Origin: Methanosarcina horonobensis HB-1 = JCM 15518 | GTDB taxonomy: Archaea > Halobacteriota > Methanosarcinia > Methanosarcinales > Methanosarcinaceae | Direction of reading: 5' to 3' | Assembly (NCBI RefSeq): GCF_000970285.1 | Contig: NZ_CP009516.1 | Coordinates: 4,257,036 to 4,321,035 of the forward strand | DNA: 64,000 nucleotides | Shown: piece after piece, positions 1-64,000 of the stretch | How positions within the stretch are numbered: the first letter of the stretch is position 1 | Layout of the letters: every line of letters starts with the position of its first letter | Made by a program: the position numbers and the translations under genes | The notes under the pieces: generated by a model | What the model was told of the DNA's origin: nothing | The model's input: the letters and a program-made list of their open reading frames with translations, nothing else | The model's database searches: none

Positions 1-145
1 AAGTTTTCAACGAAGGCAAGAGGGCGAAAATTGTGGGACATTTCAAAAACACATGTTTGAGTAACCAGGGAGATTTTCAGAAAAAACGATAGCAGGAAAA
101 ATTATGAAAATTGAAAGGACATCTGCGGAAGGTCAGTATTATAAT
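1..145. repeat. Dispersed repeat, copy 1 (two arms)
   Basis: Two blocks recur at 27695-27880. Block A (about 1-50) reads as the reverse complement of 27700-27750, sharing the core CGAAAATTGTrGGACATTT. Block B (about 70-145) matches 27785-27875 in direct orientation, sharing GCAGGAAAA and TGCGGAAnGTCAGT. The relative inversion of one arm suggests an invertible or hairpin-ended mobile element remnant. No open frame is seen. Block B runs directly into the duplicated gene fragment that follows. Confidence 0.6.
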
Positions 146-428
146 AAGAATGGCAATATTACTCAGGGGGATAGTTTTGAGTAAAGAGGCTGACGGAAAA
201 GAAAAAGGTTATAAATAAGATAAAGGAATGTCAGACAAAAAAAGATCAAATAAACAGTTTTACTTAATTTATGGAATAATTCTGGTTATAGTCCTTTTTA
301 TAGCATATCTTCTTCTAATGAAACACTATCAAAAACTGAGACATTATCAAACACAAAAAATAGAAATTAGACCAGTTCATCGGCCCATTCTGATGAATAT
401 CAGTCAGCACTCCACAGGACTCACGTAG
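140..428 (+). pseudogene. Truncated duplicate of the ferric-reductase-like gene 5' end
   Basis: From about 141 to 318 the DNA is nearly identical to 1560-1740, the start of the intact gene at 1650. An in-frame TAA (about 217) replaces a TCA codon seen in the other copy. The readable part from ATG 228 gives 66 residues: the same MSDKK start and first membrane helix (about residues 10-30), followed by an unrelated tail in place of the heme-binding helices. Expression as a small one-helix protein is possible, but a broken duplicate is the simpler reading. Confidence 0.7.
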
Positions 429-668
429 TTGAACTTAAAAACTTGCAGCATAGAACTCCAAACTGCTAAAATACAGTATTTATAACAGATTTGTTCATGC
501 TTAATTTCCGATCAAGTGCTTAAGTTCTAACATGAGAGACCTATAAGACCTATATTACATGTTACTGGAGGCTAAGAGTTATTGCCCCTTTAATAACGCA
601 GGACCGTACGAACAAGTCTTTATTGGTTTTCTGCTTGTTATTCTAGCCTTACGTTTATGTACTTTACT

Positions 669-935
669 TTACCACCAGTTGCCGAAGCCGCCGAAGCCAC
701 CGCAGCCGAGGTTGCATTTGTTGACTTCTGAGACGGCACCTCTTAGGTTAAACACTTTAATGCAGGGATCGCAGCAGTCTCCCCCCCTATCCCAGTCAAA
801 CCATTTGCCTGGGAACCAGCCGTCTCCAAAGCCACAGTCTCCCCACCAGTCATCCCCGGCACTTGCCGAGGTAGCTGTCAGTGACGCTACGAAAAGGACT
901 GCCAGGAAAATACCTAGTACCTTTCTCATTTCCAT
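669..935 (-). CDS. Small secreted Trp/Gly/Cys-rich protein
   Basis: This 88-residue protein begins with a clear signal peptide (Lys/Arg start, hydrophobic core about 6-20, Ala-rich end near residue 26 with SASAG). The mature part of about 62 residues is extreme in composition: seven Trp, six Cys, many Gly and Asp, including CCDPC and a GGFGGFGNWW tail. A GGAGGG ribosome site (945-950) nine bases upstream fixes the ATG. The proline-rich frame on the opposite strand is taken as a shadow. No family is recognised. Metal binding, a disulfide-rich surface peptide or a toxin-like peptide are all guesses. Confidence 0.75.
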   Translation of the reverse strand: MEMRKVLGIFLAVLFVASLTATSASAGDDWWGDCGFGDGWFPGKWFDWDRGGDCCDPCIKVFNLRGAVSEVNKCNLGCGGFGGFGNWW

Positions 936-1562
936 TGATTTATACCCTCCAAAATTTTCTTATTTTCGATACAATTTAAGATTTGTTGACTTTTAGATCT
1001 CAGCTTCCATATGTGAAGAAACAGTGTAATAATTGTATGCCAATTAATAATCTGATAATAAACCTAGATAATTAACTGACAGGTATTACACCTACTATGT
1101 ACATATGAAAGTGATTTCGACATGTATCAACAAATTGTATCCAACACAAAATAAGTATTAGAATTATATAATATATGGAGAAATATAAATTAGGAAAGAA
1201 AATATACAAAAATATAAATTTTTTTATATATATTTGATAGCCGTTTCGTCAAAACATTATATAATATTTATCACCGAATCTGAATATATTTACTGTATAT
1301 TTTTCAACCAAAAAATGCCCTGAAAAAATATAAAAAATAAAGCTTACTTAAGAACACAGTAAGGGAAGAATAAGAAAAAAATAATAAGGGAAAATAAGAA
1401 AAACAAAAGGAGGAAAAAATTCTTTTAACTGAATTTAATCTTGTGCGAGTAAAGATATTTAAAAAAATAACCATATAAAGTTAGTTCTCACCAAAGACAA
1501 GAGCATCATAAGGAAATTATAGTGAATTTTTGGTGATTGAAATATTCTAGCGAATTACTATT
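936..1562. other. AT-rich intergenic region
   Basis: No gene is seen. The left edge carries the ribosome site of the small secreted protein. The rest is very AT-rich with purine runs near 1370-1420 and several TATA-like stretches (for example near 1160-1240 and 1470). It probably holds the promoters of both divergent neighbours, but no single site can be assigned. Confidence 0.5.
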
Positions 1563-1649
1563 ATGATAAGAATGGCAATATTACTCAGAGGGATAGTTTT
1601 GAGTAAAGATGCTGACGGAAAAGAAAAAGGCCATAAATCAGATAAAGGA

Positions 1650-2267
1650 ATGTCAGACAAAAAAATATCAAATAAGAAGTTTTACTTAATCTATGGAATA
1701 ATTCTGGTTATAGTCCTTTTTATAGCGTATCTTCTTCTGCAGAGGCCCGGGGAACCCCTAAGGATGGTAGCCCGGTTTGCAGCAACATTTGGTTATCTGA
1801 CTATTTTCCTTTCAATACTCAGTTCTGAATATATGGCTAAAATGAGAAAAATATCAGGACTGCCTTTTTTAAAAGCTCACCATCATCTGGCAAGGATTGG
1901 GATCCTTCTAATCCTGATTCATCCACTAGCTCTTGCCATCGGAGGACAGGGATTCAGAATTTTTTTGCCTGAGTTTTATCCTGTAAACAGGTTTCTAATG
2001 TTTGGAGGCAAGACAGCAATTTATCTCTTCCTGCTGGCTGCCGGCATTGCCCTGTACAGGAAAAAGTATAGAAACTGGAAGAAGGTACATTACCTCAGTT
2101 ACCTGGCTTTTTTACTTGTCTCAGCTCATGCTTTATTGATAGGCAGCGACTTTAAACTGGAGATAATGAGAATACTTACACTTGTGATGGCAGCTACTGT
2201 AACAGGTATTTTTATACATAAGAGATTGGGGGCAAAGACAAAAACCCGAAAGAATAGAAATAGTTAA
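1650..2267 (+). CDS. Ferric-reductase-like transmembrane heme protein
   Basis: A 205-residue membrane protein, start taken at ATG 1650 (MSDKK). An in-frame ATG at 1563 would add 29 residues, but the duplicated copy carries a stop in that stretch, which argues against it. About five to six helices are visible (roughly 11-30, 40-58, 80-97, 120-136, 147-165, 172-190). Paired histidines fit two transmembrane hemes as in ferric reductase/MsrQ-type domains: H77-79 with H91 on one helix, and H147 with H160 on another. There is no flavin or NAD domain, so it would need an electron-transfer partner. Role is inferred as membrane electron transfer; the substrate is unknown. Confidence 0.75.
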   Translation: MSDKKISNKKFYLIYGIILVIVLFIAYLLLQRPGEPLRMVARFAATFGYLTIFLSILSSEYMAKMRKISGLPFLKAHHHLARIGILLILIHPLALAIGGQGFRIFLPEFYPVNRFLMFGGKTAIYLFLLAAGIALYRKKYRNWKKVHYLSYLAFLLVSAHALLIGSDFKLEIMRILTLVMAATVTGIFIHKRLGAKTKTRKNRNS

Positions 2268-2411
2268 GTTAAAAAACAGAGAGCTGTGCATTTACAAAAT
2301 ATTATTTTTTTCTGAACAAGGATCGGAAAAGAGACATATAAATAAGAAATATTCCAAATAAGAAATATTCCCGCCCAGAGTTGAATTTTCAGTTGTAGCA
2401 GGCTCAATAGA

Positions 2412-2626
2412 GGTACTATATTGCTACTGGCTTTTCTCCTCAATATCTTCAAATCTTAATGCAGGACACAAAGACCTATATAGTGCTAAATGTGGTCGGT
2501 GCAGGGCTGTCATGCTATGTTTCGATACTATTGACTACTTACCTTTTATGATCTTTGAAGGAACAGGCCATTGTAGCCTTTATCGGGCTGATAAGGTTAT
2601 TTAAAGTTCCTGATGAAGCTTGAAAA
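2412..2626 (+). pseudogene. Frameshifted relic resembling a CBU_0592-type small membrane protein
   Basis: Reading the + strand across three frame breaks gives ILLLAFLLNIF, then YIVLNVVGAGLSCYVSILL, then PFMIFEG, then AIVAFIGLIRLF. This order (helix with LN, then LNxxGAxLL, then a second pair with an E and IGLIRL) resembles small two-to-three-helix CBU_0592-like membrane proteins. No intact frame remains. Two direct copies of AATAAGAAATATTCC sit just upstream (about 2340-2371). Confidence 0.4.
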
Positions 2627-2695
2627 ATAAGAATATGGATATGGATATCCGACAAAATTTAACAAAGGTCTTTATTTGTGAGAGAAAACTTAAAG

Positions 2696-3457
2696 TTATT
2701 TTTTTTCCAGTTCCGAAAACCTGCTTATTTCACTGGAGAGCCGCTGCACTTCCTTACGCAGCTCCGAAATCTCTTTTGAAGATGCTTCCTTTTCTTTTCC
2801 CACAAGAAGACTGGCAATAGCTGCAGTTATGTATCCAAAGATTGCAAAGGCGTAGACGGATAACAAAAAGGTCAGAACTCTTCCTTCAGCAGTTTTTGGC
2901 CAATAATCGCTTCCTATTGTTGTCATAATCATTGCTGTCCACCAGAAAGCATCTCCATATGATTTAAGGCCGGGGTACTCAAAATAATACATCCCTGCTG
3001 CCCCGATAAAAGTCACCAGAGCTGTAAGGATCAGGACATATTCCAGGCCTCTCTGTTTCACTGCTTTCCTGACAGTCCTTATACTCCTGTTAAATGAAGA
3101 AAGAATTCTGGCAAGATTAAAAGACCGGATAAAATTCGAAAATTTAAATAGTCTGAATCCGCGAAATATTTTTAATATCCGCAGCGCAGGCAGAAATAAA
3201 GAAAGAGCAACAAGCCAGTTTTCCTCTAAATAAGCCTTTTTTTTCGGAGCGATATACAGTTCAACAAAAAAATCAACTATAAACATACTCCAGATAACGT
3301 CGTTTGCTCTTCGTAAAAATGGGGAGAGCCCGTAAACAAAGTCAATAACAATAAGAATCAGCCATACAATTGACAGAAGAAGGAGAGGAAAATCTAAAAG
3401 CTCGTTAATCTGGTACAGTAACTCTGTTCGTTCCTGATAAGCCCGTTCTTTGTCCAT
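2696..3457 (-). CDS. Voltage-gated-type ion channel with TIGSDY filter
   Basis: A 253-residue six-helix cation channel: S1-S3 about 22-42, 52-70 and 80-95; an arginine/lysine-rich S4-like stretch about 93-135; S5 about 140-160; pore 168-187; S6 about 195-218; then a cytoplasmic coiled-coil tail (222-253, heptads of Leu/Ile with E/K). The pore reads TTIGSDYWP where classical potassium channels have TVGYGDxxP, so the GYG signature is absent. It is therefore best called a K+-channel-family protein of uncertain selectivity. A TATA-bearing segment about 45 bases upstream is nearly the same as the one before the Met-rich gene at 3945. Confidence 0.8.
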   Translation of the reverse strand: MDKERAYQERTELLYQINELLDFPLLLLSIVWLILIVIDFVYGLSPFLRRANDVIWSMFIVDFFVELYIAPKKKAYLEENWLVALSLFLPALRILKIFRGFRLFKFSNFIRSFNLARILSSFNRSIRTVRKAVKQRGLEYVLILTALVTFIGAAGMYYFEYPGLKSYGDAFWWTAMIMTTIGSDYWPKTAEGRVLTFLLSVYAFAIFGYITAAIASLLVGKEKEASSKEISELRKEVQRLSSEISRFSELEKK

Positions 3458-3483
3458 AAGCTTCTTCTCGCCTTAATTAACAT

Positions 3484-3532
3484 GAAAAGATAAAGGCTGA
3501 ATTTATAGATACTTACTCTTTATTTAACTATG
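3484..3532 (-). promoter_or_regulatory. Promoter element shared with the gene at 3945-5006
   Basis: The + strand text GAATTTATAgATACTTA followed by TCTtTATTTAACT lies 30-75 bases upstream of the channel gene and recurs with few changes at 5096-5144, upstream of the Met-rich gene. On the - strand it reads as an AAATA-rich box followed by TATAAATTC, a good archaeal TATA box. The conservation extends well beyond the TATA box, so a shared regulator site is plausible. Confidence 0.5.
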
Positions 3533-3944
3533 CGAAAGGCTGGACATATTTTCAAAACAAGCAGATTTTTTGGAAATTTGTCTATAAAAGTATGTTTACT
3601 TAATTTTACTGCAACCTTATAGGAGTGACTCATAAACAGATCGGAAATCTCTTAGAATACATATTTTAAAGACTTATCAAATCGAAGGGTTGTGTTTAAC
3701 CTTTAAATTCGGGAAGAGTCGAATCAAGCTGGTAAGAGAACCGTCTATGGGTATCAAGAAACACAGGATAGAAAAAAGGCTTCCAGAACAGCTAAAAAGA
3801 GTAAAGAGCTGCAAACTATAAAGCTACAAGCTTGCAGTCTCTGCTTTTAAACCAGCTTAGTAATCAAAAGTTGATTACATATTCCTTTGTCACACTTCAT
3901 TACACAAATATTTCTTATTGACCAATGACTCTATTGTCCAGTAC
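3533..3944. other. Intergenic, no gene seen
   Basis: About 400 bases between two - strand genes. There is a small palindrome around 3822-3838 (CTACAAGCTTGCAG) and otherwise no convincing frame, RNA or element end. Confidence 0.4.
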
Positions 3945-5006
3945 TTACATGTCTTCAGTCATGTTATTCATGTCTTCGGTCATATTCATATCTTCGGTCA
4001 TGTTATCCATGCCTTCTGTCATGCCCTTCATGCCTTGGATAGTAGTCGTGCTTTGATTAAATTCACATTTAATTGTCTTGGTCATGATTCTAATTGAATC
4101 ATCCAGGTTTTTGATTATAACCATCTTTCCGGTTATGCCGGACATGCCTTCATCCATTTTTTCGTCCATTTTAGTCATGTCCTGGATGTCTCCGATTACA
4201 GCCTTATTTGCATCCATCAAGACCAGATCACTCATGTCTTCTTCCATTTCGGTCATGTTATCCATGCTTTTGACTATAACCGCCTTCCCGGTCAGGCTGC
4301 ATTGCATGGGTTCAGGCATAGACATATTAGCCGTCATGTTACTGTCCATTTCGGTAATATTACACATTTTTTCAACCATTTCGGTAATGTCACCAATGTT
4401 TTTGATTATAACTACTTTTTTGGTCATATCACCTGTTACGTTTCCAGTCATATTTCCACTCATGACTACGGTCATGTTACCCATACTTTCGGTCATGTTT
4501 TCCATGCCTTCCGTTTTGTTTAACATGATTTCTCCAGTCATATTTCCGACCATGAATACGGTCATGTTTTTGGTGATATCACCCATGACTTCAGAAACGT
4601 TACTCATATCTTCGGTCATATTTTCCTTCTCACCGAAAATGATCACTTTTCCGGGCATATCATCCACACTTCCGATCATAACCGCTTTTTCGGTCATATT
4701 ACCCAGGTCTTTGATCAGAATTATTTTCCCGGTCACATCAAGTGTCATGTTTTCGGTAGCACTCATATTATCGGTGGCGTTAGTCATATTACCGGTCGCA
4801 TTAGTCATATTGTCCGTAGCGTTACCCATTTCTTCAACCATAACTGCATTTCCGGTTATACTACATGTAATGGTTTCAGAAATGTCTCCGGTCATGATTA
4901 CGTTTACGTCACTCACGTTTCCGAGCATATTTGCTTGTGCTCCCACGGACGCAACAGACAGGGTTAGACATAGTGCTAGCAGAGGAATTATTAATTTCAT
5001 TTTCAT
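3945..5006 (-). CDS. Secreted Met/Asn/Thr-rich repeat protein
   Basis: 353 residues with a signal peptide (1-25, ending VGAQA). Roughly one residue in seven is Met, and about 25-30 N-X-S/T sequons are present, at least a dozen as NMT. A degenerate repeat runs through the mature protein: a short hydrophobic strand such as KVVIIKNIG, GKAVIVKSMD, GKVIIFGEKE or GKMVIIKNLD, each followed by (D/G)NMT-type loops. This looks like a beta-solenoid or stacked-strand surface protein able to carry many N-glycans. The C-terminus repeats NMTEDM three times and has no anchor. The long frame on the other strand is a low-complexity shadow. No family recognised; metal binding by Met is a guess. Confidence 0.75.
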   Translation of the reverse strand: MKMKLIIPLLALCLTLSVASVGAQANMLGNVSDVNVIMTGDISETITCSITGNAVMVEEMGNATDNMTNATGNMTNATDNMSATENMTLDVTGKIILIKDLGNMTEKAVMIGSVDDMPGKVIIFGEKENMTEDMSNVSEVMGDITKNMTVFMVGNMTGEIMLNKTEGMENMTESMGNMTVVMSGNMTGNVTGDMTKKVVIIKNIGDITEMVEKMCNITEMDSNMTANMSMPEPMQCSLTGKAVIVKSMDNMTEMEEDMSDLVLMDANKAVIGDIQDMTKMDEKMDEGMSGITGKMVIIKNLDDSIRIMTKTIKCEFNQSTTTIQGMKGMTEGMDNMTEDMNMTEDMNNMTEDM

Positions 5007-5095
5007 TCTTTACCCCCCGTTTGAAAGTTTGACCATTGGTCAATTATATTTCTGGTATCCGAATTAAATAAAAGTCGTTTTAATAATAAACAATT

Positions 5096-5144
5096 TAATA
5101 ATAAAGACGGAATTTATAAATACTTAATCTCTATTTAACTCTAC
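5096..5144 (-). promoter_or_regulatory. Promoter element upstream of the Met-rich gene
   Basis: GGAATTTATAAATACTTAA followed by TCTCTATTTAACT matches the segment at 3484-3532 over about 45 positions with a handful of differences. On the - strand it offers TATAAATTCC as TATA box about 100 bases before the start at 5006, implying a leader of roughly 65-75 nt. Confidence 0.5.
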
Positions 5145-5307
5145 AGAGGGTTAATTAAAATTCCATAATCGGTAAGTGTTTTGAAAGCCCTATTAATCAA
5201 TAAATAACGTTTATTTATACTTGAGATCATTATATAAGAATCTCAATCGCGAAACTTTGTAAACCAAATTTCTTAAAAAATAGAAAATCTAAACGATAGA
5301 TAAAAGT

Positions 5308-5988
5308 TTATTTCAGAGAATCTTTAATCCAGTTCATTATCTCCTCATAGACTTCATCCGAAACTTCTGCAAGGCCGTGCCCTGCCCCTTCGTATATTGT
5401 GAGTTTTTTTGGTTCATGCGCCATGGAATATGCATATACCGAACTTCCTGACGGCAGTGTTTCATCCTCGTCCCCGTGAATCAGGAGTACTGAAACTCCT
5501 TCTGCAAGACTGGATATCGGGCTAATCCCAAAACTCTGAGTTGAAAGGGTAATTACGGTTCTCACAGTACTCTCATTATGTGCAGCCTGAACAATCACAG
5601 CGCCTCCAAAAGAATGACCTATCAGCCCAAACCCGGTAATGCCTTCACCTTTCAAGAACTCAATTCCTACAAGTACATCCATTGCGGCTTCTGCCAGATC
5701 GGTAGGATACCTGAACCTGACCCTTAGCGAACTTATTCCCGAGTCCAGCAAATCCATACACAAGCGGGGGTAAAGGCCGTTTGCAGGCGTATCAAAGCCT
5801 CCTCCGATTCCCCCAACCATGACCACTGCTTTATCTGTACCTTCTGCTGCATAATAACGGCATTCAACCTTTCCGCGGCTTGTGTCTATTATAACGGATT
5901 CAAAACCGTCTCCAGGTTCTTTTTTCATACTAAGAATATCAGCTTCCAGTACCTCATCTCCGAATTCGGTCCTCTTTCTTCCAGACAT
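5308..5988 (-). CDS. Alpha/beta hydrolase
   Basis: A 226-residue cytoplasmic hydrolase of the dienelactone-hydrolase/acylaminopeptidase-like kind. The nucleophile elbow is GHSFGG (Ser126). The acid is probably Asp175 in HGDEDETLP and the base His204 in GAGHGL. The GGIGGGFDTP loop near 59-68 would form the oxyanion region. It is monocistronic: the neighbour upstream is divergent. The natural substrate cannot be told from sequence. Confidence 0.85.
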   Translation of the reverse strand: MSGRKRTEFGDEVLEADILSMKKEPGDGFESVIIDTSRGKVECRYYAAEGTDKAVVMVGGIGGGFDTPANGLYPRLCMDLLDSGISSLRVRFRYPTDLAEAAMDVLVGIEFLKGEGITGFGLIGHSFGGAVIVQAAHNESTVRTVITLSTQSFGISPISSLAEGVSVLLIHGDEDETLPSGSSVYAYSMAHEPKKLTIYEGAGHGLAEVSDEVYEEIMNWIKDSLK

Positions 5989-6299
5989 AAATGAATCTAA
6001 AACTCCGGCTTATTAGGCATTTGTGGGTAGTGTTAAATTATTCAGTAATAGGTAGCAAAACCGGTGTTAAAAGATGAGATAGAAAACGAGTTTTCGAAAA
6101 CCATACATAAAAATCAGCTTGAGAGTAAACATCAAAAATAAATGAAGGACAAAATGAGGCAAAACAGGAATCTGCGGAAAGAAAAAAGGACAAAATGCTT
6201 TTTCAAATGCGCCCGAAAGGCATAACTTTAATTAAAAATATGGCAAATGAGAAGTGATTTTACTGATATGATTCTACTGACAACTACAGGAGAAATTTT
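5989..6299. promoter_or_regulatory. Divergent promoter region
   Basis: This 311-base spacer separates two divergent genes. TTTAATTAAAAATATGG (about 6228-6244) is a TATA-like stretch suited to the thioesterase at 6300, and GGAGAAATTTT just before 6300 contains its ribosome site. No other feature is seen. Confidence 0.45.
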
Positions 6300-6707
6300 A
6301 TGGAAGACCTCAAACGGTTCTTTAAAAAAGATAAATTCGCTGCAAATACTGGAATAGAACTGCTGGAAGTTTCACCGGGATATGCAAAAGCCAGGATGGA
6401 AATCGAAGAAAAGCACCGGAACGCATTAAGGGCAGTTCAGGGAGGAGCATTATTTACCCTTGCAGACCTTGCTTTTGCAGCAGCCTCAAATGCACACGGC
6501 ACTGCTGCAGTCGGCATCAATGCGAACATCTCTTTTGTAAAAGCTGCGCTGAACGGAACACTTACAGCCGAGGCAAATGAAACTTCAATAAACCCTAAAA
6601 TTGCCACATATACTGTTAACATCATTGATGACGAGGGAGACCTTGTAGCAACTTTTCAGGGGATGGTCTACAGAAAAAAGTTTTCACTTGATTTTTCTGA
6701 GGCTTAA
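6300..6707 (+). CDS. PaaI-type hotdog-fold thioesterase
   Basis: 135 residues, the usual length for a single hotdog domain. The family's active-site segment is visible as N41-A-L-R-A-V-Q-G-G with Asp56 in LADLAFA on the long helix; the common HGG histidine is Gln47 here. The second half carries the paired strands (GINANISFV, TYTVNIID). Expected to hydrolyse a small acyl-CoA thioester in the cytoplasm; the substrate is unknown. GGAGAAATTTT precedes the ATG. Confidence 0.85.
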   Translation: MEDLKRFFKKDKFAANTGIELLEVSPGYAKARMEIEEKHRNALRAVQGGALFTLADLAFAAASNAHGTAAVGINANISFVKAALNGTLTAEANETSINPKIATYTVNIIDDEGDLVATFQGMVYRKKFSLDFSEA

Positions 6708-6758
6708 ACCTCAGAAATTAAAGTTCTGCCGTAAACAGCGATCAAAATAAAAAAATAA

Positions 6759-6830
6759 TGCGACTGCCGGGATTCGAACCCGGGTTCTAAGCTTGGGAAG
6801 CTCAGGTCATAGCCACTAAACCACAGTCGC
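6759..6830 (-). tRNA. tRNA-Gly (CCC)
   Basis: On the - strand a full cloverleaf is readable: acceptor GCGACTG pairs with CAGTCGC, the anticodon arm TGAGC-TTCCCAA-GCTTA (one G-U pair) gives anticodon CCC, and the T arm is CCGGG-TTCGAAT-CCCGG. Discriminator base A; CCA is not encoded. No intron. Confidence 0.93.
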
Positions 6831-7042
6831 ACACAGTCTTAAAGAACTGCTGTGTATTCTTCTCATGCATCTTTTAGATATTAAAGTTTTCGGTAAAAGT
6901 GAGAAAATAACTGAGATCACGGGTTTGCCCTCTACGGGAATGGGATTTCTGTTTTTGAAACTTGAGGGTGCAAAGCGATAAACACCGGGGCAGGGAATAA
7001 TTATTGTAGAAAATTTCAAACGGCTTTTTCGGGGAGGGGGCA

Positions 7043-8785
7043 ATGGCGCGATTTATAGAGCTTGCAGAGCTTTTTGAGGAGCTTGAAAAGATCACGTCCC
7101 ATAAGGAAATTGTAAGGAAAATTGCTGAGTTTTTCAGCGGGCTCAAAGGGGACGAGGTGAAGGACAGTGCTTACCTTTTTCTTGGTAGTACAGGACCTGC
7201 CTTTGAGAACATAACACTGGGAATCAAGGACAGGCTTGCCGTAAGAGCCATTGCAGGTGCTTACGGAGTTCCCGAAGGAGAGGTCGAAAAGAGGTATGCC
7301 AGAACAGGAGACCTGGGAGATGTGGCTTTTGAATTAAATAGAGAAAAAGAGGCTTTCCTGACCATTGAGGATGTTTTTCAAAGGCTTCAACAAATAAAAG
7401 AAGCTTCAGGCAAAGGTAGTCAGGAGGAAAAGACAGGACTTCTTTCGGACATCCTGCAGAAAGCCACATCTGAAGAAGGGAAATATATAGTAAGGCTTGT
7501 ACTCGGAAGGCTCAGGCTGGGATTTGGGGACCAGTTTTTGCTCGAAGCATTTTCTATTGCCTTTACAGGGGACAAAAAGCACGCAGGAAAAATAAAAGAA
7601 AGTTACGGTGTCTGTACGGATATAGGGGAGCTTGCAAAAACCCTTGCAGAGCACGGAGCCAGAGCTACAGGATTTTTCTCCATAAAACCCGGAAGACCCG
7701 TGAAGTCAATGCTTTCCCAGCGTGTTGAAAGTTTTGAAGAACTCGAGTCAAGGATTCAAGGAAAAAAAGCAGCCGAAGAGAAATATGACGGCGAGAGGGT
7801 GCAGATCCACAAAACCGGGGATGAAATCAAAGCTTTTTCCCGAAGGCTTGAAAATATCACTGCCCAGTACCCTGATGTTATTGAAGAGGTTAGAAGAAGT
7901 GTACCTGCGGAAGAAATCGTGATTGATGGAGAAATAGTTGCATATGTAGAATTTGAAAAGGACTGTAATCGGATAGAAGAATTTTACCCTTTTCAAAATC
8001 TTATGCAAAGGCGCAGAAAGTATGAGATTGAAAAGTACCGGGAGAAATGTCCTGTTGCAGTTTTCTTTTTTGATATCCTTTACCTGAATGGAGAGTCCCT
8101 TATGAAGAAACCCTACCCTGAAAGAAGAGCCCTGCTTGAAATGAATGTTGTTGAGCAAGGAATAGTCCATCTGGCAAGAAGAATTGTTACGGAAAACATT
8201 GAGGAAATTGAGGACTTTTTTAACGAAACCGTCGAAAAAGGGCTTGAAGGGATCGTAGTCAAATCAATGAGCAGCAAATCTGTTTACGAAGCAGGAAAAA
8301 GAAGCTGGTTCTGGTTCAAATGGAAACAGGAGTATTCGGAAGGGATGAGAGAGACCTTTGATCTCGTAGTTGTAGGAAGCTATTACGGAAGAGGAAGAAG
8401 GAAAGGATCATTTGGTGCTCTTCTCTGTGCGGTCCTGAATGAAGAAGAACAGCGGTTTGAAACTTTGACAAAAGTGGGTACGGGTTTTACCGAAGCAGAT
8501 GCAGAAGAAATCAACCGCCTGCTTTCAGCCCATATAGTCAGTGAAGCTCCAAAGAATGTTTCCATAAAAAAAGGAATGCTTCCTGATATCTTCATAGAGC
8601 CGGCCGTAGTTATTGAAGTCCTTGGCTCGGAGATCACAAACAGTCCAGGGCATACGGCAGGAGAAGGAACTGAAGAAACAGGACTAGCACTGCGTTTTCC
8701 CCGTTTCTTACGCATACGGTACGATAAAGCTCCCTATGATGCCATGACAGTTAAGGAAGTAAGGGACTTGAAGGAAGGAGTTTGA
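7043..8785 (+). CDS. lig: ATP-dependent DNA ligase
   Basis: 580 residues, typical for archaeal replicative DNA ligase. It joins nicks in DNA using ATP. The nucleophile motif is EKYDGER with Lys247. Later nucleotidyltransferase motifs are visible (DGEIVAY near 295, FFDILYLNG near 342, EGIVVKS near 400, WFWFKWK near 422). An N-terminal DNA-binding domain (about 1-215) precedes the adenylation domain, and an OB-fold tail follows. A GGGGAGGGGG ribosome site precedes ATG 7043. The polX gene follows 93 bases later on the same strand, suggesting a repair operon. Confidence 0.95.
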   Translation: MARFIELAELFEELEKITSHKEIVRKIAEFFSGLKGDEVKDSAYLFLGSTGPAFENITLGIKDRLAVRAIAGAYGVPEGEVEKRYARTGDLGDVAFELNREKEAFLTIEDVFQRLQQIKEASGKGSQEEKTGLLSDILQKATSEEGKYIVRLVLGRLRLGFGDQFLLEAFSIAFTGDKKHAGKIKESYGVCTDIGELAKTLAEHGARATGFFSIKPGRPVKSMLSQRVESFEELESRIQGKKAAEEKYDGERVQIHKTGDEIKAFSRRLENITAQYPDVIEEVRRSVPAEEIVIDGEIVAYVEFEKDCNRIEEFYPFQNLMQRRRKYEIEKYREKCPVAVFFFDILYLNGESLMKKPYPERRALLEMNVVEQGIVHLARRIVTENIEEIEDFFNETVEKGLEGIVVKSMSSKSVYEAGKRSWFWFKWKQEYSEGMRETFDLVVVGSYYGRGRRKGSFGALLCAVLNEEEQRFETLTKVGTGFTEADAEEINRLLSAHIVSEAPKNVSIKKGMLPDIFIEPAVVIEVLGSEITNSPGHTAGEGTEETGLALRFPRFLRIRYDKAPYDAMTVKEVRDLKEGV

Positions 8786-8878
8786 ACGCTGGCAGGATAA
8801 CGAAAAAAGAAAAAAATAGAGTATAAGGAAAAATATTGAAAAGGAGCGAAAAAAATACTGAAAAGGAGTGGGGAGCCA

Positions 8879-10633
8879 TTGAGAAACCGCGAGATTGCCG
8901 AGTTGTTGTATGAAACTGCTGATATTATGGAGTTTCAGCAGATCGAGTGGAAACCGCGAGCCTACAGAAGGGCAGCTCAGAACATAGAAAACTTTGGCGA
9001 GGACATTGAAAAAGTCTACGAGAGAGAAGGAAAAAAGGGGCTGACAGAGATTCCTGGCGTAGGCGAGTCCATTGCCGACCATATAGCCGAATACCTGGAA
9101 ACAGGGAAAGTAGAAAAATTTGAAGAACTGAAAGGAAAAGCTCCTTCAGGCACCACCGAACTGATGGAGATCAGAGGGCTTGGGGCAAAAAAAATGAAAA
9201 AGCTTGCCGATGAACTTGAAATAAAAACCATTTCAGACCTGAAAGACGCGGTTAGTACTCACAGGCTCAGGAGACTTGAAGGCTTCGGAGAGAAAAGCGA
9301 AGAAAATATCGCCAGAGCAATTGAAAACTATGAAAAAAGCCACTCCAGAATTCCACTTGGAAAAGCACTTCCGCTTGCCGAAGAAATCATATCTGCCCTG
9401 AAAACCGAACTGAGGATAAGAACTCCAGATATTGACCTCTCGAAGATCATCTATACAGGATCTCTTCGCAGGCTAAAAGAGACTATAGGGGACATTGATA
9501 TCCTTGCAGAAGCGAAAGAAAGAGACGCAGGGGGGATGATGAATGCCTTTGTTTCCCTTCCAGAAGTAGGGCAGGTTGTCTCAAAAGGCAAGACCAGAAG
9601 CAGTGTGATCATCAAGGAAGGATTCGGCATAGACCTGAGGATAGTCCCTCCTGAAAGTTATGGGGCAGCTCTCCAGTATTTTACGGGCTCAAAGGAACAT
9701 AACATAGAACTCAGAAATATTGCCCTCAGAGAAGGTTACAAGCTTTCCGAGTACGGGCTATACTCCAAAGATTCAGGACAACAGGTTGCAGGCAGAAGTG
9801 AAGAAGAAATCTACAGGAAGCTCGGGCTTAAATATATTGCACCTGAACTCCGAGAGAACAGAGGAGAAATCAAAGCTGCAGCAAAAAATGCCCTGCCTGA
9901 ACTTGTGGATGCAGAAGACCTCAGAGGAGATCTGCATATGCATACAAAGTACAGTGAAGGGGCAGAAAGCCTTGAGACAATGATAAAAAAAGCCGAAGCT
10001 ATGGAATATGAATACATTGCTATCACAGACCACTCGCGCTCTCAGAAAATTGCAAACGGGATGGAAATCGAAACTATGAAAGCTCAGTGGAAAGAAATCG
10101 AAGAGATGTCAAAACGTTTCAGAATGAAAATCCTCAGAAGTTCGGAAGTTGAGATTCTTAAAGACGGAAGTCTTGACTATCCCGATGAAATCCTTAAAGA
10201 GCTTGACGTTGTGGTCGGAGCTGTGCATTCGGGCTTTGCAGTATCGGAAAGAGAGATGACAGGAAGAATAGTTACTGCTCTTGAAAACAGGCACCTTGAC
10301 ATACTTGCCCACCCATCAGGCAGGCTGCTCGGGAAAAGGGAGGCTTACGCGGTTAATTTCGGAAAGGTGTTTGAGGCGGCAGCAGCAAACGGGAAAGTGA
10401 TGGAGATTAATTGCCAGCCTTCAAGGCTTGATCTTAATGATGAGCTTATTTTCAGGGCAAAGGATTATGGACTGAAATTCTGCATTTCAACGGACAGCCA
10501 TGCCGTATCGGATCTGACTTCTATGCGTTACGGGCTCGGGCAGGCAAGAAGAGGCTGGCTTGAAAAAGAAGATGTTGTAAATACATACCCGTACTCGAAG
10601 CTTAAGGGAGTTTTCAAAAAACTCAGAGACTGA
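8879..10633 (+). CDS. polX: DNA polymerase X family with C-terminal PHP domain
   Basis: 584 residues with the PolX order: helix-hairpin-helix 8-kDa-like domain (about 1-90, IPGVGESIADHIAEY and a second HhH near 95-110), polymerase beta palm (about 150-310) with GSLRRLKETIGDIDIL supplying the two metal-binding Asp near 204-206, and a C-terminal PHP phosphoesterase domain (about 345-584) starting DLHMHTKYSEG. Family members fill gaps in base excision repair and the PHP part gives 3'-5' exonuclease/phosphoesterase activity. The start is TTG at 8879, supported by AAAAGGAGTGGGGAG just before it. The adjacency to DNA ligase fits gap filling plus sealing. Confidence 0.93.
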   Translation: MRNREIAELLYETADIMEFQQIEWKPRAYRRAAQNIENFGEDIEKVYEREGKKGLTEIPGVGESIADHIAEYLETGKVEKFEELKGKAPSGTTELMEIRGLGAKKMKKLADELEIKTISDLKDAVSTHRLRRLEGFGEKSEENIARAIENYEKSHSRIPLGKALPLAEEIISALKTELRIRTPDIDLSKIIYTGSLRRLKETIGDIDILAEAKERDAGGMMNAFVSLPEVGQVVSKGKTRSSVIIKEGFGIDLRIVPPESYGAALQYFTGSKEHNIELRNIALREGYKLSEYGLYSKDSGQQVAGRSEEEIYRKLGLKYIAPELRENRGEIKAAAKNALPELVDAEDLRGDLHMHTKYSEGAESLETMIKKAEAMEYEYIAITDHSRSQKIANGMEIETMKAQWKEIEEMSKRFRMKILRSSEVEILKDGSLDYPDEILKELDVVVGAVHSGFAVSEREMTGRIVTALENRHLDILAHPSGRLLGKREAYAVNFGKVFEAAAANGKVMEINCQPSRLDLNDELIFRAKDYGLKFCISTDSHAVSDLTSMRYGLGQARRGWLEKEDVVNTYPYSKLKGVFKKLRD

Positions 10634-10745
10634 CAGGAATAATCAATTTTCTCCATGCCTGAGATAGAGGAAAAACTAATAAAGGAATAAAAGTTCAAAT
10701 TGATGTAAAACCGATTAAATAAAAATCAGGCAAAAGGTTAAGATA

Positions 10746-12008
10746 ATGGTTTCAAAGGACCTACCCTTCACAAAAGAAGATATCCTGAAAATAATGGAGA
10801 AATATCCCACTCCTTTTCATATTTACGATGAGAAAGCCATTCGGGAAAACGCCAGAAGAATGAAATCAGCTTTTAAAGACGTCCCCGGCTTCAAGGAGTT
10901 TTTCGCCGTAAAAGCTCTTCCCAACCCCTTCATCCTTAAAATCCTTAAAGAAGAAGACTTCGGGGCAGACTGCAGTTCCCTGCCGGAGTTGATCCTTGCG
11001 GAAAAAGCAGGAATGACCGGCGATGATATTATGTTCAGTTCCAATGATACGCCGTCTGAAGAGTTTCTAAAAGCAAAGGAACTTGGCGGCTTTATCAACC
11101 TTGACGATATCAGCCACATCTCTTACCTGGAAAAATACGCAGGACTCCCTGAGATAGTGTGCTTCAGATATAATCCGGGACCCCTGAAAGAAGGAAATGC
11201 TATCATCGGAAAACCGGAAGAAGCAAAGTACGGTTTTACTCGGGAACAGATGCTTGAAGGGTACAGGATCCTCAGGGACAAAGGCGTAAAGCGCTTCGGG
11301 ATGCACACAATGGTTGCCTCGAATGAGCTTAACCCCGATTACTTCGTTGAAACTGCAAAGATTCTCTTCGAACTTATAGTTGAGATCTCAAAGGAACTTG
11401 GAATCCGGTTCGAGTTCGTAAATCTCGGAGGAGGAATAGGCATCCCATACAGACCCGAGCAGGAACCGGTCTCCCTTGAAGCTGTAGCAAAAGGTGTAAA
11501 AGAGGCTTATTATGCCACCATTACAGCTAATGGGCTTGCCCCTCTCAAAGTATATCTCGAATGCGGCAGGGTTATCACAGGTCCCTACGGCTACCTGATT
11601 TCACAGGTCAGGCACTTAAAAAGCACTTATAAGGACTACGTGGGCCTGGATTCCTGCATGGCAAACCTTATGCGTCCAGGAATGTACGGAGCTTACCACC
11701 ATATAACCGTGCTCGGAAAAGAAAAGAAAGCTCCTGTCCATAAATATGATGTGACAGGCTCCCTCTGCGAAAACAACGACAAATTCGCAATTGACAGGAT
11801 GCTCCCGGAAGTAGAAATCGAAGATATCCTGGCAATTCACGATGCGGGCGCGCACGGGCATGCGATGGGCTTCAATTATAATGGAAAACTGCGCTCTGCC
11901 GAGCTCCTGCTTAGAGAAGACGGAAGCGTTGTACAAATCAGGAGAGCCGAAACTATTGAAGACTACTTTGCAACTCTTGATTTTGAAGCCCTGAAAGAGT
12001 TCAAGTGA
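10746..12008 (+). CDS. lysA: Diaminopimelate decarboxylase-like PLP enzyme
   Basis: 420-residue fold-type III PLP decarboxylase. The PLP lysine is K56 in FFAVKALPNP, the phosphate-binding glycine loop is VNLGGGIGIPY (near 228), and the C-terminal barrel carries ECGRxITGPYG and GSLCENNDKF with the active-site Cys from the partner subunit. Typical LysA has CESGD where this has CENND, so it is a divergent subgroup. The likely reaction is meso-diaminopimelate to lysine plus CO2; another amino-acid decarboxylase activity is possible. AAGGTTAAGATA precedes ATG 10746. Confidence 0.75.
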   Translation: MVSKDLPFTKEDILKIMEKYPTPFHIYDEKAIRENARRMKSAFKDVPGFKEFFAVKALPNPFILKILKEEDFGADCSSLPELILAEKAGMTGDDIMFSSNDTPSEEFLKAKELGGFINLDDISHISYLEKYAGLPEIVCFRYNPGPLKEGNAIIGKPEEAKYGFTREQMLEGYRILRDKGVKRFGMHTMVASNELNPDYFVETAKILFELIVEISKELGIRFEFVNLGGGIGIPYRPEQEPVSLEAVAKGVKEAYYATITANGLAPLKVYLECGRVITGPYGYLISQVRHLKSTYKDYVGLDSCMANLMRPGMYGAYHHITVLGKEKKAPVHKYDVTGSLCENNDKFAIDRMLPEVEIEDILAIHDAGAHGHAMGFNYNGKLRSAELLLREDGSVVQIRRAETIEDYFATLDFEALKEFK

Positions 12009-12130
12009 GAGACACTTCAGTAAAAACACTGAAATTTAAAAATAGTCTATGATAGGTGAGTAGTATAAAGTTTCAACTGCTACACCTGAACAAACTTTTT
12101 CTTTAGAGTAGTTTTATACTTTTACCACTA

Positions 12131-12155
12131 AGAGCCTATCCGAAAAGTATTATTT
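12131..12155. repeat. Solitary MITE-like end
   Basis: GCCTATCCGAAAAGTATTATT (12134 on) matches the left end of the element at 13606-13744 with few changes. Only one end is present here, between convergent genes. Confidence 0.45.
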
Positions 12156-12167
12156 TAATGTCTGGTA

Positions 12168-12203
12168 TTCCTGAGGATATTCCTTAATATCAGGCATTTT
12201 TTA
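12168..12203. terminator. Hairpin with T run between convergent genes
   Basis: CCTGAggATATT pairs imperfectly with AATATCAGG and is followed by a run of six T. It lies between the ends of the decarboxylase and amidohydrolase genes and could terminate the + strand transcript. Confidence 0.45.
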
Positions 12204-12204
12204 A

Positions 12205-13503
12205 TCAGATATTTACTCTTGATACAAGCTCTTCTACGGCTTTTTGAGTTTCTTCCATTACTTTTTGCTCATCCAATGCAAGCACTTTGTAGTCGTCCAT
12301 CAGGATTTTCCCGTTTACTATTGTCGTCCTGACGTCGCTTCCTTTAGCAGAGTACACGAGGTGGGATGCAACATCAAAACAGGGAGTAAGATGCGGTTTT
12401 CTCATGTCCACCAAGATCAGGTCTGCCTTTTTTCCTGCTTTCAACATACCGGTTTCCGGGTCAAGAGCCTTTGCCCCCTTTACCGTACCCATCTCAAGTA
12501 CCTGCCTGGCAGGAAGGACAGTCGGGTCGAAAGTGTTTACTTTATGCAGCAGGGCAGCAGTTTTCATTTCTTCAAAGAGGTCCAAGTTATTGTTTGAAGC
12601 ACAGCCATCAGTGCCAAGGCTAACGTTTATACCTTTTTCGAGCATCTTATGCACAGGTGCAATCCCGGAAGCTAGCTTCATGTTACTTATGACGTTATGG
12701 GAAATATTGACTCCCCTTTTTCTTAAAATTTCCATATCGCTGTCTGAAACCCAGACACAGTGGGCGGCAAGTACATGAGGACCTAAAAATCCTATATCGT
12801 CCAGAAGGCGAACCGAACACTTCCCGTACTTTTCTTTCACTTCAGTCAATTCGGCTTCGGTTTCGAGGAGATGTATATGGATTCTGGCTCCATCTCTGCT
12901 GGCTTCTTCTCTTACCTTTGCCAGATATTCCTCAGAACATGTGTTCGGGGCATGAGGTCCATACATCGTTTCTATTCTGCCTTCTGCTGCTCCCTGCCAG
13001 GCTCGAACAAAACGTCTGCCTTCCTTAAGGTCGTTATCTCCCTTTTCTTTATTCCCGAGCTCTGTGAGGCCGTGGGAAAGTGAAGCCCGAAGCCCGGATA
13101 GCTCAACAGCTTTTGCGGTCTCATCCATAAAGAAGTACATATCTGCAAAAGAAGTAGTCCCTGACTTGATCATCTCAAGGCAGGCAAGCAGGCTGCCTTT
13201 ATAGATATCTTCGGCAGTGACTTTGGCTTCGGCAGGCCATATACATCTCTCAAGCCATTCCGCAAGCTGCATATCGTCGGCATAACCCCGGAAAAGAGTC
13301 GTTGCTGCGTGGGTATGGGTATTTACAAGCCCTGGCATTACTACCGAATGTTTTGCATCAATTATGGTTTCAGCATTTTCGTTCGTTTCTTTTCCTATTT
13401 CCGTAATTCTTCCGTTTTCAATGACAACGGTCCCGTTTTTGAGGTCACCAAGATCCGGGTCCATCGTTAAAACGTAAGCATTTTTTATGAGTATATCAGC
13501 CAT
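12205..13503 (-). CDS. dadD: Amidohydrolase, 5'-deoxyadenosine/MTA/SAH deaminase type
   Basis: 432 residues of the MtaD/DadD branch of metal-dependent amidohydrolases, which deaminate 5'-deoxyadenosine, methylthioadenosine and S-adenosylhomocysteine to inosine forms. Metal ligands are visible: HTH (H63, H65) in PGLVNTHTHAA, HIHLLE near 211, AAHCVWV near 240, and the catalytic Asp in SLGTDGCASNNN near 300. Methanogens use it to salvage the deoxyadenosine left by radical SAM enzymes. The gene is monocistronic. Which of the three substrates is preferred cannot be read from sequence. Confidence 0.85.
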   Translation of the reverse strand: MADILIKNAYVLTMDPDLGDLKNGTVVIENGRITEIGKETNENAETIIDAKHSVVMPGLVNTHTHAATTLFRGYADDMQLAEWLERCIWPAEAKVTAEDIYKGSLLACLEMIKSGTTSFADMYFFMDETAKAVELSGLRASLSHGLTELGNKEKGDNDLKEGRRFVRAWQGAAEGRIETMYGPHAPNTCSEEYLAKVREEASRDGARIHIHLLETEAELTEVKEKYGKCSVRLLDDIGFLGPHVLAAHCVWVSDSDMEILRKRGVNISHNVISNMKLASGIAPVHKMLEKGINVSLGTDGCASNNNLDLFEEMKTAALLHKVNTFDPTVLPARQVLEMGTVKGAKALDPETGMLKAGKKADLILVDMRKPHLTPCFDVASHLVYSAKGSDVRTTIVNGKILMDDYKVLALDEQKVMEETQKAVEELVSRVNI

Positions 13504-13605
13504 ATGATCATATCCGTCAGGTGATTAATTAATTTTTTAGAAAGTGTGCTCAGCATTAGATTAAACCGGGTAAAGAAGTTATCCTGAGTCATTTTGCCTT
13601 GAGAA

Positions 13606-13744
13606 TTAAGGGCCTATCCGAGAAGTGTTATTGTATATTATTACTTTTTCAATAAGTAACATGTACAATTGAAAGAATACTCGATATTATGACCTTTTAT
13701 AACTTCTATAACATGCCATTATTGACGTTCCGGATAGGTCTTAA
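13606..13744. mobile_element. MITE-like element with inverted ends
   Basis: TTAAGGGCCTATCCGAGAA at the left and TTCCGGATAGGTCTTAA at the right form imperfect inverted ends around about 110 AT-rich bases with no frame. A single matching end occurs at 12134. TTAA may be part of the inverted ends or a target duplication. The size and lack of genes point to a non-autonomous element. Confidence 0.6.
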
Positions 13745-13766
13745 TCATACCTGGGGTTGAGAAACT

Positions 13767-13838
13767 TTTCTGTACCTTGTCGTACTCAAGCATTTCTTCA
13801 CAAGTCCTAAACCCACAGGTTCCACAGTCCAGATTTTC
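13767..13838 (-). pseudogene. DUF2148 gene fragment
   Basis: The - strand reads ENLDCGTCGFRTCEEM followed by LEYDKVQK, almost the same as the Cys motif region of the intact DUF2148 gene at 15385-15945 (DCGACGFETCKKMLEYEKVQ). Sequence on both sides has decayed beyond recognition. It abuts the MITE-like element. Confidence 0.8.
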
Positions 13839-14127
13839 AAGAACGGGACTTTAAGCTCCAGAATTTTTCTAAGAATTGAAAAGATAATCCCTTAATAAGC
13901 TACCGAATTCTTTTTACTCTATGGATGGATTTTTTTAATCTGAAAAAGAATTTGATATATATAAATAACGATATGTTCTTATATTATAATCTCTAATTAC
14001 AGAGAGACTAATAGAATAACAAAAGCTATTCTAGAATTTCCAATCTGGCTAAAAGTTAAGAGCTCGGATTTTGAATCCTCCTTTCTTAAAATTTATTTCT
14101 GCATAAGCACGTATCCTGGTGACTTCA

Positions 14128-14724
14128 ATGAAACTTGTACTGGACGAAGAAGAGATTTTGGTCCTAGAATGCATCAAAGCAGCTCATGTAGACTGCGGTT
14201 TCCATATTCGTGATGTAATCAAAAGGGCAAAATCAGGGTACGGGATATCCAGATCAACAGTTTATGAAATAGTGGGCTACTTTGAGTTCCATGGTCTGAT
14301 AAAAACAAATAAGTCAGGTTGTAGGGAGCTAGATCAAAATATTCCCTATTTTATAACATGTCAGAGATGCGGCAAAGAAACTCCGGGAAATGAATCCGTT
14401 AAAGAAAACGGTAGGGCAATATGTGAAGATTGTTATCTGGAAGAGCACCAAAAAATCAAATTTGCAGACCCTATGGCGGTGCGTTCCATGAAACTCTTCA
14501 GAAAGCAGCATGGGCTGGTAGGGACAGAAGGACTTACAGAATTGCAAAAAGAAATCTTTGATTTCATTCTGGAAGAAGGGGGAGTTACACCCGAAAAAAT
14601 CTCACAACTTTTTGGACTCACACTTCAGGAAACGATGAACCAGCTTGCAATATTAAGACATTGTGAGTTGGTGAAAGGACGGAAGCTTGGGGATGAAATT
14701 TACGTTGTACCTTTTGATTCTTAA
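14128..14724 (+). CDS. Transcription regulator with zinc ribbon between two winged helices
   Basis: 198 residues. An N-terminal winged helix (about 5-65, with ISRSTVYEIVGYFEFHGLI as recognition segment, Fur/PadR-like) is followed by a four-Cys ribbon (CQRCG and CEDC, about 78-105) and a C-terminal winged helix (about 140-195, VTPEKISQLFGLTLQE). ATG 14128 is preferred because GGTGA (14118-14122) sits five bases upstream; a GTG at 14119 overlaps that site. No family name can be given. A 110-base gap separates it from a second small regulator on the same strand. Confidence 0.75.
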   Translation: MKLVLDEEEILVLECIKAAHVDCGFHIRDVIKRAKSGYGISRSTVYEIVGYFEFHGLIKTNKSGCRELDQNIPYFITCQRCGKETPGNESVKENGRAICEDCYLEEHQKIKFADPMAVRSMKLFRKQHGLVGTEGLTELQKEIFDFILEEGGVTPEKISQLFGLTLQETMNQLAILRHCELVKGRKLGDEIYVVPFDS

Positions 14725-14833
14725 TTTCCTAACTAAGTTTTAATAATAGGAAAAAATCGATATGATTGAGAAAAGAGCAGCTTTGGTCAGGCAAATACCG
14801 GGAATATGAGTGCTTTTGGAAAGGTGATCGAAC

Positions 14834-15172
14834 ATGGACTCCGATGAGAATGCCAGAAGAAAAAAAGAGTGGCTAGAACAACTGGAACGTGAAGGTAAGT
14901 TGACGCGAAACCCAACAGAGGATCATAAATTCGGGCTTAAAGTCCTCCAGAATACCTTAAGAAGAGAAATTTTAGTCTCTCTCGGAAGTGAAAGGATATC
15001 CTTTGAGGGAATAAAAGAAAAATTCAACCTGGATGACCATATGGCAAATTTTCACCTCAATATGCTGGAAGATGCTCTTTATATCGAAAAAAAGGAAGAA
15101 GAAGGAAAGATATTTTATATTCCAACCCTTCGAGGAGAAGGTTATCTGGAAAATGTGGAATCGAAAAAATAA
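14834..15172 (+). CDS. Small winged-helix (ArsR-like) regulator
   Basis: 112 residues. A charged N-terminus (KEWLEQLEREGKLTRNPTED) leads to one winged helix: helix LKVLQNTLRREILVSL, helix SFEGIKEKFN, recognition helix DDHMANFHLNMLEDALYI, and the wing KKEEEGKIFYIPT. AAGGTGAT (14821-14828) is its ribosome site. A decayed copy lies at 16047-16243. It faces the DUF2148 gene convergently, and dead copies of both genes flank the pair. Confidence 0.8.
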   Translation: MDSDENARRKKEWLEQLEREGKLTRNPTEDHKFGLKVLQNTLRREILVSLGSERISFEGIKEKFNLDDHMANFHLNMLEDALYIEKKEEEGKIFYIPTLRGEGYLENVESKK

Positions 15173-15384
15173 AAATTTAGATAACCATTCAGCCTGGACA
15201 AAACAATATCATTAACTATCTTGTTTAAGATTTAATAAGTAAAGTTATCTTAAGTAATTTTCGTTAACCATTAGCTAACGATTGTTTTTTTCTTTTTTAA
15301 TAGGTTGTATTACACCTATTTGTTATATTAAAACTGATGTCGATCAGCTGACTTTAGTAGACTTAATAGTTAAAACTGTAGACT

Positions 15385-15945
15385 TTATTTTTCAACTTTT
15401 CTAGTGGACTCCCGATCAAAGAAGATGTTTTTTCCTTTCACACTTAGAGGAAGCCCCATAGCTACATCTGCATCTATCATTTTGAAGTAACAGGCTGTAG
15501 CACCTGCAGAATAAAGGACACGATTGTCAATGCAGAGGTCTTTTGCCTTTGCAGCAGCCGAGCCCACAGCAATTCCCAGGTCAAGGTACTTGATCATGCA
15601 CTGAGGACCGAAGAACTCCTTCTGTACTTTCTCATATTCAAGCATCTTTTTGCAGGTCTCAAATCCGCAGGCTCCGCAGTCAAGGCCGGCTACTCCGGAG
15701 GCTTTCAGGCCGATCAGGACAATCGCATCCGCATCACTTACATTATTTGCATCCCTGATGAAAAACTTAAGGTCCTTAATCTCGCTCAGTTCTTCCATCC
15801 TGCTGGCAAGTTCGGATTTCTCTTCAGAAGAAAGGAGGCAGGTCACAATATCATCGATCCCTTTACCCTTTGGGGCTGTCCTGGCTGCGGTAAGAATAAT
15901 TTTTGCAAGCGTTTCAATAGATTCGATTTCAGGGTTCAGTTTCAT
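15385..15945 (-). CDS. DUF2148 ferredoxin-domain protein
   Basis: 186 residues, full length for this methanogen family of unknown function. The Cys cluster DCGACGFETCKKM (about 92-104), a further Cys in PQCMIKYLDLG and a later Cys pair region (AKDLCIDN, GATACYFKM) could bind an iron-sulfur cluster. GSAAAKAKDLCI is typical of the family. The promoter probably lies in 15950-15990 (GATATTTATAAG). No substrate or partner is known. Confidence 0.8.
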   Translation of the reverse strand: MKLNPEIESIETLAKIILTAARTAPKGKGIDDIVTCLLSSEEKSELASRMEELSEIKDLKFFIRDANNVSDADAIVLIGLKASGVAGLDCGACGFETCKKMLEYEKVQKEFFGPQCMIKYLDLGIAVGSAAAKAKDLCIDNRVLYSAGATACYFKMIDADVAMGLPLSVKGKNIFFDRESTRKVEK

Positions 15946-16046
15946 GGAAAGAAATTGGGAATTATGATATTTATAAGTGAATCCGAAAAAGAGCCTGTTT
16001 ATGAACTTATTTACATATTCAAGTCAATATATTAATGATTTGTAGG

Positions 16047-16243
16047 ACTCCCGAAGAAGCTGCAAAAAAGAAAGAAGAATGACTCGAGCGAATGAAACGT
16101 GAAGGTAAACTGACGAGAAATCCGACCGAAGACCATAAATTCGGACTCAAGATTCTTCAGAATACCGTGAGAAGAGAGATCCTTATCTCGCTTGAAAGTG
16201 AGAGAAATCTTTTGAGGAAATAAAAGAAAAATTTGCCTCTTAA
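16047..16243 (+). pseudogene. Decayed copy of the small winged-helix regulator
   Basis: The reading PEEAAKKKEE-stop-LERMKREGKLTRNPTED followed by HKFGLKILQNTVRREI and LISLES parallels the intact regulator at 14834. The Trp codon TGG of the intact copy is TGA here, and a small deletion near 16204 destroys the frame after SER. No sequence for the second half of the protein is left. Confidence 0.85.
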
Positions 16244-16245
16244 AT

Positions 16246-16709
16246 TTTATTTTAAGAGTAATAAGTCTGGTTCTATATCATGAAAACAATTCTGGAAATT
16301 GTAAATGAGTAAAAGTGAAAAATGGCTTTTGGGATGAGCTCAGTAAATAGGACTTACTCAGTTGAAACTAGAAATCAATAGCGTTAAACCTTCGACTATC
16401 TAACACTCATATTTAACTATAACGTCTATGTGCTTTATTTTGTATTTCAAGTGCGTATAGTCCTAATGATTTTAAGCCATATTTTTAATTTTAAATATTA
16501 TTTTAGTATGACTTTTACTTTATATATTATTTTATTATCAGTTTCTAAATAATTTTATATAGTTCTTCCGCGTATTACATTGTAAAGAAAGTGTGATAGT
16601 GGAATTTAAAGTAGTAATTTCATCCTTCCAGCTACCTTTCAAATTATTTTCGTCTATATGGAGGCTGAACATTCTTTATGCAATTTCAGTTAAGTTCTAA
16701 AAAATATCA
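16246..16709. other. AT-rich spacer before the glycan locus
   Basis: About 460 bases with no gene. The stretch 16440-16570 is strongly AT-rich with several TATA-like boxes and may hold the promoter of the + strand arm. Confidence 0.4.
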
Positions 16710-16712
16710 TGG

Positions 16713-17122
16713 ATGTATATCATGGCTTTAACAATCGATGCAATGCCAGCTTATAACGAATCCGAATCAGTCGCGAACGTAATTCTGGACTGCAGAAAAT
16801 ACGTCGACAAAGTAGTTGTAGTCGATGACGGTATCTTGGATAACACTATCGAGCTCACTGAATCCTTAAGTGCCTACGTAGACCATCATGAAACAAATAA
16901 AGGCCACGGTGAAGCTCTCAAAAACTGTTTTGAAATAGCCTGCAAACTCGAAGCACATTCCATGATTATTATAGATTCCAATAGCTAGCACAATTATCAT
17001 GAGATCCAAAACTCCTTCATCCTCTGAAAAACGGTTTTGACCTGATAGTCGGCTCAAGGTATCGTAAACGGCAACGGTAAAAGCGTTCCCTTCTACTGAA
17101 AAGTATACCGTTAAACGCCATT
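16713..17122 (+). pseudogene. Broken GT2 glycosyltransferase
   Basis: The first 91 residues read as the start of a GT2 enzyme (AMPAYNES, VVVDDG, NKGHGEALKNC, MIIIDSN), then a TAG stops the frame where the catalytic DSDGQHN motif should be. Family sequence continues in other frames: HNYHEIQ, LHPLKNGFDLIVGSRY, VNGNGKSVPFY, up to about 17110. At least two frameshifts and several stops are present. It is a dead relative of the intact gene that follows at 17163. Confidence 0.85.
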
Positions 17123-17162
17123 AATTTAATCAATCTCTAAAAAACATTAGGGGGTTATTTGA

Positions 17163-18131
17163 ATGAATAATGAACTGATTATGGGCAAGAACACTCGGTT
17201 AACACTAAATAATGGGGAAATTCAAGACGTAAAGAATACATTTTCTCAAAATATAACCGTGGTCCTCCCCGCTTTCAACGAGGAAGTCTCCATCGGCAGC
17301 ATAGTCCTCCTTACGAAGCACCATTGTGACAACGTAATTGTGGTCGATGATGGCAGTTCAGATCGCACAGCTGCAATTGCCAGGAACGCAGGCGCCCACG
17401 TGATTGTACATGAGGTTAACAAAGGCAAAGGAGCAGCTCTCAAGACCGGATTTGAAGCCGCAGCCGAACTGGGTGCAAATATTATAGTAACTATGGACTC
17501 GGACGGCCAGCATAACCCCTCCGACATCCCAAGGCTGGTAGCCCCCATCAGAGACGGCTATGCTGAAATGGTCAACGGCAGCCGCTATTTAAGCCACAAT
17601 GACAAAAACACACCCATTTACCGTCGTGTCGGCCAGACCGTTCTCGATACAGCCACAAATATGAACTCCGGCCTCAGAATAACAGATTCTCAGAGTGGGT
17701 TCCGTGCCTTTGCAGCTTCAACAAAAAATATCTTCCGCTTCAATGCCCAGGGCATGGCAATAGAAAGTGAGATGCTTGCCGACGCAGGCAGGTCCGGGCT
17801 GCGAATCAAGGAAGTAGAAATCAGAGTACGTTATGACGTTGACTGCTCAACTGTAGGTCCGATAAAACACGGTTTAAGTGTCCTTTTCATGGTTTTGAAA
17901 GACATTAAATTTAACAAGCCTCTTTATTATTTTACAGCACCTGGCCTTGCTCTTGATGTGGGAGGACTGTATATAGGGGCTCATTTTCTGTATGAATTTA
18001 CCCCTGGCAGAGATCTGGATTTCGGGCCTACAATGATTATGATTTTACTTATTATAGGGACTTTTATGGCACTGACAGGAATATTGTTGCATTCGGTGTC
18101 TGCTGTTACGAGGAAAACGAAGGCGGCTTAA
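17163..18131 (+). CDS. GT2 glycosyltransferase, dolichyl-phosphate sugar synthase type
   Basis: 322 residues. The GT2 domain (about 27-235) shows VVLPAFNEE, VVDDGSSDRT, HEVNKGKGAALKTG and the metal/sugar motif TMDSDGQHNPSDI. The C-terminus has two membrane helices (about 258-282 and 290-312). This plan matches DPM1/AglJ-like enzymes that load a sugar on dolichyl phosphate, here probably as an early step of surface glycan or N-glycan assembly. A GGGGG run lies about six bases before ATG 17163. Confidence 0.85.
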   Translation: MNNELIMGKNTRLTLNNGEIQDVKNTFSQNITVVLPAFNEEVSIGSIVLLTKHHCDNVIVVDDGSSDRTAAIARNAGAHVIVHEVNKGKGAALKTGFEAAAELGANIIVTMDSDGQHNPSDIPRLVAPIRDGYAEMVNGSRYLSHNDKNTPIYRRVGQTVLDTATNMNSGLRITDSQSGFRAFAASTKNIFRFNAQGMAIESEMLADAGRSGLRIKEVEIRVRYDVDCSTVGPIKHGLSVLFMVLKDIKFNKPLYYFTAPGLALDVGGLYIGAHFLYEFTPGRDLDFGPTMIMILLIIGTFMALTGILLHSVSAVTRKTKAA

Positions 18132-18201
18132 ACTAAACTATTAAAAAGGGACTTTTCTTCTTGAAAATACTGCGATTTCTTATTTGCTTCAAAACTGAAG
18201 G

Positions 18202-19428
18202 ATGGTTCAAATGGTCATAGAAATTTTGTATTTACTCTCATTTTTATTTATTTGGCAATTTGTGGGTTATCCTGCATTTACGGCTGTTGTTTCTTATTTT
18301 TCAAAGCCTTGCGAAAAGGATTACAATTACAAGCCTTTTGTTTCTATTCTTATAGCAACTTATAATGAAGAATCTGTTATCGCCAGTCGATTAAAGAATT
18401 TGCTTGAGTTAGATTATCCTAGAAATAAGTATGAAATTCTTGTCATAAATTCAGGTTCTACAGATAACACTTCATCAATAGTTGAAAGCTTTACGAACTG
18501 TCCGAAGTTTTCCAATCCATCTATTAAACTGATTGAAGAAGATGAGAGAAATGGCAAGGCGTCAGCGATTAACCTTGGCCAGAAATATGCCAGGGGTGAT
18601 ATCATTCTGATTACTGATGCAAATTCACTTTATGATAGATCTGCCCTTAGAGAAATAATGCCGCATTTTAAAGACCCTTCAGTTGGTGCTGTAAGCGGGA
18701 AGTACATCGTCTCAAACCCATATAGGGCTCTTCCGGCTTCAGAGGCTTTTTACTGGGAAATCGAATCCATCATGTTTTCAGGCGAATCATATCTGGATTC
18801 GGTTTCTACAGTAATAGGTACAATAAGTGCATGGAGGAAGGAGCTAATGAATTTCAACAAAAAAACGTTATCCGAAGATCTGGATATGACAATTCAGGTT
18901 CGATCCAAAGGCTATAAAATTAAGTATGAGCCTGAAGCAACAGTTTATGAACTATCTGCAATCACATCCGAGGAACAGATTAAGCAGAGAAAGCGAATAT
19001 GTATTGGAACTATCCAAAATTTCTTCCTGCACATTCGCTTCTTTTTGACTTACCCCAGTTTATTTACATATGTTATTTTTCCGTCTCATAAAATGCTAAC
19101 AATGTTTTCTCCATTTGTGCTTTTATCTATCCTGTTCCTGTATGCTTTTAGCTGGGATTTGAAGGTCATAGTTTTTCATTTAATGATTAGCATAAGTGTT
19201 TTCATCTTAATTTTTATTTTACTAATGTTTTTAAAATCGGGATTTATAAAAAACACTAAAACGAAGTATAAATTCTCTATCTCAGCTACTCCAAAAATTG
19301 TTTATTATGTTTTGTTGAACGAGTATCTTATACTACTTGCATGGTTTGATTTCATCTTCGATAATTATTCCGTATTATGGGAGCGTGCAGATTCAACCCG
19401 TCAGGATATTTTAACTCAGGAAGGTTAA
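18202..19428 (+). CDS. Membrane GT2 glycosyltransferase (chain-synthase type)
   Basis: 408 residues. One N-terminal helix (about 5-25), a GT2 domain (about 45-275) with SILIATYNEE, INSGSTDNTSS, the DANS metal motif and an SEDLDMTIQ/QRKR acceptor region (the last two are Q/RxxRW-like), then three to four C-terminal helices (about 285-405). The plan is that of processive or long-chain synthases such as cellulose/hyaluronan synthase relatives. It follows the first GT2 by 70 bases and is followed by the radical SAM gene after 3 bases, so an operon is likely. Confidence 0.85.
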   Translation: MVQMVIEILYLLSFLFIWQFVGYPAFTAVVSYFSKPCEKDYNYKPFVSILIATYNEESVIASRLKNLLELDYPRNKYEILVINSGSTDNTSSIVESFTNCPKFSNPSIKLIEEDERNGKASAINLGQKYARGDIILITDANSLYDRSALREIMPHFKDPSVGAVSGKYIVSNPYRALPASEAFYWEIESIMFSGESYLDSVSTVIGTISAWRKELMNFNKKTLSEDLDMTIQVRSKGYKIKYEPEATVYELSAITSEEQIKQRKRICIGTIQNFFLHIRFFLTYPSLFTYVIFPSHKMLTMFSPFVLLSILFLYAFSWDLKVIVFHLMISISVFILIFILLMFLKSGFIKNTKTKYKFSISATPKIVYYVLLNEYLILLAWFDFIFDNYSVLWERADSTRQDILTQEG

Positions 19429-19431
19429 AAA

Positions 19432-20910
19432 ATGAAAGTATACTTTTTAAACCCACCATTTGTTCCCCGGTACAGCCGCAGCTCTAGATGGGCTGCCAGA
19501 TGCAGGGGTGGAGCTCTCTATTATCCTATCTGGCTGGCTTATGCTGCCGGAGTGCTTGAAGAAGAGGGGCATAAGATCAGGCTTGCGGACGCGCCTGCTT
19601 GGGGATGGGATGTCGAAGCTGTATCAGAAGATGCCAGGAAATTCAAGCCTGAAGTTATCATTTCGGAATGCAATTTCCAGAGCCTGACAAACGACCTGGA
19701 AGTTTTGAACAAAATCAAGATCGAATCTGGAGCAACATCGGTCGTCGTGGGCCCTCCCACTTCCCAGTTCCCGGAACGAATCTTGGAGTCTGGAGCCGAT
19801 ATTGTAACAAGGTTTGAGTATGATTTTACGATAAGGGATATCGCGGATGCCCTTGAAAATGGGAAATCTCTGGAAAATGTTAGAGGGATTTCCTTTGAAA
19901 AGAAGGGCAAAGAAGAAGAAGGGGGTAAAATTGTCCGCACTCCAGACCGCGAACTTCTCAAGTCCTCAGAACTCGATTCAATTCCTTTCGTGTCAAAAAC
20001 ATACAAAAAATACCTCAACTTGGAAGATTACTTCCTGGGCCATACCCTTGCCCCCATGGTGCAGATCTTTACAAGCCGCGGCTGCCCTAACCTATGCACG
20101 TTCTGTTCCTGGCCATCAACCCTGATGGGCAGAAAATACAGGGCAAGAAGTTCGGAAAATGTCGTTGACGAGCTTGAATACATCTCAACAGAGCTTCCTG
20201 AGGTCAGGGAAATCTTCATCGAGGACGATACGTTTACTGCAGACAAAAAAAGAATTCTTGATGTCTGCAATGGAATCAGGGAAAGGGGCCTTGACATTAC
20301 CTGGTCCTGTAACGCCCGGGCAAACTTAGATTACGAGTCCATGAAGGCGATGAAAGTAGCAGGTTGCAGACTCCTCGACGTAGGCTACGAATCCGGAAAT
20401 GACCAGATCCTTAAAAACATGAAAAAAAGGATCACAACAGCGGAGAGCAGGCAGTTTACAAAAGACGCAAAGAAAGCCGGCCTTATGATCCTTGCGGATT
20501 TTATCCTCGGCATGCCCGGGGAAACGAAAGCCACAGCCGAGCAGACAATCCGCTTTGCCAAAGAGATAAAGCCCAATATCGTCCAGTTTTCGGTCGCAAC
20601 ACCCATTCCTGGCACCGAGTTCCACGATATTGCCAGCAAAAACGGCTATCTGCTCGTCGACGACATCGAAAAGTCCCTGGACTCCGAAGGGTTCCAGAAA
20701 TGCATAATTTCCTATCCCGATTTCACAAAAGAGGATATCGAATACTATGTGGATAAAGCCCTGAAGGGCTATTACCTGACTCCTGCCTACGTTCCGGTTG
20801 CATTCTCTAATATCATGAGGAAGGACGGAGTTCATGAACTCAAGAACATGGCAACGTCGGCAAAAGGTTTCTTCAAATACCTGGGCAGGGACAAAGAGCC
20901 AAATGTTTGA
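19432..20910 (+). CDS. B12-binding-domain radical SAM protein
   Basis: 492 residues. N-terminal cobalamin-binding Rossmann-like domain (about 1-140), then a radical SAM core whose cluster motif is C218-P-N-L-C222-T-F-C225, followed by DDTFTADKKRI and VGYESGND typical of class B enzymes, and a C-terminal extension of about 90 residues. Such enzymes do methyl transfer to unreactive carbons or other radical steps. Its place between glycosyltransferases suggests modification of a glycan or its lipid carrier; this is inference. The stop overlaps the next open frame by four bases. Confidence 0.88.
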   Translation: MKVYFLNPPFVPRYSRSSRWAARCRGGALYYPIWLAYAAGVLEEEGHKIRLADAPAWGWDVEAVSEDARKFKPEVIISECNFQSLTNDLEVLNKIKIESGATSVVVGPPTSQFPERILESGADIVTRFEYDFTIRDIADALENGKSLENVRGISFEKKGKEEEGGKIVRTPDRELLKSSELDSIPFVSKTYKKYLNLEDYFLGHTLAPMVQIFTSRGCPNLCTFCSWPSTLMGRKYRARSSENVVDELEYISTELPEVREIFIEDDTFTADKKRILDVCNGIRERGLDITWSCNARANLDYESMKAMKVAGCRLLDVGYESGNDQILKNMKKRITTAESRQFTKDAKKAGLMILADFILGMPGETKATAEQTIRFAKEIKPNIVQFSVATPIPGTEFHDIASKNGYLLVDDIEKSLDSEGFQKCIISYPDFTKEDIEYYVDKALKGYYLTPAYVPVAFSNIMRKDGVHELKNMATSAKGFFKYLGRDKEPNV

Positions 20911-20960
20911 TTAGATTAAGGAAGTTAAAACCTGCCATCTTTGCATCCCGGAGATACTTC

Positions 20961-21989
20961 ATGAAAGTTTTATTCACCCACGAAATATTTATGCCCGATT
21001 TTCACGGTGGGGGCGAATTCCTTACATATGAAATAGTAAAAAGAATGATAGATAAAGGCTTCGATGTTACGGTTCTGACCACAGGTGACCCAAAAATCGA
21101 GAGTTATGAAAATATCCGCACTATCAGGTTCCCGGTCAACCGCTATTTCATGAACCTGACCGGTCCCTGGATTGCAAAATACGCAAAAGGCTTCGACCTC
21201 ATCCAGTCAAACAACTACAATGCCTGCTATCCTTCCCTGATGGCAGGCAAGCTGGTAAAAAAGCCTGTCTACTGCATGGTCCACGGCATGTACGGCAAAA
21301 AATGGCTTTCCATGCGGGGCCCCTTTTTTGGGAACCTCTCTCGTGCCATAGAAAAGTTCCAGGTCTCTGGAGATTACGAGAAAATAATCTTTTTCAGTGA
21401 ATTTGCGAGAGATGCAGGTGTTTCTGTCGGGATTCCGAAAGAACAAACAACTGTAATCCATCCCGGCATTGAATACGATAACTTTTACGTAGGTGAAAAG
21501 GAACCCTACGTGCTCTTTGTGGGTAGGCTCTCAAAGCAGAAAGGAATCACCTACCTGATTCAAGTAGCAAAGGAACTGCCCCACATAAAATTCAAAATCG
21601 CGGGCCGGGACGAGGAAGAGGGCTGGATTAAGAAAGAGGCTCCTAAAAACGTTGAGTTCCTGGGTTTTGTGAGCAATGAGGAGCTAAGGGAGTTATATTC
21701 TAAGGCGCTGGTTTTCTGCCTGCCATCGGTTGCCGAAACTTTCGGGCTAGTGATTCTGGATGCTATGGCTTCGGGGTGTGCGGTTGTGTCGACAGTCCCT
21801 CTTGACTATGAGGGGTTTAAGGTGGATGTGGGGGATGTGGAGCAGTTGAGGAATGCTATATCGTATCTTTTTGATAATGAAGAAGTTGCAGTTTCAATGG
21901 GGCTTAAAAATAGGAAGAAAGTGCAGAGTTATAGCTGGAAGAATTGTGTTAAGGAATTATCTGAGTTGTATATGAAAGGTTTGATTTGA
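20961..21989 (+). CDS. GT4 glycosyltransferase
   Basis: 343 residues. ATG 20961 is preferred over the upstream ATG 20907 since GGAGAT lies six bases before it and MKVLFTHEIFMPDFHGGGEF is a classic GT-B start. The C-terminal donor domain shows FVGRLSKQKGITYLI and the EX7E motif in ETFGLVILDAMASG. It would transfer a nucleotide-activated sugar to the growing surface glycan. A 40-base relic of the 3' end of a sister gene lies at 24633-24675. Confidence 0.88.
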   Translation: MKVLFTHEIFMPDFHGGGEFLTYEIVKRMIDKGFDVTVLTTGDPKIESYENIRTIRFPVNRYFMNLTGPWIAKYAKGFDLIQSNNYNACYPSLMAGKLVKKPVYCMVHGMYGKKWLSMRGPFFGNLSRAIEKFQVSGDYEKIIFFSEFARDAGVSVGIPKEQTTVIHPGIEYDNFYVGEKEPYVLFVGRLSKQKGITYLIQVAKELPHIKFKIAGRDEEEGWIKKEAPKNVEFLGFVSNEELRELYSKALVFCLPSVAETFGLVILDAMASGCAVVSTVPLDYEGFKVDVGDVEQLRNAISYLFDNEEVAVSMGLKNRKKVQSYSWKNCVKELSELYMKGLI

Positions 21990-22053
21990 ATCTAACTGCC
22001 CTTAATATAAAAATTCATAATATGTGAGTTTTGTTTCGTAATTATAAGGTGTT

Positions 22054-23157
22054 ATGTCTATGTCTCAAAATATCTTTAACTCAAACAATAAATCAAGCTT
22101 ACGAATTCCTTCAGTTGATATACTTAGAGGATTAGCATTACTACTAATGATTGAGGCTCATATCCCTATATCCGTAGAATGGGCATCTAAATGGTCAAAT
22201 ATTTTGGCTGCGCCTTTTTTTTTGATTATTTCAGGGTTGAGTTACGACTTATTTTTATTATCTAGAAAGCGGAAATCAACTGAAAAAAAATATTTGTACA
22301 TTGAAGTATTATCTAGAGGTTTTCTGATATATGTGCTTCCCTTAGTTCCATACATCATAATCAGTGTCCTTTTTACAATCCCATTTGTTCAGCTTCCATA
22401 TGTACAACATTATTCAATTCAAGTTTTCCATTGGGGTGTGTTCCAAGTTATTGGAGCGGGATATGTTTTAGGGGCAATTATCCCCAATAATTTGAAATCA
22501 AAAGTTTTCTTTGTAATTTTTACATTCACCTCGGCTTTCATAATTAGTAATTTTTATCAAAATGTGTTTTACTTTCTGATTAATGATATTTACGCATTTT
22601 TCCCTTGGGTAGGGTATTTTCTATGCGGGCGTATTTTTTACGAGTTGTACAGTAGATCTTTCAAAGATGAAACCTTACTTGGATTTTCACTTTTATTTTT
22701 GATTTCAAGTTTATTGATCATGAAAATCTTAAAGATGGATTTTCTATTATCTGCTCGCGATCAATTTCCGATGTTTTTATTTATATCTAGCTTTTGTTTT
22801 ATTATATTCGCCCTGATGATTATTTTCATAGATCGGAGACATTTTTATCATAGCTTTTTTAATTTGTTTGAAAATATAGGAAAAATTTGTTTTACCAGTT
22901 ATTACATTCATTTTCCAATTTTATTTTTTAGTATTTATGTTTCTAAAGTTTTCTTTGGTGGTACAATTTTCTTAGAATATTTTAGCTCTTTAACTCTGAA
23001 CATAATCATACTTTTACTTCTCATCATAATTCTATCCTGTACAGAAGAAAACTGGAGAAACTATAATTATATTTTTGGGTTTGAATGGTTTATCAGGGTA
23101 GGATCACAAATTTTGATAAAATTGGTCGCCAAAAGATTTCCCAAAAGATTCCCCTAA
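22054..23157 (+). CDS. Multi-pass membrane acyltransferase, DUF1624/HGSNAT-like
   Basis: 367 residues with about ten helices. The signature RIPSVDILRGLALLLMIEAH at the first helix is typical of the heparan-glucosaminide acetyltransferase/DUF1624 and acyltransferase-3 group, with the conserved Asp-Arg and a following His. Likely acetylates a sugar on the outer side of the membrane. Last gene of the + strand arm before the transposon relics; base composition is markedly more AT-rich than the two genes before it. Confidence 0.7.
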   Translation: MSMSQNIFNSNNKSSLRIPSVDILRGLALLLMIEAHIPISVEWASKWSNILAAPFFLIISGLSYDLFLLSRKRKSTEKKYLYIEVLSRGFLIYVLPLVPYIIISVLFTIPFVQLPYVQHYSIQVFHWGVFQVIGAGYVLGAIIPNNLKSKVFFVIFTFTSAFIISNFYQNVFYFLINDIYAFFPWVGYFLCGRIFYELYSRSFKDETLLGFSLLFLISSLLIMKILKMDFLLSARDQFPMFLFISSFCFIIFALMIIFIDRRHFYHSFFNLFENIGKICFTSYYIHFPILFFSIYVSKVFFGGTIFLEYFSSLTLNIIILLLLIIILSCTEENWRNYNYIFGFEWFIRVGSQILIKLVAKRFPKRFP

Positions 23158-23595
23158 AAGGTTCTCCTAGTATTATCTTTGGCTGCTGTACGACTCAGTA
23201 CCAAAATTAAGTAATGAACGTAAAATTAAAAATCACTAATTTTGTAATTGGTTATAATCCTTTGAATACGTCCTCTCTACTGAAGTCTTTTGATACCAAA
23301 TATTGAGTTTGATTGAAGAACAGATTCTTCCTGCAAATTCAATATTTCAATCGAAAAATGCAAAAGTCACTAGATTTTTAGGATCTAAAAAAACGACTTG
23401 AGATTGAAAAGCATATTGATGCTTTATTCATAAAACAAGTGTTTAATCGATACTCCTTAAAAAATACCTTTCGTTTTTATTTTAAATTCATTTTTATCTT
23501 GTAAAAAACTGTAAAACTTATTGAGGAGGATTGATAATCCTCCTCTAGTGTTTGTTTGTGAAGCCTCCGCTTATCCCGATAAACGGAGATCATAA
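23158..23595. other. Spacer before the transposase relic
   Basis: No gene is seen. A GTTTATTTT/T-rich stretch follows the acyltransferase gene, and the part from about 23520 (TGAGGAGGATTGATAATCC, TCCGCTTATCCCGATAAACGGA hairpin) probably belongs to the left end of the transposon relic. Confidence 0.4.
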
Positions 23596-24614
23596 ATGGA
23601 AATTGCTTTCAGAGATATTAAACGTTTTTGATTTACGATCTACCAAGCAAATCTTGCACAATACAGGATGCTACCTCTTGAAAAATCGGTACCTGCCTTG
23701 AAAATCGTCATCTTGAGCATGTATTTTTGCCTTGAAATTTCCTATGTAGTCAGAGAATTGAACAAAAAGAGAAAATTAAGGAAATTTATGAGAATCAAGT
23801 CAGTACCTTCTGAAGATGAAGTTTATAGCATCATGAGTAGCTTTGATCTAGATCAGTTTATCAACTTTGCTATTGGAGTGCTTAACAACATTTGTTCTCG
23901 TCGTAAAAGAGGTACAAGCCAAACAATAACTGATAGTACAGACATTAATCTCGATTTAACTGATTTAAGAGGAAAATTAGCCAAAAGATGCTAAAAGATC
24001 GAGATTTTAAATGGGGTCACTCTAAGCATAGAGGTTATTTCATAGGGATGAAACTAAGTCTTGTCCTAGAATATCCAAGCTTAAAACCGTTAGCTTTCGT
24101 CATTAATGAAGCAAACGTTAGTGAATACACAGTTTATCCACAGATTCTTGAAGAAGTAAGTAGAAGGAAGAAAATAAGAGCAGGAGACGTACTTTATTTC
24201 GATAGAGGTTATTACTCATATGAAAATTATGTGATAGAAATAGCAAAATACAAAATAGTTTCTGTTATTTTTCTAAAGATTAATTGTAATTTTAACAAAT
24301 TTTCAATATGCTAAGCTATCCTCTGAATATATTTGATTCAAGAAGAAATACAAAAGAAGAAAAGGAGCTTTACAAGAAACTGGTTGTAAAATTGAAATCA
24401 TTGATCGAAAATTGGGGAGGACTTTAGACCTATTAGGTCTCTAATAGAAGATGTGTTTAAAGTAACTAAGAAAGCATGCAATATGGAGAACTTACATAGA
24501 TATGCGATGCGTTCTGTAAAAAAATATTGCTCTTTGGCGGTATTTTTGACAGAGGTAGTTATAGCTTTCTTTGTTAGCGATAAAAAGGGATTGCAAAACT
24601 TTGCTGAGAGTTAA
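23596..24614 (+). pseudogene. Degenerate DDE transposase (IS4/IS5 superfamily)
   Basis: The frame opens MEIAFRDIKRF, meets a stop, continues as FTIYQANLAQYRM and then through DSTDINLDLTDLRGKL, shifts frame at about 23990 to KDRDFKWGHSKHRGYF and VLYFDRGYYSYENY, shifts again near 24300 and ends with RSLIEDVFKVTKKA and KKGLQNFAES. DST, DRGYY and the late Glu are the expected DDE triad region. At least three lesions make it inactive. The exact IS family is not assigned. Confidence 0.85.
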
Positions 24615-24629
24615 GAAAAATAGCACTAT

Positions 24630-24676
24630 ATAATTGTGTTAAGGAATCATCTGAGTTATACATGAAAGTTCAAATT
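24630..24676 (+). pseudogene. Relic of the 3' end of a GT4 gene
   Basis: AATTGTGTTAAGGAATCATC and the following bases match the last 40 bases of the GT4 gene (21945-21985) with few differences and read NCVKESSELYMKV against NCVKELSELYMKG. The rest of that gene is gone; the transposase relic abuts it on the left. Confidence 0.75.
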
Positions 24677-24704
24677 ATAGTCTTCAACTCAATAAAGTAC
24701 ATTT

Positions 24705-25722
24705 TTAATTTGTGGATAGAGTGTTTCCATCCATTTCTTTGCAAACGATAATGATGCTGATATTCTGTAAAACTCGTTTCTGATTATATTTTTCATCTGT
24801 TCTTTTGATTGAATAAACGACAGATAATTCTCTCTTTATCGTTTTCCATACAAATTCAACCGGATTTAAGTCTGGTGAATAAGGAGGAAGGAACACAAGT
24901 GTTTTTTAGTTCTCTTGCTTTCTTTATCGTTTTATCAGCATGACGTGATTTTGAATTATCCAGAACCAGAATTATTCTTTTCTTTTGATTGTGTTCCACA
25001 ATTTTTTCCAGAAACTCACAAACGTTTTCTGCTTTTGAAAGCTCCATAAAATCTATGAAATTATTACCGTTGATAGAATAAAATGCGAATGCATTTGCTT
25101 TTATGTAATCTGTGTTTTTTATCATCAAAGGTTTTTTAAATAACCACAATCGTTGCGTATTTGCCTTTTTCTGTGGTGAAGATTCATCTAGAAAACCGAT
25201 AATATATTGCTTGTTTGGATCAATATATTTTGGAACTGCTTCGGCTAACTTTTTTAAAATTTCTTCTGCGTTTTCAGGTCTTCTGTAGTCAAAAGTATAT
25301 GGCTTTGAGTGATACATGTTAAAACTATGCAGTATAACTCCTATTTGTTTTTGTGAGTACTCTATACCATATTTTTCCTTTATTAGCTCCATAACTTCTC
25401 TTGTAGTCCAGTAAACTTTATTTTCCAACAAAGCTCTTAACTCTTTTATTTGCTCATCTGTAAGTTTTGACTTTCTTCCTCCTCCAAAATTTGGTGTTAA
25501 GGCGGTATAGTCGCCTTTATTCCATTTTTCTTGCCAGTAATATCCTGTTTTCTTAGTTACTCCAACTTTAGTAGTAGCTTCTTCTACAGAATCTCCCGAA
25601 AGCCTGAACTTGATGAAATAGAGACTTTTTAGCACTCTTGAATTGTTCTCATGTTTTATTAGAGAGTTTATCTCATCAAGAGTTACCTTTTGATCAGTAG
25701 GAATTTGTTTCTTCCCTACCAT
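24705..25722 (-). mobile_element. IS630-family transposase, frameshifted
   Basis: The N-terminal 288 residues carry a helix-turn-helix (VEEATTKVGVTKKTGYYWQ), a second winged part, and the first two catalytic Asp (GFLDESSPQ, LVLDNSKSRH). The C-terminal motif FLPPYSPDLNPVEFVWKTIK, holding the last Glu, lies in another frame from 24896 down. The switch is needed just after CTAAAAAAC (about 24905-24912 on the - strand) and must be +1, or a one-base indel in the A run. The C-terminus ends oddly with NTLSTN. Terminal repeats were not identified. Confidence 0.85.
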
Positions 25723-25810
25723 AAGTGAATATAGGCTTTAATATGTGTAATAAGTTGCGTTGGATACTATAATTCTCTGTTTGACATTCTTAGAAAAGCT
25801 TTTTATCCAT

Positions 25811-27589
25811 TTATTTGAGTTTTAGAAGTTTATATGCACCTTCATTGTAGACGAGATAATTATCTTTAATCTTTTCATTTAAATTTATGAATTCTGTATC
25901 ATTCAGTGTTTTCAAAAATGAAGTAGCTGAATGCCAATTTTCAGGGTAATCTACAAATTGCCTCTCTTCATATAGGGACTTCCTCATAAAAATAAAGGTA
26001 TTCGATGTATAATTATCACTTTCTTTTTCGAATAGTATTTTGTCATTAAGTTCAATTGAGTGTGCGTTTCTTGACCTAGATAATGAAAAAACTCTTGCTC
26101 CTGCTAACTGCATTTCCAGTGCCAACGTAGAGTTATCCGGTAAATTTCTATCTATTCGATCAAGTGTGTTTATCTCGTGCGTACTTCTGATATTGTACAT
26201 TTCACTTCGTAGCTCGGATGGATAAGGCTCGGGTGTGAACGCCATATACTCTGTTGCAATCCACTGGCTTATCGGATATATAAAAAGAAGGACAATTACC
26301 ATTAAAGCAATAATTTTATTCATTTTTTGTTTATCTGGCTCAACTTTTGATTTCATTCGAACACTAATATATCCTACAGGAATGCATCCCAGAATAATCC
26401 CAAACCTCATGATTCTTGTAGGAGACAGCGAATTAGCAAGAGAAGGGACAACGGAGCTCAGGGCTATGAGGCATACATCAAAGAATGCCACAACCGCAAA
26501 AATACGCTGGTATCCCGATAAATTACGTATCTGAGCAAGCAGATAGAAACTCCCAATAGCTATATAAAAAGCCTGCAACTTATATAGTGTCTGCACAAAA
26601 GAGAAATCGGAAAGAATTTTCGTAGTTTCACTGCTCGACGAGATTTCCATTTCCTTTGATTTAAATAAATCGGTAATGCCTCTTAACATGTGATCCGCAA
26701 TACGGATATCCCCCTGGTGATGATAAGTTAGATCGAATATCCACAAAAAAAGGACCGCGGAAAAAAACAGAACATAAAAATTTCTGTATTTTTTTGAGTC
26801 CTTATTTTTCGTCTTCGAAAAATGTAAAATAAATCCGGTTAAAAATAGTAACGACAGTGTCAGCAGATTAAAATAGGAGGTTGTATAGTGTGAAAATATC
26901 AAGGCTGTACAAATTATAATGTAGACAAGCACTCCTGAAGGACGATTCCTTTTTGCTTGGATCTGCATGATATAAATGGATGTAACTAAAAATAATGTTC
27001 CATAATTTTCTCTTGTCATTGAGAGACTGTAGATCGAAACTGCGGGATTATACATGTATGCAATGCATGAGATTACTGCAATGTCCCTGTCAAATATATT
27101 CTTTATTAACAGATAGAGAAATATGACTGTCAATGCATGGGAAAATAGGTGGGTAAAATTCCAAGACTCGGCTATTGGATTTACATTTGTTATTGTTGAT
27201 ATCATATAAACAGATATATATGAAAGTGGGAACTCTGTAAGAGCATTTGAAGTAAGTTCAAAAGTCGGTTGAAGAAACAAAGATTTAATTACGCCAAATT
27301 CCGCAACAGAGTCGCATCCCAGATATAAACCATATTTAATGTGAAGGCCCAGGACTTTGATTATTGCGACTAAAAACAGCAATGATGCTATGATAAGATT
27401 TTCATTTTTATTTTGTGAAGTAGGGCTGAAAATAAATAGCGATGGCGAAAGTCCCAAAAGTAGTGACGAGATTATAAATGTCAATTGAGAGTATGTACTT
27501 GTGGTACTATGAGATGAAATTAAAATACCTGCAGTCCCTACAAGAAAACATATTAAAGCTGTGCAATATAATATTTTTTCGGGTTTCAT
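25811..27589 (-). CDS. Multi-pass membrane protein, DUF2206 type
   Basis: 592 residues. About eleven to twelve helices fill residues 1-445, with an acidic charged loop after helix 2-3 (YLGCDSVAEFG, like the DE/DD motif of PMT/ArnT-type GT-C enzymes). A soluble domain of about 145 residues follows. DUF2206 proteins are common in Methanosarcina surface-glycan loci and are probable GT-C-like sugar transferases using lipid-linked donors. The upstream spacer has the dispersed repeat. It is the last gene of the - strand arm. Confidence 0.75.
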   Translation of the reverse strand: MKPEKILYCTALICFLVGTAGILISSHSTTSTYSQLTFIISSLLLGLSPSLFIFSPTSQNKNENLIIASLLFLVAIIKVLGLHIKYGLYLGCDSVAEFGVIKSLFLQPTFELTSNALTEFPLSYISVYMISTITNVNPIAESWNFTHLFSHALTVIFLYLLIKNIFDRDIAVISCIAYMYNPAVSIYSLSMTRENYGTLFLVTSIYIMQIQAKRNRPSGVLVYIIICTALIFSHYTTSYFNLLTLSLLFLTGFILHFSKTKNKDSKKYRNFYVLFFSAVLFLWIFDLTYHHQGDIRIADHMLRGITDLFKSKEMEISSSSETTKILSDFSFVQTLYKLQAFYIAIGSFYLLAQIRNLSGYQRIFAVVAFFDVCLIALSSVVPSLANSLSPTRIMRFGIILGCIPVGYISVRMKSKVEPDKQKMNKIIALMVIVLLFIYPISQWIATEYMAFTPEPYPSELRSEMYNIRSTHEINTLDRIDRNLPDNSTLALEMQLAGARVFSLSRSRNAHSIELNDKILFEKESDNYTSNTFIFMRKSLYEERQFVDYPENWHSATSFLKTLNDTEFINLNEKIKDNYLVYNEGAYKLLKLK

Positions 27590-27694
27590 ATTCAGCCAAC
27601 TTTTATCTGACTTTCCGCAGATGTCCTTACAATTATCACAATTTTTTCCGTTGTTGTTTTTTCTGGTAACTGCATATGATGTGAGAAGAAAAAA

Positions 27695-27880
27695 TTTTTA
27701 AAATGTCCTACAATTTTCGACATTTTTACCTTCATGAAAACTTTCAACTCGATTTTCCAGAACTTCAGTTGAGATGATAACAGGAGATTTTTGAGAAATT
27801 CTCCAAAACCGACAGCAGGAAAATTGTTGTTTTTTTGAGAACATTTGCGGAAAGTCAGTTTTATATTATGAAATAAAAAA
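27695..27880. repeat. Dispersed repeat, copy 2
   Basis: Matches the first 145 bases of the window: 27700-27750 is the reverse complement of 1-50, and 27785-27875 matches 70-145 directly. It lies in a gene-free spacer of about 430 bases (27590-28019) between two - strand genes; the rest of the spacer shows nothing further. Confidence 0.6.
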
Positions 27881-28019
27881 TATCATTAGCTATTTAGTTT
27901 ATTTCTGGAAAAAAAACGGTCCAGCTTTTGTAGACTATATGTTGTTTTTAAGTATTGTTGATATCATTTTCATAAGTGTAGTAGTATCTATTACCCATGC
28001 CTCCTGAGAGAAATTTCAT

Positions 28020-28937
28020 TTATATCTGTGCCCCAAAGCGTCCAATAAAAGCATCCTCAATCCCTTTAAATATCATACTGCATGCTCTAATGTCTCTTCT
28101 AAAAATCAACAAATACAATGTACGAATCCCAAAAACAGCCATGATAACAATAAATGCAGTTAGCAGTTGTGGCATATGAAAGTGCTTTCTTAAGAATAAT
28201 AACTTGTTCCGCGTATTGTAATATAGGGAAAAGGGAGATAACGCACCACCACTTGTTCTGGATACTTTATGATATATTTTTGCAGATGGTACATACCGTA
28301 TACCACACCCATTCTTTTTTGCCATCAAGCATATATCGACATCTTCAAAATAAGCAAAATATCTCTCATCCAGTAAGCCGATTTTTTGAAATAAACCGGC
28401 TTTTATTAACATAGCACAACCTGATACAAAATCGACATCTTTCTCACGGCTATATTTTTCTGTATCCCGTTTATCCATCCCATGGTATGCAACGAGACAT
28501 ATCCAGTAATTAATGAAGCCACCAGCAGCCCATATTTGGTCAGTAGCATCATAATAATTGATCTTAGTTCCAAGGATTCCAATATTTTCATTTTTCTTTG
28601 CCACGGATATCAATTCATCAAGAAAGTCAGGTTCAACTGCCACATCGTTGTTCAGGAGGAGAATGTAGTCAGCACCATCGGATATTGCTTTTTTTATTCC
28701 TATATTGCACCCTCCGGTAAATCCCAAGTTCTTTTCATTCTCAACAATTTTAATTCCTGGATAGTGTTCTCTGAATAATTCTGCTGAACCATCAGTCGAG
28801 CCATTGTCTACCAGCAATATCTCATAGTTTGGGTAGGTTACCTGCTTCAATGATTCAAGGCATTCTATTGTATCTTTCTTGCCGTTCCAGTTAAGAGTAA
28901 TGATGGTTACTTTGGGTATGGACATAAGATTCCTCAA
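28020..28937 (-). CDS. GT2 glycosyltransferase, rhamnosyltransferase-like
   Basis: 305 residues. GT2 domain with TIITLNWNGKKDTIECLESL, VDNGSTDGS, NLGFTGGCNIG, LLLNNDVAVEP (metal-binding acid) and FFAYFEDVDICLMAKK near 205, which is typical of WbbL-type rhamnosyl and related transferases. One C-terminal amphipathic/membrane segment near 255-280. Its start overlaps the end of the methyltransferase gene by four bases. With rmlA, rmlB and rmlD in the same arm, dTDP-rhamnose is a reasonable donor. Confidence 0.85.
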   Translation of the reverse strand: MRNLMSIPKVTIITLNWNGKKDTIECLESLKQVTYPNYEILLVDNGSTDGSAELFREHYPGIKIVENEKNLGFTGGCNIGIKKAISDGADYILLLNNDVAVEPDFLDELISVAKKNENIGILGTKINYYDATDQIWAAGGFINYWICLVAYHGMDKRDTEKYSREKDVDFVSGCAMLIKAGLFQKIGLLDERYFAYFEDVDICLMAKKNGCGIRYVPSAKIYHKVSRTSGGALSPFSLYYNTRNKLLFLRKHFHMPQLLTAFIVIMAVFGIRTLYLLIFRRDIRACSMIFKGIEDAFIGRFGAQI

Positions 28938-30748
28938 TCTCTTGAAAATGAATAGAATATTTTTAACCAGACCCTATTTAACGTGTTTCTCGATATAGAT
29001 TGAAGATTATTTGGCAACATATACCAAACTTTTATAATTAGTTGCTTCGCAAAATTATGATGAACTAATGAAAGGATATCAAGAGAAGTTACCTTAGATC
29101 TATTTGCTCCATTTGAAGTGAGGTTTTGAAATTCATCTTCCGTTTTCTTGTTTTTATTGTGCCTGGACTTTCCATATTGTGGGAATAAATTTTTAAGTAA
29201 CTCCATTGTGAATTTATCTCTATTTTTAATTCTTATACTTGCTATGTTGGATATGTCAAGAATACATCTATAAACAACAAAATCAGCAGGAATATTTCCT
29301 TCAACGCACCATTCTATATCTATTGGAAGTAATTTATTTTCCTTGTTTCTTATCATGTTTTTTAATATTATGTCAATAGAACAACCATCTAAGAGTGGAT
29401 ACCCTTCTGCATCCTTATCACCATGGTGATATCTATTGATTAATTCTTGATAATATTCTCTCATAACTTTTAAAATCTCACTTTTAAATTCCTTTATATG
29501 TTGTGCTTTATATATATCAAAAACTAACGAATCACCATCATACCATGGAGAATCGTAAACTTGATGTGTAACTTGTAAATGTATGTCGCCGACTTTCAAA
29601 GTTCCAACTTTCTTTTTATCAATTTCCCCGTTCAATCTTTTTTTGCTGATATATTTTTCAGGATTTTGTTTCAATATTGTTACACATTGGTACTGATAAC
29701 TACGATTTAAACTAAACTTTTTAGCAACCCAATCTGGTTTGTTACATATGTATGATTTGTTTCCAGCGATAATTAAGAATGAATTTGAGAATTCCCTTAA
29801 TAAACCAGCTTCCGAAAGTGTTTTTAATGCAAGCCCCTCATGAAAAGTATTTTTCCTTTGAGTATTATATGCTGAAAACGGGATACTGATCCAGTTATGT
29901 AAATATTGTTTTCTATCATCTCCAACATTACTGAAAATATCAGTGGCAAATTTATAGTCCGGGAACTGATAGTAAAAATCTATGTCTTTAAATCCGACTT
30001 TACTCAAGAGGTCGTTTATTTCCGCTTTAGAAAATGTTTTAGGAGTGTTTTCTATAGGATATCCGTGAATGCTATCATAAATTTTTTCAGTATGATCCTC
30101 CTGGCAACCGCTCCAATATTTGATTCCTATTTTGTTTTCAATTGCGATAATTAGGATTCCATCTGGTTTAAGAGCAGATTTAGCTAATTTGAGAAAAGAA
30201 ATAAAAGGATCTTCTTTATTATCACATAAAGCATAGACTGGAGAGTATTCTAACACTCCTATCAGAGTGACCATGTCATAATTCTGTTCAAATTTTATTT
30301 TGTTAATATCCGAGCAAAAGACTTTTACATTATTTAAATCTCTACATCTTTCTCGAGTAATTTCTGCACGTAAAAGACTGCCCTCCACACAATCAACAGA
30401 TTTAAAATTTTCTCCTAAATATCTCGTTATAGCTCCACACCCGGAGCCAAGTTCTAAGACTTTAATTTGAGATTTCAAATCTAAACATTTTAGCACATTT
30501 GACCTGCCAATTCCTAAGTGGTAATAAGATGGCCAATCTTTTGCTAGTCGCATAAGTTCTTCAGAACCGTCACTTAGGTCATTGGTTCTTTTTATAGCTG
30601 ATAATATATATTTTTCAACATTTCCATCCGAATAATTGTATTCTTGTTCAAAATTCCTGACTTCTTCAGGCAATCTAAAAAGCTGTAATTTTTCGTCATA
30701 TTGAAATTCAGATAAAGAAATTTTAATATTTTCATCTTTACATTTCAT
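28934..30748 (-). CDS. SAM methyltransferase with C-terminal kinase-like domain
   Basis: 604 residues. The N-terminal part (about 95-260) is a class I methyltransferase with VLELGSGCGAITRYLG and VDCVEGSL. The C-terminal half is unlike methyltransferases and shows an HGD..DGCSIDIILKNM segment (about 441-465) followed by LLPIDIEWCVEG (about 472-483). That spacing resembles the catalytic loop DxxxxN and metal-binding DxE of kinase-fold phosphotransferases. Bacterial WbdD combines the same two activities to cap O-antigen chains; a similar chain-terminating role is inferred. It lies between a GT2 and a flippase gene in one operon. Confidence 0.75.
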   Translation of the reverse strand: MKCKDENIKISLSEFQYDEKLQLFRLPEEVRNFEQEYNYSDGNVEKYILSAIKRTNDLSDGSEELMRLAKDWPSYYHLGIGRSNVLKCLDLKSQIKVLELGSGCGAITRYLGENFKSVDCVEGSLLRAEITRERCRDLNNVKVFCSDINKIKFEQNYDMVTLIGVLEYSPVYALCDNKEDPFISFLKLAKSALKPDGILIIAIENKIGIKYWSGCQEDHTEKIYDSIHGYPIENTPKTFSKAEINDLLSKVGFKDIDFYYQFPDYKFATDIFSNVGDDRKQYLHNWISIPFSAYNTQRKNTFHEGLALKTLSEAGLLREFSNSFLIIAGNKSYICNKPDWVAKKFSLNRSYQYQCVTILKQNPEKYISKKRLNGEIDKKKVGTLKVGDIHLQVTHQVYDSPWYDGDSLVFDIYKAQHIKEFKSEILKVMREYYQELINRYHHGDKDAEGYPLLDGCSIDIILKNMIRNKENKLLPIDIEWCVEGNIPADFVVYRCILDISNIASIRIKNRDKFTMELLKNLFPQYGKSRHNKNKKTEDEFQNLTSNGANRSKVTSLDILSLVHHNFAKQLIIKVWYMLPNNLQSISRNTLNRVWLKIFYSFSRD

Positions 30749-30763
30749 AATACCTTGTCTCCT

Positions 30764-32209
30764 TTAATTAGCACTAACATATAAACTTCTAAATAATCTC
30801 AAATCTTCTTTATCAAATGCACATAATACATATAATGTAATTATGTATGATGTCATAGACACAAAAATTGTTAATATGAAGTTTACATTATGCATGAAAA
30901 TGACAAGTATGCCCATAATTAAACTTGAAGCCACTGATTTAAACAAAATATTAAGTAAAATTTTATTTTGTAGATGATATCCAATTTTTGAAAGAACAAT
31001 GAATTCCATATATATGACAATCAATCTAGTGAAGTCAGTAGCGAGGCTTGCGCCTACATAACTGTATTCAGGGATAAATATTAGATTTAGTACAATGTTT
31101 AAAATGGCTCCTATTCCTACTATTTTTGTAAGTGTTCCCTGTTTATTGATAGAATTCAATAAGTATCCAAAAATCCCACCAATGGACGCAAAAAGAAATG
31201 ACCAAACTAAAATTTTAAGGATAATTATAGATTGAGAATACTCAATACCGAAAGTTAACAAAATAATTCTATCCGATAATAAGATCGTCCCTGTTACAAT
31301 TGGTATACATAAAATCAATATATATTTTAAGGATTTTTCTAAAACAAATTTCAAGGTATTTTCCGATGTTTTGTGTAATTTTGACATTATCGGAAACATT
31401 GCTGTTGTGTACATACTCGGAATGATTAATAAAATAAGTACCATCCTATAAGCTGCATTATACCAGCCCACTACCTCATCACCGTTTGAAATCATTATCG
31501 AGAGCATTACGGAATCTATGTAGTAGTATATTACAATAAATATACTTGAAATGCCAAATGGAAGTGATTCTTTCAAGGTTTTTTTAATAAAAGTGGAATC
31601 AATTTCTATGTGAAGTCTAACAAATTTTCTTAAACAAATTCCAAAATTCGTCATGAATACAATAATACTTACTAAAAGATATATCATCGAAAAATGTATG
31701 ACATCAAATCTTTGACTTATAGCAAGCAGTATTCCAGAATACATTAAAGTGCTGTTTAAGCCTTGGCCTAATGACTGATATTCCATTTTTTCGTATGCTT
31801 GGAAAATAGAATAAAAAGTGTTAGAAAACGAATTAAAAATTACAGACAAAAAAATAATATACACAATGAACTCTGTCTGTTTTGAACATCCAATTAAGTT
31901 TAGTGATGGTATAATAAAAATGAATGTAATAATTGATAGTATAATTTTCATTAAAAGAATATTTGAAAGGTATTTCTCAGATAATAACTCATTTTTAGAC
32001 ACTTCTTTTGTAGTTAATGTTGTCATTCCTATGTCAGTAAAAACACCAAATATAGCTGTAGTAGCTAATGCAAAACTCAAAATCCCAAAGCTTTCAGCTC
32101 CAAGATATCGAGCCATATACATTGTATAAAAAAAACCAAGCCCTAAGCAAATTATCTGTGCGCCAAATAAAGAAAACATATTTTTTGCAATTCTTTGAAC
32201 AGTATCCAA
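30764..32209 (-). CDS. Polysaccharide flippase (Wzx/PST family)
   Basis: 481 residues with about fourteen helices, the usual size for MOP-superfamily exporters. The start AKNMFSLFGAQIICLGLGFFYTMYMARYLGAESFGILSFA is typical of RfbX/Wzx, which moves lipid-linked glycan across the membrane. It lies 13 bases from the rmlA gene upstream and 15 from the methyltransferase downstream, so co-transcription is likely. Confidence 0.9.
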   Translation of the reverse strand: MDTVQRIAKNMFSLFGAQIICLGLGFFYTMYMARYLGAESFGILSFALATTAIFGVFTDIGMTTLTTKEVSKNELLSEKYLSNILLMKIILSIITFIFIIPSLNLIGCSKQTEFIVYIIFLSVIFNSFSNTFYSIFQAYEKMEYQSLGQGLNSTLMYSGILLAISQRFDVIHFSMIYLLVSIIVFMTNFGICLRKFVRLHIEIDSTFIKKTLKESLPFGISSIFIVIYYYIDSVMLSIMISNGDEVVGWYNAAYRMVLILLIIPSMYTTAMFPIMSKLHKTSENTLKFVLEKSLKYILILCIPIVTGTILLSDRIILLTFGIEYSQSIIILKILVWSFLFASIGGIFGYLLNSINKQGTLTKIVGIGAILNIVLNLIFIPEYSYVGASLATDFTRLIVIYMEFIVLSKIGYHLQNKILLNILFKSVASSLIMGILVIFMHNVNFILTIFVSMTSYIITLYVLCAFDKEDLRLFRSLYVSAN

Positions 32210-32222
32210 AAGAGACTACTCC

Positions 32223-32942
32223 TCAATAGTTGTCATTTTTCCTACTGTTTCTCACTATCATACTCGCCTTCAATAAACTTTCAAATGTACCCGCATCACT
32301 CCAAAATCCCTCCAGCATTCCGTACTCCATCATCCCTTTGCTTATGTAATAGTTATTTACATCTGTAATCTCAAGTTCTCCTCTTCCTGAAGGCTTGAGC
32401 GTTTTAACTGTACCAAAAACATTGGAATCATAAATGTAAAGGCCCGTGACTGCAAAATTGGTTTTTGGCACTTTTGGTTTTTCTTCGATGCTTATTACCT
32501 TCTCACCCTTAAGTTCCGCCACTCCAAACCTGTGAGCATCAGGCACTTCTTTTAAGAAGATTTTCGCACCATCGTTGAAGTTTGCAACATCCTCTTTTAT
32601 GTTGTCCTGAAATATGTTATCTCCAAGAATAACAGTTACATTGTCTCCATCAACAAAATCTTCGGCTAAACTAAGCGCCTGGGCAATACCTCCGGCTTTT
32701 TCTTGAATTTCATAAGTGAAATGAACTCCGTAATCTACCCCGGAACCTAAGAGTTCAAGAAAATGTCCTGCATGTCCTTTGCCAGATACGATCATGATGT
32801 CTTTTATCCCGCCGTTAATTAGAGTCTCCATTGGGTAGTAAATCATTGGTTTATTGTATACTGGTAAGAGATGTTTGTTAGTAACTTTGGTTAGAGGATA
32901 CAGTCTGCTGCCTGTACCGCCTGCAAGTATAACTCCTTTCAT
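32223..32942 (-). CDS. rmlA: Glucose-1-phosphate thymidylyltransferase, short form
   Basis: 239 residues, the short type without the C-terminal extension of bacterial RmlA. It shows GVILAGGTGSRLYPLTKVTNK with the catalytic R/K, PMIYYPMETL, LGDNIFQDN and EEKPKVPKT. It makes dTDP-glucose from dTTP and glucose-1-phosphate, the first step to dTDP-rhamnose. Its start overlaps the rmlD stop by four bases. Confidence 0.9.
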   Translation of the reverse strand: MKGVILAGGTGSRLYPLTKVTNKHLLPVYNKPMIYYPMETLINGGIKDIMIVSGKGHAGHFLELLGSGVDYGVHFTYEIQEKAGGIAQALSLAEDFVDGDNVTVILGDNIFQDNIKEDVANFNDGAKIFLKEVPDAHRFGVAELKGEKVISIEEKPKVPKTNFAVTGLYIYDSNVFGTVKTLKPSGRGELEITDVNNYYISKGMMEYGMLEGFWSDAGTFESLLKASMIVRNSRKNDNY

Positions 32943-33748
32943 ATATTTCTCTCCTGCAAATAGGCTTTAAGTGCTTCTCTCCAGTGTCTCATAGGTTCAG
33001 TTTTAGTATTCACAAGGACAGAATATTTTGGTCTTTTTGCTTTTCTCGGGAATTCTTCACTGGTACAGGGAGTCACATTATCGATAATAGAAAAAGCAAA
33101 CTCATACCATGAACAGATTCCATCGTTTGTAATATGATAAATTCTTGGGTTAAGGTCAATTATTTCTCTTATTTTGCAGGCAAGGTCCATTGTATAGGTT
33201 GGTTTGCCGAACTGGTCATTGACCACTTTTACAGTATCCATTTCTCCGGATGATCTCAGCATAGTTTCAACGAAATTTTCCCCATGAATTCCAAAAAGCC
33301 AGGAAATTCTTACAATCCTGTAATCATTGATGTTCTCAATAATTTTCTTTTCACCGAGAAGTTTTGAGTCTCCGTATACATTAATCGGACTTGGGACATC
33401 AGATTCCATATGTTCTTTTTTAGAACCGTCAAAAACGTAGTCAGTGCTGAAATGGACAAGTTTAGCTCCAACAATAGAACAGGCTTCTGCAATGTATCCA
33501 GGTCCAGATCCGTTGACCTGAAAAGCAAGTTCCTGATTATCTTCACAACCGTCCACATTTGTGTAGGCAGCTGCGTTTATGACAATGTCAGGTTTTGTTT
33601 TTAAAACCGATTCAATAACCTGCTCTCTGTCTGTGATGTCGAGGTTTTTATGTGCTAATTTGATAGCGTCAGGAAAAACTTTGCAAAGATCTGATCCAAG
33701 CATTCCGCTGGCACCGATGATCAGTGTTTTAATGGCTCCCACCACCAT
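32939..33748 (-). CDS. rmlD: dTDP-4-dehydrorhamnose reductase
   Basis: Up to 269 residues, a short-chain reductase: GASGMLG near the start, STDYVFDGSK with Ser/Thr, and YGDSKLLGE supplying catalytic Tyr and Lys. It gives dTDP-rhamnose in the last step. The start is unclear. ATG 33748 lies 28 bases inside rmlB with its nearest ribosome site too far away; two GTG codons follow; and the expected family N-terminus KTLIIGASG is preceded by ATT (33733) with GGTGGGAG just upstream. Confidence 0.88.
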   Translation of the reverse strand: MVVGAIKTLIIGASGMLGSDLCKVFPDAIKLAHKNLDITDREQVIESVLKTKPDIVINAAAYTNVDGCEDNQELAFQVNGSGPGYIAEACSIVGAKLVHFSTDYVFDGSKKEHMESDVPSPINVYGDSKLLGEKKIIENINDYRIVRISWLFGIHGENFVETMLRSSGEMDTVKVVNDQFGKPTYTMDLACKIREIIDLNPRIYHITNDGICSWYEFAFSIIDNVTPCTSEEFPRKAKRPKYSVLVNTKTEPMRHWREALKAYLQERNI

Positions 33749-34677
33749 CTGTTTTCAACATACCACCTGACTGTTTGCTCAAGGGCAGTATCAAAATCAT
33801 ATTTTGGTGTCCAGCCCATTTTTTCCAGTTTGCTGCCGTCAAGGGAGTACCGGAAGTCGTGACCTTTTCTGTCTTCAACATATTCAATTGAAGCTTCGTT
33901 TTTACCAAGCATTTTTAGAAGGCGGTATGTGATTTCAAGGTTTGTAAGCTCGTTTCCACCGTCTATATTGTAGATTTCACCGCTGCTTCCGTTGTGGAGA
34001 ACAAAGTCTACTGCAGAGCAGTGGTCTTCAACATATATCCAGTCCCGGATATTCAGGCCTGCACCGTACACTGGAACTTTCTTTCCTTCCATTAATCTGC
34101 TGATGAAAAAAGGAATCAACTTTTCAGGATACTGGTAAGGACCGAAGTTGTTTGTACATCTGGTTATGCAAACAGGCAGTCCATAGGTTGTATGGTAGGA
34201 CATTGCAAGAAGATCCGAACCGGCCTTGCTTGAAGAGTAAGGACTTGAAGGGTTCAGGTTATCTTTTTCTGTAAAAGAACCTTCCGCAGTACTGCCGTAT
34301 ACCTCATCAGTTGAAATATGGATAAACTTTTTGATGTTATTTGCAAGGGCACTCTGGAGAAGAATGTTTGTACCTAGCACATTTGTCCTTACGAAAACTG
34401 AGCCATCTTCAATTGAACGGTCAACGTGACTTTCGGCTGCAAAATGGACAACCTGATCTACTTTTTTCATTACTTCATTCACGATAACAGGGTCACAGAT
34501 ATCGCCCTTAACAAAAGCATAATTCTGGTTATCTTCTAGGTCTTTGAGGTTAGCAGGGTTTCCGGCGTAGGTCAGTTTGTCAAGGTTTACAATATGATAA
34601 TCTGGATATTTTTCCAGCATATAGCGGATGAAACTGCTGCCTATGAATCCACAGCCGCCTGTAACCAATAGTTTCAA
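33721..34677 (-). CDS. rmlB: dTDP-glucose 4,6-dehydratase
   Basis: 318 residues from a TTG at 34677, chosen because GGTGACTAAG sits just before it and the product begins KLLVTGGCGFIGS as in other RmlB. A GTG at 34704 would add nine residues. NAD-binding GGCGFIG, catalytic Thr-Asp-Glu in ISTDEVYGS and YSSSK are all present. It converts dTDP-glucose to the 4-keto-6-deoxy form. The epimerase RmlC is not in this window, so the final product may differ from L-rhamnose unless rmlC lies elsewhere. Confidence 0.92.
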   Translation of the reverse strand: MKLLVTGGCGFIGSSFIRYMLEKYPDYHIVNLDKLTYAGNPANLKDLEDNQNYAFVKGDICDPVIVNEVMKKVDQVVHFAAESHVDRSIEDGSVFVRTNVLGTNILLQSALANNIKKFIHISTDEVYGSTAEGSFTEKDNLNPSSPYSSSKAGSDLLAMSYHTTYGLPVCITRCTNNFGPYQYPEKLIPFFISRLMEGKKVPVYGAGLNIRDWIYVEDHCSAVDFVLHNGSSGEIYNIDGGNELTNLEITYRLLKMLGKNEASIEYVEDRKGHDFRYSLDGSKLEKMGWTPKYDFDTALEQTVRWYVENRWWWEPLKH

Positions 34678-34696
34678 CTTAGTCACCTTTGTGTTT

Positions 34697-35788
34697 TTAG
34701 TCACCTTTATGTTTTCGATTTAGTTTTTGAGTAGATGATAAAGCAAAAAGATACGAAATATTTTTTAATTGGAGCGCTCTCTTTTCGACAAGATTCCATG
34801 AAAGGAATGCAAAGAGAAAAGTTATTGGATAGGAAAAAACAAATAATTTTAATGATGTGATATTATTTTGGAACAAATGGACAAGTGTTTGTTGTATTGG
34901 GAATGCATATATGTATAATCCGTAGGAAAAGTCCCCTCTTTCTGTAAGCGTTTTCAGATATTTTGTGGGTATAAATGCAAGATGGAAAACGATATACGGT
35001 ATAGAAATATATGAGACAATTTCGAAAAATTCTGTACCAAATGAAATTATCCACAATATCAATGCAAAAATAAATATATCTTTTCTATATTGGATTTTAT
35101 CTCCATATAAATAGTAGCATGCTCCGATTAAGTAATATGTCACATTGTTCACATTGAATATTATATACATGCATCTGATTTCGTTTTCGTTAAAATGATG
35201 GATTCCGATGTTATATAATATAATTTCTGCTAAAATAAATATGAGCAAGAACCATTTTTTCTTAAATATTCCTAATAAGCCAATAACAGCTGTCACTATG
35301 TACATTGTTGTTTCTCCAATTAATGTCCATAGTGATCCGTTTACTGAATTTGGATATATATTTTGACTAAAAACTCCGGGTAAATATTTCTGGCGTAATG
35401 TAGCCATATATATTAGTACGTTTGGGATATCTATATTCTTGAAATATTCTAATGGATCTAAAGATGAAACAAGAGGCCCGATAACGAAAGTTGAAAATAA
35501 AATCGAAACTATCAATCCTGGATAAATCCTTAAAATTCTTTTCCAAAAATATGAAAATATATTCGGGTTTTTATTCCAACTTTTGGTTATTAGGTATCCG
35601 CTGATCATAAAAAATATGCATACACTTAATCTCCCAAATGTCATGCTCTGCGTCAATAAATAAAATGGTTCTTTCTCGTGATTTCCTAATGAAAGAACAT
35701 ATGAATGTGAAAATATTACTAATGATGCAGCAATAAGTCTTAATAAATCAAAATTATTTTGATTCCTATTTATATAGTCAATTTTCAT
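34697..35788 (-). CDS. Acyltransferase family 3 (OafA-like) membrane protein
   Basis: 363 residues from ATG 35788, preceded by AGAGAGATT; a further in-frame start at 35809 would add seven. About ten helices. The family start FDLLRLIAASLVIFSHS with Arg and His, and CIFFMISGYLITKSW, mark the acyltransferase-3 (OafA/WecH) group that O-acetylates surface glycans. First gene of the - strand arm; its stop overlaps the rmlB leader (GGTGACTAA serves as both stop and ribosome site). Confidence 0.88.
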   Translation of the reverse strand: MKIDYINRNQNNFDLLRLIAASLVIFSHSYVLSLGNHEKEPFYLLTQSMTFGRLSVCIFFMISGYLITKSWNKNPNIFSYFWKRILRIYPGLIVSILFSTFVIGPLVSSLDPLEYFKNIDIPNVLIYMATLRQKYLPGVFSQNIYPNSVNGSLWTLIGETTMYIVTAVIGLLGIFKKKWFLLIFILAEIILYNIGIHHFNENEIRCMYIIFNVNNVTYYLIGACYYLYGDKIQYRKDIFIFALILWIISFGTEFFEIVSYISIPYIVFHLAFIPTKYLKTLTERGDFSYGLYIYAFPIQQTLVHLFQNNITSLKLFVFSYPITFLFAFLSWNLVEKRALQLKNISYLFALSSTQKLNRKHKGD

Positions 35789-35809
35789 AATTAATCTCTC
35801 TTGTGCCAC

Positions 35810-36172
35810 CTTTTCGGCTTCAGGGTGATGGTACTCGTTGCACTTGAAGCAAAAACAGCAGCTTCTTCAGGAAACAGCAGCTTCGTTCAGGACGGAAAAA
35901 CCATGGGCAAAACTATTGTTGGTTTTATCATGTTCGTCTGCTTTGCCCTATGTGATTACCTCTTAAACTGTACGACAATTTTATAACTGTATCAATTTCT
36001 AATGAAATACATTCTCCAATTATTTAAACTGTTCGATTACTGTTTATCCTTTATCAATCTTGCTTTTTCTTATTAATTTCTCGCAATTAATAGTCTTATT
36101 TTTGCTGTAATAGTAAAGCTTTCATGAGGGTTTTTCCAATAAGGATCTACACACTCGATGCATAAAATCAAA
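35810..36172. other. Spacer, probable decayed mobile DNA
   Basis: No intact gene. A 61-codon frame at 35801-35986 looks spurious. The right part adjoins the transposase relic, and the AT-rich middle (35970-36130) may hold the promoter of the - strand glycan arm. Confidence 0.4.
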
Positions 36173-36590
36173 CACAATCAAAGTTGTGCTGGCGCACTCC
36201 ACTGCAAGCAACGGCGTATGTTTATATCCAGAACACCAGGTGCGTATTTGCTTTTTAATTCCTTGAAAAGCAGCTCTATATCCCATCTTACTCTACATAA
36301 TTTTGCAGTGTCTTTTGCGTCTGAAATATCCTTCTGGATATTTGTGATATGTCTGATAATTTTCCTCTTCACCGTAATATTACAACAAGACTTACTTTCA
36401 ATAATCCTATTTTTGTTTGCCATCATATGTTCTGTTTTTTAAAACTTTATTATTACAACATCAAGACCTTTTCCAGAAAGTTGCTTACTATATTCACCGC
36501 AGGCTTTCCAGTGAACTCTTGATTTTTTATTAGAAAACCCCTCTACAACAGTAGGTGGGGAACGAGTAGGCATAGATACGCTAATGTTTA
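36173..36590 (-). pseudogene. IS4-type transposase relic
   Basis: The - strand reads NKKSRVHWKACGEYSKQL, then a stop, then IIRHITNIQKDISDAKDTAK and CRVRWDIELLFKELKSKYA, the well-known C-terminal YxxRWxIELLFKELK signature of IS4 transposases with its catalytic Glu. Both ends are missing. Confidence 0.8.
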
Positions 36591-36807
36591 GATTATTAAA
36601 AAATGCACATACAAGAGTAATTTCCTAACGCTTAACCGGCATTGTATATATAAAAATCTGATTATATATAACCTAAATATATAGAGAAAAATATTGTTTT
36701 TTATAGTCATATAGGCTCATGAAGGAAAAGTTCTTAAATGATACATTATAATATTATTTACAAACTTACGAAGTCTTCCATAACTAATCATTTTACAGCT
36801 GCGTTTG

Positions 36808-36902
36808 GTTGAAGTGACTAACCTAACTCGAAAAAACCTCCCACTTCAATGAACTGCTATATTCCCTTTATATAAAACCAGTCAAACTCGAGGTTTTTCA
36901 AA
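36808..36902. promoter_or_regulatory. TATA box framed by nested inverted repeats
   Basis: TTTATATAAAA (36867-36878) is a strong TATA box about 75 bases before the giant surface gene. It is framed by GAAAAAACCTC (36830-36840) and GAGGTTTTTC (36890-36899), and a second pair TTGAAGTG/CACTTCAA lies at 36809-36849. These could bind a regulator or form RNA hairpins in the leader. Confidence 0.5.
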
Positions 36903-36946
36903 ATCCCATATAAATTTAGTGATCCATATACTGAGGCCTAAAATGA

Positions 36947-39900
36947 ATGAAATGTGATAAAATATGTAAAAGACAGATTTACAAAAAAATTTTATTGATA
37001 ACGGCACTTGAATTTTTAATACTGGTGAGTATCGCAGGCGCATCGCCATTTGCATATATTACAAATGGGGATAGCAATAGTGTCTCTGTAATCGACACAG
37101 ACACAAACAAAGTCACAGCTACGATACCTGTAGGATCCAATCCTATGGGAGTTGCAATTAATCCGAATGGAACAAAGGTATACGTGGTAAATGCCAATAG
37201 CAATGACATATCTATAATTGACACTTCTACAAACAAAGTTACAGCCACGGTGCCTGTAGGATCCAATCCTATGGGAATTACGATTAACCCGGATGGGACA
37301 AAGGTATATGTAGCGGTCCGCCTCAAAAACACTGTCTCTGTGATTGACACGGCAACAAATACTGTTACAGCTACAGTGGATACAGGAAAATCTCCTAAGG
37401 GCGTCGCAGTTAGTCCTGATGGAAAAAAAGTATATGTGACAAACGAAGACGACAAAACTGTCTCTATAATTGACACGGCAACAAATACTGTTACAGCCAC
37501 GGTGCCTGTAGGATCTAATCCTGTGGGAATTGCGGTCACACCGGACGGAAGTAAGGTATACGTAGTGAACTATGGTAGCGGAAGCGTCTCTGTAATTGAC
37601 ACTGCTACAAACAGTGTTATAGAGATAGTGAAGGTAGGGCGAGCGCCTTTTGGAATTACGGTAAATCCAGATGGAACAAAGGCATATGTGACGAATAACG
37701 ATGAATATGTTAGCACTGTCTCTGTGATTGACACCGCAACCAACACCGTTACAGCCACGGTGCCCGTAGGATCCAATCCTATGGGAATTGCAGTCAGCCC
37801 GGATGGGACAAAGGTATATGTAGCTATCCACCTCTACAACACTGTCTCTGTAATTGACACCGCAACCAACACCGTTACAGCCACAATGCTTACAGGAAAT
37901 GGCCCTTATGCTTTAGGTCAGTTTATAGGTTCCATTCCGGAACAACCAGTTTATCCTTTAGCGAATTTCAGCAACAATATCACGTCAGATTACGTTCTCC
38001 GTTCTGTGCCTGTGCAGTTTACAGATTTGTCAAAGAATGCAACCGAGTGGAGATGGGATTTTGGAGATGGATCTAATTCAATAAAGCAGAACCCCATGCA
38101 TACCTATTATGCAGCGGGAATCTATACTGTCAGGCTGACAGTAAGCAATTCAAACGGCACAGATTCAAAGCTTGCTACAGTGAATGTTGTACCAATAGGT
38201 TCTCCTGCACCCTCATATGCATATATTACAAACTTCAACAGCAACACTGTTTCTGTAATTGACACCGTTATAAACGAGGTTACAGCCACGGTGTCTGTAG
38301 GAAACAAACCTTTGGGAGTTGCAGTCAGCCCGGATGGAACAAGGGTATATGTGACGAATGTCAACCACGGCAGCATTGATACTATCTCTGTAATTGACAC
38401 CGCTATAAACAAGGTTACAGCCACGGTGCCTGTAGGATACAAATACAGTCCTTGCGGAGTTGCAGTCACACCGGATGGAACAAAACTATATGTGACGAAT
38501 CGCGACATCAACTGTGTCTCTGTAATTGACCCCGCTATAAACAAGGTTATAGCCACGGTGCCCGTAGGATCTAATCCACTGGGCGTTGCAGTCACACCGG
38601 ATGGAACAAAACTATATGTGACGAACCGTCATAGCAACGATATTTCTGTAATTGACACTGCAACCAACGCTGTTATAGCGACTGTGAAAGTTGGATCCGG
38701 CCCTTGTGGAGTTACAGTAAACCAGGAAGGAACAAAACTATATGTGACGAATTGCGAAAATAGCGCTATTTCTGTAATAGACACGAGTTCAAACACTGTT
38801 ACAGCCACAATCCCTGTAGAAGAATGGCCTATGGGAGTTGCAGTCAGCCCGGATGGAACAAAAGTATATGTGGCGAATGAAGGCAGTAGCAAGGTCTCCG
38901 TGATTGATACAGCCACAAATACTGTTACAGCGACTGTGAATGTCGGAAAAAGTCCTTACGGAATTGCAGTCACGCCGGATGGAACAAATGTATACGTGGC
39001 AAACTATGGCAGCGAAAGCGTCTCTATAATTGACACAGCAACAAATAAGATTACAGCCACTGTACGTGCAGGGTCCAATCCTATCGCTTTCGGCCAGTTT
39101 ATAAGTCCTCTCCCGGCACAACCAGTACTTCCTGCTGCAAACTTCAGCAGCAACCTCAGATCCGGTTATGCTCCTCTTTCTGTCCAGTTTATAGATCTCT
39201 CGAAGAATGTAGATGAGTGGAACTGGAACTTTGGAGACGGATCCAATTCAACACAGCAGAATCCGGAATATACTTACCCCGTAGCAGGGAATTACAAAGT
39301 AAGGCTTAAGGTAAGCAATACAAACGGTACCGATTCGAAATTTGCCACAGTAACTGTTCTGGCACAGCCAATATTTTCTGCAGCCCGAACTTCAGGAAAA
39401 GCACCGCTTAGTGTTAGTTTTGCTGACCAGAGCACAGGATCTCCAACGTTATGGAACTGGACTTTTGGAGATGGGGCTTATTCAACGGAAAAGAATCCTG
39501 TTCATATATATAGAAAATCAGGAAAATATTCTGTTACTTTGACATTAAACGAAACTGGGAACAAGAGTACAGTAACAAAATCAGGTTATATTACTGTTTC
39601 AAACGGTTTTGAAGCCCCTGTTGCTGCTTTCTCTGCATCTCCAGTTTCAGGAAACGCGCCTCTTACCGTTAGTTTCACTGACCAGAGCACAGGATCTCCA
39701 ACCTCAAGGAAATGGACTTTTGGAGATGGTACCTATTCAACCGGGAAGAACCCTGTACACACATACAGCAAAGCAGGATTGTACTCTGTTACGCTAACAG
39801 TGAGTAATGCAGATGGCAGTAATACGTTAACAAAATCCAGCCACATTACTGCCTTAAATGTTGTAGATAGTCCTGTCGTCAGCTTTTCTGCATCTCCCAC

Positions 39901-41914
39901 TTCAGGAAAGGCCCCTCTTACTGTTAATTTTACAAGCCAGGTCAAAGGATCTCCAACTGAATGGAAATGGGCTTTCGGAGATGGAAACATTTCAACCGAT
40001 AAAAATCCTGTACACATATACAATAAATCAGGCCTATATTCTGTCACATTGACAGCAAGTAATGCAAAAGGCAGTAATACGTTGACTAAAACCGGCTATA
40101 TTGCTGTCTCAAGTGTTTTGAACACTCCTGTTACCAATTTCTCTGCATTCCCTACTTCAGGAAGCATGCCTCTTACCGTTCAGTTTACTGACCAGAGCAC
40201 AGGATCTCCAACTTCACGGAAATGGACTTTTGGAGACGGAAACACTTCAACAGAAAAGAATCCTCTATACACGTATAATAAATCAGGCCTATACTCTGTC
40301 ACATTGACATCAAGCAATGCAAAAAGCAGTAATGTGTTGACTAAAACCATTGCTGTCTCAAGTGTTTTAGCTGCTCCTGTTACCAATTTCTCTGCATCCC
40401 CTACTTCAGGAAGCATGCCTCTTACCATTCAGTTTACTGACCAGAGCACAGGGTCGCCAACTTCATGGAAATGGACTTTCGGAGACGGGAATACTTCAAC
40501 AGATGAAAATCCTGTACACATATACAATAAAACAGGACTTTATTCTGTTGCTTTGACAACAACTAATGAGGGAGGCAGTAATGCTGTGCAAAAATCCAGT
40601 TATATAAATGTAACTTCTGAAAGCGATAATGTGACGTCGAATCCAGGCTCTATTGTCCCTGTCACCGACTTTTTTGCAACTCCGACTTCAGGAAACACGC
40701 CTCTTACCGTTCAGTTTACTGACCAGAGTACAGGGTCTCCAGCTTCATGGAAATGGACTTTTGGAGATAGAAACACATCGACAGAAAAGAATCCTGTGCA
40801 CACATACAATAAATCAGGCCTATATTCTGTCACATTGACCACAAGCAATGAAAACGGCAGTAACACGCTGACAAAATCCGGCTACATTGCTGTCTCAAGT
40901 GTTTTAAACACTCCTGTTACCAATTACTTTGCATCCTCTACTTCAGGAAGCATGCCTCTTACTGTTGTTTTCACTGACCAGAGCATGGGGTCTCCAACTT
41001 CATGGAAATGGACTTTCGGAGACGGAAACACTTCAACAGAAAAGAATCCTGTACATACCTACAATAAATCAGGCCTATACTCTATTACATTGACAGCAGA
41101 TAATGCAAACGGCAGTGACACGCTGACAAAATCCGGCTACATTGCTGTCTCAAGTGTTTTAAACACTCCTATTACCAATTTTTCTGCATCCTCAACTTCA
41201 GGAAAAGCACCTTTGAAAGTTCAGTTTACTGACCAGAGTACAGGGTCGCCAACTTCATGGAAATGGACTTTCGGAGACGGGAATACTTCAACAGATGGAA
41301 ATCCTGTACACATATACAATAAAACAGGACTTTATTCTGTTACATTGACAACCAGTAATGCAAACGGCAGCAACACGTTAACAAAATCCAGCTATATTGC
41401 TGTCTCAAGTTTTTTGAACACTCCTGTTACCAATTTCTCTGCATCCCCTACTTCAGGAAGCATGCCTCTTACCGTTCAGTTTACTGACCAGAGTACAGGG
41501 TCGCCAACTTCATGGAAATGGACTTTCGGAGACGGGAATACTTCAACAGATGAAAATCCTGTACACATATACAATAAAACAGGACTTTATTCTGTTACAT
41601 TGACAGCAAGCAATGCAAAAGGCAGTAACACGTTAACAAAATCCAGCTATATTGCTGTTTCAGACCCCCTTGTCGCTGCTTTTTCTGCATCTCCAACTTC
41701 AGGATCTGCACCGCTTAGTGTCAGTTTTACTGACCAGAGCACAGGGTTGCCAACTTCATGGAAATGGACTTTTGGAGATGGAAATTCTTCAACAGAAAAG
41801 AATCCTGTACACGTATACAATAAGATAGGACAATATACTGTTAGTTTAACGGTAAATAATTCGGGAAGCATTAGTACTGAAAGCAGATCTAAATATATCG
41901 CAGTTAGTAAGTAA
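36947..41914 (+). CDS. Giant secreted YVTN beta-propeller / PKD surface protein
   Basis: 1655 residues. Signal peptide 1-33. First seven-bladed YVTN propeller (about 35-320, seven VSVIDT-type blades), one PKD domain (about 335-415), a second seven-bladed propeller (about 422-715), then eleven PKD domains to the C-terminus, each with (W/R)KWTFGDG and HxYNKSGLYSVTLT. The protein ends in YIAVSK with no membrane helix or PGF-type anchor. Such proteins form or decorate the Methanosarcina envelope and mediate cell contact. The PKD units are nearly identical in DNA, indicating recent expansion. It sits at the end of the glycan locus. Confidence 0.92.
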   Translation: MKCDKICKRQIYKKILLITALEFLILVSIAGASPFAYITNGDSNSVSVIDTDTNKVTATIPVGSNPMGVAINPNGTKVYVVNANSNDISIIDTSTNKVTATVPVGSNPMGITINPDGTKVYVAVRLKNTVSVIDTATNTVTATVDTGKSPKGVAVSPDGKKVYVTNEDDKTVSIIDTATNTVTATVPVGSNPVGIAVTPDGSKVYVVNYGSGSVSVIDTATNSVIEIVKVGRAPFGITVNPDGTKAYVTNNDEYVSTVSVIDTATNTVTATVPVGSNPMGIAVSPDGTKVYVAIHLYNTVSVIDTATNTVTATMLTGNGPYALGQFIGSIPEQPVYPLANFSNNITSDYVLRSVPVQFTDLSKNATEWRWDFGDGSNSIKQNPMHTYYAAGIYTVRLTVSNSNGTDSKLATVNVVPIGSPAPSYAYITNFNSNTVSVIDTVINEVTATVSVGNKPLGVAVSPDGTRVYVTNVNHGSIDTISVIDTAINKVTATVPVGYKYSPCGVAVTPDGTKLYVTNRDINCVSVIDPAINKVIATVPVGSNPLGVAVTPDGTKLYVTNRHSNDISVIDTATNAVIATVKVGSGPCGVTVNQEGTKLYVTNCENSAISVIDTSSNTVTATIPVEEWPMGVAVSPDGTKVYVANEGSSKVSVIDTATNTVTATVNVGKSPYGIAVTPDGTNVYVANYGSESVSIIDTATNKITATVRAGSNPIAFGQFISPLPAQPVLPAANFSSNLRSGYAPLSVQFIDLSKNVDEWNWNFGDGSNSTQQNPEYTYPVAGNYKVRLKVSNTNGTDSKFATVTVLAQPIFSAARTSGKAPLSVSFADQSTGSPTLWNWTFGDGAYSTEKNPVHIYRKSGKYSVTLTLNETGNKSTVTKSGYITVSNGFEAPVAAFSASPVSGNAPLTVSFTDQSTGSPTSRKWTFGDGTYSTGKNPVHTYSKAGLYSVTLTVSNADGSNTLTKSSHITALNVVDSPVVSFSASPTSGKAPLTVNFTSQVKGSPTEWKWAFGDGNISTDKNPVHIYNKSGLYSVTLTASNAKGSNTLTKTGYIAVSSVLNTPVTNFSAFPTSGSMPLTVQFTDQSTGSPTSRKWTFGDGNTSTEKNPLYTYNKSGLYSVTLTSSNAKSSNVLTKTIAVSSVLAAPVTNFSASPTSGSMPLTIQFTDQSTGSPTSWKWTFGDGNTSTDENPVHIYNKTGLYSVALTTTNEGGSNAVQKSSYINVTSESDNVTSNPGSIVPVTDFFATPTSGNTPLTVQFTDQSTGSPASWKWTFGDRNTSTEKNPVHTYNKSGLYSVTLTTSNENGSNTLTKSGYIAVSSVLNTPVTNYFASSTSGSMPLTVVFTDQSMGSPTSWKWTFGDGNTSTEKNPVHTYNKSGLYSITLTADNANGSDTLTKSGYIAVSSVLNTPITNFSASSTSGKAPLKVQFTDQSTGSPTSWKWTFGDGNTSTDGNPVHIYNKTGLYSVTLTTSNANGSNTLTKSSYIAVSSFLNTPVTNFSASPTSGSMPLTVQFTDQSTGSPTSWKWTFGDGNTSTDENPVHIYNKTGLYSVTLTASNAKGSNTLTKSSYIAVSDPLVAAFSASPTSGSAPLSVSFTDQSTGLPTSWKWTFGDGNSSTEKNPVHVYNKIGQYTVSLTVNNSGSISTESRSKYIAVSK
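39880..41660 (+). repeat. Tandem DNA repeats encoding PKD domains
   Basis: Units of roughly 250-270 bases recur with near identity, for example TTTACTGACCAGAGyACAGG and ATGGAAATGGACTTTyGGAG at 40190, 40435, 40715, 40975, 41225 and 41480. The units at 40380-40600 and 41430-41640 are almost the same sequence. Unit number is likely to vary between strains. Confidence 0.85.
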
Positions 41915-42013
41915 ATCTTTATGTCGAAAAAACAGCTTTGTAGAAGTCTATACTAGTGTTTTAGCAACTTAAATTTGGTGCACCATCATACCTTGAATGT
42001 TTATAAATCTATG

Positions 42014-42300
42014 ATGGCGCAAATCAAACTTGAAGAAGATGAGAAACAATACCTCTGAGGCTTTGTTAAAAAGGGGCAGAAAGATGCACGAGAACTAACA
42101 AGAGCACGAACACTGTTACTTGCAAACAAGAATAAAAAACACATGATATTCTTCGAATAACAAGCCCAAAAAGATATAGAGATCATTGAAGTACCGGATG
42201 TCAGCAGGAATACTGTTGGGAAGTCAAGAAGCGCTACTTGGAGGAAGGTCTCCAAAGTGGTATTGAGGATAAACCAAAGTTAGGAAAACTTAAATTTGAG
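42014..42300 (+). pseudogene. IS630-type transposase N-terminal relic
   Basis: Reads MAQIKLEEDEKQYL, stop, GFVKKGQKDARELTRARTLL, then after a frame-breaking insertion EVPDVSRNTVGK and, in another frame, KKRYLEEGLQSGIEDKP. This is the helix-turn-helix half of an IS630 transposase; the catalytic half is absent. Confidence 0.82.
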
Positions 42301-42523
42301 TTGCCCACGAGAAACAGCGAAGAGCCAATATTTTCTGTCTCTGCTGGACTATTAGAAAAGGAAAGAAAAAAATGAACAAAAACAACAAGGAGCAAATTAA
42401 GAATAAGGAAATAAAGTAGCTTGAAATAAGGAAATAAAGTGATTAAGAAATAGAACAGCCCAGAATCTAAAACTTCAATTGAGAAATAGATTCAGGCGTC
42501 AAAAAAAGACAATTTGAGCAGGC

Positions 42524-43696
<1,173 letters not shown>

Positions 43697-43969
43697 TCAT
43701 GTAAGAACTGTAAATTCCTGATTTATAGTGTAAATTTAGCCTAAAATTCAAAAATAATTTACCGGATAGGTTTATATTTCCCTTAATTGAACTCTTAAGG
43801 CTCTATGCACTCAGTGATATGCCGAGAACTCATAAAAAAGTATTCCAGAAACAATTATAAAAAGAACTAAAAGACAGTAGAAGCAGACGCCCGAACTTTA
43901 TCATTAAAATCCCCTTGATAAAAAAGAAAAGGAGAAAAACGCCTTAAAAAGACGTCATGCAGTCCAGCT

Positions 43970-44248
43970 TCAGGCATTCGCTGCCTTGCTGAAGACATCA
44001 ATAAATTCATCGCATTGAGAAACGATGATTTCTGCGGTCTCCTTTAAAACCAGAATCGGATCCGTGCCATCGGTTTTAATATAAAGGACAGGTTCACTGA
44101 TGCTCACATATTTCATGTCGTAAAAAGCCGTTTCAACCCTTTCATCTTTAATCAGGAGGTCCTTAAGAAGATTGAGAAGGGTATGAGTTTCGCCTCTGAG
44201 CTCGACTTCAAGCTCGTTATTTGTTTTGTTAAGAATGTTCAGTTCCAC
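43970..44248 (-). CDS. rpoL: RNA polymerase subunit L
   Basis: 92 residues, the normal size. ELRGETHTLLNLLKDLL is the AC40/Rpb11-type dimerisation motif and the rest (VSISEPVLYIKT, LKETAEII) fits the family. It pairs with subunit D in RNA polymerase assembly. It lies 113 bases after csl4 in the same direction, preceded by GGTGGTCACC-like sequence before the ATG. Confidence 0.93.
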   Translation of the reverse strand: MELNILNKTNNELEVELRGETHTLLNLLKDLLIKDERVETAFYDMKYVSISEPVLYIKTDGTDPILVLKETAEIIVSQCDEFIDVFSKAANA

Positions 44249-44361
44249 TGGTGACCACCTGTAAATGGTGAATAATATAGCTGGCTATGACTAGTTGCCG
44301 TAAAATACATGATTGCCATAAATGCCGAAACCCGCATAAAGTAAGATAGGGAAGGAGAAAT

Positions 44362-45336
44362 TTATTTGATTCCCTTCCCGTACTCGGTTGAGATCTTACG
44401 GGTTTCAGTCATATTGCAGACAGGGCATTTAAGCTTTTTCCCTTCCAGCACGAGTTCTCCTCTGCAGTTTGAGCAGTAAGCTTTTACAACTCCAAGAGAA
44501 TCTTCAGCTGTGGTAAGGCGCATTCTTTCAACGTCAACAACCCTGGCTCTTACGATATCGGAAGGTCTGAACTCATCTGCCAGCCTCTTAACGTAGGAGT
44601 CCCTGACATTGGAGACATGAATATCTCCGGGTCTTACATTGACGATTTCCCTGTTCTCTTTTCCTTCGATTCCTGCAATTTCCACCATTGCCCCGGACTC
44701 GCGCACGTCAGTGATTCTGCCGTATACGATGTCTCCTACTTTCAGGATATTGGGAGTAAGAGTATTTGGCTTTACAGAGACTACTCTGGCTTTTCTGTCA
44801 ATGAATACATTGCCTGTAACAGTAGAATAAATGTCTCCACCAATTACTGCTGTTCCATCGCCTGGTTTGAACTCCTCTGTAGTGCCGACAAGCTCTCCCG
44901 GAAGTACAAAACCCCCTTTCTCAAGATCTTCTTCAGATTTCACGGCTTCTCCGGCAGGCGGCCTGAAACCCGGTGCTTCCTTTCTATCTCTCGGACCTTT
45001 CTTGGGGTAGGGGAACTTTCTCTTTTTGTTAGGATCACCTTTGAACTGGTCCCTTGATTGTCCTCTGGGCTGATCCCTGGACTGATCTCTGGACTGGTCT
45101 CTGGGTTGAGCTTTAAACTGAGCCCTGGACTGGCCTTTAAACTGGTCTCTTGACTGGTCTCTTGGCTGGTCTCTTGGTTGACTTTTAAACTGAACCCTAG
45201 GCTGGTCCCTTTGCTGGCCCTTAAATTGATCCCTGCTTTCTTCATTTGCTGGAACCGACTTATCAGTTCCAGGCTTTCCTTCACCAGGACCCGTTAATTT
45301 TTTCCTAGTAGTTTTATTTTTTCGAATTCTAATCAT
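44362..45336 (-). CDS. csl4: Exosome RNA-binding protein Csl4 with long disordered N-terminus
   Basis: 324 residues, against about 190 for ordinary archaeal Csl4. The C-terminal part (about 140-324) is standard: PGELVGTTEEFKPGDGT, an S1 domain (GDIVYGRITDVRESGAMVEI, IHVSNVRD) and a zinc ribbon CSNCRG...CPVCN. Residues 1-130 are a low-complexity stretch of QSRDQ, QPRDQ and QFKGQ units with many Arg, Gln and Asp, then a basic KKRKFPYPKKGP segment. The start is ATG 45336 after GAGGGATC. The extension may be a disordered RNA- or protein-binding tail. Confidence 0.92.
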   Translation of the reverse strand: MIRIRKNKTTRKKLTGPGEGKPGTDKSVPANEESRDQFKGQQRDQPRVQFKSQPRDQPRDQSRDQFKGQSRAQFKAQPRDQSRDQSRDQPRGQSRDQFKGDPNKKRKFPYPKKGPRDRKEAPGFRPPAGEAVKSEEDLEKGGFVLPGELVGTTEEFKPGDGTAVIGGDIYSTVTGNVFIDRKARVVSVKPNTLTPNILKVGDIVYGRITDVRESGAMVEIAGIEGKENREIVNVRPGDIHVSNVRDSYVKRLADEFRPSDIVRARVVDVERMRLTTAEDSLGVVKAYCSNCRGELVLEGKKLKCPVCNMTETRKISTEYGKGIK

Positions 45337-45745
45337 GATCCCTCATTCGAATTATCGCTATTAGTGATATAGATAATCATTGTAACAATTTTTCTAATCA
45401 TTACGGAATTTTTGGCAGAAATGAATCTTAGTTCACTCATTTCAGAAATGGAAAACATTTTGTTTCTATATTCTTTTCCAGCAATTCTTTTTTTTTCAGT
45501 ACGCATTATACTTACTGTATAATGCACAGAGGCTATTAATTATGAGTACTCGCTCAGAGTACACCTGAGATTATTCATCCCGATGTGCAATTTATATCGT
45601 ACATTTATTTTCTATATTATGGATTTATTCTCTATCTTATGATCTTTTCTTTGTTCAAAAGACTTATTAATTCTACCTTTTAGAATGGAGCATGAAGATG
45701 TAAGCTGTAAAACATGATACCTTAAAGGATTCCTGAATCCAGGTT
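45337..45745. other. Intergenic spacer
   Basis: About 400 AT-rich bases between two - strand genes. A palindrome GAGTACTCGCTCAGAGTAC lies near 45543-45561. A 64-codon frame here (45333-45527) has no support. The csl4 promoter is probably here. Confidence 0.4.
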
Positions 45746-46339
45746 TTATTCATGAACAGCAATTCTGTAAATCTCTACCTCAATGATTTCTCTTTCTTTT
45801 TGGTGAAAGTCAAAAGTTCTCTTTAGAGGGAACTTCGCAACGTACGAGTGTGTAATGACCGCAGGCTTAATGAACTTTTGGATAAAAGCAAGGCTTCCGC
45901 GGTTGTGGATGGAATATATTACTTCACTTGTTCTTAATGCTGACGAAAGAAAGGGTCTATCCCTGCCTTTAACTCTTGCCCCGAAAGGAGGGTTCATAAG
46001 TGTGGTTTTTACCCGTTCCGAAACTTCCGTGATATCGGAACAAACGAATTCAACTTCCACTCCAAGTTTTTCGGCATTTTTTCTTGCAATCTCAAGAGCT
46101 TCAGGATCCTTATCGTATCCCACTACCTTCCTGGCTCCCAGAAGTTTCGCTCCTATTGCAAGAATTCCTGTACCGCAGCCCAGATCCTGAATGGAGTCGG
46201 CAAGATCTCCCTGCATATAAGCGAAATGGAGTATTTCCGCAGCAAGAAGAGAGGGAGTCTGGTATTGCTCCAGTTCAAGTTCGGGATCGGAAAAACCTTC
46301 TATTTCTTCAAGCAGAATTTCAAGTTTTCTCTGTTTCAT
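45746..46339 (-). CDS. METTL5-like RNA N6-adenine methyltransferase
   Basis: 197 residues. SAM-binding DLGCGTGILAIGAKLLG and the catalytic NPPFG motif in LMNPPFGARVKGRDRPFL place it with archaeal METTL5-type enzymes, which methylate adenine in small-subunit rRNA in eukaryotes. The archaeal target is inferred. It stands between dph2 and csl4, an order seen in other euryarchaea. Confidence 0.85.
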   Translation of the reverse strand: MKQRKLEILLEEIEGFSDPELELEQYQTPSLLAAEILHFAYMQGDLADSIQDLGCGTGILAIGAKLLGARKVVGYDKDPEALEIARKNAEKLGVEVEFVCSDITEVSERVKTTLMNPPFGARVKGRDRPFLSSALRTSEVIYSIHNRGSLAFIQKFIKPAVITHSYVAKFPLKRTFDFHQKEREIIEVEIYRIAVHE

Positions 46340-46406
46340 ATCTTTTGATTTTTCTCAATTACTCAATTATATGTCTGATAAAATTATGAAACCATAGATC
46401 TGGTGA

Positions 46407-47414
46407 TTACACAGGCTCTTCGGTAATTTCATCCAGCACAAGCTTTTCCCACTCACGTTCTCCAAGCACGATCTCAAACTCCTGAGGCGTCAGCATAGGG
46501 GCAGGAAAACGTCCGACTTCATCCACAGCAAGCCTCGGGCAGGCAGTATTAACGAAAGCGTCTACCTTAAACTGAAGCAGCTGGTCCGGGGTTACCAGAT
46601 CAATAAGGATCAGGTGTGCTTCCTTCCCGTGATTTTTTGCAAGTTCTTTTAAAGAAGAGGCAAGCTCCATTCTCTTCTGTCCGTTTTTGCTTGAAACAAT
46701 TATTCCAAAAGTCTGTGCATCCAGAGATTTTGCAATTACCGCACTCCTCTGGCGCAGAATCCTTGAAGGGTCTACCTTACGGACTTCTCCGGAAAAAGGA
46801 TCGGCTGCAAGGACACGCTTCTTTGTGGAAAGAGCTACTCCCAGGGGATGGAAATCTCCGCTTCCGATATAAAGGTATTCGTCACAATCTTCATCTCGCG
46901 CCGCCGAAAAATTGCATCCGAGTACCTGTCCTGCATAGGCGATGCGAGAGTCACCGTGTCCTATAACGCAGGTCTTTCCCAGGCTCTCGAGCACATTACA
47001 CGCATCAGGAAGCTTATGGACATGCTGGACAGTGGTAATCAGCCCTATCTTCTGCCCGTTAAGTTCAGGGACAGCCATTTTAACAACAGGCCGAACATCA
47101 ATTGAGGAGCGTGTTTCGATAAAGTATACTTTATCTGAAAGCTTTATATCTTCCAGCTCTGCATGCCCGAAGTGGAAAAGAATATCAACGTGGTCAAGAA
47201 GAGTCCTGTCCAGGTCGCAGGCTCCGAAACACGGATCCCCTGAGATAATAATTTCAGCCCCGGTAGCTTCCTCAACCGCTTTTGCCAGCTCCGGACCTTT
47301 GCGTTTTAACCCTTCAGGGAACTGAAAGCCTACGAGTCTTGCTTTCGTATCTCTTATTACGCTGATTATATAGTCAGGTCTCAGGTCGAATGCTTCACTG
47401 ATTCCTAAAGGCAT
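46407..47414 (-). CDS. dph2: Diphthamide synthase Dph2
   Basis: 335 residues from ATG 47414 (MPLGISEAF); an upstream in-frame start adds five. This radical enzyme transfers aminocarboxypropyl from SAM to His of elongation factor 2. The three cluster cysteines are in GDPCFGAC (C62 or C66), VLGCNFSA (about 165) and [11 protein letters not shown] (about 285). Its start overlaps the end of the phosphoribosyltransferase gene, so they are translationally coupled. Confidence 0.92.
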
Positions 47415-47967
47415 CTTTGATCTCCACACCTTTCTCGCTCACATCAATTGTAACGAGAATCTTGGGTTCAACTCCGAGCTCCCTCAGTTTAAGATAACCA
47501 TCTCCGCGCCCTATAACGGAGATTACATCCGTTACCTCAACGCCCATGTTCTGCAGCGCCCTTACAAGGGCAAGGAGAGTTCCCCCCGTACTGATAACGT
47601 CGTCAACGATAATTACTCTGTCCCCTTTTTTGAGCCCGTTTATATAGAGGGCACCCTTAGAATACCCTGTGCTCTGGGAGAGTTCCACTTCCCCTTCAAG
47701 GAAGTAAGGCCGTTTCCGGACAATAGTAAGAGGAATTCCGGTTTTCAGGGAGAGTGCATTTGCAACCGGAATGCCCATAGCCTCAATCGTAAGAATGGTA
47801 TCAATTTTTTTAATATTGGTAATCTGCAGAATATATTCAGCGATCTCCTCAACCAGGTGGGGATCGATAGAAGGTACGCCATCAGAGATAGGATGGATGA
47901 AATAGTTGTATTCCCCTCGCTTGATCACAGGGGAATTAATCAGTGAATCTTTCAGTCTTTCAAGCAT
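47395..47967 (-). CDS. hpt: Hypoxanthine/purine phosphoribosyltransferase
   Basis: 190 residues. The PRPP-binding motif [17 protein letters not shown] (about 125-141) and [20 protein letters not shown] are as in archaeal HGPRT/APT enzymes for purine salvage. First gene of the - strand run that leads to dph2. Confidence 0.88.
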
Positions 47968-48395
47968 GGTTTTAACCTTTCTGGCTGTCTCGATATTCCG
48001 GGAAGTAGAAGTCTGAAATTAAGCCTGCTCCCTCAAGTGTAATGTTTCCCGGAGATATGTGTACAGGTATGCAGATAAAGTGTGCAGACCTATTGCCGGG
48101 AAAGATAAATCGCTTTCAAGGAAACATCAAAGTACTTGATATAGCTTTGGTTTTCCAATTCGAGCCCGTTTATGTTCAGGGTGCAGGAAATTTATAACAA
48201 ATAGGTATCTCAGTATTAATAAATTTAAGGATAATAAAGGTAAGGAAATATGTAAAAAACTATAAAAATAGAAAAAAGTCAGGGTAAAAAAGAAAAAAGT
48301 TAAAAACCCGTCAAAAGCCTTTAATCATCTGTACCTGACATTCTGCTCTACTTTAAACTTATTCATCCAGTTACCGATTCCAGGAATTTAATTTT
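47968..48395. other. Intergenic spacer
   Basis: About 430 bases between two - strand genes. It should hold the hpt promoter at its left and the end of the FmdE-like transcript at its right. Purine-rich runs near 48255-48305; no gene or RNA recognised. Confidence 0.4.
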
Positions 48396-50489
48396 TCAGG
48401 TACTGACACTCCCTGACGAGTTGAGAAGTCCGAGAACTTCATAAGGATTTGTATCTGCCTGTTCCATTTCGTTCAGGGTTGCCTCATCAATGTCAATGAC
48501 TGCGATCTCCGTAACAAGGCCATCCCAATTTTCAGGATTCATAAGCCAGAGGTCTTTTTGGTATTTTGAAACCCAGGAAGGATCGTCTTCTTTTGCCCCG
48601 CACCGCTCACTCACAGTATCAGAGTTATACCCGAGCACAACAGCCTTCAGAGTTCCGGCATTTTTATCCTTAACAACGAAAATTCCAGCAAGGGAGTCGT
48701 TAATTGCTTCAATTTCTTCGTCGGGAAGTTCAGAGACCCAGATTCCTCCTTTTCCGGGGGTAGCATCCCAGCGTGTTAAGAAAACATCATCCTTACACCA
48801 CTGAGGGGAAGAGAAAACCGTATAACTTACTCCCTCCTCAAGCGGGTAGTTTTCTTCCATCCAGTTTGCAAGTACAAAGCCACTGGAAACTCCCGGACAG
48901 AAGTGGTTGTGTATTTCAAGGCACTGCATCAGTTCGTAATCAAAGTCTCCGGTTGCCCAGGCATTGCAAATTGTAAGAATAGCAAACTCGCGCCCATCAA
49001 AAACCTTTGAGTTTACTTTTTCATTCCAGGCTGCTACGGACTCCTCGTTTTCGGAAAGTACATCAAAGTCGATATTTTCCGTCACCTGGTAGCTTATCTC
49101 ATTTTTCTCTCCGTATGAAACCTCAATATAAGTACAGTTTCCGCTTGATTTGTCAAAGAAGGCAAACCAGAGGGGAGCATTTCTTGCGTTCTGGACTACA
49201 AGCAGGTTCTTTGTATACTGTAACTCCCTTTCATAAAACTCCGAATAGAAGTCATTTAGAAAAACATCGGATTCAGCAGGAGTACCCATGTCAGTCAATA
49301 CAAAGGTGTTTTCAGGTTCGAGAGTTCCAAGCTCTTTTTCGGCTGCAGCAAAGACCTGAGCCATCAGTTCCTTGTTATCAACTGGAGGATTAACATTTCC
49401 AGTTGAGTTGAGAAGCCCGAGAACTTCATAGGGATTGGAACCCGCCCGTTTCATTTCACTCAGGGTATCCTTATCAATGTCAATGACTGCGATTTTCGTA
49501 ACAAGTCCTTTCTCATCCCAGTTATCCCTGTCCATAAGCCAGAGATCCATCAGGTATTTAGAAACCCATGCAGGATCATCTTCTTTTGCCCCGCATTTCT
49601 CATTCACGACATCAAAATCAAACCCGAGAACCACTGCCTTCGTTGTTCCTGCGTTCTTATCCGTAACCACAAAGATTCCGGCAGGAGAGTTCCCGATTGC
49701 TTCTATTTCTTCATCCGTAAGCGCAGAGACAAAGATCCCTCCTTTTCCGGGGGTGGCATCCCAGCGCTTTATAAAAACGTCTTCTTTGCACCAGTTAGGG
49801 CAGGAAAAAACCGTATAACTTACCCCTTCCTCAAGAGGGTAGTTTTCTTCCATCCAGTTTGCAAGCACAAAGCCACTGGAAACTCCCGGACAGAAGTGGT
49901 TGTGTATTTCAAGGCACTGCATCAGTTCGTAATCAAGGTCTCCGGTTGCCCAGGCATTGCAAATTGTAAGAATAGCAAATTCACGCCCGTCAAAAACCTT
50001 TGAGTTTACTTTTTCATTCCAGGCTGCTACGGACTCAGGGCCTTCGGAAAGTACATCAAAGTCGATATTTTCCGTCACCTGGTAGCTTATCTCATTATTC
50101 TCTCCATATGAAACCTCAATATAAGTACAGTTTCCGCTGGGTTTGTCAAAGAAAGCAAACCAGAGGGGGGCATTTCTTGCGTTCTGAACGACAAGAAGAT
50201 TGTCTGTATATTTCAGGTCCCTTCCATAAAATTCCGAGTAAAAACTGTCCAGAAAGACATAAGATTCTGCAGGAGAGCCCAGATCCGTAATTATAAGGGC
50301 ATCTTCAGGCCCAAGAACTCCCAGATCTTCTTCGGCTGCGGCAAAGACCTGAGCCATCAATTCCTGATTATTAGTTTCAGTTGCCGCCCCCGGAATGGAA
50401 CCAAGGGAAAAAATGAGTACTGTAAGGAAAATAAAACTTGTGACTTTTGCTTTGATTTTCCTGTTGGCAAACACACTTCTTCTAATCAT
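48396..50489 (-). CDS. Secreted protein with two tandem FmdE-type domains
   Basis: 697 residues. Signal peptide about 1-37 (ending GAATE). Two halves (about 40-365 and 375-690) are highly similar in protein and DNA. Each has an FmdE core ECLEIHNHFCPGVSSGF-like motif (HxHxCPG, about 200 and 540) and a second Cys in EKCGAKEDDP or ERCGAKEDDP. FmdE accompanies molybdenum formylmethanofuran dehydrogenase and binds metal by such Cys/His; these exported relatives have no known function. Each half also has AWN and TDLG/TDMG motifs upstream of the FmdE core. A metal- or cofactor-binding role outside the membrane is inferred. Confidence 0.85.
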   Translation of the reverse strand: MIRRSVFANRKIKAKVTSFIFLTVLIFSLGSIPGAATETNNQELMAQVFAAAEEDLGVLGPEDALIITDLGSPAESYVFLDSFYSEFYGRDLKYTDNLLVVQNARNAPLWFAFFDKPSGNCTYIEVSYGENNEISYQVTENIDFDVLSEGPESVAAWNEKVNSKVFDGREFAILTICNAWATGDLDYELMQCLEIHNHFCPGVSSGFVLANWMEENYPLEEGVSYTVFSCPNWCKEDVFIKRWDATPGKGGIFVSALTDEEIEAIGNSPAGIFVVTDKNAGTTKAVVLGFDFDVVNEKCGAKEDDPAWVSKYLMDLWLMDRDNWDEKGLVTKIAVIDIDKDTLSEMKRAGSNPYEVLGLLNSTGNVNPPVDNKELMAQVFAAAEKELGTLEPENTFVLTDMGTPAESDVFLNDFYSEFYERELQYTKNLLVVQNARNAPLWFAFFDKSSGNCTYIEVSYGEKNEISYQVTENIDFDVLSENEESVAAWNEKVNSKVFDGREFAILTICNAWATGDFDYELMQCLEIHNHFCPGVSSGFVLANWMEENYPLEEGVSYTVFSSPQWCKDDVFLTRWDATPGKGGIWVSELPDEEIEAINDSLAGIFVVKDKNAGTLKAVVLGYNSDTVSERCGAKEDDPSWVSKYQKDLWLMNPENWDGLVTEIAVIDIDEATLNEMEQADTNPYEVLGLLNSSGSVST

Positions 50490-50765
50490 ACTCTTACCTC
50501 TAATTGCTTAATTAATCTGACAAAAGTAACATTTGCCAGATGCGTTTAAATTAATAATTAAGATAAATTGTTATTTTTATGTTTTTTAGTGTTACAAAAA
50601 ATTAAGAAAATAATACATAAAACTTTCGGATTTTGTTAACGCTGAAGACAGATACTGGTTAGAAAAAGGAGAACGAAACTTACCGGAAGAAGAGGAAAAG
50701 GAGAAAAAATTAAGAAGAGAGAAGGAAAAAATTAAGAAGAGAGAAAGAAAAATTAAGGAGGAAGA

Positions 50766-51695
50766 TTAAGGACAGACAATAGTATCAAAAAGTCCTATTA
50801 CTATCTCTGCCAATTCTTTGCTCTTTTCAGTTGAGGTCATGAGGGTGTCGGCACGGGCAGCTCGGCATCCAATCCTTTCAAACGCGAATTCATCTGCCTG
50901 ATCTCTTTCATCGAAAACAAAAGTATCCAGGAAATCCTGATAATATTCCGCAACTCCTGCAGAAGAGACTTCAAGCCCGCAGGCTTGCATCAGCTTTCCG
51001 GCAGGCCCGCTGACAGGGGCATTGCCAATAATCGGACTAACTGCTACGACCCTTTTCTTTTGCAATATTTCCTTCATTCCGGGAAGGGAAATAATAGGAC
51101 CTATGCTCGTAATAGGGTTGCTTGGACCTATAAGGACGTTGCCATCCTTTTCAAGGGCTTCGAGTACTTTTGGAGAAATCGAAGCTTCAGAGACTCCCCT
51201 TATATCGACTCCCAGCACATCGGGTTCTCCACGTTTTCCTATCCAGAAGTCTTGAAAATGCATTACTCCCTCAGCGGTTTCTATGTAAGTGGAAACAGGA
51301 TCATCAGACATCGGCAAAATCTTTGCATCAATTCCGAAAATGGAAGCAAGTTTTAAAGTTGCCTCTGTCAGAGACGCTCCACCCCTGATAAGGTTCGAGC
51401 GGATAATATGAGTTGCCCTGTCCATATCCCCGAGCTTCATGCTCTCTTCGACTCCGAGTTCCTGCATGCGTTCATAAGTCCTGAAGGTGTCTTTTTCTAT
51501 GCCCCACCATTTTTTCCGATCAATCTGGTCTGAGAAAAGATAGAGCACTGTATCAAGGTCTGGAGAGATCAGGTTCCCAGAAACCCACAGGTCTTCGGCA
51601 GTGTTTACAACAACGGTCAGTTCCTCCGGCGGGAGGATTTCCTTGAGCCCGTCAAGGAGTTTGGGAGTTCCGGTGCCGCCTGAAAATATAATCAT
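50766..51695 (-). CDS. cofD: 2-phospho-L-lactate transferase
   Basis: 309 residues, full length. It joins the lactyl-phosphate moiety to Fo, giving F420-0. Family motifs: IIFSGGTGTPKLLDGL, VNTAEDLWVSGNLISPDLDT, GLRxNxIR-like HIIRSNLIRGGASLTEAT, and GPSNPITSIGPI. Adjacent genes are unrelated to F420. Confidence 0.95.
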   Translation of the reverse strand: MIIFSGGTGTPKLLDGLKEILPPEELTVVVNTAEDLWVSGNLISPDLDTVLYLFSDQIDRKKWWGIEKDTFRTYERMQELGVEESMKLGDMDRATHIIRSNLIRGGASLTEATLKLASIFGIDAKILPMSDDPVSTYIETAEGVMHFQDFWIGKRGEPDVLGVDIRGVSEASISPKVLEALEKDGNVLIGPSNPITSIGPIISLPGMKEILQKKRVVAVSPIIGNAPVSGPAGKLMQACGLEVSSAGVAEYYQDFLDTFVFDERDQADEFAFERIGCRAARADTLMTSTEKSKELAEIVIGLFDTIVCP

Positions 51696-51837
51696 GATAA
51701 TACCTGTTTCTAATGCCTTTTTCTAAATTTTTTTCAGCATTCGGGCAGCAGGTGCCCTGTAATTTGCTTATCAAAGCAATAGCATCAAAGTAATAGATAC
51801 AACAATATATAATGACATCTGTCTAAAGATTAGTCAA

Positions 51838-52205
51838 CTACTTTCGACTTCAGTCGAAAGCTTGTAAGTAACCGTTACTTTGGTAACATGTTCCTACGTT
51901 TGGACGGTTGACACAGGGTTTACCAGACCCGTAGCTTTCGAAAGCACGCCCTACACTACCAAGAACCTTTAAAAATTATTTCAGAGAGATTGTTACCAAT
52001 CACTTTACCTGATAGGCATTGTATTTACCCCGAACTTCAACCTCGCCTCTTCTGTTTCCTCAGAAGTGCCTCGCCTCAAAAGAGGTATCGGGTAATACAT
52101 AATATATAAATGACTTAATACAGAAAATAATTAACGAGGTGGAAAAAAGGCAGCAAGGGGATGTTGACGCATTCCTCCCATGACTAAAGTCACGGGTACC
52201 CTGCT
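51838..52205 (+). mobile_element. IS200/IS605-like remnant without transposase or TnpB
   Basis: The left end has the hairpin CTTTCGACTtcAGTCGAAAG (51841-51860). The right end has CCCATGACTAAAGTCACGGG (52176-52195), the subterminal hairpin type of IS605 elements. In between are more hairpins: GTTACTTTGGTAAC, CTTCTGTTTCCTCAGAAG (about 52050) and CTCAAAAGAG (about 52075). No open frame is present, so it is a non-autonomous (PATE/MITE-like) copy of about 370 bases. Its right end stops ten bases before the HD gene start and includes a TATATAAATG box (about 52103) that could now drive that gene. Confidence 0.6.
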
Positions 52206-52213
52206 TATTTGTC

Positions 52214-53431
52214 ATGAAAGTAGTCCTTGATCCCGTACATGGTTACATAGAACTGGATGAAATCGTCCAGGAACTTCTGGCTATCCCCCAGATGCAGCGA
52301 CTCAGAAGAGTCAGGCAGCTTGGCTTTTCAAACCTTGTATACCCGGGAGCAAACCATACCCGTTTTGAACACTCTCTCGGAACCATGCACCTTGCCTCTA
52401 TGCTGATGAAAAACCTCGACTCGATTGACGAGGATAAAAAAATGGAGATCAGAGCTGCTTCCCTTTTGCACGATGTAGGACACGGCCCTTTTTCCCACGT
52501 AACAGAGAATGTTATTTATAAATATACAAGGCGCAGGCATGACGAGATAAAGGAAATTGTAGGGAAAGAGGAAATAAAAGAAGTCCTTAAAAAGTACGGG
52601 ATTTCCCCAGGAGACATTGCAAAACATGTCGAAGGCGAAACCTCTTTAGGACAGATCCTCAGCAGTGAAATAGATGTGGACAGGATGGACTACCTTGTCC
52701 GGGACGCTCATTATACAGGTGTTGCTTTTGGGGTTGTTGATTACAATCGCCTGATTAACCAGATGCATTTTCACGAAGACAGGCTTGTCATAGATTACGG
52801 GGGACTTAAAGCAGCCGAGTCTCTTCTGGTCTCCCGCTTCTGGATGAATACCTCGGTTTATTATCATCATGTGACCAGGATCTCGGAAGCTATGTGCTCA
52901 AAAGCCGTTCAGCATATGATCGAGAACGGAGAGCTTGATCCATTCAGGCTAAGACAGATGGACGATATAGACCTCGTAGCAGCCATGCGAAACGCGAAAG
53001 GGTATGGGGGAGAACTTGCCAGACGGCTCGATACACGAAAACTCTATAAACGGGCTCTTTATATAGGGCTTGAGGAAGCAGGAAAAGGTGTACTCAAGCA
53101 TAGGGATAAAATCGAGAGAGCTGAGAAGGAGATTGCAGAACTTGCCGGGGTAGACCAGCAGTGCGTGCTTGTGGACATTCCAAAAACTCCTGAAATGCTT
53201 GAAATGAAAGCAATGATAAAGACAGACCGTAAACTGATCCCCCTTAATGAAGCTTCACATTTTGTGTCCATACTGCAGGAAGCTCACATGGATAACTGGA
53301 GAATGGGAGTTTACTGCCCAAAAGAACACTGTGAAGCTGTGGAAAAAGCTGCAAAGGAATACTTTAACGTAAAAAAAGTCACGAAACAGTTTAAGCTGAG
53401 CGATCTGGAAGAAACTAAAGTGCAGGAGTAA
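52214..53431 (+). CDS. HD-domain phosphohydrolase (dGTPase-like)
   Basis: 405 residues. HD motif residues are visible: HTRFEHSLGTMH (H53), LLHDVGHGPFSH (H86, D87, H90, H95) and SEIDVDRMDYLVRDAHYTG (D about 154). This is the SAMHD1/YwfO-like group that hydrolyses deoxynucleoside triphosphates or related phosphoesters; the substrate is not known. It is followed after 4 bases by the next gene, forming an operon with it and ubiX. Confidence 0.88.
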   Translation: MKVVLDPVHGYIELDEIVQELLAIPQMQRLRRVRQLGFSNLVYPGANHTRFEHSLGTMHLASMLMKNLDSIDEDKKMEIRAASLLHDVGHGPFSHVTENVIYKYTRRRHDEIKEIVGKEEIKEVLKKYGISPGDIAKHVEGETSLGQILSSEIDVDRMDYLVRDAHYTGVAFGVVDYNRLINQMHFHEDRLVIDYGGLKAAESLLVSRFWMNTSVYYHHVTRISEAMCSKAVQHMIENGELDPFRLRQMDDIDLVAAMRNAKGYGGELARRLDTRKLYKRALYIGLEEAGKGVLKHRDKIERAEKEIAELAGVDQQCVLVDIPKTPEMLEMKAMIKTDRKLIPLNEASHFVSILQEAHMDNWRMGVYCPKEHCEAVEKAAKEYFNVKKVTKQFKLSDLEETKVQE

Positions 53432-53435
53432 AATT

Positions 53436-53816
53436 TTGTTTAAAATAACAAAAAAAATCAGCCGAACAGAAATCACGCTCGAAGTAAAGAAACTGGGGGA
53501 AGACTATCTGCTGACCCTTACCGGCGGAAAAGAGCATGTGGGTGCAGTTGCAGTGGGAGTGTTTGATGAAAAGAGCGGTAGAGCCAGTTCTTCCGTACTT
53601 ACACTGCCAGGACATAGGGAAGAACAGCTTGCTCTTGACAGCGCAAGGAGGGTCAGCAGAGCAACAGGGAAAACATCGGTAGTTGTTGCCGGTATCCATG
53701 TGGATAACATCAGCCTGGAAGAGATAAAAGAAATAGTCTCAACTGCAGAGGAAATGGTTGGAAGCTTTATCGCATCCTGTGAAAAAAGTGATATGACCGC
53801 AAGGAGAAGCAAATAA
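53436..53816 (+). CDS. LpdD-like small protein, possible prenyl-FMN chaperone
   Basis: 126 residues, starting at TTG 53436 with GGAG eight bases upstream. It shows GGKEHVGAVAVGVF and LPGHREEQLALDSARRV, features I associate with the LpdD-type subunit found with UbiD-family decarboxylases and suggested to handle prenylated flavin. Its stop overlaps the ubiX start (TAATGG), which supports a shared role with UbiX. Family call is from memory and moderate. Confidence 0.65.
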   Translation: MFKITKKISRTEITLEVKKLGEDYLLTLTGGKEHVGAVAVGVFDEKSGRASSSVLTLPGHREEQLALDSARRVSRATGKTSVVVAGIHVDNISLEEIKEIVSTAEEMVGSFIASCEKSDMTARRSK

Positions 53817-54367
53817 TGGAAATAACTGTAGGTATCAGCGGGGCTTCAGGGGTTCAGTATGGAATCCGCCTGCTTGAAGTACTGGCAAAAAAAGGGATTA
53901 AAACCCATCTTGTACTGACAGAAGCTGCAAAACAGATAATCGAGATCGAAACCGATTACTTACCCATAGAAGTGGAAAAGCTGGCAACATGGAATTATTC
54001 TCAGAAAGACTTCTCAGCTCCCATAGCCAGCGGCTCTTACAAAACTTCAGGGATGGTTATTGCTCCATGCAGTATGAAAACCCTCGGGGCAGTTGCAAAC
54101 GGGATATCCGATACCCTGATAACACGGGCCGCAGACGTTTGCCTCAAAGAAGAGAGAAAACTGATCCTCATGACAAGAGAAACTCCCCTGAACCTTATCC
54201 ACCTCGAGAACATGCTCAAAGCCAAAAAAGCAGGAGCAAGCATTCTTCCGGCATGTCCGGGCTTCTACTCCAGACCGAAAACCCTGGAAGAGATCATAGA
54301 TACCATGGTTGGCAGGGCACTTGATCTTTTAGGAATCGAAAATGACATTTATCAGCGCTGGGAGTGA
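53816..54367 (+). CDS. ubiX: Flavin prenyltransferase
   Basis: 183 residues. GISGASGVQYGIRLLEVL is the FMN-binding start, PCSMKTLGAVANGISD and RETPLNLIHLENM are family motifs. It makes prenyl-FMN from FMN and dimethylallyl phosphate for UbiD-type decarboxylases. No ubiD lies in the window. Translationally coupled to the preceding gene. Confidence 0.93.
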   Translation: MEITVGISGASGVQYGIRLLEVLAKKGIKTHLVLTEAAKQIIEIETDYLPIEVEKLATWNYSQKDFSAPIASGSYKTSGMVIAPCSMKTLGAVANGISDTLITRAADVCLKEERKLILMTRETPLNLIHLENMLKAKKAGASILPACPGFYSRPKTLEEIIDTMVGRALDLLGIENDIYQRWE

Positions 54368-54405
54368 AAAATGGCAGAAGGACAAATGGATTCCTTCACA
54401 AATTT

Positions 54406-54480
54406 AAAAGTTAAGTAAATCCGGAAGTTAAGTAAGGAAATCCTGAAATGAAGCAAAGAAACTCGAAAGTTAAGCAAATA
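54406..54480 (+). repeat. Short GTTAAGTAA repeats after ubiX
   Basis: AAAGTTAAGTAAAT, GAAGTTAAGTAAGG and AAAGTTAAGCAAAT recur irregularly in 75 bases downstream of the ubiX stop. Purpose unknown. Confidence 0.55.
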
Positions 54481-54529
54481 AAACCGATTTTTGATTCTTG
54501 AAGTCAGAATACAGCCGTATGATCTAACG

Positions 54530-54543
54530 AAAGCTATATAAAG
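54530..54543 (+). promoter_or_regulatory. TATA box of tRNA-Pro
   Basis: AAAGCTATATAAAGG lies about 33-43 bases before the mature tRNA-Pro 5' end, the normal place for an archaeal TATA box. Confidence 0.7.
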
Positions 54544-54572
54544 GATAACCTCCTTTGAGAGGAAGCCCTTAT

Positions 54573-54647
54573 GGGATAGTAGGGTAGCTTGGTCCATCCT
54601 CGAGCGTTTGGGACGCTTGGACCGCGGTTCAAATCCGCGCTATCCCA
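54573..54647 (+). tRNA. tRNA-Pro (TGG)
   Basis: Acceptor GGGATAG pairs with CTATCCC, the anticodon arm GAGCG-TTTGGGA-CGCTT (one G-U pair) gives anticodon TGG, and the T arm is CGCGG-TTCAAAT-CCGCG. Discriminator A; CCA not encoded; no intron. Confidence 0.93.
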
Positions 54648-54730
54648 TCATTTTTACTTTTGTGGAAATTTTTCGAAAATTTGGAAGAAAAGAATTACTT
54701 AACAGTTTTTAAATCCTTTTTAATTGTTTA

Positions 54731-54806
54731 TTACTTTTAATTCTGTATTACCTTCAATTCTGTATTACCTTTAATTCTGTATAACCTTTAGTTCTGTATA
54801 ACCTTT
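54731..54806 (+). repeat. 17-bp tandem repeat, four and a half units
   Basis: Units TTACTTTTAATTCTGTA, TTACCTTCAATTCTGTA, TTACCTTTAATTCTGTA and TAACCTTTAGTTCTGTA follow one another exactly (54731, 54748, 54765, 54782), then a partial TAACCTTT. It lies 84 bases after tRNA-Pro in a gene-free spacer. Confidence 0.85.
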
Positions 54807-54982
54807 GACCGCTTTTATAACTTTAACTGTTTTCATCATCTTACCAGGGGTTTATCAATCAGACATGCAAAAATACGTAAGCACTGAAACTTATATTCCC
54901 ATCTAAAAAACATTAACTCTGACGTAGTATTCTAAAACGAGGCTTAAAATTGCAGCTTAAAAAATATTAATTCTTAAGTAAT

Positions 54983-55145
54983 ATCTTTATAAATGACGGA
55001 TAATTTTAATACTGAAAAGCATCTTATCATATTTTAAGCGTGAGTTAATAGCTTCGTAGAACTGACTGATTTAGAATCATTTTAATACAGAAACTGATTA
55101 CTTATTTTAGGTGTGAATAAGTATTTCCTGGAACTCACCCTTTGA
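54983..55145 (+). repeat. Promoter and duplicated leader before the gene at 55187
   Basis: CTTTATAAATGACGG (54983-54997) is a TATA-like box. Downstream, 54999-55066 and 55074-55139 are an imperfect tandem duplication of about 67 bases, sharing ATTTTAATACnGAAA, TATTTTAnGyGTGA and GAACTnACC. If the TATA box is used, both copies would lie mostly in a leader of about 170 nt. The remainder of the spacer from 54807 shows nothing else. Confidence 0.5.
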
Positions 55146-55186
55146 AATTATGCTATACCAGTTATTTTATGTAGGGGTAAAATATC

Positions 55187-55615
55187 ATGAAACAGACTCT
55201 CGAAACATTAAAAGGAAAGATAGCTGAAAATACCCTGACATCCGAAGACATCTTTTCATTCACTGAAAGGCTGAAAGAAAGTATGCGGGAAGGAAACCCG
55301 ATTGTCAGGAACGTCTCGTCTACAAACATCAGCCTGCTAGAGGTATATGCATTTGCCCTGCGGAAGATGGAGATGACACAGGAGGACAGGGGAAGCGAAC
55401 TCAGGGCTGGAGACTGGAGGGACAGTATAGACGATCTCAGCCAGCTCAGATATTTTATAGATGAGCTGGAAAGAAGCGAGCTTGTCAAAAGTGTTGCGTG
55501 GAACGTTCATGCAAACGTAATATATGATATCCCAGATCCTGCTGCATATAAGAGATATGTATACTGGAAGATCAAGTCAGTCCTCGACAATATGGAGCTC
55601 TTCGAGCAGCTTTAA
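55187..55615 (+). CDS. Conserved hypothetical protein (DUF5788-like)
   Basis: 142 residues, mostly helical and highly charged, with no membrane segment and no known motif. Features: LTSEDIFSFTERLKES, SLLEVYAFALRKMEM, SQLRYFIDELERSELV and a C-terminal WKIKSVLDNMELFEQL. I believe it is the methanogen family DUF5788 but cannot verify. GTAGGGGT lies ten bases before the ATG. Confidence 0.65.
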   Translation: MKQTLETLKGKIAENTLTSEDIFSFTERLKESMREGNPIVRNVSSTNISLLEVYAFALRKMEMTQEDRGSELRAGDWRDSIDDLSQLRYFIDELERSELVKSVAWNVHANVIYDIPDPAAYKRYVYWKIKSVLDNMELFEQL

Positions 55616-55851
55616 GCTAAAAACGAAGGGACAAAATTCCATAAAGAGGGAACAAAACTCAATAAAGGAATTGAAAAGGAAAAATAAGCACGAAAGAAGA
55701 AGCACATGCCTGTATCTCATGTGACAGGCATGCGCTAATAATCTTTTCCTGAAAAATCAGGTTAGTGCATTTTCAGAGATTCCAACTTTTTCGTTCTTGT
55801 ATCTTATTTATTATTTCATGTTTTATTTTGCATTTTCTATCTTATGTTCTT

Positions 55852-57984
55852 TTAGCGGTGCCTTACAACGCAGTTTGAAAGCCCAAGGATTTCTACGATA
55901 TCACTGTTATCAGGGCTGTGGATTATCATCTGCCCTTTTTTAAGATAGGGAATTCTGCGCTCGTATTCTTTGGGGACTTTTAAAGATGAGATTGCAGCAT
56001 CATTGTTGAGGTTGAGAATCAGTTTTGTGTTGACCTGCTTGATGACAGTGTCATCGATATCCTGAGGATCCTGAGTGATTAAAAAGAGCCCGAGCGCTTC
56101 TTTTCTGCCCTGGCGGGCCGCGTCTGCGAAGCGAGAGATAATAAGGCGGGCATGCTCCCCGTTTGCCTTTGAAAGATAGCGGTGAGCCTCATCCAGTGCC
56201 AGGATAATCGGGGTTTCTTTGATGGCATCAATCCCTGTGGTATTGAGCTTGTTGTCAACAATAAGGCTCATGATTGTGAGCACTATGAGGTCTCTGATTC
56301 TTGGAGAACTTATGTACTCTGTCGGGAAAACAGAAATCTGTCCCGGCTTGAAAATTTTGTCAAGAACATCAGTAATCGGGGTTGCATCCCGGTCAAAGAC
56401 CTTTGAGAAAAATTTGCTGTTTACTCTCCGCACGATACCGTCGTAAGAGGACTCATGGATTCTATTGCTGTCAACGTAGTAAGAACGCGTACCCTCGTTT
56501 TCAATGTGGCTGATAAAGTTCTGGTAGGTATGAGGCACACTTAATTTGAAGAAGTCCACGAGGAGCACTTCAAGCCCTATATATTGAAGCTCGGACATCC
56601 CTGCTGCTGCAATCAGCCAGGAGTTATGTTCCACAAGGGAAAAAGGAATAGTAAATTCTATCTGCTCTGCCCTTGACTTGTCTCCTGGATATTTCTGCCC
56701 ATCGATTTTTGCCACAAAAGCCTTTGTTGACTGAACCCTGCCGTAAGTAACGTTTTCTGAATCAAACCTGAATTTGTCGTCATCTGTCAAGGTATCATTA
56801 TCTTCGAAAATCTGGGAATACTCGTCCTGAGGGTCCATAATTACCAGGCAAGGATTTTTCTTCGCTTTATCAGGAGAGCTGCGAAGTCTGTACCGGTTAC
56901 CATCAGTCATGAACTGGCGCAGGATATTTTTTGAAAGGAAGGTCTTTCCTGTTCCCGTGCTCCCGCAGATAAGCATATGCCTGAAAATAAGGGGGTCGCC
57001 CATCGAATAATCATTTCTGAGGTAATAAGCAACTGTTTCGGGCTCGGAGTGGGTCTTTAAAAGTTCCCCTCCAACACTGAGGTGCCCAAGAAAAACTCCT
57101 TCTTCCGGAATGTTCAGCCCGGTCTGGACTTCAAGCCTGTCCGTAACAGGCAGTATGGGCGTATTAGGACGGGGAATTCTGTCTGCCATCCTGCGCGTGA
57201 GTTCACTTTCTGCTCTTTTTCTGTAAAGGATACAGAGAGGATCAAGGCAGGCAAGGAACTTGTAGTCGGCTTCGTTTATAGGGCTTGCCCGGGCATTCAG
57301 CATGCGCCTTGAGTGGATTTCGGTTGCATCGTCCACTGCAAATTCCTGCCTGTACTGGAGTTTGCCTACCCTTGCAAAGAGCTTTTCTTCATCCTCATAA
57401 GGCACGACAACATATGTTCCGAGCCTGATTTCACTCCTGTGGGCAGAAGAAATGTATCCTGTAATCGTAGCTCCCGAAGGAGTTATTTCCAGGGGTTCTA
57501 TACCGGTTGTAACAATCCCGAAAGCCTCAACCGGAGAGAGAGTAGCTATGGAGACTCCAGGATCGTACTTTTCAAAAGTTTCAAACGGAAGTTCTTCTTT
57601 TTCGGAAAAATCAGCAATCGATAAATCATCAGGGAAAAAAGAAGAAACCGGCTCAGGAACAGCTCCAGAAAGGCCAGAAGGACCGGAAAGACTTTCCGCG
57701 AAAATTTTTGAACCAGTATCTGAAAAATTCTGTGGATCATTTTCTATGAGTGTTTCAGGTGAAGGAGCAGGAAACTCTTCAAAAACTGGCTGTGTATCTG
57801 GATCAGAGGTTTCGTTAAATGAGTCCTTTTTCCGGCCCTTTGTCTCATTATCTGGACTTTCCTTTGATGCTGTGGTTTTACCTGAACCCGCGTCTTTTTC
57901 GGAAATAGTGGCATTTTCAGGAGCAGAAGTCTGTTTCATTTTATTGGGAATAAAAGCAAAAATATCGGCGTCTTCATATTTCAT
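55852..57984 (-). CDS. herA: HerA-type DNA-end resection ATPase
   Basis: About 710 residues from ATG 57984, which overlaps the nurA stop by 11 bases (ATGAAATATGA). A disordered Ser/Glu/Pro-rich N-terminus (1-130) precedes the HAS-barrel (about 150-260) and the FtsK/HerA ATPase core: Walker A ICGSTGTGKTF (about 342), IMDPQDEY, Walker B ILALDEAHRYLS (about 595) and ITQDPQDID. HerA forms a hexamer that works with NurA on DNA ends. The long N-terminal extension is not usual. Confidence 0.9.
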   Translation of the reverse strand: MKYEDADIFAFIPNKMKQTSAPENATISEKDAGSGKTTASKESPDNETKGRKKDSFNETSDPDTQPVFEEFPAPSPETLIENDPQNFSDTGSKIFAESLSGPSGLSGAVPEPVSSFFPDDLSIADFSEKEELPFETFEKYDPGVSIATLSPVEAFGIVTTGIEPLEITPSGATITGYISSAHRSEIRLGTYVVVPYEDEEKLFARVGKLQYRQEFAVDDATEIHSRRMLNARASPINEADYKFLACLDPLCILYRKRAESELTRRMADRIPRPNTPILPVTDRLEVQTGLNIPEEGVFLGHLSVGGELLKTHSEPETVAYYLRNDYSMGDPLIFRHMLICGSTGTGKTFLSKNILRQFMTDGNRYRLRSSPDKAKKNPCLVIMDPQDEYSQIFEDNDTLTDDDKFRFDSENVTYGRVQSTKAFVAKIDGQKYPGDKSRAEQIEFTIPFSLVEHNSWLIAAAGMSELQYIGLEVLLVDFFKLSVPHTYQNFISHIENEGTRSYYVDSNRIHESSYDGIVRRVNSKFFSKVFDRDATPITDVLDKIFKPGQISVFPTEYISSPRIRDLIVLTIMSLIVDNKLNTTGIDAIKETPIILALDEAHRYLSKANGEHARLIISRFADAARQGRKEALGLFLITQDPQDIDDTVIKQVNTKLILNLNNDAAISSLKVPKEYERRIPYLKKGQMIIHSPDNSDIVEILGLSNCVVRHR

Positions 57985-59323
57985 TGAGCTTACCCCACCG
58001 GGTGTCATTATAAGTTATATCAGGACTCATATTTTCAAAGAATTTATCGATCTCCTGCCTCTCCACTTTCCTGATTTTTGCTAGGTGGTCTGCCTTTGTG
58101 AGGGTAAGGGGAAAACCGTGCAGAGAAAGGTCAAAGAGAACTTTTTTAGTAATTTGCATGCGCAGGAAATCATCTTTAATAAGCCCGTAAGGGGCTTCAA
58201 CCTTAAAAACCACATCCTTTGAAGGCACATAAAGCATGAAAAAGCAGAGTGCATAATCTTCAGGTGAGAACCTGTGCCTGAGCTTTTGCTGAATCATGTC
58301 CCCGGCTGCAAGAGGGGAAGTTCCGTTAAGCATCCTTTCATAAAACCTATTAGGCTGTAAAAACCAGTTAGTGTAAGTGATGTAAGCGCTTCTGGGGCCA
58401 TTAAGCTTGCCATTGTTCCCGTTATTCCCGTTATTTTTTGAGTTCCACCCGTTATGCCCGTTTTCGGAAGTCCTGCCGGCTTTATCCGGCGAGAGAAGGT
58501 TTCGGAAAAACTGGGCATCAAGCAGCCATGGAAGATCAAAACCTTCTTTTTTCTTCCGGACACTGTCCATAATCTGTACATCAGTAGGATTTTTTACAAA
58601 CCCTACTACAGGACTCTTTTTTTCCAGAAAATGATCCATAACATCAATATAGTTCTGGAGGATTTTTCGGGCATCAGGATTTTGCCGAATCCTTACCTCG
58701 TCGTCGTCCAGTACCATCCAGTACATGAGCTGTTTCGGATAAATAGGCCCGTCCATTATGAAAAAGCTCTCAGGCTCTATCCTGTCCTTCATAAAAAGCA
58801 GGTGCTCGGATTCTGCAAGGTACATGGCAAAACTATGTACCATGTCAGGAGCCTTTCTTTTCAGCTCATCCGGAGCAATTGTGACCAGCTTTGCCCTTCC
58901 CAGTCCTTCATCAAAGGTTTCCCAGCCTGATGTCGCCCGCATTGCTATTTTCTGCGAAGAGGAATAAGCAGCACAGACAATTGTCCTGCACCTCTGGACA
59001 TCAAGATCAGTAGGTGTTGCAGCCAGCCCGCAGTGGCAGAAGTCTACAAAAAGCCCGCTGTCATAAGTCCTGGGGTTCGTGCTCCCACTGTCGCAGGCAT
59101 AGGTAACCGGATAAGGGTCCTCGCCCTGAGCCATCAGCTCGGTTCTGACCATGCCACGAAAGAGCCTGTCTACAGCCTTAAGAATTACCTTCCCGTCAAT
59201 CTTCAATTCTTCAAGCAGCTTATAAATATCCGCTGCCGTTTTCGGGTCATCAAGCTCAAATGATCGGTCAATTCTTTCTGCAAGCTCCGAGATCTTATGC
59301 ATATGCACGGGCTCAAGTGTCAT
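57974..59323 (-). CDS. nurA: NurA 5'-3' nuclease
   Basis: 449 residues. The first catalytic Asp is in YACDSGSTNPRTYDSGLF (about 79) and the second in SFFIMDGPIYPKQL (about 200), as in NurA. An Asn/Gly-rich insert (NGHNGWNSKNNGNNGNNG, about 302-319) looks disordered. It works with HerA in strand resection. No mre11 or rad50 is next to it here; the herA gene is translationally coupled. Confidence 0.88.
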   Translation of the reverse strand: MTLEPVHMHKISELAERIDRSFELDDPKTAADIYKLLEELKIDGKVILKAVDRLFRGMVRTELMAQGEDPYPVTYACDSGSTNPRTYDSGLFVDFCHCGLAATPTDLDVQRCRTIVCAAYSSSQKIAMRATSGWETFDEGLGRAKLVTIAPDELKRKAPDMVHSFAMYLAESEHLLFMKDRIEPESFFIMDGPIYPKQLMYWMVLDDDEVRIRQNPDARKILQNYIDVMDHFLEKKSPVVGFVKNPTDVQIMDSVRKKKEGFDLPWLLDAQFFRNLLSPDKAGRTSENGHNGWNSKNNGNNGNNGKLNGPRSAYITYTNWFLQPNRFYERMLNGTSPLAAGDMIQQKLRHRFSPEDYALCFFMLYVPSKDVVFKVEAPYGLIKDDFLRMQITKKVLFDLSLHGFPLTLTKADHLAKIRKVERQEIDKFFENMSPDITYNDTRWGKLNEI

Positions 59324-59517
59324 GAATAAAAGATACTTTAAACAGTAATATATATTTGTTGAGTGAATAAGAGAAAAATAAAATACCAGCAGTATTAGAA
59401 AAAATATGCAGGAAAAAGATAAAAAGATACAAACTTATTATTCACTAAAGGTGGTTCTCAAGCAGAAAAACTATAATGTTTAACCCAAGCTCTTGGTTTA
59501 TTTTTACCTGTTTGATT

Positions 59518-59883
59518 TTACTTATTGCTTTTACTTATCTCACCCTTTATTTCTGCTAATTTACCGCGAACATAGCTGTACTCGCTTCTTAAGTTATCAA
59601 TATCTACTAGCACAGTTTCCATCCTTGATTCTATCAGTTTTCTCATCTGCTCGTTTTCGATTTCATCGGATATTTTGCAGCTCAGGTCTTGCTTAATATC
59701 TTCTACTTCTTCCATGTATTCGTTGAATTTATCGACATAATTTTCCATCTTCAACTCTCTTGCCACAGCCTGCAGACTCTCCAATTCGTCTATAAGAGCA
59801 TTTGCAGTGTTATCCAGATTATTCATTTTCCTTTCTAATCCGGTCAGTCTAGACAGTACATCCTGCTCAGTTAATTCGGACAA
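59518..59883 (-). CDS. Coiled-coil hypothetical protein
   Basis: 121 residues, acidic and predicted almost wholly coiled-coil, with heptads in LSRLTGLERKMNNLDN, IDELESLQAVAREL and KLIESRMETVLVDIDNLRS. No known domain. About 195 bases upstream of nurA on the same strand. GGGGGAA precedes the start. Confidence 0.7.
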   Translation of the reverse strand: MSELTEQDVLSRLTGLERKMNNLDNTANALIDELESLQAVARELKMENYVDKFNEYMEEVEDIKQDLSCKISDEIENEQMRKLIESRMETVLVDIDNLRSEYSYVRGKLAEIKGEISKSNK

Positions 59884-60060
59884 TGCAGTTCCCCCTTAAA
59901 TTATCAATCATCTGCACATGAATTGGCATATAAATCAAATAACTCAGAAAAATGGTATAGCTAAAAATTGATTTTGATGCTCTCCCCAAAAGAGCTGTTT
60001 ATGAATATTAAATTTCCATGTATTTAATTTAAGGAGAAATAAAAGAATTGAATCTAAAAG

Positions 60061-60558
60061 TTATTTCAACACTCCTTTTTTCCAGGAGAAATTTTTCTTC
60101 GGGCTCCGTTCAAATTTCTCACAGAACTCCGGAGGAAGTGCAGGATACTTTGCTTCTTCGAGAGGAATACAGAAGATCCTTTTTGGCTTTCTGGCTTTTC
60201 CACCGAGTCCGATAACCACAAAAAAAGGGACGAGGTTATCGTTTGCAAAGGTTCTGTAACGCCCCAGCTGTTTGGGACTTGACCACTGGAGTTTACCTTT
60301 GAAGAGTTTTGACCTGAATTTGCATTCCACGCAAAAGATTTCATTGGTGCGCCTGTGGCGGAGGACGAGGTCTGGACCGCAGTCGGATTCCACATACCTG
60401 GTATGTTTTCTTGCCATATCCGTAGTCCACTGCACAATGGAAAAGTTTTTTTCATCAAAGAGGTCTACCACACACCTTTCGAAATCATCTCCTTTTTGTT
60501 CGGACTCATTCTCAAGAATGATACTCAGGATTTTCCTTAGCTTTCTAAACAGACCCAT
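60061..60558 (-). CDS. PD-(D/E)XK nuclease-like protein
   Basis: 165 residues from ATG 60558, preceded by GTGGTG; the longer frame from 60708 has a hydrophobic AT-rich leader without support. The fold motifs are KGDDFERCVVDLF (Glu27), SDCGPDLVL (Asp63), FCVECKFR (Glu78, Lys80) and QLGRYR. This is the Mrr/NERD-like restriction-endonuclease core with a predicted complete active site. No methyltransferase is nearby, so a repair role is as likely as restriction. Confidence 0.75.
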   Translation of the reverse strand: MGLFRKLRKILSIILENESEQKGDDFERCVVDLFDEKNFSIVQWTTDMARKHTRYVESDCGPDLVLRHRRTNEIFCVECKFRSKLFKGKLQWSSPKQLGRYRTFANDNLVPFFVVIGLGGKARKPKRIFCIPLEEAKYPALPPEFCEKFERSPKKNFSWKKGVLK

Positions 60559-60836
60559 AGTTACACCACTATTGTTTTTGAGAAAATAGTGGGATATTTT
60601 AACATATTTATAAATGTGGTGGTATGAAAATATCAAAAAATAGAGACTGTGCTCATAAGGGAAGCATCTTACAAAGTCCAGTATAAGAACACTCTTTTTT
60701 ATTTTCAATAAGAACTACATCAGTTCCGGTTTATGCCTATTTTTTCTCAGAATTGAAGGGTTTAATAAAGTGTCTTTTGGATTTCCGGAAAACCTTAATC
60801 TAAAAAAAGGATTATACTATAATAGTAGAAATATAA
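60559..60836. promoter_or_regulatory. Divergent promoter region
   Basis: Between the nuclease-like gene and the PHP gene. TTATACTATAATAG (about 60811-60824) is a TATA-like box for the PHP gene and ATTTATAAATGTGG (about 60606-60619, read on the - strand as TTTATAAAT) for the nuclease gene. Confidence 0.5.
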
Positions 60837-61892
60837 AACTTATTTAAAATAATTAAAGAAGAATTTAAATCTCAGGACTCTACGCCTATAGGGGGAAGGC
60901 ACAGGAACTATGAAGAAAAGCTGATAGCACCGGAACAGGCAGCTGAGCTTATAGAAGAAGGATGGAAACGGGCAGACCTGCATGTACATACAACCTGTTC
61001 TTTTGATGTGCTTCCGGCAAAGGACTTGGATCCCAAGAGTCTCTACAAAAAGTCTCTTGAGATGGGCATGGATTTTATAACATTTACTGATCACAATACA
61101 ATGGAGGCATATGAAATCCTCGGATGGGAACATAAGAATCTTGTCCCGGGGGTTGAGATGACCATATATGATCCGGAATTTGCAGGACATACATTACATA
61201 TTAACGTTTTTGAGCTTGACAGGGAGGAATTTTCGGAACTCAGAGAAATAGCAGAAATAGAGCATGACCTCAAAGGTTTTATCGGATACCTCAAGAGGCA
61301 CAGGCTTCCTTTTGTTTACAATCATCCATTCTGGTTTGAGTTCCATCAGCAACAAAATCCTTCTGCAGTACCGAAACTGGCAAAGCTCTTTCCCGTACTT
61401 GAATATAATATGCATGAGCTCAAGCAGAAAAACGAGCTTACGATAGCTCTTGCAGAGAGGTTTGGCAAAAGCATTGTTGCGACAACTGATACTCATTCCG
61501 GAAAAGTGGGGCAGGTATATACCCTGGCAAAAGGAGACAGCTTCAGGGAGTATTTCAGGAATATAGAAAAGGGGAAAAATTACATCGTTCCCGAAAACCT
61601 TACAAGAGAGCTCCTGATCGAAGAAATGAATACCTGGATAGACCTGATCTTTGAAAAGAGCCAGAAGAACCGGGATATAAAAAATTACCTTACAGGAATA
61701 AAGTCCCTGGATACAATTGTAAAAATCTCAAGAAGCGCTCTTTTAAACTATTCTCCAAGACTTAACCGGACAGCTATGAACCTGTTCTATATGATCTCAA
61801 ATACAGGGATTCCGGCTTCGTTTTACATTCATTCGGAAAAGAGTTTTGCCAAGAAAATCGAAAAAAAAATTGAGATTAAAAGCCAGAAGTAA
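60837..61892 (+). CDS. PHP-domain phosphoesterase without ordinary start codon
   Basis: The open frame runs from 60837 (after TAA) to 61892. The first ATG/GTG/TTG in frame is GTG 61008, but that would remove the metal-binding motif RADLHVHTTCSFD (60972-61007) that defines the domain. The upstream reading LFKIIKEEFKSQDS and RNYEEKLIAPEQAAELIEEGW looks like real protein. Candidate starts are ATT 60852, ATA 60849 or CTG 60921. Other PHP motifs follow: FTDHNTMEAYE, PGVEMTIY, YNHPFW and TDTHSGKVG. Substrate unknown. About 350 residues in all. Confidence 0.75.
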   Translation, partial: NLFKIIKEEFKSQDSTPIGGRHRNYEEKLIAPEQAAELIEEGWKRADLHVHTTCSFDVLPAKDLDPKSLYKKSLEMGMDFITFTDHNTMEAYEILGWEHKNLVPGVEMTIYDPEFAGHTLHINVFELDREEFSELREIAEIEHDLKGFIGYLKRHRLPFVYNHPFWFEFHQQQNPSAVPKLAKLFPVLEYNMHELKQKNELTIALAERFGKSIVATTDTHSGKVGQVYTLAKGDSFREYFRNIEKGKNYIVPENLTRELLIEEMNTWIDLIFEKSQKNRDIKNYLTGIKSLDTIVKISRSALLNYSPRLNRTAMNLFYMISNTGIPASFYIHSEKSFAKKIEKKIEIKSQK

Positions 61893-61904
61893 AAATTCAT
61901 TTTT

Positions 61905-61982
61905 TCCTTTTTCAGCTTTTTTTCAGCTTTTCTTTTTTCACATTTTCTTTTTTCACATTTTCTTTTTTCACATTTTTTAACT
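61905..61982 (+). terminator. T-rich repeats after the PHP gene
   Basis: Four copies of a CTTTTTTCACATTTT-like unit and preceding TTTTTCAGCTTTT repeats form an oligo-T array of about 75 bases, a strong candidate for archaeal intrinsic termination. Confidence 0.65.
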
Positions 61983-62382
61983 CCAACTTTCTTCTTCTCA
62001 AGTTTGATAAAGCCCCAAAAATAAAAACATATTATATAGAGGCTGATTTCAAATATATGAAAAAAATAGAAAGGTTTATTTACGAAATTGTTTAGAATTT
62101 ATAGCATAAAAATCAAATTTTTTGTATGATTTTTGAATACTCAGATATCTAATATTAATAATGGATGCAAATAAGTTTGAAGAAAAGGGCGCATTGAGGT
62201 TACATTATTTTTCCAGCTCATATTTTACGCATACTTCATGAATTGATGTTTCCAATGTTCCTGTTGATCAGCAGAAAATTGGAGAAGAATGAGCAGAACA
62301 GAAATCATTTTCAAAGTAACCTGAACCTTTGGAGCGATTTGCGTAATCCAGGAGAAAATTCGAGACAGGAAGAGGCTGCAGG
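61983..62382. other. Spacer before the substrate-binding protein gene
   Basis: AT-rich, with a TATA-like ACATATTATATAGAGG at about 62027-62042. A readable 63-codon - strand frame (62268-62459) is not supported. The right end, GGAAGAGGCTGCAGG, holds the ribosome site of the next gene. Confidence 0.45.
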
Positions 62383-64000
62383 ATGAAACAAAGAAAAAAT
62401 TTCACTAAATCAGAACTAAACAGAGGGTTAAAGCAGTGGTTGATTTTTGCCGTACTCACGATTATTGTTTACTCAAACATATATCCGGCAGTAGCGGCAG
62501 AACCTGAGAATTCCGAGGAAAACCTTACACCCTCAAACGACGGGATTTTTGACAGAATTATAACATATATAAAAAGCCTGCTGGGAGACGAAGAAAAAAC
62601 GCAGGTCTCCGGAGCGGTTTCTGAAGCGGCCGCCGCAGGTATGCAGCAGTCGGCAGATACTGGAGGAGCAGTCCTGAAAATTGCAACTCCAAGCGTAATA
62701 AAATCTCCGTCCTTTTTAGGAGACTCAAACCTCGGAGTTTTTGCCCATCTTTCAAATCCTCCTCTCATGAAAATGGATTCTGAAGGACATCTTGTCGGCC
62801 AGCTTGCAGAAAGTTACGAGGTCTCTGAAAATAATACCTGCTGGACATTTTACCTTAGAGACGACCTCTACTGGAGCGACGGAGAACCTGTAACTCCGAA
62901 AGATATTGAGTTTTCAATCCGTTATTACGGAAAAGAGGCACCCTCAGCCAGATGGATAAATGACACCCTGGAAAGTGCGGCTGTTTCGGAAGCAAATAAT
63001 TCCGTGACCTTCAAATTTAACAAGCCTTACACCCGCATTGACCTGGAGTTTGCGACCTACAATATCCTCCCTGCCCATATATGGGAAACAATTGAAAACC
63101 CGGTAGAGTATACAAACAACGGTCCCTATGTGGGCTGCGGGCCTTACTATCTCAAGCTGATAGACCTTAACGCCGGAAAACTTGTTTTTGAGAAAAACCC
63201 TTACTGGAAAGGAAAAGCTCCGGAACCCGAAACCGTGGAGATCCATTTTTACTCAAGTGTTGATGTTGCCACCCTTGCCCTTAAAAACGGAGAGATCGAC
63301 ACTTATTACAAATATGCAGGTTCGTACCCCTATTCCGGTATTGAGCAACTTGAAGAAACAGGAAATTTCGACTTTATTGAAAAGACAGATATAGGGCTCG
63401 TGTTTCTGGCTCTCAATTTGAAAAAAGCTCCCTTCTCAGACACAGAATTCAGAGAAGCACTGGCTTATGCAATAAATTACGAAGAGATTGTAAGTCTCGA
63501 GACACTGGGGTATGGAGAAGTTCCAAATCGCGGTTTTGTGCCGTCTTCCATGGAAAATTTCAAGGAAACCGAAAGACTTGAGTACAGCCCCGAAAAAGCC
63601 AGGGAAATTCTGGAAAAAGCAGGATACTCGGACAGTAACGGAAACGGAATCCTTGAAGGAAAAGACGGGAAAGACATCAAGCTTGAAATCCTTATCCGGC
63701 CGGAATATTCCCGTACAGGCGAGCTTCTTGAAGAATATCTTGAGCAGGTTGGTCTTGCCTCAGACCTGAGGACTGCGGATGCAGATACCTGGGTCACTCT
63801 CAAGGATAACTACGAATATGACCTGACAGTAACCCGCTCCACCCCCTGGGGCATGCTCATGCATGCAAGCTGGGGAAGCGGCTATTTTGATTCAAGGCGG
63901 ACAGGACAGGGAGTTATGCATAATCTGGATGACCCCGAATTCATGCAGCTCTGCGATAATATTCTCGCAACCACAGACTCTCAAGAACTCCAGAGCTATG
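62383..64000 (+). CDS. ABC transporter substrate-binding protein, peptide/nickel type (partial)
   Basis: Starts at ATG 62383 and runs off the window after about 539 codons. An N-terminal hydrophobic segment (about 16-38, WLIFAVLTIIVYSNIYPAVAA) is a signal peptide or anchor; a linker with an amphipathic helix (about 55-90) comes before the SBP_bac_5 domain: IATPSVIKSPSFLGDSNLG, LAESYEVSENNTCWTFYLRDDLYWSDGEPVTPKDIEF, GPYYLKLID and FREALAYAINYEEIV. It should bind a peptide, metal chelate or similar ligand outside the cell. Permease and ATPase genes would be expected beyond 64000. Confidence 0.9.
   Translation, partial: MKQRKNFTKSELNRGLKQWLIFAVLTIIVYSNIYPAVAAEPENSEENLTPSNDGIFDRIITYIKSLLGDEEKTQVSGAVSEAAAAGMQQSADTGGAVLKIATPSVIKSPSFLGDSNLGVFAHLSNPPLMKMDSEGHLVGQLAESYEVSENNTCWTFYLRDDLYWSDGEPVTPKDIEFSIRYYGKEAPSARWINDTLESAAVSEANNSVTFKFNKPYTRIDLEFATYNILPAHIWETIENPVEYTNNGPYVGCGPYYLKLIDLNAGKLVFEKNPYWKGKAPEPETVEIHFYSSVDVATLALKNGEIDTYYKYAGSYPYSGIEQLEETGNFDFIEKTDIGLVFLALNLKKAPFSDTEFREALAYAINYEEIVSLETLGYGEVPNRGFVPSSMENFKETERLEYSPEKAREILEKAGYSDSNGNGILEGKDGKDIKLEILIRPEYSRTGELLEEYLEQVGLASDLRTADADTWVTLKDNYEYDLTVTRSTPWGMLMHASWGSGYFDSRRTGQGVMHNLDDPEFMQLCDNILATTDSQELQSY

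What the first reader, a model, noticed from the sequence alone, without database searches (positions are those of the whole stretch)
28934..30748. Methyltransferase joined to a kinase-like domain: a candidate archaeal chain terminator
The N-terminal SAM domain and the C-terminal DxxxxN...DIEW signature mirror the two activities of bacterial WbdD, which caps O-antigen with methyl phosphate and sets chain length. Gene position beside a flippase and GT2 fits. If true, it would be a length-control system for an archaeal surface polysaccharide.
Basis: inference. Interest (0 to 1): 0.65.

Follow-up and report, generated by a model that had tools for sequence, protein, structure and literature searches.

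The report
Flippase-paired archaeal glycan-capping enzyme
This methanogen gene encodes a two-part enzyme that probably adds a phosphate and then a methyl group to the end of a rhamnose-containing surface sugar chain; it belongs to a recently characterised bacterial enzyme family, but it is paired with a flippase and lacks the 'ruler' that relatives use to set chain length.

Summary
A 604-aa gene at 28934-30748 (-) has a SAM methyltransferase domain followed by a 222-residue domain unknown to Pfam. That domain is modelled confidently (pLDDT 92.8). Its listed structural matches are all kinase-fold, though weak (best E 0.008). D459, N464 and D477 are invariant in 66 relatives.

WbdD is the right functional analogy but the wrong family. 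The match is the methyltransferase-kinase of Klebsiella pneumoniae O7 (ORF6-N; Kelly 2024, PMC11231755), shown there to make a methylphosphate cap on rhamnose. All seven O7 residues named in that paper have identical counterparts here, at family-typical spacing. I could not align the O7 sequence itself.

Length control is not supported for this copy. Relatives beside Wzm/Wzt usually carry long, often coiled-coil tails. This copy and its Wzx-paired relatives, in two separate clades, end within 60 residues and show no coiled-coil signal. The Wzx-enzyme pair recurs in Atribacteria (Wzx 56%, enzyme 54% identity) and another methanogen lineage.

Best reading: a horizontally acquired, ruler-less cap-adding enzyme that modifies a rhamnose-containing lipid-linked glycan before flipping. 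Archaeal versions that do have the ruler and ABC transporter exist (L112, L031, L029), and the 2024 paper already reports a Methanoculleus homologue.

The parts
28934..30748 (-). Methyltransferase-kinase fusion, 604 aa, O7 ORF6-N type
   Evidence: SD-like aaaggag upstream
29984..30499 (-). SAM methyltransferase domain as matched by Pfam, residues 84-255; the SAM-contact positions named for O7 map to Y39, Y76, G101, G103, E122, Y168
29093..29758 (-). Kinase-like domain, residues 331-552; D459/N464/D477 invariant in 66 relatives; unknown to Pfam
   Evidence: occurs as a separate ORF in six Bacillota loci
28937..29092 (-). Short C-terminal tail, residues 553-604, helical, low model confidence, no coiled-coil signal
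30764..32209 (-). Wzx-type flippase that travels with the enzyme
   Evidence: 55.7% identical to the Atribacteria flippase in the same position, 44% to the Methanosarcinales one
28020..28937 (-). GT2 glycosyltransferase, overlaps the enzyme's stop codon
32223..32942 (-). RmlA-like nucleotidyltransferase
   Evidence: 68-69% identical to RmlA in L112 and L031
32939..33748 (-). RmlD-like dTDP-4-dehydrorhamnose reductase
   Evidence: PF04321 E 2.7e-86
33721..34704 (-). RmlB-like dTDP-glucose 4,6-dehydratase
34697..35809 (-). Acyltransferase family 3, first gene of the apparent operon
25811..27589 (-). Membrane protein, PMT_2 / DUF2206-like, possibly a GT-C enzyme of the same locus
   Evidence: PF13231 E 5.3e-08; link to the operon uncertain

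Best explanation
A bifunctional glycan-capping enzyme of the K. pneumoniae O7 ORF6-N kind. On the cytoplasmic face of the membrane its C-terminal kinase phosphorylates a hydroxyl of the non-reducing terminal sugar, probably a rhamnose, of a lipid-linked glycan. Its N-terminal domain then methylates that phosphate. The capped glycan is flipped by the partner Wzx and attached to a surface acceptor. Without a coiled-coil ruler or an adjacent Wzm/Wzt exporter, the cap most likely marks a completed oligosaccharide and does not measure chain length. Shown here: domain make-up, kinase-like fold, invariant catalytic residues, match to the published O7 residue pattern, the conserved pairing with Wzx, the missing ruler. 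Inferred: catalytic activity, rhamnose as acceptor, order of steps, acceptor and final role.
For: Confident model (pLDDT 90.4); kinase domain alone pLDDT 92.8 with kinase-fold PDB matches. D459, N464, D477 invariant. All seven residues named for O7 (Y28, Y66, G91, G93, E112, Y158, D441; text) are identical in the window protein, as in 58 of 69 members. O7's first five spacings equal the commonest family values, and all six equal those of L065 and L075 exactly. Of 83 family loci, 41 lie within two ORFs of Wzm/Wzt, the setting of characterised terminators. Rml A, C or D homologues are found in 31 of 83. The window operon has RmlB, RmlD and RmlA, and RmlC is elsewhere in the genome. The Wzx-enzyme pair recurs in Atribacteria and Methanosarcinales with matching identities (56/54% and 44/45%). 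The six Wzx-adjacent members have tails of 37-59 residues and no coiled-coil signal; 32 of 33 Wzm/Wzt-adjacent ones have 68 or more.
Against: The O7 protein sequence (MN173773.1) was not available, so kinship to it rests on residue identity and spacing. The kinase fold match is weak (best E 0.008, TM about 0.3). A single-sequence comparison with a WaaP-type kinase aligned the same motif but was not significant (probability 3.7%). The coiled-coil score is a home-made heuristic that overlaps its globular control. In the Wzx versus Wzm/Wzt comparison relatives are counted as if independent, and the Wzx label needs three changes on the tree. The acceptor sugar in this archaeon is unknown.
Confidence: 0.62

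Rival explanations
1. It is a true chain terminator that sets length, as in WbdD and O7, through competition between capping and extension, without needing a coiled coil.
For: Same catalytic module as the characterised terminator; GT2 gene immediately downstream.
Against: The published rulers are coiled coils and the published systems are ABC-exported. Here the tail is short with no coiled-coil signal, and the flippase is Wzx.
Confidence: 0.17
2. It decorates an internal or side-branch sugar of a repeat unit before flipping, so the mark occurs once per repeat and does not end the chain.
For: Wzx flippases in general export short units (own knowledge); the Atribacteria operon with the same pair includes a Wzy_C protein, so capped units may be polymerised there.
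Against: No Wzy_C match anywhere in this genome, although that search also gave nothing in the archaeal control genomes; the characterised relative modifies a terminal rhamnose.
Confidence: 0.17
3. Only the methyltransferase is active; the kinase-like domain is a pseudokinase or a binding module.
For: Structural similarity to kinases is weak and no kinase family is recognised by sequence.
Against: Catalytic Asp, Asn and the second Asp are invariant in 66 diverse relatives, and the equivalent D441 of O7 was shown to be essential.
Confidence: 0.04

Closest known systems
K. pneumoniae O7 ORF6 N-terminal methyltransferase-kinase (PMC11231755)
   Same: Domain order, Pfam-invisible kinase domain, SAM-contact residues and catalytic Asp at family-typical spacing, dTDP-rhamnose setting
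   Different: No coiled coil, no fused GT2 modules, Wzx flippase instead of Wzm/Wzt; the extra CBM of O7 was not seen here
E. coli O9a WbdD (PMC3482155)
   Same: Methyltransferase followed by kinase; expected product a methylphosphate cap
   Different: Kinase domain not detectably related by sequence; WbdD has a coiled coil and acts in an ABC-exported polymannose pathway
Archaeal O7-like clusters L112, L031, L029
   Same: Same enzyme family; L112 and L031 also share rmlB, rmlD and rmlA in the same order, 63-72% identical
   Different: Wzm-Wzt in place of Wzx and a coiled-coil-like tail on the enzyme; L029 is also fused to two GT2 modules

Membership tests
K. pneumoniae O7 ORF6-N type methyltransferase-kinase | SAM-binding residues Y28, Y66, G91, G93, E112, Y158 | tested here: met
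   Y39, Y76, G101, G103, E122, Y168; spacings 37, 25, 2, 19, 46 against 38, 25, 2, 19, 46
K. pneumoniae O7 ORF6-N type methyltransferase-kinase | Catalytic Asp D441 in an unannotated kinase-like domain | tested here: met
   D459 invariant; no Pfam match to a kinase family in 66 members; kinase-fold PDB matches
K. pneumoniae O7 ORF6-N type methyltransferase-kinase | Direct sequence alignment with O7 ORF6 | not testable with these tools
   the sequence (MN173773.1) was not among the records I could reach
K. pneumoniae O7 ORF6-N type methyltransferase-kinase | Coiled coil after the kinase domain (molecular ruler) | tested here: not met
   59-residue tail, heuristic score 0.57 against 1.09 for the 95th percentile of the globular control
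K. pneumoniae O7 ORF6-N type methyltransferase-kinase | Adjacent Wzm/Wzt exporter | tested here: not met
   Wzx-type flippase adjacent; the one Wzt_C match in the genome is about 475 kb away
K. pneumoniae O7 ORF6-N type methyltransferase-kinase | Methylphosphate transfer to rhamnose O-3 | not testable with these tools
   needs biochemistry
WbdD (E. coli O9a) | Kinase domain related to WbdD by sequence | tested here: not met
   Profile of 66 kinase domains against PDB chains: six hits at E up to 10, none WbdD
WbdD (E. coli O9a) | Kinase fold C-terminal to the methyltransferase | tested here: met
   (remote similarity)
WbdD (E. coli O9a) | Phosphate-binding H132, H133, R203 in the methyltransferase | not tested
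   WbdD sequence not obtained
WbdD (E. coli O9a) | C-terminal coiled coil linked to chain-length control | tested here: not met

The most novel reading that the evidence does not exclude
A previously undescribed branch of O7-type methyltransferase-kinases works with Wzx flippases instead of ABC exporters. It has lost the ruler, and the partner flippase recognises or requires the methylphosphate cap, so the cap acts as an export or completion signal for archaeal and bacterial surface oligosaccharides.
Probability: 0.3. Interest if true: 0.65.

Novelty: new variant of a known kind. Interest (0 to 1): 0.45.

Why it matters
Chain-terminating caps are known from ABC-exported glycans, where cap, ruler and exporter form one system. 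A recurring pair of the same capping enzyme with a Wzx flippase, without the ruler, separates capping from length control and raises the testable question of whether Wzx can read a cap. The archaeal operons offer a natural comparison: closely similar rhamnose genes joined either to Wzm-Wzt plus a ruler-bearing enzyme, or to Wzx plus a ruler-less one. It also gives a likely function to a domain that Pfam does not recognise, found at roughly 400 loci in the genome scan.

Tried and rejected
Sequence searches of the PDB with the window protein and with a 69-row profile returned methyltransferases in the rows shown. The kinase-domain profile gave chance matches to designed repeat proteins and one marginal choline-kinase match (E 0.054) at the catalytic loop. 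Fold search with the full model was swamped by methyltransferases, so the kinase domain was modelled alone. Viral contigs: no relatives. Three 'phage' records from human faeces match; the one I opened is unannotated, and I suspect bacterial DNA. E. coli genomes: none at DNA level with the Citrobacter gene as query. hhalign against a WaaP-type kinase: not significant.

Full report
Observation. The gene at 28934-30748 on the minus strand is an intact 604-codon frame with a Shine-Dalgarno-like aaaggag before its ATG. It sits in an apparent operon on the same strand: acyltransferase, RmlB, RmlD, RmlA, Wzx-type flippase, this gene, GT2. Pfam sees a methyltransferase in residues 84-255 and nothing after it. 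The D-xxxx-N ... D-I-E-W motif is at D459, N464 and D477-W480.

Family. Tblastn found relatives on a Citrobacter and a Pseudomonas plasmid, covering 80% and 73% of the query. In 66 aligned members D459, N464 and D477 never vary. None of the 66 C-terminal domains matches a kinase family in Pfam. In six Bacillota loci the methyltransferase and the kinase-like domain lie in separate, consecutive ORFs, which independently marks the domain boundary.

Fold. The full model has mean pLDDT 90.4 and pTM 0.89; residues 331-552 alone give 92.8 and 0.89. Foldseek against the PDB lists kinase-fold proteins for that domain (Eph receptors, RIO2, Src, a KEOPS component) with best E 0.008 and none under 0.001. 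The similarity is therefore consistent in kind but remote, as the O7 authors found for theirs (closest AmiN, 11% identity).

What it corresponds to. Kelly and colleagues (PMC11231755) showed that K. pneumoniae O7 ORF6 phosphorylates a terminal rhamnose at O-3 and methylates the phosphate, and that D441A kills the kinase. They state that its kinase is quite different from WbdD's. Their named residues Y28, Y66, G91, G93, E112, Y158 and D441 give spacings 38, 25, 2, 19, 46, 283. The family's commonest values for the first five are the same, and L065 and L075 match all six exactly with the same residues; the window has Y39, Y76, G101, G103, E122, Y168, D459 with spacings 37, 25, 2, 19, 46, 291. 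I take this as strong, though indirect, evidence that the window and O7 enzymes are one family, because the O7 sequence itself was not available. The kinase profile does not find WbdD in the PDB.

Genomic setting. Of 83 family loci, 41 lie within two same-strand ORFs of Wzm/Wzt, and Rml A, C or D homologues lie near 31. The window member instead follows a Wzx-type flippase. Atribacteria L023 has Wzx and the enzyme followed by rmlA, rmlC, rmlD and rmlB, with flippase 55.7% and enzyme 54% identical to the window's. Methanosarcinales L025 has the same pair at 44% and 45%. Accumulibacter L027 has an enzyme of the same clade beside a different flippase. A second, separate clade in Flavobacteriaceae also has Wzx nearby. 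In the tree the window falls in a seven-row clade with SH-aLRT 100, mostly bacterial (quick method, so supports are only approximate).

Ruler. Members beside Wzm/Wzt have 58-1069 residues after the kinase domain, 24 of 33 with a coiled-coil-like heptad signal; the six Wzx-adjacent ones have 37-59 residues and none. Fisher P for a tail under 60 is 2e-06, but relatives are not independent, so I rely more on its recurrence in two clades. The coiled-coil score is a simple heuristic, the cut-offs (60 residues, score 1.05) were chosen after seeing the values, and the score threshold overlaps the globular control.

Archaeal comparison. L112 has rmlC-rmlB-rmlD-rmlA-Wzm-Wzt-enzyme, the enzyme bearing heptad-like tandem repeats near its C terminus; its RmlB, RmlD and RmlA are 72%, 66% and 68% identical to the window's. 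L031 is similar. L029 reads methyltransferase, kinase, coiled-coil-like stretch, two GT2 modules, the O7 architecture in an archaeon. So an archaeal length-control system of this type probably exists, but the window gene is not the best example, and the 2024 paper already mentions Methanoculleus marisnigri.

Origin. The kinase domain occurs in 3 of 393 genomes of the phylum and 2 of 31 of the genus. Enzyme and flippase are 31% and 28% GC against 40% for the rml genes and for the first 20 kb of the window. The genome has a second rmlC-rmlB-rmlD-rmlA-wzx cassette, 78% identical in DNA over rmlBDA, with no copy of the enzyme. A horizontally acquired Wzx-enzyme pair joined to a native rml cassette is the simplest account (inference).

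Mechanism. Phosphorylation, then methylation, of a terminal rhamnose on a lipid-linked glycan, followed by flipping, is inferred from the O7 biochemistry and gene context. No Wzy_C match exists in this genome, which is compatible with en bloc transfer of an oligosaccharide, although archaeal polymerases could be missed.

Noticed in passing
L112:6189-10878, L031, L029: Archaeal Wzm-Wzt clusters with ruler-bearing members of this family; L029 has the methyltransferase-kinase-coiled coil-GT2-GT2 architecture of Klebsiella O7.
   Followed up: partly
L119:6353-10865 (own genome, about 922-927 kb): Second rmlC-rmlB-rmlD-rmlA-wzx cassette, 78% identical in DNA to the window's rmlBDA and lacking the methyltransferase-kinase.
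   Followed up: partly
L051, L053, L062, L065: Flavobacteriaceae clade of short family members with Wzx nearby, separate from the window's clade.
   Followed up: partly
L050, L060, L087, L089, L095, L097: Methyltransferase (about 303 aa) and kinase-like domain in separate consecutive ORFs next to Wzm-Wzt in Bacillota.
   Followed up: partly
L049:3578-5362: A second copy on the same Accumulibacter contig as L027 has lost several SAM-contact residues (L, Y, D, G, E, H) but keeps the kinase residues: possibly kinase-only.
   Followed up: no
L024:321-1163: A Kdo/WaaP-family sugar kinase gene lies directly upstream of the family member in a Phycisphaerae contig.
   Followed up: no
window 36947-41914: 1655-aa protein of repeated beta-propeller-like (VIDTATN) and PKD-like (WTFGDG) units, probably a surface protein.
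   Followed up: no
window 23668-24314 and 24856-25722: Transposase-like fragments and a DDE transposase next to the glycan locus, fitting horizontal transfer.
   Followed up: no
L114:6244-8235 (same-genus genome G010): The only other family member found in the genus; it carries a tandem coiled-coil-like tail but has no transporter or rml gene within about 6 kb.
   Followed up: partly
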